Assembly (NCBI GenBank): GCA_027728645.1
Contig: JAQCAA010000004.1
Location: forward strand, 1 to 41,055
Direction: 5' to 3'
Length of the DNA stretch: 41,055 nucleotides
Origin: Actinomycetota bacterium
GTDB lineage: Bacteria; Actinomycetota; Acidimicrobiia; Spongiisociales; UBA5794
Made by a program: the position numbers and the translations under genes. Below the pieces are notes generated by a model. That model was not told the origin of the DNA. It ran no database searches and saw only the letters and a program-made list of their open reading frames with translations. This document shows, in pieces, positions 1 through 41,055 of the stretch; the stretch's first letter is position 1; the number at the start of each line of letters is the position of its first letter.

Positions 1-242
1 CCTATCGGGCTCCCGATATGTTCGGGCGGTTGCTTGCGATAGGCATCGTTTCATGGTTCACCCTCCAAGCACTCGTCAACATTGGCGGTGTGGTAGCTGT
101 TCTTCCGATTACAGGGGTTCCTCTTCCGTTCATCTCGAGCGGAGGGAATGCCATGCTGGTGAACCTCGCTGCGATCGGGGTATTGCTCAACATTGCAAAG
201 ACACCGCGGACAACGATCTCTGGGAAAGCGGCAGGAGCCTGA
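1..242 (+). CDS. ftsW: Cell division/peptidoglycan polymerase FtsW, C-terminal fragment (5' truncated by window edge)
   Basis: Translation ...NIGGVVAVLPITGVPLPFISSGGNAMLVNLAAIGVLLNIAK is the SEDS-family C-terminal signature; located directly upstream of murG. Confidence 0.9.
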   Translation, partial: YRAPDMFGRLLAIGIVSWFTLQALVNIGGVVAVLPITGVPLPFISSGGNAMLVNLAAIGVLLNIAKTPRTTISGKAAGA

Positions 243-1321
243 TGCGGATTGGCTTCGCCGCGGCTGGCTCTGGCGGACACGTGTATCCGGCGCTTGCTGT
301 GGCGGATGCGATGGTTGCAAGCGGCATGGATCATTCAGACATCGTGTTCTTCGGCGGAGACAGGATGGAGGCTACGACCATACCGGCAGCAGGGTTTCGG
401 TTCGTTCAGGTTGACATTCACGGTCTGAGGAGATCGCTGTCTGTCGAAAACCTGAGTCTCCCGTTCAAGATCACGGCTGCCTCGAAAATCATTGGTGCTG
501 AGATCCGATCAGCAGGACTCAACGCAATGATCGTATTCGGAGGATATGTATCAGGTCCGGCTGCGCAGGCAGCTCGACGGACGAAGATCCCGTTGATCGT
601 TCACGAGGCCAACGCAGTGCCTGGCATCGCGAACAGATTGATTGCTTCTCGAGCCAGCCTTGTCCTCGTGGCATCCGTAGCTGCGACCTCAAAACTGAAG
701 ACAGGTGTCGTGGTGGGGAACCCATTGCGGCGAGCTTTCGACACTTTCGATCGCTCCTCGAGGACTGCTGAATCCAAGGTACGTTATGGGATCCCATTGG
801 ACGCCAAGGTGCTTGGCATCGTCGGTGGCAGTCTTGGTTCGGGGGCTCTCAACGCGATAGCGGTTGAGATAGCGTCTCATAACCCGAGATCGTTCCACAT
901 TCTGCACATCGCTGGAACGCCGCACGCTGGGGCACTGCTTGAGGCGTCCGCGTCCTACGATGATTGGACCGTCCTCCCCTACGAAGAGGACATGATCCAC
1001 CTGTATGCAGCGTGCGATTTGGTTGTTTCGAGGGCGGGCGCCATGACGATTGCTGAACTTGAGGAGACCGCAACTCCTGCGATTGTGGTTCCCCTCCCGG
1101 CAGGGAAGGGCTATCAAACCCACAACGCCGACGAGCTTCAGATCAGCGGCGGAGCCGTTGTGATATCCCAAGACGACACGGAAGCCGTTGTCGCAGCGGT
1201 CTTCTCTCTGATGGCCGACGACGCGGCCCGTGGTGAAATGGGCAGACGTGCAGGGCAAACTGGGCGCCGAAACGCGGCGACCGAGGTGGCGAACCGAACA
1301 ATGGAGCTGGCTCATGGATGA
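242..1321 (+). CDS. murG: UDP-N-acetylglucosamine--N-acetylmuramyl-(pentapeptide) pyrophosphoryl-undecaprenol GlcNAc transferase
   Basis: MRIGFAAAGSGGHVYPALAVADAM (GGHVxPALA motif), RAGAMTIAELEE motif; ATG at 242 overlaps the ftsW stop; ORF track start is upstream. Confidence 0.95.
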   Translation: MRIGFAAAGSGGHVYPALAVADAMVASGMDHSDIVFFGGDRMEATTIPAAGFRFVQVDIHGLRRSLSVENLSLPFKITAASKIIGAEIRSAGLNAMIVFGGYVSGPAAQAARRTKIPLIVHEANAVPGIANRLIASRASLVLVASVAATSKLKTGVVVGNPLRRAFDTFDRSSRTAESKVRYGIPLDAKVLGIVGGSLGSGALNAIAVEIASHNPRSFHILHIAGTPHAGALLEASASYDDWTVLPYEEDMIHLYAACDLVVSRAGAMTIAELEETATPAIVVPLPAGKGYQTHNADELQISGGAVVISQDDTEAVVAAVFSLMADDAARGEMGRRAGQTGRRNAATEVANRTMELAHG

Positions 1322-2681
1322 TCCGATATCGGTCCCCACTCGGGTCCATATAGTCGGAGCAGGCGGAGCGGGAATGTCCGGCCTCGCAAAGCTCCTCCGT
1401 CAACAGGGTCACGACGTTTCTGGCTCCGATCTGAAGCCGGGGCGCATGTTGAGTGGTCTCGGTGATATTGGAATCGACACATGGATCGGGCATCGCACGG
1501 AGATGATGTCTCAAGTTGAGCTCGTCGTTGCGTCCTCGGCAGTACCGGACTCGGATGCAGAGTTGGTTGCCGCTCGGGACGCTGGCGTCCGTGTTTGGCG
1601 CAGACCCGAGCTCCTTCGTTCCTTCACGTTACAGATGCCAACGACCGGCTTGGCTGGCACCCATGGCAAAACGACATCGACCGCTTTGATGGTTACTGCC
1701 ATGCGAGGAATCGGTCTTGATCCCACCTTTCTCGTTGGTGGTGAGCTCATTGGGATGAACACAGGGGCTCATTTGGGTGACCCATCGCGTCTTGTCCTCG
1801 AAGCTGACGAAGCGTTTGGCACCTTTCGCCACCTCGCTCTCGACTCAATCCTGGTTACAAACGTCGAGGCAGATCATCTCGACCACTACGGAACATTGGC
1901 GGCCCTCGAAGACGCCTTTTCTCAGGTAACAGGCCGGGTTGCCGGTCCCAGAGTTGGTTGCATCGACGACCCAGGCGTGAGGAGGCTTGCAAGGCGGGTC
2001 GCCATGACTTCCTACGGGTTTGACCCTGATGCCGACTGGGTACTCGGGGCTTTCGAGCCTGCCGATGCTGGTTCCCGATTCCAGCTCACTCACGACGAAA
2101 TGCGGATCGATGTCACCCTCCCAAAGCCAGGCGCCCACCTGGCGCTGAACGCAGCAGGTGTCCTTGTGCTTCTCAACGCGCTCGATGTAGATATCGATGC
2201 AGCGGCGTTGGCCCTCTCTGGCTTCACCGGGGTTCGGAGACGCTATGAGATTGCTGCGCACATTGGCGCCATCACGATCGTTGACGACTACGCACATCAC
2301 CCGACAGAGGTGACAGCGACGATTTCAGCGGCGAGACAGTCAGCGCAAGGGGACGTCATTGTCGTTTTCCAACCGCATCGATACACGCGAACTGCTGACC
2401 TTGCGCCACTGTTCGGCGGCCCGCTCGCCATGGCAGACCGCGTCTTCGTAACGGACATATATGCGGCGGGGGAGCCGCCAATTATCGGTGTATCGGGAAG
2501 AATTGTTGCTGAGGCGGTCGAGGCCGCTGGGGGCCGAGCTTCGTTCGTGCCGAGAATCGTGGATATCGCAGATCGCCTCTCCGCAGTAATCAACCCTGGG
2601 GACACGGTTCTGCTCCTCGGCGCTGGCGACATCAACAGCATCGTGAAGGACATCGTCGCAGTTATCGAATCGTCCCTGTGA
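1314..2681 (+). CDS. murC: UDP-N-acetylmuramate--L-alanine ligase
   Basis: VHIVGAGGAGMSGLAKLL, GTHGKTTSTALM, DDYAHHPTEV motifs; likely ATG at 1314 overlapping the murG end. Confidence 0.95.
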   Translation: MDDPISVPTRVHIVGAGGAGMSGLAKLLRQQGHDVSGSDLKPGRMLSGLGDIGIDTWIGHRTEMMSQVELVVASSAVPDSDAELVAARDAGVRVWRRPELLRSFTLQMPTTGLAGTHGKTTSTALMVTAMRGIGLDPTFLVGGELIGMNTGAHLGDPSRLVLEADEAFGTFRHLALDSILVTNVEADHLDHYGTLAALEDAFSQVTGRVAGPRVGCIDDPGVRRLARRVAMTSYGFDPDADWVLGAFEPADAGSRFQLTHDEMRIDVTLPKPGAHLALNAAGVLVLLNALDVDIDAAALALSGFTGVRRRYEIAAHIGAITIVDDYAHHPTEVTATISAARQSAQGDVIVVFQPHRYTRTADLAPLFGGPLAMADRVFVTDIYAAGEPPIIGVSGRIVAEAVEAAGGRASFVPRIVDIADRLSAVINPGDTVLLLGAGDINSIVKDIVAVIESSL

Positions 2682-3589
2682 TGACTCGAGCGGTGATCGA
2701 CCACTCAGCGGTCAGCGATGGTGTGCCACTCGGCCCGTTTACGACCTATCGAGTCGGTGGCAATGCCCGATGGTTTGCTGAGCCAACGGATCTGGAGGAG
2801 CTCCGATCGGTGCTGAAGACGACACCGAAGACGACCAAGATCGTGGTTCTCGGTAGGGGTTCGAACGTCGTGGTCTCTGACAAGGGAATTGACGGTCTTG
2901 TGGTGCGTCTCGGAGGTTCATTTGCTGCAGTGGACATTCGGGATGACGGGAGCGTCGTGTGTGGCGGAGCGCTTCCGCTTCCGCAACTCGCACGGGCAGC
3001 AGCGGCGGCCGGTCGGTCAGGGCTTGGCTTTTATGTCGGCATCCCAGGATCCGTTGGAGGGGCAGTTCGGATGAATGCAGGCGGTCACGGGTCAGACACG
3101 GCAGCGGTCCTGACTTCGATTGTTGTGGTCGACACAAAGTCGGGAGAACTGTCCATCCGATCGGTCAAGGACCTTGCGCTCACGTACCGATCGTCGAATG
3201 TGGGTCCAACGGAAATCGTTGTCCAAGCGACCTTTCACACAGAAGCCGGTGATACCCAAGAGCTAGAGGATGAGATCAGAAGCATCACTCGGTGGAGGAA
3301 GGACAACCAGCCTGGAGGCACCTATAACGCGGGCAGCGTTTTTAGGAATCCGCCGGACCAACACTCGGGTGCGATCATCGACTCCCTTGGGTTGAAGGGC
3401 ACTCGGATTGGACCAGTCAAGGTGTCTGAGATCCATGCCAATTTCATGGTTGCGGACTCCGATGCGACCGCCCAAGACATATGGAGATTCGTTCACACAA
3501 TCCAAAATCTTGTGCAAACCAGGACTGGGATTCTTCTTGAACCGGAAATCGTATTTCTCGGAGCATTTGAAAAGGAAGAATCGCGATGA
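2678..3589 (+). CDS. murB: UDP-N-acetylenolpyruvoylglucosamine reductase
   Basis: TTYRVGGNARWF, GRGSNVVVSD, GIPGSVGGAVRMNAGGHG, GGTYNAGSVFRNP motifs; ATGA overlap with murC. Confidence 0.95.
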   Translation: MMTRAVIDHSAVSDGVPLGPFTTYRVGGNARWFAEPTDLEELRSVLKTTPKTTKIVVLGRGSNVVVSDKGIDGLVVRLGGSFAAVDIRDDGSVVCGGALPLPQLARAAAAAGRSGLGFYVGIPGSVGGAVRMNAGGHGSDTAAVLTSIVVVDTKSGELSIRSVKDLALTYRSSNVGPTEIVVQATFHTEAGDTQELEDEIRSITRWRKDNQPGGTYNAGSVFRNPPDQHSGAIIDSLGLKGTRIGPVKVSEIHANFMVADSDATAQDIWRFVHTIQNLVQTRTGILLEPEIVFLGAFEKEESR

Positions 3590-4353
3590 CGACGATGGAA
3601 CCGAAACTTGCGGAACGCCGCAAAGGAGTGAGCGAAGATCGAGCGCGCGGCCGCCTGAAGTGGGTTCTGATCATAATTGTGTTTCTCCTTGCCGTTGTCG
3701 GCGGCGTGTGGCTCATTCGTAGTCCGCTTCTCTCGATCAAGACAGTGACGGTGACTGGCGCGACTATGTCGAACCCGCTGAACTTTGTGAACGATCTCGG
3801 GATGGGGCAGGGCACTCCGACGATCGATGTAGACGGGCAAGCCATCGAACGGGCGATTCTTGCTGACCCGTGGGTTCGAGAGGCCCGTGTGACGGTTGGT
3901 TGGCCAGGGCGGATCGAGATTGCGGTCCTTGAGCACACCTTGTTTGCTTCGGTCCTTGCCGCAGACGGGTGGGTTCGCGTCTCAGTCGAAGGATCCGTGC
4001 TGGCTGTTGACGAACCGATGCCGGACGCTCCTGTCATCGAGATTGATGCGGGACCGGTCCCTGCTGGCTATTCGATTTCGAATCCGCTGATTGTTGGTGC
4101 ACTCGAGTTCGCCGCTGCACTTCCAACCGAGATGGCACGCCGGGTGGTCATCGCAGACGATGGTGAGGGTCTTATCGCGTCGGTAGATGGCCATCAAGTT
4201 GTGCTCGGTCGGCCAGCCGAGATGCGTGAAAAAGCAATCGTCCTCGCCTCGCTTATTGACAATGGTCTCGAGGCCGGAGCACACGTGAATCTGATAGCTC
4301 CGCTGCGCCCGGCGGTAACCAACCCTCAGCCTCTACAAGAGGTTGAGCAATAG
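3586..4353 (+). CDS. ftsQ: Cell division protein FtsQ/DivIB (POTRA domain, single TM)
   Basis: N-terminal TM ([19 protein letters not shown]) followed by POTRA-like [15 protein letters not shown]...[24 protein letters not shown]; position between murB and ftsZ. Confidence 0.9.
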
Positions 4354-4408
4354 GGCCGTCGTCTACCTCAACCTGATGACTAAGGTTGAGAAACGCCTTC
4401 GGAGAGGG

Positions 4409-5500
4409 ATGGTTGTGAAAGAGAATATGGGACCGAGTACCTACCTTGCAGTAATAAAGGTTGTCGGCGTCGGGGGTGGCGGTGTGAACGCCGTCAACCG
4501 AATGATTGACCTTGGCGTCGGAGGCGTCGAGTTCATTGCCATCAACACTGACGCACAAGCATTGCTGATGTCAGACGCTGACCTCAAGCTTGATATCGGG
4601 AGAGAAGCAACTCGTGGTCTAGGAGCAGGGGCGAACCCTGAGGTTGGCCGCGAAGCTGCGGAAGAACACCGCGACGAGATCGCAGATGCCCTCGAAGGCT
4701 CCGACATGGTGTTCATCACCGCGGGTGAGGGCGGCGGAACTGGAACTGGCGCAGCACCGATTGTGGCCGAAATTGCTCGATCGCTTGGCGCTCTCACTGT
4801 CGGAGTGGTCACGAGACCCTTCGGGTTCGAAGGTCGTCGTAGATCTGTGCAAGCAGAGCAGGGCATCCAGGCGCTCAAGGCCGCTGTAGATACGCTGATC
4901 ATCATCCCGAATGAACGGCTCCTTGAAGTTGCTGTTGACGGAATGCCTGTCACAGAAGCCTTCAGCATGGCTGACGCTGTCCTGACCTCAGGAGTGCGAG
5001 GAATCACCGAACTGATCACGACACCTGGCCTCATTAACGTCGACTTTGCTGACGTGAAGACCGTGATGTCAGACGCAGGCTCCGCTGTCATGGGGATTGG
5101 AACGGCTACAGGGGATTCGCGTGCGCAGCAAGCCGCAGAAAAGGCCATTTCGAGTCCACTTCTCGAGACGTCAATGGAAGGCGCTCGCGGCGTGCTTCTT
5201 TCGATTGCCGGTCCGCGGGACATGTCCCTCCACGAGGTGAATGCGGCGGCAACCCTCATAAGCGACCACTCCGATGCAGACGCGAACATCATCTTTGGGG
5301 CTGTCATCGACGATACGCTTGGCGATGAAATGCGTGTGACTGTGATCGCTGCCGGGTTCGACAGGGACCGAAAAGGCGGTTTCTCGACGCAGACATCTCA
5401 ACCAAGGCAGCACCGCCCATCAATCCTCGATAACGGTGATGACGATCCGACCGATGATGGCATGGATACGCTCGACATCCCAGGCTTCGTCCAGGGATGA
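4409..5500 (+). CDS. ftsZ: Cell division GTPase FtsZ
   Basis: [17 protein letters not shown], tubulin signature [24 protein letters not shown] open from 4343 but likely start is ATG 4409 or 4427. Confidence 0.95.
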
Positions 5501-6108
5501 TTCTCGCTCCCGGTTTTCCGGGGGTCGCGTTCGGAACCATCGATGACGGCGATGGACGCTCAGACCTCGTTTCTCGGACAGCGATTTCGGCTGCCCTTGG
5601 CATCTCGGAAGACTGGGCTACGGTTCACCAGACTCACAGCAACCGTGTTGTCCTCGCCGTTGGCGCCGGAGGACATGGTGCCGCTGACGGCCTGGTAACA
5701 AAGGTTCTTGGTCTCCCTCTGGCCGTAGCGACAGCCGACTGCGTACCGGTCGCAATCGTGGGTGACTCGGTGGTTGCAATTGTCCATGCAGGCTGGAGAG
5801 GGGTAGCCGCTGGGATCGTACACGCCGCGGTGGATGCAATGGGTACAGAACCGAAGCGAGCGGTGATAGGCCCTCACATCGGCCCGTGCTGCTACGAGGT
5901 CGGAGATGAGGTCATTGCGGCAGTCGGAGGGCACGCTGCTAAAACACGGTGGGGGTCACAGAGTGTCGACCTCGCCAAGGCCATCGTGGCCCAGTTAAAT
6001 GGCATTGAGACGCACACCGTGAATTTCTGCTCTCGTGAGGATGCGCGCTTTGCGTCGCACAGAGAGAATGGAACACCAAGGCGCCAGGTCTCGGTCGCAT
6101 GGCTCTGA
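5497..6108 (+). CDS. pgeF: Peptidoglycan editing factor/polyphenol-oxidase (YfiH/PgeF) family protein
   Basis: [44 protein letters not shown] motifs; between ftsZ and yggS. Confidence 0.9.
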
Positions 6109-6776
6109 CTGGCCTAAAGACGGTCCTCGAGCGGATCGATACTGCCGCGAGACGCTCAGGTCGAAGTCCGGACGACGTGAAGCTTGTCGCTGTTTCGAAA
6201 GGCAGGTCAGACGCGCTCGTTGCAGCGGCCTATCGAGAGGGTCATCGAGTGTTCGGGGAGAATCGGCAGCAAGGTCTTGCTGGCAGGATCGGTTCGGACC
6301 TTCCCAAAGATATTGAATGGCATTTCATCGGGCCCCTTCAGGGGAGAAAGGCCCCGTTTGTCGCTGCGCATGTCTCTCTTCTTCATTCCTTCGACAGGTT
6401 CGATCTCATTCGACGGTGGAGCGCCACCTCGACGCCCGTGCTGATCCAATTCAATATGGCAGGAGAATCTCAGAAAAGCGGATTCGCGCCTGCTGAAGCT
6501 AAGCGCGCTCTCGAAACGATTCTTGGCGCTGGCATTCTGGTGAAAGGTGTAATGGCAATTCCGCCAGCGACCGAGAGCCGAGACAAAACGAGAGGCTGGT
6601 TCGCCGAGTTGAAGAAGATTTTCGACATATTCAATGAATCTTCGGAGGCCATCGACACGCTCTCGATGGGGATGTCATCCGACTTCGACATCGCCATTGA
6701 GGAGGGTGCAACACTCGTTCGTGTAGGAACGGCTATCTTTGGCCCGGTACAGCAGGATTTCGATCGGAACGGGTAA
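6099..6776 (+). CDS. yggS: YggS/PROSC family pyridoxal-phosphate homeostasis protein
   Basis: VKLVAVSKGRS (PLP lysine), FGENRQQGL, WHFIGPLQGRK, LSMGMSSDFDIAIEEGATLVRVGTAIFG. Confidence 0.93.
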   Translation: MALTGLKTVLERIDTAARRSGRSPDDVKLVAVSKGRSDALVAAAYREGHRVFGENRQQGLAGRIGSDLPKDIEWHFIGPLQGRKAPFVAAHVSLLHSFDRFDLIRRWSATSTPVLIQFNMAGESQKSGFAPAEAKRALETILGAGILVKGVMAIPPATESRDKTRGWFAELKKIFDIFNESSEAIDTLSMGMSSDFDIAIEEGATLVRVGTAIFGPVQQDFDRNG

Positions 6777-6782
6777 GTCAGT

Positions 6783-7412
6783 ATGGCGACACTTTGGAAC
6801 AAGACACTCTTCTACCTCGGTCTCGTTGATGAGGACGAACGAGGTGCCGAACCTGCTGGCAGCAATGCTGGAGAAGTGAGGGCGATCGACTCTCCGCCTT
6901 CAGGCGACTCCTCCTTTCAAGCTCAGTCAACCCAGCAGCAGCATGCGGCCTCCGGGGGTACCGCGATAGGGAGTGTGCGGCCACCTGGCGCCCTTGCCGG
7001 TCGCAGAGTCGAGCCACCAGCCTCAGGCCGAAGACAGATTTCTTCGGATCCGAGTCACGCCGAAGCAGGACTGTATGTCTACCCAAGTGGAGCGGGTCCC
7101 TCCACCGCGGAGATGGCGGCACGGCGAATGGAACCAGAGTCACAGATCATCGTCGCTCGGAACTTCTCCGACGCGCAAAGTCTCGCCGATGCGATTCGTG
7201 GCGGACGAGGGGTTGTCCTTGATCTGCGTTCAACCGAGCCTGAGATGGTGCGCAGGATCGTCGACTTTGCGTCCGGGCTCACATATGCGCTTGACGGGAA
7301 GATGTCCAAGACTGCTCAGGGAGTGATACTGGTCACGCCTGCTGGAGTAACTCTCGGTGTTTCCGAGCAAGAACGTCTTGGTCGCCTCGGTCTCTTCGGA
7401 GTCGATCAGTAG
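6783..7412 (+). CDS. sepF: Cell division protein SepF
   Basis: Acidic/low-complexity linker then IIVARNFSDAQSLADAIRGGRGVVLDLRSTEPEMVRRIVDFASGLTYALDGKMSKTAQGVILVTPAGV (SepF domain). Confidence 0.9.
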   Translation: MATLWNKTLFYLGLVDEDERGAEPAGSNAGEVRAIDSPPSGDSSFQAQSTQQQHAASGGTAIGSVRPPGALAGRRVEPPASGRRQISSDPSHAEAGLYVYPSGAGPSTAEMAARRMEPESQIIVARNFSDAQSLADAIRGGRGVVLDLRSTEPEMVRRIVDFASGLTYALDGKMSKTAQGVILVTPAGVTLGVSEQERLGRLGLFGVDQ

Positions 7413-7413
7413 C

Positions 7414-7689
7414 GTGGTCGATCTTGCCTATGTGATCAGCACTTGGATTACGCTTGGGCTCGTCGTATGGATTGTGTTGTCGTACATCGTCATCTTCGGG
7501 CGGGTCTCGTTTGACCACCCTGTGCGCAAGGCGTACGAGTTCGCCAACCGACTCGTCGAACCGATGCTCCGTCCGATTCGCAAGCTTGTTCCCCCTGTGC
7601 GGTTTGGGGGAACGGCCCTCGACCTGTCCCCTTTGATCCTGATCATCGGTGTGCGTCTTGTGCCTGTCGTCCTTGACGTGTTCATCTAG
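7414..7689 (+). CDS. YggT family membrane protein
   Basis: VVDLAYVISTWITLGLVVWIVLSYIVIFGRV...NRLVEPMLRPIRKLVPPVRFGGTALDLSPLILIIGV; GTG start 7414 inferred just after sepF stop. Confidence 0.85.
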   Translation: MVDLAYVISTWITLGLVVWIVLSYIVIFGRVSFDHPVRKAYEFANRLVEPMLRPIRKLVPPVRFGGTALDLSPLILIIGVRLVPVVLDVFI

Positions 7690-7695
7690 CGGGGT

Positions 7696-10600
7696 CTATC
7701 GCAGAGCGATCGACAACCGAACCGATTCTCCTCCGAGGTCCACGGCTGGCGAATCGATATGGTCGATCTGAGACACCTCGTCTCCGAGGACTTCACCGGC
7801 GATCAGATGTGCGTGCTTGTCAAATGCGGCGACGACTGCGGCATCTTGTGTTGAGTACTCCACAGTGATGTGGTCTGTGACATTGAGCCCCAAATCCCTA
7901 CGGAGGCCTTGTATGCGGTTTACGAGCTCGCGTGCGATTCCCTCGATTCTCAGCTCTTGGTCGATGGCGCAGTCGAGTGCGACCGATAGGGAACCCTCTG
8001 ACGCCACAACCGTCCCTGCCCTGGGAGTCCTCTCGACCAAGATATCTCCGGCGCTGATCTCGTAGCCATGAGTGGTGACGGACTCTCCGTCCATCAACCT
8101 TTCGATGGTGGCATGGTCAACTGATGCGATGGCGAGTGCCACAGCTTTCATCTCTTTTCCGTACTTTGGCCCGAGGATCTTGAAGTTTGCCTTTGCCGAA
8201 AGGTCGATCAAGCCAGCTTCGTCTGCATGAACCTTGACGGACCTGACGTTCAGTTCCTCCGCAATGAGGGTGGCGTGGGCACCGACGGCTTCCCGTTCAT
8301 GCGGAGTTCGGGTCACGATGGTGACAGTCGAGAGTGGTTGCCGAACTCTGATCTCCTCGCGCTTTCTCAGGCCCCGTCCGAGGTTCACGATCGATCTGAC
8401 TGTCTCCATCGAGCGTTCGAGTTCGAGATCAATCGCTGATTCGTCTGCAACCGGATAATCCATATGGTGGACGCTCCGCGGAGCATCGGCGTTCATTGGG
8501 AGAACGAGACCTTGGTACATCTCCTCGGTAATGAACGGCAACACCGGCGCCGCAACCGTGGCGAAGGTCGTCAAGACCTCGTGCAAAGTGGCAAAAGCCG
8601 CAAGCTTGTCTCCGCTGTCGCCGGAGTCCCTCTGTGCCCAGAACCTGCGTCTGCTCCTGCGGATGTACCAGTTGGTGAGATGGCTGACGAACCCGATAAT
8701 TGGCGGAACAACGGAGAAAAGGCGGTAGGTCTCCATCTCTCGGTTGACCGATCCGATGAGACTCTGAAGCACCGAGATGATCCAGCGATCGATCTCGGGT
8801 CTCTCAGCCAGCGGTGGCGCGGAGGCAAGGTCATCCGGCGTAATGTGATCGGCCTCGGCGTACGTGTTGAAAAATGAGTACGCATTCCACAAGGGGAGGA
8901 GAACCGTACGCACGACGTCTTTGACGCCGTCTTCAGCAAACCGAAGCGGTTCACCTCGCACCACCGGTGAGTTGATGAGGTATGCACGAAGTGCATCCGC
9001 ACCGAACTCGTCGATCACGAGTGACGGGTCCGGATAATTCTTCAGCGACTTGGACATCTTTCGTCCGTCCTCGGCGAGGATCATCCCCGTGACGACACAG
9101 TTCTGGAACGGAGCGCTGTCCCTGATCGCAGTCGAAAGCACCAGGAGCGTATAGAACCATCCACGTGTCTGGTCAAGACCTTCGGCGATGAAGTCTGCAG
9201 GGAATCGCTCCTCGAATCGCTCCTTGTTCTCAAATGGATAATGGATCTGGGCGAATGGCATTGAGCCACTTTCGAACCAGCAGTCGAGAACTTCAGGGAC
9301 ACGCGTCATGGTTCCTTGGCACGACGCGCATTGCCACTTCACTTCGTCCACGAATTGTTTGTGGAGGTCATCGACCATCACTCCAGAGAGTTCTCTGAGT
9401 TCCTCGCGCGATGACATGCATACCGTCTCGGAGCAGTTCTCGCACTGCCAGATTGGAATGCACGATCCCCAGTACCGATTTCGACTTATGGCCCAGTCGC
9501 GCGCCCCTTCAAGCCAATTTCCAAAACGTTTTGTCCCGATCGCCTCTGGTACCCATCGGATATCTTCGTTGACCTCGACCATGCGGTCCTTGAACTTCTC
9601 GACCGCCACAAACCAGGTAGGGATCGCCTTGTAGATGAGTGGCGTGCCGGTTCTCCAGCAGAACGGATACGAGTGGTTGATGGTTGATCGGGCGAACAGT
9701 TTTCCAGAGTCCTTCAGCAGAGCGATCAGGGCTGCGTCAGCTTCCTTAACGTTGACCCCCTCGACTTCAGGTACGTCGGAGGTGAACTTCGCTTGAGCAT
9801 CAACAGGGTCAACGATTGCTTCAATCTTCGCCTCGCTTAGAGCAACGAAGTCTGTTTCGCCGTATGCGGGAGCCATGTGGACCAGTCCGGTGCCCTCGGA
9901 AACGGAGACCTCGGGCGACGAGATGACAACGAACGCACCGTTGGCCCTCTCATGTGCGAAATGGTCGAACGGCGGGACATATGAGATTCCAAGAAGATCG
10001 GAGCCTTTGTTTCTTGAAGTGACTGTGGCTCCTTCGCCGAAGACGGCTTCGACCCTGTCGGCGGCCAACCAAAACGCTCCAGCCTTGTCGGGGTGGGTGA
10101 CCCTTGCATACTCGTTTGCCTTGCCGACAGCGACAGCGAGGTTCCCAGGAAGCGTCCATGGGGTGGTCGTCCAGATCAGTAGCTTGTCACCTGATTCGGC
10201 TGGCCCATGGCCCTCCAACACCTCAAGCGAGACAGTGATTGCAGGGTCATCAACATCCCGGTAGTCAAGGTTGGCCTCGAAGTTCGAAAGCGGTGTTGCA
10301 GCACCGTAGGAGTAGGGGAGCACCTTGAAGTCTTGGTATATGAGGCCCTTCTCCCACAACTGTCCGAACACCCACCAGACGCTTTCCATGAAGTCGACGT
10401 CCATGGTCTTGTAATCGTCTTCGAAATCGACCCATCGACCGATTCTCGATGTGATGTCGTACCAGTCCTCGGTGGTGGTATTCACCATCGCTCGGCACGC
10501 CTCGTTGAAGGCAGCAACACCAATGTTCTGGATCTCGCGTGGCCCAGAGACTCCCAGCTGCTTCTCGACCTCCATTTCGACCGGCAGCCCGTGGGTATCC

Positions 10601-10869
10601 CAACCGAATCGTCGTTCGACCTTGTATCCGCGCATGGTCCAATACCGAGGCACGATGTCCTTGACAACGCCTTGAAGAATGTGACCGTAGTGCGGGGACC
10701 CCGTTGCAAACGGGGGGCCGTCGTAGAAGGTGTATTCGGGGGCGTCGGCGCGGAGTTGTACCGATGTTTGGAAAGCGTCGATCGAGTCCCAGAAAGCAAG
10801 GATGCGGCTATCGAGCTTTGGAAAGTCTGCCCTAGGGGCTGTCTTCGGGAAGGCTGGTTTGGGTGTCAC
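7696..10869 (-). CDS. ileS: Isoleucyl-tRNA synthetase
   Basis: YDGPPFATGSPHYGHILQGVVKDIVPRYWTMRG (HIGH-like motif), DGRKMSKSLKNYPDP (KMSKS), 1057 aa; GTG start. Confidence 0.97.
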   Translation of the reverse strand: MTPKPAFPKTAPRADFPKLDSRILAFWDSIDAFQTSVQLRADAPEYTFYDGPPFATGSPHYGHILQGVVKDIVPRYWTMRGYKVERRFGWDTHGLPVEMEVEKQLGVSGPREIQNIGVAAFNEACRAMVNTTTEDWYDITSRIGRWVDFEDDYKTMDVDFMESVWWVFGQLWEKGLIYQDFKVLPYSYGAATPLSNFEANLDYRDVDDPAITVSLEVLEGHGPAESGDKLLIWTTTPWTLPGNLAVAVGKANEYARVTHPDKAGAFWLAADRVEAVFGEGATVTSRNKGSDLLGISYVPPFDHFAHERANGAFVVISSPEVSVSEGTGLVHMAPAYGETDFVALSEAKIEAIVDPVDAQAKFTSDVPEVEGVNVKEADAALIALLKDSGKLFARSTINHSYPFCWRTGTPLIYKAIPTWFVAVEKFKDRMVEVNEDIRWVPEAIGTKRFGNWLEGARDWAISRNRYWGSCIPIWQCENCSETVCMSSREELRELSGVMVDDLHKQFVDEVKWQCASCQGTMTRVPEVLDCWFESGSMPFAQIHYPFENKERFEERFPADFIAEGLDQTRGWFYTLLVLSTAIRDSAPFQNCVVTGMILAEDGRKMSKSLKNYPDPSLVIDEFGADALRAYLINSPVVRGEPLRFAEDGVKDVVRTVLLPLWNAYSFFNTYAEADHITPDDLASAPPLAERPEIDRWIISVLQSLIGSVNREMETYRLFSVVPPIIGFVSHLTNWYIRRSRRRFWAQRDSGDSGDKLAAFATLHEVLTTFATVAAPVLPFITEEMYQGLVLPMNADAPRSVHHMDYPVADESAIDLELERSMETVRSIVNLGRGLRKREEIRVRQPLSTVTIVTRTPHEREAVGAHATLIAEELNVRSVKVHADEAGLIDLSAKANFKILGPKYGKEMKAVALAIASVDHATIERLMDGESVTTHGYEISAGDILVERTPRAGTVVASEGSLSVALDCAIDQELRIEGIARELVNRIQGLRRDLGLNVTDHITVEYSTQDAAVVAAFDKHAHLIAGEVLGDEVSQIDHIDSPAVDLGGESVRLSIALR

Positions 10870-10874
10870 GCTCT

Positions 10875-11140
10875 CGTCCTTGTCTCGTCACCTTTCGGTG
10901 CCGGGACGGGGGAACCGCGGTACCACCCGGCTTGCTGGCATAGCCAGCCGCTTCATTGACCCGTTCGTGGGTGACTCGGCAGGGTCTAATAACCGGTCGG
11001 AACCCGCGTTCTCCCTGCAGCTCACAGGCGATGTCCGTTCCGCGACCGCCGCTTGGCTCTCACCGTCCCAAGCTCGCTTTGGCGACCGTACCCGTACGGT
11101 GCGTCCTCATCAATGCCTTGGTCGAAGAGTAGCGGTCTCG
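10875..11140 (-). promoter_or_regulatory. T-box leader (tRNA-Ile responsive) upstream of ileS
   Basis: Minus-strand sequence GCCGGGTGGTACCGCGGTTC at about 10912-10931 matches the T-box consensus (GGGTGGNACCGCGG); upstream GCGAGC...GGGACGGTGAGAGCC and TTATTAGACCC elements; located directly 5' of ileS. 5' boundary approximate. Confidence 0.85.
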
Positions 11141-11203
11141 TCGCAATGGTCATGCATCGGGTCTAGACCGGAAGCTGGATCCACTTGGGCACTGTGGCCG
11201 GTG

Positions 11204-11231
11204 TAGACAAAGTCGACGAACTTGCTACATT
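11204..11231 (+). promoter_or_regulatory. Possible sigma-A-like promoter for the dksA-like gene
   Basis: TAGACA (11204-11209), 16-nt spacer, TACATT (11226-11231); strong SD AGGAGGGGA follows upstream of ATG 11253. Pattern only. Confidence 0.3.
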
Positions 11232-11252
11232 CCATCTCCTAGGAGGGGACCT

Positions 11253-11624
11253 ATGCCCAGACAGCTTGCACCATCTACTCTCAAGAAGCTCGCGAAGCGA
11301 CTCGCGGATGAGCGGGCTCGGCTCGAGCACATAATTGCCGAGCACGACGAGGCGAGAGAAGGGTCGAGGCTCGCCGAGGGCTCTGCCGACCGAAGCGCTG
11401 ACCCAGACAATGTGGACGGCGGCGCCATTGCCGTGGAGCTCGAGATGGATTTCTCGATGGTGCAAAATGCGAGGGATCTTCTCGTTCGTGTGATCCACGC
11501 ACAGAACCGGATGGAGAAAGGTCTGTACGGAGTATGCGAGATAACGGGACAGCCGATACCGATAGCGAGACTGGAAGCGCTGCCGTACGCGACGACGACC
11601 GTCGAGGCCGCACACCGGATCTGA
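11253..11624 (+). CDS. DksA/TraR-family protein with degenerate zinc finger
   Basis: YGVCEITGQPIPIARLEALPYATTTVEAA aligns to the C-terminal DksA/TraR zinc-finger segment; coiled-coil N-terminal region; SD aggagggg. Confidence 0.8.
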   Translation: MPRQLAPSTLKKLAKRLADERARLEHIIAEHDEAREGSRLAEGSADRSADPDNVDGGAIAVELEMDFSMVQNARDLLVRVIHAQNRMEKGLYGVCEITGQPIPIARLEALPYATTTVEAAHRI

Positions 11625-12076
11625 ATCCGAGACAGACTGCTGTTTTTGTAGCGGTTGCCATTCTTCTTATCGATCAGCTGACGAAAGCGTGGGCTGTATC
11701 TGCGCTTTCCGATGGCCCGATCGTCCTGATCGAAGGGCTCCTGCAGCTTCGGCTCACCTACAACACCGGCGCCGCATTCTCGATGTTTCAGCAAGGCGGG
11801 CCTGTCCTCGCAGTCATCGCTGTTGGCGTCATTGGGGTCATCATGTTGGTGCTCGGTGATGCTTCTCGCCGATCCGAAGCCATCGCACTTGGGATGGTGC
11901 TTGGTGGGTCACTCGGGAATCTCTATGACCGGATTACAGGCAGTCAGGGTTTTCTCGACGGCGCAGTCGTCGATTTCATTGACTTCGACTTCTTTGCGAC
12001 TTTCAACGTCGCCGACATGAGCATCAGCCTTGGCGTAGGACTGCTTCTGCTTGTCACGTTCCTCCGTCGCTCGTGA
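11534..12076 (+). CDS. lspA: Lipoprotein signal peptidase II
   Basis: LLIDQLTKAWAV, LRLTYNTGAAFSMF, GGSLGNLYDRITGSQGFLDGAVVDFIDF...FNVADMSISLG (catalytic Asp motifs). Start may be further downstream because the ORF overlaps the dksA-like gene. Confidence 0.93.
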   Translation: MRDNGTADTDSETGSAAVRDDDRRGRTPDLNPRQTAVFVAVAILLIDQLTKAWAVSALSDGPIVLIEGLLQLRLTYNTGAAFSMFQQGGPVLAVIAVGVIGVIMLVLGDASRRSEAIALGMVLGGSLGNLYDRITGSQGFLDGAVVDFIDFDFFATFNVADMSISLGVGLLLLVTFLRRS

Positions 12077-13026
12077 AAACACTTTTTATCGAGGTTCCGG
12101 TCGATCTCGACCGGGCGCGTGCGGACAAAGTTTTGGCGACAGTCCTTGCAATCCCGCGATCCCAAGCTCGTGAGATCATCGACGGTAAGGACGCGACAAT
12201 CGACGAGCGGCCGATACGCGCATCGGAAAAGCTTTCGGCTGGCACGCGGGTTGCCGTCGTGCTGCGTAGGGGCAAGGTGAAGCTCGAACCGGACCACTCG
12301 GTGGCTTTTGACGTTGTGTACGAGGATCGCGAACTGCTCGTTATCGACAAACCGATCGGCATCGTTGTTCACCCTGGCTCCGGTAGGTCGGAAGGCACGC
12401 TTGCGAATGGTCTCCTAGCGCGTTATCCAGAGATCGAAGGCGTTGGGCAACAGGACCGTTGGGGCATTGTCCACAGGCTCGACAGAGACACGTCAGGGCT
12501 GCTCGTGGTCGCTCGTACTCACGATTCATACGACGCCCTGGTCGAGATGCTCAAGCGACACGAGCTATCCCGAAGGTACCTCACCATCGTCCAAGGGCTG
12601 TTCACGAACACAAAAGGGACCATCGACGCACCTATCGGAAGAGACACAGCGAACCGCACGCGAATGCGTGTTGCCAAGCACGGCAGGAAGGCCATCACCC
12701 ACTACCGGAGACTTGCCTCGTGGACGCACAGGGAGGCGTCCCTGCTGTCGGTCTCGCTCGAGACCGGACGAACCCATCAAATCCGAGTTCACATGCGCGC
12801 AATCGATCACCCCATTGTGGGTGACGGTGCCTACGGAACCGCTGGGGTAAAGGGTGACCCTGGGAGGCCGTGGCTTCATGCGCGGCAACTGCGGTTCGAC
12901 CACCCAATCACTGGTGAGCCCATTGATATCGTCGCCGCCCTTCCCTCCGACTTACGCGATAGCCTTGACACACTTGGAATGCCAGACACAGGTGAGCTGG
13001 CTGACATCGACGGAGCGACATTATGA
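12073..13026 (+). CDS. Ribosomal large subunit pseudouridine synthase, RluD type
   Basis: S4-like N-terminus; VHRLDRDTSGLLVVART, ETGRTHQIRVHMRAIDHPIVGD motifs; GTG start overlapping the lspA stop. Confidence 0.93.
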   Translation: MKTLFIEVPVDLDRARADKVLATVLAIPRSQAREIIDGKDATIDERPIRASEKLSAGTRVAVVLRRGKVKLEPDHSVAFDVVYEDRELLVIDKPIGIVVHPGSGRSEGTLANGLLARYPEIEGVGQQDRWGIVHRLDRDTSGLLVVARTHDSYDALVEMLKRHELSRRYLTIVQGLFTNTKGTIDAPIGRDTANRTRMRVAKHGRKAITHYRRLASWTHREASLLSVSLETGRTHQIRVHMRAIDHPIVGDGAYGTAGVKGDPGRPWLHARQLRFDHPITGEPIDIVAALPSDLRDSLDTLGMPDTGELADIDGATL

Positions 13027-14498
13027 GCGTGCATTACGAACGGCTCTCGAACCTCGATGCTTCGTTTCTCGCGCTTGAGACCCGAGAGACCCATATGCAT
13101 GTAGGCGCTGTTGCCTTGTTCGGACATGGGCCCTCAACCGTTTCCGAAGGCGTAGACATCGACCTCATTCGTCGGATTATCGAGTCATGACTCCATCTGA
13201 TTCCCCGCTATCGCCAGCGCCTTGCCACCGTGCCGATCGAGCGTCATCCGGTCTGGGTCGATGACAAGCACTTCCATCTGGATTATCACGTCAGACACGT
13301 CGCGCTTCCGCACCCAGGCACGGACGCCCAGCTCAAGGACCTCGCTGGAAGATTGATGTCACAACAGCTTGATCGGTCGAAGCCGCTGTGGGAGCTCAAC
13401 GTTGTTGAAGGCTTGGCGGATGGTGGGTTTGCGATCATCACAAAGATTCACCACTGCATGATCGATGGAATGGCCAGTATAGATCTCATGGCCGTGATCC
13501 TCGATTTCGCGGACACCGTGGATGTCATTGAGCCCGTCGGTTGGAAGGCTCGGCCAGCGCCAAACGGCACAGAACTTGCGGTGAGAGAGATTGCGCGTTC
13601 TGTGTCATCAATGGTGGCGAGTCTTGGAGACCCTGCGACCCTCTCTCAAGGCGTTGGGACTACCGCGGGCGAGTTGAAGCGAAAATTCAAGGCCTCGATC
13701 GCATCGCTCGGTTCCGGTTGGCTGACCCCGACGGGGCGCACGGCTTTGAACGGACCAATTGGTCCCGGCCGGTCGTTTGAATGGCTCGACCTTTCGCTCT
13801 CGGAGATCAAGCAGATCAAGACCGCCCACAAGGTGACCGTGAATGACGTGATGCTCGCGATCGTTGCTGGAGCGGTTCGCTCATATCTTCTCGAAGAGGG
13901 TGAGATGACTGAAGAGGAGGTCGCGGAAACGGAGTTCCGCATCATGGCGCCGGTGTCAGTTCGGACGCGGGACGAACGAGGAACTATGGGTAACAAAGTC
14001 GCGATGTGGCTCCTCACTCTCCCAATCGGCGAACCAGATCCAGCCCAACGTCTGGCGGCTGTGACGCAGGCCACGAAAGAACTCAAGGAAACCGAACAAG
14101 CGCTTGGGGCGTCAACAATTGTTTCGCTTTCGACCGGTGCGCCTGCAGCGCTGGTTTCACTCGCTGCCAGACTGGCTTCGCGCGCACGGCCATTCAACAT
14201 GACGGTGACGAACGTTCCGGGCCCGCAGTTTCCCCTGTACTTGGCAGGTTCGCCGATGATCGCCACCTACCCGCTGGTTCCTCTTTGGCAGAGTCACGGT
14301 GTGGGTATTGCAATGTTCTCCCTCCTCGGCAGGGTCTTCATCGGACTCAATACCGATCGTGATCTGATTGCCGATCCAGCTCAGATCGCGAAGGCGCTGA
14401 CCAATGCGTTCGATGAACTGACACAAGCAAAGCCGCCAGCGGCGAAGACCACCAGCGCACGCAAAGCCAAAAAAACGCCCCCAATGGGAACGCGCTGA
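13023..14498 (+). pseudogene. Wax ester synthase/diacylglycerol acyltransferase (WS/DGAT) interrupted by one in-frame TGA at 13188-13190
   Basis: ATG 13023: MSVHYERLSNLDASFLALETRETHMHVGAVALF...IRRIIES*LHLIPRYRQRLATVPIERHPVWVDD...IHHCMIDGMASIDL (HHxxxDG motif). Same frame on both sides of the TGA. Confidence 0.85.
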
Positions 14499-14520
14499 GC
14501 CTTTGGCCCCGGCCAAAGGC
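14499..14520 (+). terminator. Hairpin abutting the WS/DGAT stop codon
   Basis: GCCTTTGGCC-CC-GGCCAAAGGC, perfect 10-bp inverted repeat immediately after TGA 14496-14498; no clear T tract (next bases GTTTACC). Confidence 0.5.
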
Positions 14521-14667
14521 GTTTACCGCCTACCGTTTACCGTTTACCGTCTTGGCAAGTAGCGATGCGAGCGCTGGGGAGCTTCCAGCCTTCAGCTGTC
14601 AGACCCGAAACTCTGTCGAGCCCGCGAACGCCGAGAACGGAAGACGGTAGACGGTAAACGGTAAACC
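14521..14667. repeat. Heptad-armed inverted repeat, family 1 copy A
   Basis: Left arm GTTTACC GCCTACC GTTTACC GTTTACC GTCTTGG (14521-14555); right arm GAGAACG GAAGACG GTAGACG GTAAACG GTAAACC (14633-14667). Confidence 0.9.
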
Positions 14668-14692
14668 GTGAGCCGACAGGCGAACGATCTGC

Positions 14693-15718
14693 CTACCCAA
14701 AAAACGTCTTTGCCGTCGCGTACAATTCCTCAGGAACGCTCCGGATTTCTTCGCTTGCGACCTCGATCGGAACCGCAACGATATCGGGTCCTTTGACCGC
14801 CACCATGATTCCGGTTTGGCCTTCGGCTGCGAAGTCGGCCGCTGCAACTCCGAGTCGTGTCGCCAGAACTCTGTCGGAAGCAACCGGTGTCCCTCCCCGT
14901 TGAATGTGACCAAGTACCGAAACGCGGGTCTCGAAGTTGGTGCGGTCTTCAATGGCGGCTGCTACCTGATAGGCCACACCCCCGAGACGTTCGAACCCGA
15001 AAGCATCCGTCTTGTTGGCGTCTGCTTCGTATCCCGCAGGTGGCGAGATTCCTTCGCCGACTACCACGATCGAGTAGCGGTGCCCAAGGTCGTGCCGCTC
15101 GGTGAGCGTTGCTACGACTTGATCGATGTCGTACTCGAACTCCGGCACAAGTATGTAGTGGGCTCCTCCAGCAATTCCGGCATGCGTTGCTATCCAACCC
15201 TTCGTCCTGCCCATCACCTCGACCACGATTACTCGGTTGTGTGCCTCGGCCGTTGTGGCGAGTCGATCAATGGCGTCTGTCGCAATCTGGACTGCTGTTT
15301 CGAAGCCGAAGGTGATGTCCGTCCCTGCGATGTCGTTATCGATTGTCTTTGGCACGCCGATGACGCCGAGGCCCTCGTTCGACAGACGCATTGCAGAACG
15401 AAGCGTTCCGTCGCCACCGACAACGATGATCCTGTCGATCCCGTGTCGCGACAGTGTTGGCTTGCAGGTGGAAAGCCCATCACCGTGGACGTACGGGTCC
15501 ATGCGGGATGTTCCAAGAATTGTTCCACCCTTGCCGAAAATTCCGCGCACTATTTCTCGATTGAGAGGCATCGTGTGGTCGTTCATTAGGCCTTCCCAGC
15601 CATCCTTGATGCCGACGACGTCGAAGCCGAGATCTACTGCTCGACAAACCGCTCCGCGGATCACCGCGTTGAGGCCTGGGCAATCGCCACCTGCAGTGAG
15701 AATCCCGACTACACCCAT
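14693..15718 (-). CDS. pfkA: 6-phosphofructokinase (PfkA family)
   Basis: GVVGILTAGGDCPGLNAVIRG, VVGGDGTLRSA, VPKTIDNDI, EVMGRTKGWIA, LGHIQRGGTPVASDRVLATRLG; likely start ATG at 15718. Confidence 0.92.
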   Translation of the reverse strand: MGVVGILTAGGDCPGLNAVIRGAVCRAVDLGFDVVGIKDGWEGLMNDHTMPLNREIVRGIFGKGGTILGTSRMDPYVHGDGLSTCKPTLSRHGIDRIIVVGGDGTLRSAMRLSNEGLGVIGVPKTIDNDIAGTDITFGFETAVQIATDAIDRLATTAEAHNRVIVVEVMGRTKGWIATHAGIAGGAHYILVPEFEYDIDQVVATLTERHDLGHRYSIVVVGEGISPPAGYEADANKTDAFGFERLGGVAYQVAAAIEDRTNFETRVSVLGHIQRGGTPVASDRVLATRLGVAAADFAAEGQTGIMVAVKGPDIVAVPIEVASEEIRSVPEELYATAKTFFG

Positions 15719-15916
15719 TTCGATCTCCTTGTTCTGGTCGTTCCGCAGTGCCGATACGACAATTGCGGCGTAGAAAGTCACTCATGTGCGACGGCACTAG
15801 TACCTTAGAACGAGCCGGTGCTGTCGCGACCTCGGAGCTAGAGAGCCGAATCCGGCGATTGCGACGCTCGGCGCCAGAGGCTGCTTACATGCATGTGATT
15901 CGGATGAGGGACTTGA

Positions 15917-18900
15917 TTGGCTAACAGCTTTGCACATCTTCATGTGCACACTGAGTTCTCGATGCTTGACGGTGCCGCGCGCGTGGCGGATCTTGTCAAA
16001 GCTGTGGCTGCTGACGGTCAGCCGGCCGTCGCCATCACCGATCACGGTGTTCTCTACGGAGTGGTTGATTTCGTGAAGGCAGCGCGGAAAGAGGGGATCA
16101 ATCCGATCGTTGGAATGGAGGCCTACCTGACACCAGGGTCGCGTTTCGACCGCCTCCCGCGCCGCGACGACAAGCGCTATCACATGACGATTTTGGCAGA
16201 GAACGACACCGGCTACCGCAATCTCGTCCAGCTCGCCTCGAAGGCCTACCTTGATGGCTACTACTACAAGCCCCGGATCGATGCAGCTCTCTCAGCATTC
16301 CGAAGGTTTGATAGGAACAACTGGTTGCCTCGGAGGGCATGTTCCGCAGTTACTCGGAGTCGACGAAGCAACGGATGACGACCAGCGCGGGCAGGAACGG
16401 GACTTTGCGCAGGCCCTTGCCACAGCTGGGATGTACAACGACATATTCGGCGCTGGAAACTATTTCATTGAGATCCAAGACCACGGTATCCCGGCGCAGC
16501 GCAAGATCATGGAGGATCTTCTCACGATTGGCAAGACGGTCGGAATCCCGTTGCTCGCTGCAAATGATTCGCACTACACACACGCCCATGAGGCGGACGC
16601 CCACGATGCGCTCCTCTGTATTCAGACCGGATCAACCAAGTCTGAGACGGAGCGTTTCAGGTTCCATTCGCAAGAGTTCTACGTCAAGTCTGCTGCGCAG
16701 ATGCGGTCGCTGTTTCCTTCTGCTGACTATCCAGATGCGTGTGACAACACGCTTCTGATAGCTGAGCGCGCCGAAGTGAACATCGAGTTCGACAGGACTC
16801 TCTTGCCACCGTTCACGGTGCCTGACGGTCACGATGAAGATTCCTATCTGAGGGAGCTTGTCATGGCGGGAGCCGCGATGAGATACGGAATCATCGATCC
16901 CGAAAAGGCTGAGCGCATCGACTACGAGCTCAGAGTGATATCTGATATGGGGTTTTCATCGTATTTCCTCATCGTGTGGGACCTTATTGCGTATGCGGCA
17001 GCACGTGGGATCCGAACTGGGCCAGGCAGGGGCAGTGCCGCAGGGTCGATCGTTGCCTACTGCCTCCGGATCACGGCCCTTGATCCCATTGAGTACGGTC
17101 TGATATTCGAGCGGTTCCTCAACCCCGGTCGTCGGGAAATGCCAGACATCGATATGGACTTCGATGAGCGGTACCGCGGTGAAATGATCAAATACACCGC
17201 AGAGAAGTACGGAACAGACCATGTAGCCCAGATCATCACGTTTTCCACCATCAAGGGAAAGCAAGCGATTCGGGATTCAGCGAGAGTGCTTGGCTATCCG
17301 TATTCGACAGGTGATCAGCTCGCGAAGGCCATGCCACCTGCAATTCTCGGTAACGATGCCACCATCGACCAATGCCTGACCAAGCCCGATAGGGAGGCAT
17401 CGGCGGAAGAGCGGGATCACTTCAACGCCGCAGCCGGATTGCGTGACCTCCTCGTCACACTCGATGGTGCACCAGAAATCATCGAAACGGCTCGAGGGCT
17501 TGAGGGTCTGCGTCGCCAAGACTCGATTCACGCAGCAGCGGTCGTGATCTCGCCTGAGCCACTTACGAACATTGTTCCCATCCAACGAAAGGGCGATGGA
17601 GCCGAGGTGGTGACCCAATTCGAAATGCACGGCGTCGAGGACCTCGGGCTTCTCAAGATGGATTTCCTCGGGCTGAGGAACCTCGCGACGATTGAGCGGT
17701 CCCTCGAGCTCATCGAACAAAATACAGGCGAGCGTCCCGACATTGACAATGTAACCCTCGATGACGAGAAGGTCTTCGACATGTTCAGGGCCGGTGACTC
17801 GATGGGCGTCTTCCAGTTCGAAGGTGGACCGATGAGGGCCCTAATGCGCAACCTGGGGCCAGACGAGTTTGAGCACCTCATCGCCCTCAACGCGCTGTAT
17901 CGACCCGGTCCTCTCGGTGCAGGGATGCACCTTGAATACGCCGACAGAAAGAACGGTAAGTCTCCAGTCGAGTACCTCCACGACGACCTTGAACCAGTGC
18001 TGTCAGGCACCTACGGGGTCATGGTGTACCAGGAACAGGTGATGCAGACCGCTGAAAGAATCGCAGGGTTCTCGATGAGTGATGCGGATAGCTTGCGCAA
18101 GGCAATGGGAAAGAAGATTCCAGCCGTCATGCAGGAGCAGGAGGCAAAGTTCGTCGCGGGATGTGTTACGAACGGATACGAAGAGGACCTCGGAAAGAAA
18201 CTCTTCGGGTTCATCGAGCACTTTGCCGGGTACGGCTTCAACAAGAGTCACTCCGCTGCCTATGCACTCGTGGCCTACCAAACGGCATGGCTGAAGGTCC
18301 ACTATCCGGCTGAGTACATGGCTGCTCTGCTGACATCTGCAAAGACCAACAAGGACCGGACAGCGGCGTATCTGCACGAGTGTCGGATGATGGGCATCAC
18401 GGTTGCAGTGCCGGGGGTCAATTTCTCTCAGAGGGACTTCGGGGCACACAACGGCGCGATCGTCTTTGGTCTGTCAGCTGTGAGAAATGTCGGCGAGGCT
18501 GTGACGGACCTCGTTGTTGCTGAGAGGAACGAGAACGGGCCTTATGCATCGTTCTTCGACTTCATCGACAGAGTGGACGTTCAGGCGTTGAACAAGCGCA
18601 CGATTGAGTCGATGATCAAGGCGGGAGCGTTTGACAGCCTCAACCATTCAAGGCGAGGTCTGCTTGAGATTGCCTATCAGATCGTCGATGCCACCGTGAC
18701 GAGACGCAAAGCGGAGGAGGCAGGGCAGTTCAGCTTGTTCGGAGGGGCAACATCAACCGTCACCGATGTCCAGCCTGTCATTCCAGAACATGAGTGGGAT
18801 AAGAAGATTCGGCTCGGCTTCGAAAAGGAAATGCTTGGACTGTATGTGTCTGATCATCCACTGCTCGGTGCCGAGAAGCTCATGAACACGATGACTGACA

Positions 18901-19415
18901 CTCAGATTCCCGAACTGTGGGAACGGGCTGATAGGTCTCAAGCCACGATCGGCGGGGTGATTGGGGCGCTCAGCAGAAGGTATACGAGAGGTGGCGAACC
19001 GATGGTCTACTTCACTGTTGAAGGCCTAACCGGTGCTGTCGAGGCTGTTGCCTTTCCAAAGACCGTGGCCGAATTTGGCCCGATGATTCGTGAGGACGCT
19101 GTTGTTGTGCTCCGCGGCAGAGTCGATCACAGGGGCGACGAGGTGAAGTTCATCGTTCAGGGTGTCACAGAACCGGAACTGACCTCAGACGACAGCGTCA
19201 GGGTTCGCGTGTCGGCGTCGCGTATGTCAGCAACCGTGGCGGAGAAGCTGAAGGTTGTCCTAGCGAATCATCCTGGTTCATCCCCTGTATTCATTCACAT
19301 GACTGGCGAGGGTCCCGAACGTGTTGTCCGCGTCAGTCCGGACCACGCGGTCGACCCACGGTCAGCGCTCTTTGCCGAGTTACGCGAGCTTTTCGGACCT
19401 ACTGCTGTGATGTAG
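15917..19415 (+). pseudogene. dnaE: DNA polymerase III alpha subunit, interrupted by a frameshift near 16287-16293
   Basis: N-terminal PHP domain FAHLHVHTEFSMLDGAAR...GYYYKPRIDAAL in the frame of 15917; continues in another frame as SQHSEGLIGTTGCLGGHVPQLL...GPGRGSAAGSIVAYCL...PDIDMDFDERYRGEM... to 19415. Confidence 0.9.
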
Positions 19416-20466
19416 GGATGTTGGCGAATCCATTCGAAACATCGACGGCAGACAAGAGCGAAGCGAGTTCATCGAGCGTTGACGGCGGAGGGACACGCCA
19501 ACCGATCTCGTGAACTGGGAGGCGATAGCGCGCTGACAGCTCGCGGGCTGCTTCGATCTGGCGGCGGGCCTCAGCAGACCAAGCTACGAGATTGTTCGTC
19601 AGCACAGCCGCCGTTGGATCGCTTGAGTCCGTAGCGGATGCTCGCCGATCCGCTTCCTCGATCCATGACTCCGGAAGCATGCGGTTGAACAGGATCGCCT
19701 CTGGTGTGATCTTGATTCCGGCGAGTTCCTCGAAGAACCGTGTCGTTTCGTAGATCGGCGTCGGGTCAGCGGTGGTAACAATGATCGTGTCTGCCGCCCG
19801 GAGATGGCGCTCGATCGCCTTGGATCGCACAGCCAGACGGTCGTAGATGGTGCGGAGGTCGAGGAGGAAGTCTGCAACATCCGAAAGCATCGGTCCTCCG
19901 AGAACGCCGTCGGCTAGCCGAAGCATCGGTTTCGCTGTGAATTGAAAGAGAACCGATCTTCCTGGAAGTCTTGACCCAGTGAGCCATCGAAGCAGTTTTC
20001 CTGACACAAGCTCACCGGTACTCGCCGGTGCCAAGAAGAAGTCCATTCCTCCCGAGGATGGGGGAGTGTCAATCACGATCGCTCCGTAGCGACCGGACTC
20101 GATGTACTCGGCCATTCGCTCGCCAGCGGCATAGGACTGTGCTGCTGGGAACCGATCGGCTATCGCTCTGAAGTATGGGTTGACGAGCAATCTGTCTGCA
20201 ACTTCTGGATCGGCGTACCGGTGGATAATCCCCTCCCAAGATGCTGCGACGTCGAGCATCGCCGCATACAGGTTCGGTTCGCTGAGCACGAGTTGAGGTT
20301 CGTCGCCGAGTTCTCCAGCGGACAGTGCGTCTGCGAGCCTCTTCGCTGGGTCAATGGTGAGAACCAGGGTCCTGAGGCCGGATCTTGCGAGAATTACGCC
20401 GATCGCTGCCGCGAGCGTCGTCTTCCCGACGCCTCCTGCACCAGTGACAACAACGGTCCGAGTCAT
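19399..20466 (-). CDS. ArsA/GET3-family anion-transporting ATPase-like protein
   Basis: MTRTVVVTGAGGVGKTTLAAAIGVILA (deviant Walker A), DTPPSSGGMDFF switch-like motif; paired with an adjacent paralogue. Confidence 0.85.
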   Translation of the reverse strand: MTRTVVVTGAGGVGKTTLAAAIGVILARSGLRTLVLTIDPAKRLADALSAGELGDEPQLVLSEPNLYAAMLDVAASWEGIIHRYADPEVADRLLVNPYFRAIADRFPAAQSYAAGERMAEYIESGRYGAIVIDTPPSSGGMDFFLAPASTGELVSGKLLRWLTGSRLPGRSVLFQFTAKPMLRLADGVLGGPMLSDVADFLLDLRTIYDRLAVRSKAIERHLRAADTIIVTTADPTPIYETTRFFEELAGIKITPEAILFNRMLPESWIEEADRRASATDSSDPTAAVLTNNLVAWSAEARRQIEAARELSARYRLPVHEIGWRVPPPSTLDELASLLSAVDVSNGFANIPTSQQ

Positions 20467-21323
20467 CCTGCCCTCATTGCGGCTGCCAGTTGAACCGCGA
20501 CCTCGCCAGGGGTTGACACGCCCATGAGGTAGGGCAGCGAAACGTCGATATCGATCTGGGCCATCCAGTGGTGTTGGAGGCTTTCGACGGACCGCTGGTG
20601 AACAGCTGCTTCACGAAGAGGCCCGTCTACAAGGTTCTTGACATGACCCTCAGTGATACCTGACTTGGCGACGATTCGGTTCATGACAACGATTGGTGTC
20701 GGGCAGAGCCGCTCGCTGGTGATGGTTTCAATTGCCTCGACCGTTTCGATCACAGGAAGTTCGGCTGGATTCGAAACAAGGACCACCTGAGTAATCGACG
20801 AGTCAGACAGTGTTGCGGTGAGCGATCCCGCTTGCCGCTTGACGCGACCTGTCGGCACAAGCGCCGCGATGGTCGAGGGGGCTCGAAGGTAGCTTTGAAA
20901 CTGACCGAGAGACGGCGTATCGACGATGACGGCATCCCATTTCTCTTTCCACGTCTCAAAAATTGGCTTACCGATACTGATGATTTCCCGTACCCCCGGA
21001 GCTGTGTCGACCAGGACACTCAATGCCCCTGCAAGGGTTCTGGACGGGGCGCCGCCCGGTACATGAAGTTGAGTTTTCAAATACTCGTCAAGGGCTGCGG
21101 AGCGCACCATCGTCATTGCCCACACGCCAGTTCGAACTTGGGTCGGCTCGTAGGTGAGCGAACTGGTTCGAAGATGGGTTCCGAGGCCAAGGCCGGTTCC
21201 AAGGTCGATTGCAAGCACCGTTTGACCGCGTAGGGCCCTTTCAATGGCGAGTGCCGCCGTGACGGCAGACTTTCCGGTGCCGCCTTTGCCAGAAACCAGT
21301 ACGAGATCAGTCGCTCCCATCAC
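20463..21323 (-). CDS. ArsA/GET3/MinD-like ATPase
   Basis: LVLVSGKGGTGKSAVTAALAIERAL Walker A; VIVDTPSLGQFQSYL; ATG overlaps the downstream paralogue. Confidence 0.85.
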   Translation of the reverse strand: MMGATDLVLVSGKGGTGKSAVTAALAIERALRGQTVLAIDLGTGLGLGTHLRTSSLTYEPTQVRTGVWAMTMVRSAALDEYLKTQLHVPGGAPSRTLAGALSVLVDTAPGVREIISIGKPIFETWKEKWDAVIVDTPSLGQFQSYLRAPSTIAALVPTGRVKRQAGSLTATLSDSSITQVVLVSNPAELPVIETVEAIETITSERLCPTPIVVMNRIVAKSGITEGHVKNLVDGPLREAAVHQRSVESLQHHWMAQIDIDVSLPYLMGVSTPGEVAVQLAAAMRAG

Positions 21324-21388
21324 TTGAGCGTACTCCCGCAGTCACCTGAGCATGCCTACGCTCACCGTGATCGACCAAGGATGGCGCT

Positions 21389-21601
21389 GTGGCACAACTC
21401 GATATGGACGAATTTCTCGATCGCTTTGAACGAAGGGCGAAAGCGGTCAGGGAGCGGGGCGTTCCGCCGCTTGAAGGCGAGGCACGCAAGCACTTCATCG
21501 ACAGCGCAGAGAAGGATTTCCTCGATTATTCCCTCGTAGCTTCAGCTTCGTGGGAGGTCGTCGACGGCGAACTGGTGCTCAGAATTCCACTCGGGTTGTA
21601 G
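21389..21601 (+). CDS. Small conserved-type hypothetical protein (70 aa)
   Basis: MAQLDMDEFLDRFERRAKAVRERGVPPLEGEARKHFIDSAEKDFLDYSLVASASWEVVDGELVLRIPLGL; GTG start; divergent from the ATPase pair. Confidence 0.65.
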   Translation: MAQLDMDEFLDRFERRAKAVRERGVPPLEGEARKHFIDSAEKDFLDYSLVASASWEVVDGELVLRIPLGL

Positions 21602-21621
21602 CGACTCGCGCGCTCAGAGCC

Positions 21622-23331
21622 TCACGCAGTCGGATCTTCGATGCCGAGTGCTTCTCGTTTTGAAGCAGCCCTTCGCTCAGTCTCGAGGCGTGCCAGATCG
21701 TATTCGTGATGGTCGACGAAGGTCATAGCGTCGGCAATCCGTCTGTGCCCTGCGCCGTCGCGGATGAGTATGTGCATCTGTTGACATATGTCCCTGTAGT
21801 CGGGGTGGCCGCCTTGTTGGGTCCGTAGTTCGAGCATGTGGAACGCTTCGCGTGCGTTGAGGTTCATCACGAACCTGATCTTCTGAGCGAAAGGGACAAC
21901 GTACTGAGCGACGTCTGGCGATGTTGCCATTGCAACATCGTGATAGAGAGTCGCCGATCGCTCCATGGACGATTCCCAAGCATCGGTTGCAGAGATTGCC
22001 TCGATCGCCGGTGGAGTGGTGAATCCATGGTTCGGTGCCAGCGGCTGCCACTCAAGTGTGAGCATTCGGTGCCGTTGAAGGTCTCTGAAGATGCCGTAGT
22101 CGCACAGCACGTCGAAGCGATAAAACGTTTGTTCCATTCCGCGGCCCGGTTTGTGCCTGCGGTTGGTCCGATCACCAACATAGGACCGGAAGATGTCGTC
22201 TATTTGAGTTTCCGACATCCGGGCGACTTCGGCACGAATCTGTTCGTCTGGCAGATTCGTGTAGGCGTACAGGGCGGCGGCTGCCACTTTTCGCTCACCC
22301 TCAGGGTCGAATTCGACCAGCGTTACGGAAGGTGCTTGGGCCGGAATCTGTGCCAGCCGAGAAGCCTGATCGGACATGGAATCTGCGATATTCGAGAAGT
22401 ACTCCGTCCACGCTCCGCCGCGGTCAGGGATGTCAACTCGCTTCATGAACGACGGAATCATCTTGCGAAGCTCAACAAGCATGAGGTCGCCAAACCAACG
22501 GACTTCTTCGAGGGGATGTGCCTGCATCCGGAGGAGAAGGGCCTCGTACGCCTGCCCTGAGGCGAAGATGCCGACATTCGATGTTGTCGACGCAGGGAGG
22601 AGTCCTCTGGCGTCGTCGCATGCCTTGGCTCGTATGGTCGACTTCCATACAAAGCCAGAGTCGCCGTCTTGTTTGGGATGCATCTCTTCGTAGTAGGTCA
22701 CGAGGTCGGCCACAACATCGGAATACAAAGCAAAGGATGTGTTCATCTCCGATTGGTAGCGATCAGAAAGACCTGCCGGTCCGAGCTCGATCGGGGTGTG
22801 GAACCGGTAGCTGTCACCGAGCTTCTCGTCGTAAAAGATGTACCTCGTCGATTGCTCGAGATAGGAAGCAAGGCGTCCCCACTCCAGAACCTTCGTCAAT
22901 ATGTTCGATGCCTGCTCAACGGCTAGGTGAGCGGCTCCGAGCTGGGCCACTGAATCGTCGCCGTATTGAGTGAATACCCTGTCGTACAGCTTCTCCGCCC
23001 TGTCGAGACCAACGAGTCCTTGGTCTGTCTTTTGAGCTGCGATCGCCTCGACGCCGAGTGCTGGCTCTGCTGCGAACTCATCTAGGAATAGCCGCCGTAC
23101 CGATTTTGGGGACCGGCTGTACCGGGCGAACAGGGCACCCTTGACGACCTCTGGAAGTCCGATGATTCCAAAGACAGGCTGGTGAGGATTCGTGAAATGA
23201 CGATTGACAACAGCGAGTTCCTCTGCCGTGAACTCCTCAGTGTGAAACGAATGCGCTGTGTTGAGCGGTGCCACGAACGAGGGCCTTTCGACGGATAATG
23301 GCACCGTACCGGAGGCACGGTTCATCAGCAA
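21622..23331 (-). CDS. ThyX-like (flavin-dependent thymidylate synthase family) protein with two ThyX-like halves
   Basis: N-half: QYGDDSVAQLGAAHLAVEQASNILTKVLEWGRLASYLEQSTRYIFYD; C-half: YRFDVLCDYGIFRDLQRHRMLTLEWQPLAPNHGF...FVMNLNAREAFHMLELRTQQGGHPDYRDICQQMH. Confidence 0.8.
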   Translation of the reverse strand: MLMNRASGTVPLSVERPSFVAPLNTAHSFHTEEFTAEELAVVNRHFTNPHQPVFGIIGLPEVVKGALFARYSRSPKSVRRLFLDEFAAEPALGVEAIAAQKTDQGLVGLDRAEKLYDRVFTQYGDDSVAQLGAAHLAVEQASNILTKVLEWGRLASYLEQSTRYIFYDEKLGDSYRFHTPIELGPAGLSDRYQSEMNTSFALYSDVVADLVTYYEEMHPKQDGDSGFVWKSTIRAKACDDARGLLPASTTSNVGIFASGQAYEALLLRMQAHPLEEVRWFGDLMLVELRKMIPSFMKRVDIPDRGGAWTEYFSNIADSMSDQASRLAQIPAQAPSVTLVEFDPEGERKVAAAALYAYTNLPDEQIRAEVARMSETQIDDIFRSYVGDRTNRRHKPGRGMEQTFYRFDVLCDYGIFRDLQRHRMLTLEWQPLAPNHGFTTPPAIEAISATDAWESSMERSATLYHDVAMATSPDVAQYVVPFAQKIRFVMNLNAREAFHMLELRTQQGGHPDYRDICQQMHILIRDGAGHRRIADAMTFVDHHEYDLARLETERRAASKREALGIEDPTA

Positions 23332-23358
23332 TCTTTGGCCGCTGGGTAGCCTTACAGA

Positions 23359-23622
23359 ATGGTCGTCGTACGGATTGTTCTTGGCGCACTCATTGCAGTG
23401 CTCGTCGTTGTTCTAGCTCTCCCAGCGGTGGTGTTGATGGACCTGGTCATCGGAGGGACGGGGCTTGGCTTGTGCGTGGATGGTCTCGGAGCATGCGACA
23501 CATCGCTCTTCGCTGTGCTCGAGTTGCTGCTTCTGTTTACTGCAGCATCAGTTGCGCTCGGCTTCGCTGTTGCAGGGTGTTTGAGATTTCTGACACGAAA
23601 CACGCGCTCGGCTGGGCAGTAG
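23359..23622 (+). CDS. Small membrane protein (two predicted TM segments)
   Basis: VVRIVLGALIAVLVVVLALPAVVLMDLVIGGTG ... LFAVLELLLLFTAASVALGFAVAGCL hydrophobic segments. Confidence 0.6.
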   Translation: MVVVRIVLGALIAVLVVVLALPAVVLMDLVIGGTGLGLCVDGLGACDTSLFAVLELLLLFTAASVALGFAVAGCLRFLTRNTRSAGQ

Positions 23623-23681
23623 AATCGCCGTCGTTAGATTGGCAAGTCGAGACCACTTTGCTCGGCTGGTAACCTCCCCTG

Positions 23682-24131
23682 ATGGAGAATATGTCAGAAG
23701 ACCCGCTCCTGATGGGAGAGAGGCCGTTGCGCGAGCGACTGCCAGATTATGCCGGCGTGTTCGTGCTTGGACTCGCAGCTTCGGCTCTTGCCGGCATCCT
23801 CTATTCAGTCGTCTTCGATAGCAAGATGACCAGTTCCGTCGGGAACGTAATCATGTTTTACGGCGTGATTCTTATGTTCATCGGCGGTGCAACGGGGGGC
23901 GGGTACACGAGCATCGGAGCTGGGGCTGCCAGGGCACTCTTCACCACCAGAACCGCTATCGACGACCCTATCGACGAACCGCGTGAGGTAGATCCAATTC
24001 CAGGAAAGCCTGTCAGGATGGATCCACGGGAACAAATGCGACAGGGGCTTCGCCCAGAAGCGAATCCGACATCGTTTTGGCAGGTCATCGGCGGCATCTC
24101 TTACCTCATCATTGGATTCCTCATTCTTTGA
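23682..24131 (+). CDS. Hypothetical membrane protein
   Basis: Hydrophobic segments VFVLGLAASALAGILYSVVF, NVIMFYGVILMFIGGATGGG, C-terminal ISYLIIGFLIL. Confidence 0.65.
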   Translation: MENMSEDPLLMGERPLRERLPDYAGVFVLGLAASALAGILYSVVFDSKMTSSVGNVIMFYGVILMFIGGATGGGYTSIGAGAARALFTTRTAIDDPIDEPREVDPIPGKPVRMDPREQMRQGLRPEANPTSFWQVIGGISYLIIGFLIL

Positions 24132-24191
24132 TCAGGCCCTCACCCTGGACGCAACGACGCGGGACCCACAGCGAAGTGATTACCGTAGCGA

Positions 24192-24632
24192 CTACCGCAG
24201 GTCGGACAGCCTCTTCGCCACGACAAACAGACCTGTTGACTCAGCGATGACTACATCGTTCGCTTCGAGTCTCGCTTCAATCGAGAGGCGTTTACCTCTG
24301 CGCTCCTTCACTCTCCCGATGAGGCTGAAGTCGGCACCAACCTCTGCCTGTCGGCGGTAGCGGATATCAAGCTTTGCGGTGAAGACGAACACCCCCTCGG
24401 TGAGCATTGCCGACCACGCGGATATTTCGTCAAGTGCAGTAGCGACGACTCCGCCATGGAGAACCCCCTCGAACCCCGCAAAGTGGCTAGACGCGTTGAA
24501 AGGCGCAGACACCTCGTTTCCGTCAACTTGGAAGCCGTCGAGCCGAAGGCCTGCGGCGTTGTCGAGGCCGCAGCCAAAACATTGTGTGTACTGGGTGCGA
24601 AGGAGAGCAATTGTGTCGGCATCCGGAGTCAT
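24192..24632 (-). CDS. PaaI/hotdog-fold thioesterase
   Basis: CFGCGLDNAAGLRL...FNASSHFAGFEGVLHGGVVATALDEISAWSAML (HGG hotdog thioesterase pattern). Confidence 0.85.
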   Translation of the reverse strand: MTPDADTIALLRTQYTQCFGCGLDNAAGLRLDGFQVDGNEVSAPFNASSHFAGFEGVLHGGVVATALDEISAWSAMLTEGVFVFTAKLDIRYRRQAEVGADFSLIGRVKERRGKRLSIEARLEANDVVIAESTGLFVVAKRLSDLR

Positions 24633-24665
24633 GGCGTCACCCTACCGCCTGTACTATCGGTCCCC

Positions 24666-25349
24666 ATGGCGAAGCCAACAAAGTCCACACCGGAGTTCTC
24701 GACCGAGGAGAAACGCAACGCCTCTGTGATTCTGAATCGGATCGCTCGTCGGTACCCCGACGTTGGGACGGCGCTTGAGTATTCGGATGCGTGGCAGCTC
24801 CTCGTCGCGACCGTACTTTCCGCCCAAACCACCGACGAGAACGTCAACAAGGTGCTCCCATTCCTCTTCGAGGCATATCCAACTGCGGAGGATCTAGCAG
24901 GGGCAAATCCCGAGGCAGTCGAACGGATTGTGTTCTCGACTGGCTTCTACCGCCAGAAGACGAAAAGCATCATGACGCTCGCTGCGGACATTATTGACAA
25001 GTACGACGGTGAGGTCCCACGGGACTTGGACAACTTGGTGAAGCTGCGTGGTGTTGGTCGCAAGACAGCGTCTGTCGTGCTCGCTGAGGTGTGGAACACT
25101 CCCGCGATTGCCGTTGACACCCACGTGAAACGAGTTATGCACCGAGTCGGCCTAACGACACATACGGATCCCGAGAAAGTCGAGAGCGACCTGAAAGCCC
25201 TCTACCCGAAGAATCGGTGGAGCGGTATTTCGATGCGGGTCATTCAGTTCGGCCGCGACGTGTGCGATGCCAAGAGGCCTCGGTGTTGGGAGTGTCCGTT
25301 GGCTGATCGGTGCCAGTATCCAGACAAGACACTCCCTCCCACTCCATGA
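24666..25349 (+). CDS. nth: Endonuclease III
   Basis: LLVATVLSAQTTDENVNKVLP, LVKLRGVGRKTASVVLAEVW, VDTHVKRV, C-X6-C-X2-C-X5-C cluster CDAKRPRCWECPLADRC. Confidence 0.95.
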   Translation: MAKPTKSTPEFSTEEKRNASVILNRIARRYPDVGTALEYSDAWQLLVATVLSAQTTDENVNKVLPFLFEAYPTAEDLAGANPEAVERIVFSTGFYRQKTKSIMTLAADIIDKYDGEVPRDLDNLVKLRGVGRKTASVVLAEVWNTPAIAVDTHVKRVMHRVGLTTHTDPEKVESDLKALYPKNRWSGISMRVIQFGRDVCDAKRPRCWECPLADRCQYPDKTLPPTP

Positions 25350-26725
25350 CCACGTCTGAATTCAGGGCAGCGTTTCGGCGTAACCCAAGGGACAGAGCAA
25401 TCGCCGCACTTGCCATCCCCGCTCTTGGAACGCTTGCGATCGATCCAATCGTCACGATCGTGGACACCGCATGGGTTGCAAGGCTCGGAACAGTTCCCCT
25501 CGCAGCCCTCGCAGTCGCCGGCGCGGTGTTCGCAGCTGTCTTTTCTCTGTTCAACTTCGTCCAAGTAGCTGTGACTCCTCTCATTGCAGGAGCGGTGGCC
25601 CGCGATGACCTACCGAGGGCCGGTGGCATCGCAACCGGAGCCGTCGCGTTTGCTGCTGTCGTAGGTGTAATCCTCGCAATAGCATTTGTCTCGTTGTCCT
25701 CTGCCGTCGTTGAGCTGTTCGGTGCGGAACCAGAGGTAGCGACAGCGGCAGCGACCTATCTCAGAATCCGGTTTCTTGCTCTACCGGCGATGCTGATTGC
25801 AATGGTCGGCCACGGCGTCTATCGAGGTCACCAGGACACGAAGACGCCCCTGTACGTGGCGGTTGCGCTCAATATCGTGAACCTCGTTCTTGACCCGATC
25901 CTGATTTTCGGATTCGACCTTGGCGTGGCCGGAGCTGCGTGGGCAACAGTGGCAGCTCAATTCTTCGCAGCAGGCTGGTTCTTGGTTCTGATGTTTTCGG
26001 TTCAGAGGGCCCGGCTCGGGGTGGGACTGTTGAGAGGCAGAGTCCGTTCTCTTGGCCTCCTCGAGGTGCTAACCGCTGGGTGGCCGATGATCATTCGATC
26101 GATCGCTTTGCTTGGCGCGATCACCGCTACCACAGCTGCAGCCGCCCGCCTTGGGGCGGTCGAGACCGCTGCCCCCCAAATAGCGCTCCCGATCTGGCTG
26201 TTTCTGGCCTTCGTGCTCGACTCGCTTGCGATCGCTGCGATGGCGATGATCGGCAAGGACCTTGGCACGAACGATCGAGTGTCGGCGAGGGCGCTGGCGA
26301 ACCGTTTGCTTGCCCTCGGACTCCTCCAAGGTGTCGGACTCTCGATCCTGCTTTTGGCAACTTCTCCGTTGGTTGCCATCTTCTTCGGTGTCGAACCTGA
26401 TGTCGAATTGAGCCTCGAAGGAATCTACATCTTGGTGATTGTCCTCCAGCCCTTGACCGCACTTGTCTACGTATGGGATGGGATTGGTGTCGGTGCCGCA
26501 TCCTTCAAATTCATGGCGCTGTCGATGGTGGTCGCTGGAGTCTGCACGGTGGCGACCTTGTTCTTGATGGGAGACACGTTATTCGGAATCTGGACAGCTC
26601 TCGTGGTCCTCACCGGCGTCCGGCTCGTCACATTTGCTGGCTGGCACCGCTGGGGTCGGCTTTCCGTCGGACAAGATCCGTCCCCTTCGTCTCAGGCAGT
26701 CGGAGAACCAGCAGGATCGCAATGA
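25346..26725 (+). CDS. MATE-family efflux transporter (DinF-like)
   Basis: RAIAALAIPALGTLAIDPIVTIVDTAWVARLGTVPLAALAVAGAVF; about 12 hydrophobic segments; ATGA overlap with nth. Confidence 0.88.
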   Translation: MTTSEFRAAFRRNPRDRAIAALAIPALGTLAIDPIVTIVDTAWVARLGTVPLAALAVAGAVFAAVFSLFNFVQVAVTPLIAGAVARDDLPRAGGIATGAVAFAAVVGVILAIAFVSLSSAVVELFGAEPEVATAAATYLRIRFLALPAMLIAMVGHGVYRGHQDTKTPLYVAVALNIVNLVLDPILIFGFDLGVAGAAWATVAAQFFAAGWFLVLMFSVQRARLGVGLLRGRVRSLGLLEVLTAGWPMIIRSIALLGAITATTAAAARLGAVETAAPQIALPIWLFLAFVLDSLAIAAMAMIGKDLGTNDRVSARALANRLLALGLLQGVGLSILLLATSPLVAIFFGVEPDVELSLEGIYILVIVLQPLTALVYVWDGIGVGAASFKFMALSMVVAGVCTVATLFLMGDTLFGIWTALVVLTGVRLVTFAGWHRWGRLSVGQDPSPSSQAVGEPAGSQ

Positions 26726-27881
26726 TGAGCCCGAGTCCGAGGAATGACATGGTCACGGCTAACCCATAGCGGTCGATCATCACAGCACCACCTAGGAAGC
26801 CAGTAATGGATCCGGCGATTGCGATATTCGTAATCCATCCCCCGGCCGTCGCCCTTAACCGTGTTGGGAACAGCTCGGTTCGCTGCGCAGCGAGCGAAGG
26901 CGTGAGCATCGTTGCCCCAAGGGTGGAGAGGAAGATCGAAATTGCAAGAAACCATCCGCTGTCGAGGGTGTAGAACCCGATTCCTCCGACAAGGCCGATA
27001 GCGATAGCGATAGCCGACGTTGGTCTCCGTCCGATTCTGTCTGCCAGTCGACCCCCAACAAGCAATCCGATGGTGCCAACTCCCGAGAACAGAATGAGCA
27101 GGAACCTGGCAGCGCCGGTATCCCAGTCAAGGTCGTTGATGAGTCGTTCGAGCACGAAATCGAACGCAGGACTCGAGAAGGCGGCCACGAAGAAGCTGAC
27201 GCCAGCGAGTGGCCAGAAGTGCTTCCCAAGGCCCATGCCAAGCGCCTTTGTGAAGGGAAACGCTGGAGCGGCGACGAAGGCACGCGACTCCGGCAGGAAA
27301 CGATTCAACACAGGGAACGCGAACAAACCAAGAGAGGCAATACCGAACAGCAAGCGCCACGCGTTGTCGGTGCCTTCTGCGATAGGAAGCAGAATCAGTC
27401 CGAACCCCACGCCCATCGATCCTGCAAGGCCGTAGAACCCAAGTGCCAACGCACGGGCGTTAGCAGGGACTTCTTCGGCTATGACCACGATGGAAATGGC
27501 AGCGACCGCTACGACTCCAATTCGAACCAGCGCCTGGGAAACCACGTAGGCAAGAGGCGACGGGATGAAAGCGGTCACAAGACTTGCGAGACACACCAGA
27601 GCGAATGCCCCAAGGAGAGGCCTTCGACGACCCGAGCGGTCTGCGATGAGGGAGAAAACCACACCAACGAGTGAGGCAGCTCGAACACCAGCGAAGATTC
27701 CACTCATCTGGCCCTCGGTGAGGTCCAGCGACGTGCGCGCGAACGGAAGAGTGTGCGACATCTGACTAGCCGCAAACGCGGATATGAATCCGATGATGGC
27801 GGTGAGGAAAACGATCCTCCGAGCGGAGGGCGTGATCCGAAGTTTTTGCTTGGGGGGTTGTCCGTATCCGGACCCGGTCAT
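26628..27881 (-). CDS. Major facilitator superfamily transporter
   Basis: SLIADRSGRRRPLLGAFALVCLASLV and GGRLADRIGRRPTSAIAIA (MFS A-motif-like repeats); C-terminal LRLPETKG. Confidence 0.88.
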   Translation of the reverse strand: MTGSGYGQPPKQKLRITPSARRIVFLTAIIGFISAFAASQMSHTLPFARTSLDLTEGQMSGIFAGVRAASLVGVVFSLIADRSGRRRPLLGAFALVCLASLVTAFIPSPLAYVVSQALVRIGVVAVAAISIVVIAEEVPANARALALGFYGLAGSMGVGFGLILLPIAEGTDNAWRLLFGIASLGLFAFPVLNRFLPESRAFVAAPAFPFTKALGMGLGKHFWPLAGVSFFVAAFSSPAFDFVLERLINDLDWDTGAARFLLILFSGVGTIGLLVGGRLADRIGRRPTSAIAIAIGLVGGIGFYTLDSGWFLAISIFLSTLGATMLTPSLAAQRTELFPTRLRATAGGWITNIAIAGSITGFLGGAVMIDRYGLAVTMSFLGLGLIIAILLVLRLPETKGTDLVRRKADPSGASQQM

Positions 27882-28042
27882 GACGCGTCAACAATCCATG
27901 GGAGACGAGGGCTGCTCACCAGAGGTTAGCTGTCGGTTCCTCCGTTTCGGTGCCTTGGAGTTGTCGGGTATCCGTCAGAGTCGAAACGTCGCGGGGGGCT
28001 CTACCGTTGAGGGTGGAAAGGCTGTCGACCCAAGGTATTCAC

Positions 28043-28789
28043 GTGGAAGTATCAGTTTTCGCGGCAGTATTGGCTGGCATGGCATCGTTCCTGTCACCAT
28101 GCGTGCTGCCACTGCTTCCTGGTTACATCTCTCTGATGTCTGGCTATGACATGGCAGAAATCGCCGAGGGCAATGTATCTCAGAAACGGGTGGTTGGAAG
28201 AACAGCGTTGTTTGTCCTTGGATTCACGACTGTTTTCGTGGCGCTCGGTGCCACGGCGACAAGTCTGTCTTCGATCCTCAGCCAATCAATCTTCACCACC
28301 ATCGCAGGTGTCCTCATCATTCTGATGGGCTTGTTCATCGCGATAACCGCTGTGTGGACACCGAGCTTCATGCTTCCGCTCATGAAGGACAGGCGCATAG
28401 AGTCGACACGCGCCAAGAAGCTTGGACTTCTCGGCCCTCCGGTCATGGGGGCAGCCTTCGCATTTGGCTGGACGCCATGCATTGGGCCCTTCCTGGCATC
28501 GGCACTGGCGCTTGGAGCCAATACGGATACGATCGGGCAGGGCATGCTCGTGCTGTTCTTCTACAGCCTCGGCCTCGGAGTTCCCTTCCTGCTCACCTCG
28601 CTCCTCCTGACGAAGGCATTCTCTGCGTTTGGCTGGGTGAAGCGATACCTGGTTCAGATCACCGTCTTTTCGGGTCTGATGCTTGTCTTCTTTGGATGGT
28701 TGATGCTTTCGGGGCAGATCGTCAACCTGTCGGCATGGTTCTCGGACCTACTTGTACGCCTCGGCCTTGATGGGCTCGCCGAGGTGTAG
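28043..28789 (+). CDS. Cytochrome c biogenesis protein CcdA/DsbD-type membrane protein
   Basis: AGMASFLSPCVLPLLPGYISLMSGY, FAFGWTPCIGPFLASAL; GTG start at 28043 inferred. Confidence 0.9.
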   Translation: MEVSVFAAVLAGMASFLSPCVLPLLPGYISLMSGYDMAEIAEGNVSQKRVVGRTALFVLGFTTVFVALGATATSLSSILSQSIFTTIAGVLIILMGLFIAITAVWTPSFMLPLMKDRRIESTRAKKLGLLGPPVMGAAFAFGWTPCIGPFLASALALGANTDTIGQGMLVLFFYSLGLGVPFLLTSLLLTKAFSAFGWVKRYLVQITVFSGLMLVFFGWLMLSGQIVNLSAWFSDLLVRLGLDGLAEV

Positions 28790-28835
28790 GAGGGTCTCTC
28801 GTGGAGCACTTCGACTGGGGTAGCCTCACGCAAGA

Positions 28836-30335
28836 ATGAATCCTTTTGGCATGAAACCATCTCTCTCGTTGGAAAGCTTCACCGAGCTTGCTGCTCGGTA
28901 CCCGGTGGTTCCCGTGGCCGTAGAAGTGCTCGGCGACACTCATACACCAGTCTCTGTGTTCGAGCGGCTCGTCGGTTCTGGTGATGGCTTCCTTCTCGAG
29001 TCAGTTGAGGGCGGAGAGAGATGGGCTCGATGGTCGTTTATCGGCTGGGATCCTGCGTTCACCGTCTCCGCAAAGAACGGAGTGTCCAGCGTCGACGATC
29101 CAACGGTCGCAATTTCTCAAGGAGATCCTCTGGCTGTCCTTGAGGAGCTCACGGACCGTTTCGATATCCCGTCCGAGGCTGAGATGAATTTCGCGGGACC
29201 GATCCCACCTCTTCATACGGGCGCCGTCGGATTCCTTGCATATGATGCCGTTCGGTATATCGAGCACCTTCCGAACCAGCCAGCCGACGACAGAGACCTT
29301 CCGGAGATGCTGTGGCAGTTCACCGGTGGCGTCGCAGCGTTCGACAGGTTGCGTGACACCATCACGTTGATTCGGAATGTGTTTGTGACAGACGACCCCG
29401 GTTCCGACTACCGCTCTGCTCTGGCAGCGCTTGACGCCGCAGAGACCAAACTCTCCGAGGGCAGTGTGAGATCAATTGGCAGTCGTCCCACATTCGACTC
29501 CGTATCGAATGCCACACCGAACATGACAAGACAAGCGTTTGAATCGTCCGTCGAAGCAGCTATTAAGCACATCGTGGTCGGAGACGCATTCCAGATCGTT
29601 CCTTCGATCCGTTTTGAGGTCGACTTCAACGGAGACGCATTCGCCGTGTACCGCGCGCTGAGACTGGTCAATCCTTCGCCGTTCATGTTCCTTGTTCGTT
29701 CGGGCGATATAGCCGTAGTCGGATCTTCTCCAGAGCTGATGTCCAGAGTGCGCGACGGAGTCGCGTACTCCAGACCCATCGCTGGGACCCGTCGGCGTGG
29801 ATTGACAGAGGCCGAGGATGTGGCCCTCGAAGAGGAGCTCCTAGCCGATCCTAAGGAGCGAGCAGAGCACGTGATGCTGATCGACCTTGCCCGCAATGAC
29901 CTCGGCAGGGTCTGCAAATTTGGCACCGTCACTGTTGACGACCTGATGGTGATTGAGCGTTACAGCCATGTGATGCACATCGTTTCAGGAATTTCTGGTG
30001 AGGTCAGAGAGGGTGTCGGTCCCATCGATGTATTGCGAGCGACATTTCCACATGGCACGGTTTCAGGAGCGCCAAAGGTCCGAGCAATGGAGATCATTGA
30101 TGAACTCGAACCAACGGCCCGCGGGCCATACGCAGGAGCGGTCGGATACATCGATTTTTCTGGGACCCTTGACACCGCTATTGGATTGAGAACCTGTGTG
30201 ATCAAAGGCACCAAGGCATGGGTACAGGCAGGCGCCGGCGTGGTCGTTGACTCAGATCCAGCAGCCGAGTACGAAGAATGCGTAGCGAAGGCACGAGCAG
30301 TGTTGACGGCGATAGCGGCAGCGGGGGAAATGTAA
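28836..30335 (+). CDS. trpE: Anthranilate synthase component I
   Basis: SYSRPIAGTRRRG-type motif (YSRPIAGTRRRGLTEAED), EHVMLIDLARNDLGRVC, FPHGTVSGAPKVRAMEIIDELEP, YAGAVGYIDFSG. Confidence 0.95.
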   Translation: MNPFGMKPSLSLESFTELAARYPVVPVAVEVLGDTHTPVSVFERLVGSGDGFLLESVEGGERWARWSFIGWDPAFTVSAKNGVSSVDDPTVAISQGDPLAVLEELTDRFDIPSEAEMNFAGPIPPLHTGAVGFLAYDAVRYIEHLPNQPADDRDLPEMLWQFTGGVAAFDRLRDTITLIRNVFVTDDPGSDYRSALAALDAAETKLSEGSVRSIGSRPTFDSVSNATPNMTRQAFESSVEAAIKHIVVGDAFQIVPSIRFEVDFNGDAFAVYRALRLVNPSPFMFLVRSGDIAVVGSSPELMSRVRDGVAYSRPIAGTRRRGLTEAEDVALEEELLADPKERAEHVMLIDLARNDLGRVCKFGTVTVDDLMVIERYSHVMHIVSGISGEVREGVGPIDVLRATFPHGTVSGAPKVRAMEIIDELEPTARGPYAGAVGYIDFSGTLDTAIGLRTCVIKGTKAWVQAGAGVVVDSDPAAEYEECVAKARAVLTAIAAAGEM

Positions 30336-30338
30336 GCG

Positions 30339-30355
30339 GCGAGCCTTCGGCTCGC
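30339..30355 (+). terminator. Short GC hairpin just after the trpE stop
   Basis: GCGAGCC-TTC-GGCTCGC, 7-bp stem starting 4 nt after TAA 30333-30335. Confidence 0.45.
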
Positions 30356-30356
30356 T

Positions 30357-30490
30357 GTTTACCGTTTACCGTTTACCGTCTACCGTTTTCTGGCGACGAC
30401 TTACTCATTCTTGGTTGGTGCCGCCTGATCTTGGAGTTTCTCGAATTCGACCGCCGAGAACGGTGGACGGTAGACGGTAGACGGCAAACT
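30357..30490. repeat. Heptad-armed inverted repeat, family 1 copy B
   Basis: Left arm GTTTACC x3, GTCTACC, GTTTTCT (30357-30391); right arm GAGAACG GTGGACG GTAGACG GTAGACG GCAAACT (30456-30490). Confidence 0.9.
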
Positions 30491-30522
30491 GAAGATGGAG
30501 GAGGGAAGCCTCCTCCATCTTC
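30491..30522 (+). terminator. Strong hairpin between trpE and the two-component system
   Basis: GAAGATGGAGGAGG-GAAG-CCTCCTCCATCTTC, perfect 14-bp stem with 4-nt loop, followed by ACACTTCTCTTAC. Confidence 0.65.
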
Positions 30523-30575
30523 ACACTTCTCTTACATCTGGGTCGTACGCTGTGGTCCATACCTTGGAGGATGAC

Positions 30576-31257
30576 GTGTCAGGTGGCACCGTGTTGCTCA
30601 TAGAAGACCATGTAGAGATTGCGGACCTGCTTCGGCTGTATGTCGAGCGCGAGGGATTCACGCTGATCCACGCTGATCCACGCTGAGTCTGGGGAGGAAG
30701 GCCTTGAGCGACTCAGTGAGCGGTCGCCCCGTGCCGTGCTCCTCGATTTGGGTCTCCCTGGTCTGGACGGTGTTGCGGTCTGCCGAGAGATACGGAAACA
30801 ATCGGATGTCCCGATCTTGATGCTGACCGCTCGGGACTCTGAGACGGACACGATCATCGGTCTCGAAGTCGGTGCAGACGACTACATCACAAAGCCGTTT
30901 TCTCCAAAGGAGGTTGTGGCACGGCTCAACGCCGTGCTGCGGAGGGCAGAGGAGCGACCGGCAACGGCAGCCGTTCGGGTTGTTCAGGGCTGTGCCGTCG
31001 ATTCGGGGCGCAGAGAAGTCGTGACTCCGTCCGGTGAGACAATTCGCCCAACGGCTAGGGAGTTCGATTTGCTTTGGTATCTCGTTGAGCACGCAGGACT
31101 TGTTCTTTCGCGCTCACAGATTCTCGACGCGGTCTGGGGGTACGACTACTTTGGTGAAACACGAACCGTCGACGTGCATATCAGGCAGCTCCGGAAGAAG
31201 ATTGATGAACTGCCAATCGAGACGGTGTGGGGCGTCGGCTATCGGATCGACCGCTGA
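30576..31257 (+). pseudogene. OmpR-family response regulator interrupted by a 10-bp tandem duplication
   Basis: GTG 30576 with SD ggagg: MSGGTVLLIEDHVEIADLLRLYVEREGFTLIHA, then ACGCTGATCC x2 shifts frame; downstream frame reads AESGEEGLERLSERSPRAVLLDLGLPGLDGVAV...ADDYITKPF... winged-helix C-terminus. Confidence 0.88.
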
Positions 31258-32654
31258 TGCAAAAGCGGATCGTCCTTGCAACAGCGATTGTCGCTGTCAT
31301 CACTCTGATTGTTGGAGTCGCCGCCCTTGTTGTGATCCGCACCGCGGTCGAAACCAGAGCTGAGACCGAGTTGGGACGACAGGCTGAGGTCGCAGCAACA
31401 CAAATAGAAGAGGATCTTGAGCGGCTGAATTTCAGACCGTCTGAGAACCCCGGCGCTCCACTCGCAAGATACAGGGCAGAGTTGGAGCGGTCATTGGCAA
31501 GGGTTGCGAGCCTTGGAGGCCACGACATCGTAGAAGCGACGATCGCGGTGGGTCAGAGGGAAACCCCCATTACCCAGCCTTTGGTGCTGATTCCGTTGCT
31601 TCCAGACAACGTTGAAGACGGCGATGTAGTGACGGTCGAATTCGACGGTCAACCCATGCTCGTTGCGATCGAAGTTGTGGACACTCCGTTGGTGACACTT
31701 ACCGTCGCGATTGGCCGGTCCCAGCCTTTGATCTCCGCTGCGCTCGTCACCGTCCCTGTCGCAATCGCGGTCGGCGTTGGCGCTGCGTTGATCATCGGTC
31801 TTGGGACGTGGTTTGGGCGGTCGCTCTCGCGCCGACTTCGTGGACTTGAAGATGCAGCAACCTTGGTAGGCGGCGGCAATCTTGAGGCTCGTTCGGCCGT
31901 CGAAGGCGACGACGAGATCGCGGCGGTGGCTATTGCATTCAACTCGATGACTGAGCAACTCCAAGCCGTTCGAACGCGGGAGCGAGAGTTTCTCATGTCT
32001 GTCAGCCATGACCTGAGAACGCCCCTGACCACGATCAAGGGCTATGCCGAGGCTCTCGACGCTGGTGACATCGAAGGAGACGATCTTGCACGGGTCGCAG
32101 GGGTGCTCAACACCCAGGCTGACCAACTCTCACGGCTGGTCGAAGATGTGATGTTGCTCGGGAGACTCGAGGCTCGACACTACACAATGCGCCCCGAACC
32201 AGTTGACATCGCAGCGCTGGTTACGGGGGTCAGCGATGGCTTCGCTCAGGGGGCAAAGTCGTCGTCGGTAGTCGTGGCGGTTGAGGCCCAAGAGGCTGGC
32301 GACCGAATGGTCGACCCTGACCGTGTCACGCAGATCTTGTCGAACCTCATCGAGAACGCTCTCCGCTACACGCCAGAAATGGGTGTGATCACGATCTCGC
32401 TTGTCTCAAACGATGATGAGTTTCGGGTCACAGTGAGCAACACCGGCACGGCGATAGCGGAAAGAGATGTTCCGAGAGTCTTTGACCGCCTCTATGTCGC
32501 AGACCGGTACCGAGCACTCAGGCCATCCGGATCGGGGCTTGGGCTAGCGATCGTCGCAGAGCTTGTCGAGGCAATGGGTGGAACAATCCACTGCGAGAGC
32601 GACGAAACAGCAGGAACAGCTTTTGAAGTAAAGGTGCCGGCGGAGAGGATCTAG
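31257..32654 (+). CDS. Sensor histidine kinase (HAMP, HisKA, HATPase_c)
   Basis: VSHDLRTPLTTIKGYAEAL (H-box), QILSNLIENALRYTP (N-box), RPSGSGLGLAIVAELVEAMGG (G-box); ATG overlaps the RR stop. Confidence 0.95.
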   Translation: MQKRIVLATAIVAVITLIVGVAALVVIRTAVETRAETELGRQAEVAATQIEEDLERLNFRPSENPGAPLARYRAELERSLARVASLGGHDIVEATIAVGQRETPITQPLVLIPLLPDNVEDGDVVTVEFDGQPMLVAIEVVDTPLVTLTVAIGRSQPLISAALVTVPVAIAVGVGAALIIGLGTWFGRSLSRRLRGLEDAATLVGGGNLEARSAVEGDDEIAAVAIAFNSMTEQLQAVRTREREFLMSVSHDLRTPLTTIKGYAEALDAGDIEGDDLARVAGVLNTQADQLSRLVEDVMLLGRLEARHYTMRPEPVDIAALVTGVSDGFAQGAKSSSVVVAVEAQEAGDRMVDPDRVTQILSNLIENALRYTPEMGVITISLVSNDDEFRVTVSNTGTAIAERDVPRVFDRLYVADRYRALRPSGSGLGLAIVAELVEAMGGTIHCESDETAGTAFEVKVPAERI

Positions 32655-32660
32655 CAGCAG

Positions 32661-32829
32661 ATGACAGAGGACAGATGACGGACTACGGATTTCGGAAGCG
32701 CCTAGCGCCCACCGCCTTGCGCCTACCGTGCAGCAAGAGCTAGCGGTTGTGAGTCCCGGTCCGTAACCCGTCTCTGTCTTCTGTCTTCTGTCCTCTGTCC
32801 TCTGTCCTCTGTCCTCTGTCCTCTGCCTA
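32661..32829. repeat. Heptad-armed inverted repeat, family 2 copy C
   Basis: Left arm ATGACAG AGGACAG ATGACGG ACTACGG (32661-32688); right arm CTGTCTT x2, CTGTCCT x5, CTGCCTA (32774-32829); inner array GCGCCTA GCGCCCA CCGCCTT GCGCCTA (32698-32725). Confidence 0.92.
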
Positions 32830-32839
32830 GTCTGGCCTC

Positions 32840-33607
32840 ATGCTCCAAGAGATCATTGTTTCTGCCGATGAGCGGGCCCGTCACACCGATATGTTGGTTG
32901 ATGAACTGCGGGAGAAGGCTGCGATTGCACCACCCGTTCGCGACTTTGCCGGTGCATTGATGTCGCCCGGGCTATCTGTCATCGCTGAGATCAAACGAAG
33001 GTCACCGTCTGCCGGAGACATCGACATTCAGCTTGACCCGGCGAAGCAGGCCATCGCATATGAGTCAGGGGGCGCGGATGCAGTCTCGGTGCTCACCGAA
33101 CCGGACTTCTTCGGAGGGTCGCTTCAGGACTTGGAGTCTGTCCGATCTGCTGTCTCGATCCCCGTGCTCCGGAAGGACTTCACAAGGCGACCGTCCCAAA
33201 TCTGGGAGGCGCGAGCGTCCGGCGCTGACGCGGTTCTCATTATCGTGGCATCGCTCACGGACGATGCCATTGCGATACTTCTCGCGACGGCGAAGGAGTC
33301 TGGTATGACAGCGATTGTTGAGGCGCACACGACCTCCGAGGTGAAACGCGCTCTCCTCGCGGGAGCTACCGTGATTGGTGTCAACAACCGGGATCTCCAA
33401 ACGTTTGAAACGGATCTTTCGACGTCCGAGATCGCAGCGATCCACCTTCCGCGGGGAGTGGTGAAGATCGCGGAATCGGGAGTTTCCTCCGTTGAGGGGG
33501 CTGCGCGGATGGCACGGGCCGGATACGACGCAATTCTTGTTGGTGAGGCCCTCGTGCGGTCGACTGATCCCGCTCGGTTGGTTGCAGAGCTGAAAGCGGC
33601 ACGATGA
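32840..33607 (+). CDS. trpC: Indole-3-glycerol phosphate synthase
   Basis: SVIAEIKRRSPSAGDI, PVLRKDF, IGVNNRDLQTFETDL, AESGVSS motifs. Confidence 0.95.
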   Translation: MLQEIIVSADERARHTDMLVDELREKAAIAPPVRDFAGALMSPGLSVIAEIKRRSPSAGDIDIQLDPAKQAIAYESGGADAVSVLTEPDFFGGSLQDLESVRSAVSIPVLRKDFTRRPSQIWEARASGADAVLIIVASLTDDAIAILLATAKESGMTAIVEAHTTSEVKRALLAGATVIGVNNRDLQTFETDLSTSEIAAIHLPRGVVKIAESGVSSVEGAARMARAGYDAILVGEALVRSTDPARLVAELKAAR

Positions 33608-33635
33608 CCGAGGCAGCGATGACTGAGAAGGCATT

Positions 33636-34247
33636 ATGACTTGGGTCAAGATCTGCGGTATCACAAGCGAAGCAGCGCGTGACGCTGCGGTTCATGGGGG
33701 AGCGGATGCTGTCGGGTTCGTGCTCGCGCCAGAGTCGCCTCGGCAGGTCACCGTTGATCGGGCTGCCGATCTCATGAGGGACGTGCCCATTTCTTGTTTC
33801 ATCGTGACTGTCGACCTCACCCCAGCCGAGGCACTTAGTTTCGCCGAGGCAACTGGCGCAGACGGAATCCAGAGCCACGGCCTTCATGCAACCGAGGTTG
33901 CAGCTGAGGCAGTTGAAGCTGGTTACCTCAGCCTCCATCCCGTGGTGGTGAGCAAGAAGGGTCTCGAAACCGATCTTCGAACTATCCCTGCTCAGAGCAT
34001 CCCCCTCTTCGATACATCCGTTCAGGGCCTTCACGGGGGAACTGGCATCACATTTAATTGGAGCCTGCTCGATTCGCCTGGTCGGCCGTTCGTCCTCGCG
34101 GGTGGTCTCGGTGTGGACAACATTGCCGAAGCGATTGCCACGGTCAGACCGTTTGGCGTTGACGCCTCAAGCAGGCTTGAGACATCCCCAGGGGTGAAGG
34201 ACCCGGCTACCATTTCTGCCTTCATCACAAAGGCGAAGGCGATATGA
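33636..34247 (+). CDS. trpF: Phosphoribosylanthranilate isomerase
   Basis: [65 protein letters not shown]. Confidence 0.94.
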
Positions 34248-35428
34248 GACTCAGTCGTCCGGACGAAACGGGGCGCTTTGGAGACTTCGGCGGCGCATTT
34301 GCGCCAGAGACGTTGATGCCAGCGCTGCGAGAACTTGAGGCTGCGTTTGTTGACGCATGGGCTGACACTGGATTTCACGCTGACCTTGATCATCTCCTTT
34401 CGACATTTGTCGGGAGGCCCACGCCGGTGTACCACGCCGAGCGAATGTCCGAGCGCCTTGGCCTCGACCTGTGGCTCAAGCGGGAGGATTTGGCGCATAC
34501 CGGTGCACACAAGATCAACAACACCGTTGCGCAAGGTCTGCTCACGAAGCGGATGGGAAAACCAAGGGTCATTGCCGAGACGGGCGCGGGTCAGCACGGA
34601 GTTGCAACGGCAACAGCGTGTGCCCTCCTCGGGCTCGAGTGCGTTGTGTACATGGGCGAAAAGGACATCGAGCGTCAAGCACTCAATGTCTACCGTATGC
34701 GTCTGCTTGGGGCTGAGGTGATCCCGGTGACCTCCGGCGCAGGCACACTCAAGGACGCAGTATCCGCCGCGCTGAGAGATTGGGTCGCCTCCGTCGAACA
34801 AACCCACTACATCATCGGGTCAGTCGTTGGACCTCACCCATTCCCTTGGATGGTCAGAGAGTTTCAGAAGATCATCGGAGAGGAATTGAAGCAGCAACTC
34901 GACGGCTCGAGTGGATTGCCAACACCGGAAGTTATTGTCGCCCCCGTTGGTGGAGGGTCCAACGCCATGGGGGTCTTCTACCCGTACGCAGGAGATCCAG
35001 ACGTCGACCTTGTGGGTGTGGAGGCTGCCGGACTGGGGATCTCATCAGGAAAACACGGTGCGTCTCTTGGTCACGGTTCCCCAGGAGTCATCCACGGCGC
35101 GATGACCTACATGCTCCAGGACGATTTCGGTCAGGTTCTTGAGGCACACTCAATCAGTGCAGGTCTTGACTATCCGGGAGTCGGCCCTGAGCACTCCTAC
35201 TTCAAGGATGAACAACTCGTCCGCTACGAGAGCGTCACCGACGATGAAGCGGTAGAGGCTTTTCACCTCCTGTGTCGTACCGAAGGGATCATCCCAGCCC
35301 TCGAATCGAGTCACGCACTTGCTTGGATCATCAGGGAGGCCGCTTCGCTCCACGGCAAGACTGTTGTGCTGAATCTGTCAGGGCGCGGAGACAAGGACGT
35401 ACAACAAATCGCTGCGATGTATGACTGA
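34244..35428 (+). CDS. trpB: Tryptophan synthase beta chain
   Basis: [69 protein letters not shown]. Confidence 0.97.
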
Positions 35429-36239
35429 ATCCGGTCAACAACGCTTGGCTGAACTCTTCGCAGGAGTCAAAGCGGAAGGGAGGGCGGCTCTTCTTCCGTA
35501 TCTCACGGCTGGAATCCCGACGCCGGAGCAGTCTGTAGAGCTTTTCGTCGCAATGGCAGAAGCAGGTGCCGACGGTTTCGAGGTTGGTATCCCGTACGCC
35601 GATCCACTCATGGACGGCCCTGTCATTATGCGCGCTGGTGAGCAGGCGCTACGCAACGGAGTCACTGTTGACGTAGCTCTCAGGGTGGCGCAGCAGGTCG
35701 TTGAGAGAACAGCCAAGCCGGTGCTCGTGATGACCTATGTTAATCCCGTGCTTCGCATCGGTATCGACCGGTTCTTCGAAAAGGTTGCATCGGCCGGGGT
35801 TTCGGGAGTGATTATTGCTGACCTGCCTGTCGACGAAGCATTGCCCTACCTCGTTGCGGCAAAGCAGGCCCAGGTCGGAATCGCGCTCTTTGTTGCTCCG
35901 ACGACAGATAGGACACGACTGGTTTCGGTCGTTGAGAGCAATCCCTCCTTTGTCTATGCCGTTGCCGAAATCGGTGTCACAGGTGAGCGGTCGGCGAATT
36001 CGGCGAATACCAGAGCACTTGCATCCCGGATCAGAGCACTATCAGATGTCCCGATCGTGTTTGGCGTCGGTATATCGACGCCAGAGCACGCAGCCCATGC
36101 GGCTGCCGATGGCGACGGAGTGATCGTCGGGACGGCAATCGTACGCAGAGTCCTCGAAGCCCAATCTCACGAAGAAGCGAAGGCGGCACTGACACTTGCC
36201 GTATCGGAACTGGCCGTGGCTGTACGCAGGAGCAGATGA
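35421..36239 (+). CDS. trpA: Tryptophan synthase alpha chain
   Basis: [54 protein letters not shown]; stop lies inside the start of the adjacent heptad element. Confidence 0.95.
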
Positions 36240-36328
36240 CAGACGCCAGATGACAGATGACAGATGAGGGTCTTGGTCTGTGAGGGAGCGAGCGACCGGT
36301 CCGTCCTCTGCCGTCTGTCCTCTGCTCC
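36236..36328. repeat. Heptad-armed inverted repeat, family 2 copy D
   Basis: Left arm ATGACAG ACGCCAG ATGACAG ATGACAG ATGAGGG (36236-36270); right arm CCGTCCT CTGCCGT CTGTCCT CTGCTCC (36301-36328). Confidence 0.9.
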
Positions 36329-36330
36329 AG

Positions 36331-36413
36331 TACCGGGAGGGGGACTTGAACCCCCACGAGCTTGCGCTCAGTGGATTTTGAGTCCACCGCGTCTACCGTT
36401 CCGCCACCCCGGC
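36331..36413 (-). tRNA. tRNA-Leu (anticodon CAA)
   Basis: Minus strand GCCGGGGTGGCGGAACGGTAGACGCGGTGGACTCAAAATCCACTGAGCGCAAGCTCGTGGGGGTTCAAGTCCCCCTCCCGGTA: class II tRNA with variable arm, anticodon stem GTGGA/TCCAC, loop CTCAAAA, T-loop GTTCAAGTC. Confidence 0.93.
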
Positions 36414-36477
36414 CAGAGCCGGAATTGTAGATGGCGTCAGCGGTGTAGCGGGCAGGGCAGGGCGGTATTGTCTGAGG

Positions 36478-36762
36478 ATGCCACGCTCGTCGCTTCACAA
36501 GATCCGCGAAATGACCGAGACGATCAAGGACCTTGACTTTGATATAGACCAAGCTCGGGCGGAACTCGGCATGCTCACCCACATTGACGATGACACCCAA
36601 CGCGACGCAGCCGTGTCAGAACATGCCGAGGACAGGCAGGCCGCAAGAATGACCGCATCGGACGTTGCACGTCTCCAGCGGCATATCCAGCAGCTGACTG
36701 CCAGCAGGTCGAAAGTCGTCGCCAAACGCGCCAAGGCTGTCGACAAACTCGCCGCAGGTTGA
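36478..36762 (+). CDS. Hypothetical coiled-coil protein (94 aa)
   Basis: ATG 36478; Lys/Arg/Asp/Glu/Ala-rich helical composition; same strand and directly upstream of polA. Confidence 0.5.
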   Translation: MPRSSLHKIREMTETIKDLDFDIDQARAELGMLTHIDDDTQRDAAVSEHAEDRQAARMTASDVARLQRHIQQLTASRSKVVAKRAKAVDKLAAG

Positions 36763-36778
36763 AAGGTACGCTGACGCC

Positions 36779-39409
36779 ATGAAGACGTTGGCGCTCCTTG
36801 ACGGTCACTCCCTCGCGTATCGCGCTTTTTATGCGCTTCCGCCCGATCTCGCAACCCCGAGCGGCCAGGTAACGAACGCCGTTTTCGGGTTTACATCGAT
36901 GCTTATCAAGCTCCTAGACGAGGAGAGCCCAGATGCAATAGCCGTAGCATGGGACCGGCGCGAGAAGACATTTCGGTCCGAGCGATATCCCGCATACAAA
37001 GCCACACGGGAATCGGCTCCTGACATCTTTCGTTCGCAGGTTCCCCTCATCAAGGAAGTTCTCGAGGCAATGCAGATTCCGCAGGTCAGCGTCGCAGGAT
37101 TCGAAGCGGACGACGTGATAGCCACGCTGACGAGGCGCGGGCGGGAGTTTGGCTACTCCGTGATGGTGGTAACTGGTGACAGGGATGCCTTCCAACTCTC
37201 GTCAAACGACATCTCCGTTCTCTACACACGACGTGGTATTTCGGACACCGTCAACGCCACGCCCGCTTGGATCAAAGAGCGCTACGACATCGACGCCACC
37301 CGATACGTTGAATTCGCGGCGCTCCGTGGGGACCCATCAGACAACCTTCCCGGCGTCCCGGGGGTCGGAGAAAAGACCGCAGCGAAACTCATCAATGCCT
37401 ACGACACCCTCGAGTCGTTGTTCGAATCCGTCGATGAGTTGACACCGAAGCTCAGGGAGAACCTCGCGGCGGCTCGTGATCAGGTCTTCCTGAATAGAGA
37501 ACTCATGACAATGATCGAGGACGTACCTATGGATGATCTTGATCCGTCAGATTTCGACCTGATACCGTTCGACCGCGACACGGTGCGGTCGCTTTTTGAC
37601 GACTTGGCCTTCAGAACTTTGTGGCAGCGTCTTGACGAACTCGGTGGGGTTACGGTCGCCGAGCGCTCTGTGGTCGACATTGAGGTGTTCACGGCAACAA
37701 CTCCGGCAGCGGTCGCAGCGCTCGCAGCGCTCGCAGGGACGCAACCCGCAGCGGTCGATCCCGTTTGGGATGGAGCCGACCTCCTCGGTATTGCCGTCGC
37801 CGGAACGCCAGCGGCCTATGTTCCCCTTGCACTGGCAGAGGACTTTCTGTTGGCTGTGTTGTCGGGAAATGGACTCATCGGTCACGACTGCAAGCCCTTG
37901 CTTGTTGCCTTGATGGAGGCAGGCCTCCCCGTTCCGAATCTTGCATTCGACACGATGCTTGCTGCGTATGTGATCAACCCAGCGCAACGCGCCCCGAGTC
38001 TGGAGGATCTCGCCTACCGAGAGCTCGGCATCAGCGTGGACGAGGCGGAGAGCTCACCAGACGGTGGGTCGCAGGCTGCGTTCGCTTTCGACGAGGTTTC
38101 GATTGACATCGAAACTCCGGCGCGAAGGGCGATTGCGGTCCAACAACTTGTCGAACCACTTACAGAACAGATGGTCGCGCGGGGAGGCATCGACCTTTAT
38201 ACGGAGATCGAGTTGCCACTGGTCTCGATCCTCGCAGGGATGGAGGTCGCGGGCGTAGGCATTGACGTTGGGTTCTTGCAGACGTTCGGCGAAGACCTCT
38301 CGACACGAATCGCTACGCTCCAAGCTGAGATTCATGAGCTCGCGGGAGCAAGCTTCAATGTGAACTCGACGCTCCAGCTACGGAAGATTCTCTTCGACCA
38401 GCTTGGACTGCCCGTTCTGAAGAAGACACCAAAGGGTGCGCCGTCGACTGATGCATCAGTATTGGAAAAGCTTGCCGGCCAGCATGAGATCGTGTCGAAA
38501 TTGCTTCTATTTCGGGAACTCGACAAGTTGCGATCCACCTATGTCGAAGCCCTTCTCAAGCTTGTCGACGAGGATGGAAGAGTCAGAGGGCGCTTCAATC
38601 AAATGGGAGCAGCCACCGGACGGTTGTCTATGGAGCGGCCGAACCTCCAAAACATTCCAGTGAGAAGCGAGGAAGGCAGGGCGATTCGCAAAGCGTTCGT
38701 GGCCACAGAGGGATCGACATTCCTCGTGGCTGACTACTCCCAGATCGAGTTGAGAATCCTTGCTCACATGTCACAGGATGCCGGCCTGCTCGATGCATTC
38801 AGAAACGATGTCGACATTCACGCAGCTACCGCCGCGCGAATCAATGGCGTCAATCTTGAAGAGGTGACCGATGAGATGCGTCGGACATCGAAGATGATCA
38901 ACTTCGGGTTGTTGTATGGGATGGAGGCCTATGGACTGTCCCAACGCCTCGACATCGATCGTGCCGAGGCTCAGCGGCATATCGATGAGTATTTCGTGCA
39001 ATTCCCTGATGTGAGAAATTTCTTGAGCGGCATTGTCGACAACGCACGAGAGACCGGATACACCACGACCATTCTCGGCAGAAGGCGCTACCTGCCGGAA
39101 CTCAACAGCCGCAGCACCAGGGATCGTCAGATGGGGGAGCGAATGGCGTTGAACGCCCCCATTCAGGGATCTGCGGCGGATGTGATCAAGAAGGCAATGA
39201 TCGACCTGGAATCGGGATTGCGCGAGTCTGGGTCTGGCGCCGATATGCTCCTCCAGATCCACGACGAACTTGTTTTGGAGGTACCGGACTCAGAACTTGA
39301 CTCTGTCATGTCCCTCACATTGACAACGATGGTGAATGTGGTGGAACTCCTCGTTCCCCTCAAAGTCTCGCACGGAGTCGGGCGGACGCTCGCCGACGCT
39401 GGGCATTGA
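36779..39409 (+). CDS. polA: DNA polymerase I
   Basis: N-terminal 5' nuclease (DGHSLAYRAFYALP, GDPSDNLPGVPGVGEKTAAKLI) and C-terminal polymerase motifs (VADYSQIELRILAHMSQD, RRTSKMINFGLLYGMEAYGL, LLQIHDELVLEVP). Confidence 0.96.
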   Translation: MKTLALLDGHSLAYRAFYALPPDLATPSGQVTNAVFGFTSMLIKLLDEESPDAIAVAWDRREKTFRSERYPAYKATRESAPDIFRSQVPLIKEVLEAMQIPQVSVAGFEADDVIATLTRRGREFGYSVMVVTGDRDAFQLSSNDISVLYTRRGISDTVNATPAWIKERYDIDATRYVEFAALRGDPSDNLPGVPGVGEKTAAKLINAYDTLESLFESVDELTPKLRENLAAARDQVFLNRELMTMIEDVPMDDLDPSDFDLIPFDRDTVRSLFDDLAFRTLWQRLDELGGVTVAERSVVDIEVFTATTPAAVAALAALAGTQPAAVDPVWDGADLLGIAVAGTPAAYVPLALAEDFLLAVLSGNGLIGHDCKPLLVALMEAGLPVPNLAFDTMLAAYVINPAQRAPSLEDLAYRELGISVDEAESSPDGGSQAAFAFDEVSIDIETPARRAIAVQQLVEPLTEQMVARGGIDLYTEIELPLVSILAGMEVAGVGIDVGFLQTFGEDLSTRIATLQAEIHELAGASFNVNSTLQLRKILFDQLGLPVLKKTPKGAPSTDASVLEKLAGQHEIVSKLLLFRELDKLRSTYVEALLKLVDEDGRVRGRFNQMGAATGRLSMERPNLQNIPVRSEEGRAIRKAFVATEGSTFLVADYSQIELRILAHMSQDAGLLDAFRNDVDIHAATAARINGVNLEEVTDEMRRTSKMINFGLLYGMEAYGLSQRLDIDRAEAQRHIDEYFVQFPDVRNFLSGIVDNARETGYTTTILGRRRYLPELNSRSTRDRQMGERMALNAPIQGSAADVIKKAMIDLESGLRESGSGADMLLQIHDELVLEVPDSELDSVMSLTLTTMVNVVELLVPLKVSHGVGRTLADAGH

Positions 39410-39443
39410 ACCTGCGCCTCAGCCAATTTCTAGCGTATTCCTC

Positions 39444-39473
39444 TTGGCGATTGGACGCACGCCGTCCTATGCT
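39444..39473 (+). promoter_or_regulatory. Possible promoter upstream of rpsA
   Basis: TTGGCG (39444-39449), 18-nt spacer, TATGCT (39468-39473). Pattern only. Confidence 0.3.
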
Positions 39474-39543
39474 TTGGTAGCCTTCGCGGGTCGCGTCATC
39501 GCGCTCGGAGGTAAACAAACCTTTCAAGGAGATCCACCCTTAC

Positions 39544-41055
39544 ATGCCCAACGACAACGACCGAGACCTTGCCGCCGTCGGCGAGGACCAACGAGTAGCT
39601 GCTCCTGAGGCAGATGCTGTTCCCGATGCGACGATCCAAGAGGTTCAAGCGAGTGATTCGATAGAGATTCCACCAGCGACTGTTGTCGATGTCTCTGCCG
39701 ATAACGAGGATGCCGAAGCCACGCCTGAAGCGGAAGCTGTCAGTGATTCCGTGGCTGTTGGAGAAGCCGAGGTTGTGGAACAAGACGTTGAAGAAGTTGC
39801 GGTCGTCGAAGTGGAATCCGAAGATGCCTCGGCTGATGTTTCGGCAAAAGACTCGGTACCAGATGAGGCTGAGACGGAGCCGAAGGCTCGCCCTCGGCCC
39901 CGTGGGGATCGGCCAGCGATCAGCGCGCCAAAGACGATTACGGATGTTCCAGACGATTTGTCAGCAGACGCCTTTGCCGCTGCAGTCGAGCAGACTGTTT
40001 TCGAATTCAAGGAGGGCGACATCGTTGCTGGGACGGTCGTCAGGATTGACCCAGACGAAGTACTCGTGGATATCGGATACAAGTCTGAGGGTGTCATCCC
40101 GCTGCACGAACTGTCTGTTCGCAACAATGCCGACCCCTCGGCTGTCGTAACAGTCGGCGAAGAGATTGAAACGCTCGTCCTCCAGAAGGAAGATGACCAG
40201 GGGCGACTCGTCCTCTCGAAGAAGAGAGCGCAGTACGAACGCGCATGGGGTCGTATCGAGGGTGTCATGAACGACGGAGGAACGGTCACGGGGCACGTCA
40301 TCGAGGTCGTCAAAGGTGGCCTGATTGTCGACATCGGTCTTCGAGGCTTCCTCCCCGCTTCACTCGTTGATCTGAGGCGAGTCAGGGATTTGCAGCCGTT
40401 CGTCGGAGAACCGATTGAAGCAAAAGTCATTGAACTTGATCGCAACCGAAACAACGTTGTTCTTTCTCGTCGCGCGTACCTCGAAGAAGAGCAGGCAGAG
40501 CAGCGTCAGGCGTTCTTGACTGATCTCAAGGAAGGCGACGTTCGTTCAGGTGTCGTTTCTAGCGTTATCAACTTTGGTGCATTTGTTGACTTGGGAGGGA
40601 TGGACGGTCTTGTCCATGTTTCGGAGCTCTCGTGGCGTCATGTGAACCATCCCGGAGAGATCGTCACGGTCGGTGACCAAGTGAAGGTGAAGGTGCTAGA
40701 GGTCGACTACGACCGCGAACGTATCTCGCTGTCAATCCGTCAAACAGCCGAGGATCCTTGGGAAATGTTCGCTCGCGGCACGAGTGTTGGATCGGTTGTG
40801 CCCGGAAAGGTCACCAAGACCGTCCCCTTCGGAGCCTTTGTTTCTGTCGGGGAGGGCGTCGAGGGTCTCGTCCACGTGTCTGAGATTGCGTCCCACCACG
40901 TTGAGAGTCCCGAGCTTGAGCTTTCTCTTGGGCAGGAAGTAACCGTTAAGGTCACTGAGATCGATGCCGACAGACGACGGGTGAGCCTGTCCATCAAGCA
41001 GGCTGGGAACACGAAACCCTCAACGTGGACCGAGCAGCAACCAAGCCAACCGCGC
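39544..41055 (+). CDS. rpsA: 30S ribosomal protein S1 (3' truncated by window edge), with a long acidic N-terminal extension
   Basis: Not in the ORF track (no stop before the window end). ATG 39544: MPNDNDRDLAAVGEDQRVAAPEADAVPDATIQEVQ...; S1 repeats EGDIVAGTVVRIDPDEVLVDIGYKSEGVIPLHELS, GTVTGHVIEVVKGGLIVDIGLRGFLPASL, GDVRSGVVSSVINFGAFVDLGGMDGLVHVSELSW, GSVVPGKVTKTVPFGAFVSVGEGVEGLVHVSEIA. Confidence 0.95.
   Translation, partial: MPNDNDRDLAAVGEDQRVAAPEADAVPDATIQEVQASDSIEIPPATVVDVSADNEDAEATPEAEAVSDSVAVGEAEVVEQDVEEVAVVEVESEDASADVSAKDSVPDEAETEPKARPRPRGDRPAISAPKTITDVPDDLSADAFAAAVEQTVFEFKEGDIVAGTVVRIDPDEVLVDIGYKSEGVIPLHELSVRNNADPSAVVTVGEEIETLVLQKEDDQGRLVLSKKRAQYERAWGRIEGVMNDGGTVTGHVIEVVKGGLIVDIGLRGFLPASLVDLRRVRDLQPFVGEPIEAKVIELDRNRNNVVLSRRAYLEEEQAEQRQAFLTDLKEGDVRSGVVSSVINFGAFVDLGGMDGLVHVSELSWRHVNHPGEIVTVGDQVKVKVLEVDYDRERISLSIRQTAEDPWEMFARGTSVGSVVPGKVTKTVPFGAFVSVGEGVEGLVHVSEIASHHVESPELELSLGQEVTVKVTEIDADRRRVSLSIKQAGNTKPSTWTEQQPSQPR

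Follow-up and report, generated by a model that had tools for sequence, protein, structure and literature searches.

The HK-trpC Gap and Its Heptad Arrays

The stretch considered here comprises 175 nt, at positions 32655 to 32829 of the window (the whole 41,055 nucleotides of DNA analysed), between a histidine kinase (HK) gene and trpC. Its features are as follows, with heptad families named F1 and F2 as defined below.

31257 to 32654, forward strand: HK gene with HAMP, HisKA and HATPase_c domains (Pfam); stop codon TAG at 32652-32654, the 3' end adjoining the insert
32655 to 32829, no strand assigned: whole putative insert, about 160 nt beyond the 19-48 nt gap of the nearest relatives
32661 to 32681, forward strand: left arm of F1 heptads, ATGACAG (32661-32667), AGGACAG (32668-32674) and ATGACGG (32675-32681), which read outward from the gene as CAGAGGA/CAGATGA
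32682 to 32695, forward strand: inner left heptads ACTACGG (32682-32688) and ATTTCGG (32689-32695), with a predicted hairpin partner, ccgtaacccgt, near 32761-32771
32698 to 32725, forward strand: embedded F2-type array GCGCCTA GCGCCCA CCGCCTT GCGCCTA, by direct reading
32774 to 32829, forward strand: right arm (F1), CTGTCTT twice (32774-32787), CTGTCCT five times (32788-32822) and CTGCCTA (32823-32829), the inverse of the left arm
32828 to 32839, forward strand: putative leaderless start signal of trpC from its sequence signature, -10 box TAGTCT (32828-32833) plus 6 nt
32840 to 33607, forward strand: trpC, indole-3-glycerol phosphate synthase (Pfam and orthologues)

The arrays in this gap were called independently by Tandem Repeats Finder, and direct reading agrees to the base with the earlier, sequence-only reading of the left, embedded and right arrays, including the 21 nt between the exact GCGCCTA units (32698-32704 and 32719-32725) and the 10 nt between the end of the right arm (32829) and the trpC ATG (32840); on the left it adds a further heptad, ATTTCGG. 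The embedded array had been described as a third heptad array; it is not a new family but F2 (CCGCCTA/GCGCCTA), which 11 further places in the genome sample match over lengths of 18-37 nt with 81-100% identity. Regarding the proposed inverted pair, the left and right arms are indeed complementary, with a predicted RNA minimum free energy of -89.9 kcal/mol against -68.3 +/- 4.8 for shuffles (z -4.5). The DNA fold gives the same z as the RNA fold, and the foldback spans nearly the full length of the insert. Only the tRNA was matched in a search of Rfam, and the stretch had no match in a plasmid collection.

A Genome-Wide Family of Heptad Arrays

The window is contig C55 of a fragmented metagenome-assembled genome (G000) of 1.95 Mb in 158 contigs, 93.8% complete. 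The sample read covers 0.82 Mb of this genome in stretches, partly on contigs chosen for their hits, and genes were called by codon bias for this analysis rather than by a standard gene finder. In this sample one detector found 98 arrays of period seven, while every other period between 4 and 13 had 0-4 arrays. After Markov-1 shuffling of the first 0.6 Mb the counts were 1, 0 and 0, so the heptads of the HK-trpC gap are far above chance. Run over periods 4 to 15, the detector returned 0-7 arrays for each period other than seven, and 66 of the 98 period-seven arrays register at 14 too. Among whole contigs sampled, 5 of 65 arrays reach contig ends, where long arrays may be truncated. As the contigs that were not chosen for hits hold 21 arrays in 304 kb, roughly 130 should be present in the whole genome by extrapolation.

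The units fall into F1 (CTGTCCT), F2 (CCGTYTA), F3 (CAGCTYT) and a few others. The earlier suggestion that the HK-trpC stretch is a member of a repeated family holds, with 55 matching places in the genome, and so does the suggestion that its heptads are prone to slippage, which is supported by exact CTGTCCT runs of 2 to 10 units in the sample. Three sister inserts lie in the same window:

14520 to 14663, no strand assigned: insert with F2 arms filling a convergent gene gap
30350 to 30489, no strand assigned: insert with F2 arms between trpE and a response regulator gene
36233 to 36324, no strand assigned: insert with F1 arms in the gap from trpA to tRNA-Leu, its first heptad containing the trpA stop

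The stop codon TGA of trpA sits in the first F1 heptad, CAGATGA (36233-36239), and heptads can provide the stop codons of genes that they abut. Positions 30490-30523, after the trpE-side F2 insert, hold a 15-bp hairpin with a pyrimidine tail followed by TTCACACTTCTCTTACATC, conserved in UBA5794.

Most of the array sequence is intergenic, as only 7.1% of array bases fall inside predicted genes in a sample that is 88.1% coding, and 43 of the 58 gene-proximal arrays are at stop codons. Where genes flank a locus on both sides, 13 of 47 loci lie in convergent gaps, which make up 9.9 of the 84.9 kb of intergenic DNA, and 3 in divergent gaps. This placement, together with the strong folding, is what would be expected if the arms were kept at gene ends as transcription terminators or stabilisers of mRNA 3' ends. 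That explanation is possible but on balance doubtful, because the hairpins are followed by no T run as in an intrinsic terminator, partners are missing for F3 and for many of the F1 arrays, and the arms do not clearly co-vary. Moreover, the gaps in this genome are tiny, so that any tolerated insert would be expected to abut stop codons.

Comparison with Related Genomes

The TrpC protein is 71% identical to that of a congener, Acidimicrobiia bacterium UBA5794, and the gene order trpE-RR-HK-trpC-X-trpB-trpA-polA (RR, response regulator; X, one gene between trpC and trpB) is conserved. The HK-trpC gap measures 19-48 nt in L047, L048, L050 and L051, compared with 185 nt here, and no arrays occupy this position in any relative examined. 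Because the gap in relatives is only tens of bases long, the sequence comparison indicates that about 160 nt were inserted here; the boundaries are approximate, as the comparison is made at genus distance, with a protein identity of about 70% to the nearest empty sites.

Other gaps have turned over as well. The trpA-tRNA gap has F1 heptads here and CTGACTT/CTGACGT heptads in UBA5794, and across 59 adjacent gene pairs conserved with G001, three have arrays only here, three only there and two have arrays of different units in both. The triple unit (CTGTCCT)3 was counted 80 times in this genome and never in the order's 137 other genomes, three congeners included. Congeners and some other genera possess heptads with other units (CAGACGT, CCGATGA, CAGAAGT, CAGACAG, CAGTTCA and more), many genera of the order have no heptad arrays in 20 kb samples, and a phylum-wide scan of 397 genomes for CAG at seven-base intervals was positive in 45, with a patchy distribution. 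In the sample of the congener G002 (L140-L143), 8 arrays of period eight accompany 15 of period seven, the only sampled genome with an excess of period eight. A run of poly-C of more than 100 nt at a contig end (L145, 4517-4646) is probably an assembly artefact.

The patchy distribution, the fast turnover of units among congeners and the varying exact run lengths could also come from a neutral heptameric satellite, arising by polymerase slippage wherever intergenic sites tolerate it and spreading through recombination, with neither an insert nor a function, its polarity being that of a few copied founders. The depletion of arrays from genes and divergent gaps would fit purifying selection, and slippage of 7 nt has been blamed for such repeats in the literature (PMC4692102). 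Nevertheless, we regard a satellite as a rather unlikely origin, as slippage alone gives neither an opposite arm, nor equal polarity at both gene edges, nor the new sequence of about 100 nt that the arms enclose.

Polarity, Arms and Interiors of the Inserts

Polarity was read on the outward strand for arrays no farther than 60 nt from the edge of a predicted gene; the 37 of 98 arrays beyond that distance are uninformative in this respect. Read in this way, F1 is AGGACAG in 29 of 30 arrays, F2 is CCGTCTA in 20 of 20 and F3 is CAGCTTT in 7 of 7, giving 56 of 57 in total, counts that are not independent, as copies share descent. The polarity is identical at stops and at starts, and gene edges without arrays are balanced (CMG:CKG, 1268:1226).

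Two-armed inserts number 20, all of those of F1 being AGGACAG...CTGTCCT and all of those of F2 CCGTCTA...TAGACGG, and they fold as long hairpins with a median z of -5.9. Inserts with ends of different families also exist (F1 with F3, F2 with F1), so each end holds its polarity on its own and pairing of the arms cannot be required. Compensatory co-evolution of the arms was examined by arm-swap permutations and set aside: an F1 arm fits the other arm of its own element no better than one from another element, the own-element value being reached in 786 of 2000 permutations, and F2 arms fit only marginally better (87 of 2000).

Since every end keeps its polarity separately, mixed ends included, the ends might be operator- or transposase-like protein-binding sites that act as pairs and are recognised through a CMG repeated on one strand every 7 nt, comparable to the paired MTYCTGA heptads on opposite strands in Geobacter that were proposed as sites of a global regulator (PMC2700814). 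This seems unlikely, as the explanation comes with no candidate protein and the units differ between congeners. Regarding candidate proteins, the 93.8% complete genome G000 gave no match to a RAYT transposase (Y1_Tnp, PF01797) and contains no reverse transcriptase (RVT_1) and no TnpB, by which RAYT/REPIN, reverse transcriptase and TnpB were all rejected as drivers. It carries one IS110 gene and five rve genes, for which no link to the inserts was shown.

The interiors of F2 inserts have nothing in common with each other, and F1 interiors contain a short core like CAGACCGGTCGCTTCGCTCCCTCACAGA, common to some loci only. This core together with one AGGACAG heptad is itself found in tandem, in units of about 31 nt (GGAGGACAGACCGTTCGCTTTGCTCTCTTAC), at L113 7570-7770 and 11650-11780 and at L126 near 9957. 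In L101 451-686, F1 arms flank a tRNA-like gene, forming a foldback of 236 nt with the tRNA in its loop. In addition, several heptad arrays are adjoined by a second repeat, likewise dispersed, about 50-130 nt long and with the core CCACCCTCCTGGCTCGCAAGCTCGCCCGTCCTCCCTC...:

L097 ~1-320: second dispersed repeat
L102 ~300-620: second dispersed repeat
L103 ~9600-9940: second dispersed repeat
L110 ~60-400: second dispersed repeat
L114 ~16300-16870: second dispersed repeat
L127 ~8215-8550: second dispersed repeat
L131 ~3240-3560: second dispersed repeat
L132 ~14030-14219: second dispersed repeat

The Start of trpC

Leaderless transcription is known in actinobacteria, and trpC appears to be read in this manner, from a leaderless start and without a ribosome-binding site. 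A TANNNT motif stands 5-7 nt before the start codon in 21 of 32 trpC orthologues with a readable start, usually as TAGCAT-N6-ATG/GTG, and a Shine-Dalgarno (SD)-like motif in one of the 32; none was found upstream of trpC here. The corresponding signature at this locus is TAGTCT-GGCCTC-ATG, directly 3' of the array, its -10 box overlapping the final heptad by the last two bases of that heptad. Genome-wide, TANNNT shows a spike at a spacing of exactly 6 nt from the start codon (52 of 562 genes, compared with roughly 1-8 at most other distances). The signature is also present in 7 of 13 genes with an array at most 60 nt upstream, compared with 115 of 742 (Fisher p 0.002). A leaderless gene would need little upstream DNA, and inserts may therefore be tolerated up to the -10 box.

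These results bear on the earlier proposal that the array sits in the ribosome-binding region of trpC, where its copy number would tune translation. The end of the right arm only 10 nt before the ATG invites this reading, and TAACTGA heptads in Beggiatoaceae do end just upstream of start codons (PMC4679880). It is nonetheless very improbable and was rejected, because the conserved leaderless signature immediately follows the array; SD-like motifs are wanting here and in nearly all trpC orthologues, and the site has no arrays in all relatives examined. The array would instead occupy the -35 position. Such arrays should accordingly not be read as ribosome-site regulators where the downstream gene is leaderless.

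Proposed Origin of the Array

The explanation that we consider the most satisfactory, and probable rather than certain, is that the array is the polar end, similar to a terminal inverted repeat (TIR), of a dispersed non-coding insert of the intergenic heptameric repeat class, enlarged by slippage and forming a stem-loop at the 3' end of HK. The insert would be an interval-filling, non-coding element with tandem heptad arrays of fixed polarity at both ends, reading outward from the flanking gene as CAGAGGA/CAGATGA (F1), CCGTCTA (F2) or CAGCTTT (F3). Having presumably landed in the short gap between the HK stop codon and the trpC promoter, it would then have gained heptads on the spot by slippage. 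At the RNA level, a long stem-loop made by the two arms may provide the HK message with a structured 3' end and perhaps set this message apart from trpC, which would be read from its own conserved leaderless promoter, with the -10 box right after the last heptad. Because of that position of the -10 box, a change in copy number would shift or replace the -35 side only.

The near-empty gap in relatives, the dispersed and mostly intergenic arrays, the polarity of the ends and the predicted foldback are established at the level of sequence. Against an insert stand the unrelated F2 interiors, which differ from what is normal for copies of a miniature inverted-repeat element (MITE), the mixing of end families, the lack of a U-tract after the hairpins and the lack of clear co-variation of the arms within elements. 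The genus offers a test system, since units turn over at the same gaps between congeners, polarity is fixed and empty sites can be compared; insertion, slippage and binding models predict different, testable outcomes in it.

Relation to Known Repeats

To our knowledge, observations of heptameric repeats in scattered bacteria go back decades and no mechanism for them is accepted. The locus belongs to the class of intergenic heptameric tandem repeats (PMC4692102), as period seven is over-represented, the arrays are mainly intergenic and occur at many loci, and close convergent inverted pairs are present as the two-armed inserts. The repeats of that class in Xanthomonas (GGGAATC) and Nostoc (GGGGA(C/T)T) are about 90% intergenic, at nearly 190 loci per genome, near the end of the upstream ORF, with 70-75 convergent inverted pairs, few copies between divergent genes and lengths that differ between related species (PMC4692102). 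The period, the intergenic location, the proximity to the upstream ORF end and the convergent inverted pairs are all found here. However, each of those genomes has one unit of the G-quadruplex type (PMC4692102), whereas here there are at least three unit families without GGG (AGGACAG, TAGACGG and AAAGCTG hold no G-tract for quadruplexes as in the GGGAATC subclass), ends of different families can be mixed and units are replaced between congeners.

TAACTGA direct repeats of Beggiatoaceae, cyanobacteria and Bacteroidetes are likewise intergenic heptads, and by our own reading of Table 1 in that work their dominant orientation at starts is TCAGTTA, that is, CAG outward (PMC4679880). Unlike the arrays described here, whose units are CTGTCCT, CCGTYTA and CAGCTYT, they have one unit, are mostly single-sided before start codons and form almost no inverted pairs (PMC4679880). 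Geobacter metallireducens has paired MTYCTGA heptad sites besides GGACCGG heptad elements; the former resemble the present arrays in their five tandem heptads, opposite-strand pairs at variable distance and a reverse complement that contains CAG, but number only 16, have other units and were read as regulator binding sites (PMC2700814). In the P6b element of the Nostoc tRNA-Leu(UAA) intron, a complementary stem of seven-base repeats gains and loses whole units, as seems to happen here, but at one locus within a group I intron (PMC4476775). REP/REPIN elements and MITEs are similar in being dispersed and intergenic, with inverted ends and stem-loops, and the terminal inverted repeats of MITEs have their counterpart in the fixed outer-to-inner polarity of the arms. 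The present inserts differ in that the genome has no RAYT, the interior is mostly not common and the ends are tandem heptads.

A common machinery may equip intergenic inserts with heptad ends in many bacteria, ignoring four of the seven bases and reading outward C-(A/C)-G, so that units would vary by species with polarity and period fixed, and the published STRR, TAACTGA and Geobacter pair repeats would all be its traces. This idea is speculative, and we hold it to be improbable. Outward C-(A/C)-G was found in 20 of 20 arrays in G015, but G001, G002, G003 and G020 jointly give only 25 against 14 (p 0.11), which makes it no firm rule outside the source genome and G015. A contig from a viral collection, L249, contradicts the polarity rule, its F2 arms being reversed relative to the source genome; L244, L245 and L247 have F1-like arms arranged as in that genome. 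In the IMG/VR contigs L243-L248, L249 and L250, with 43-66% GC, F1 and F2 units recur, pointing to recurrence or exchange between distant organisms, and L247 and L248 carry many further units.
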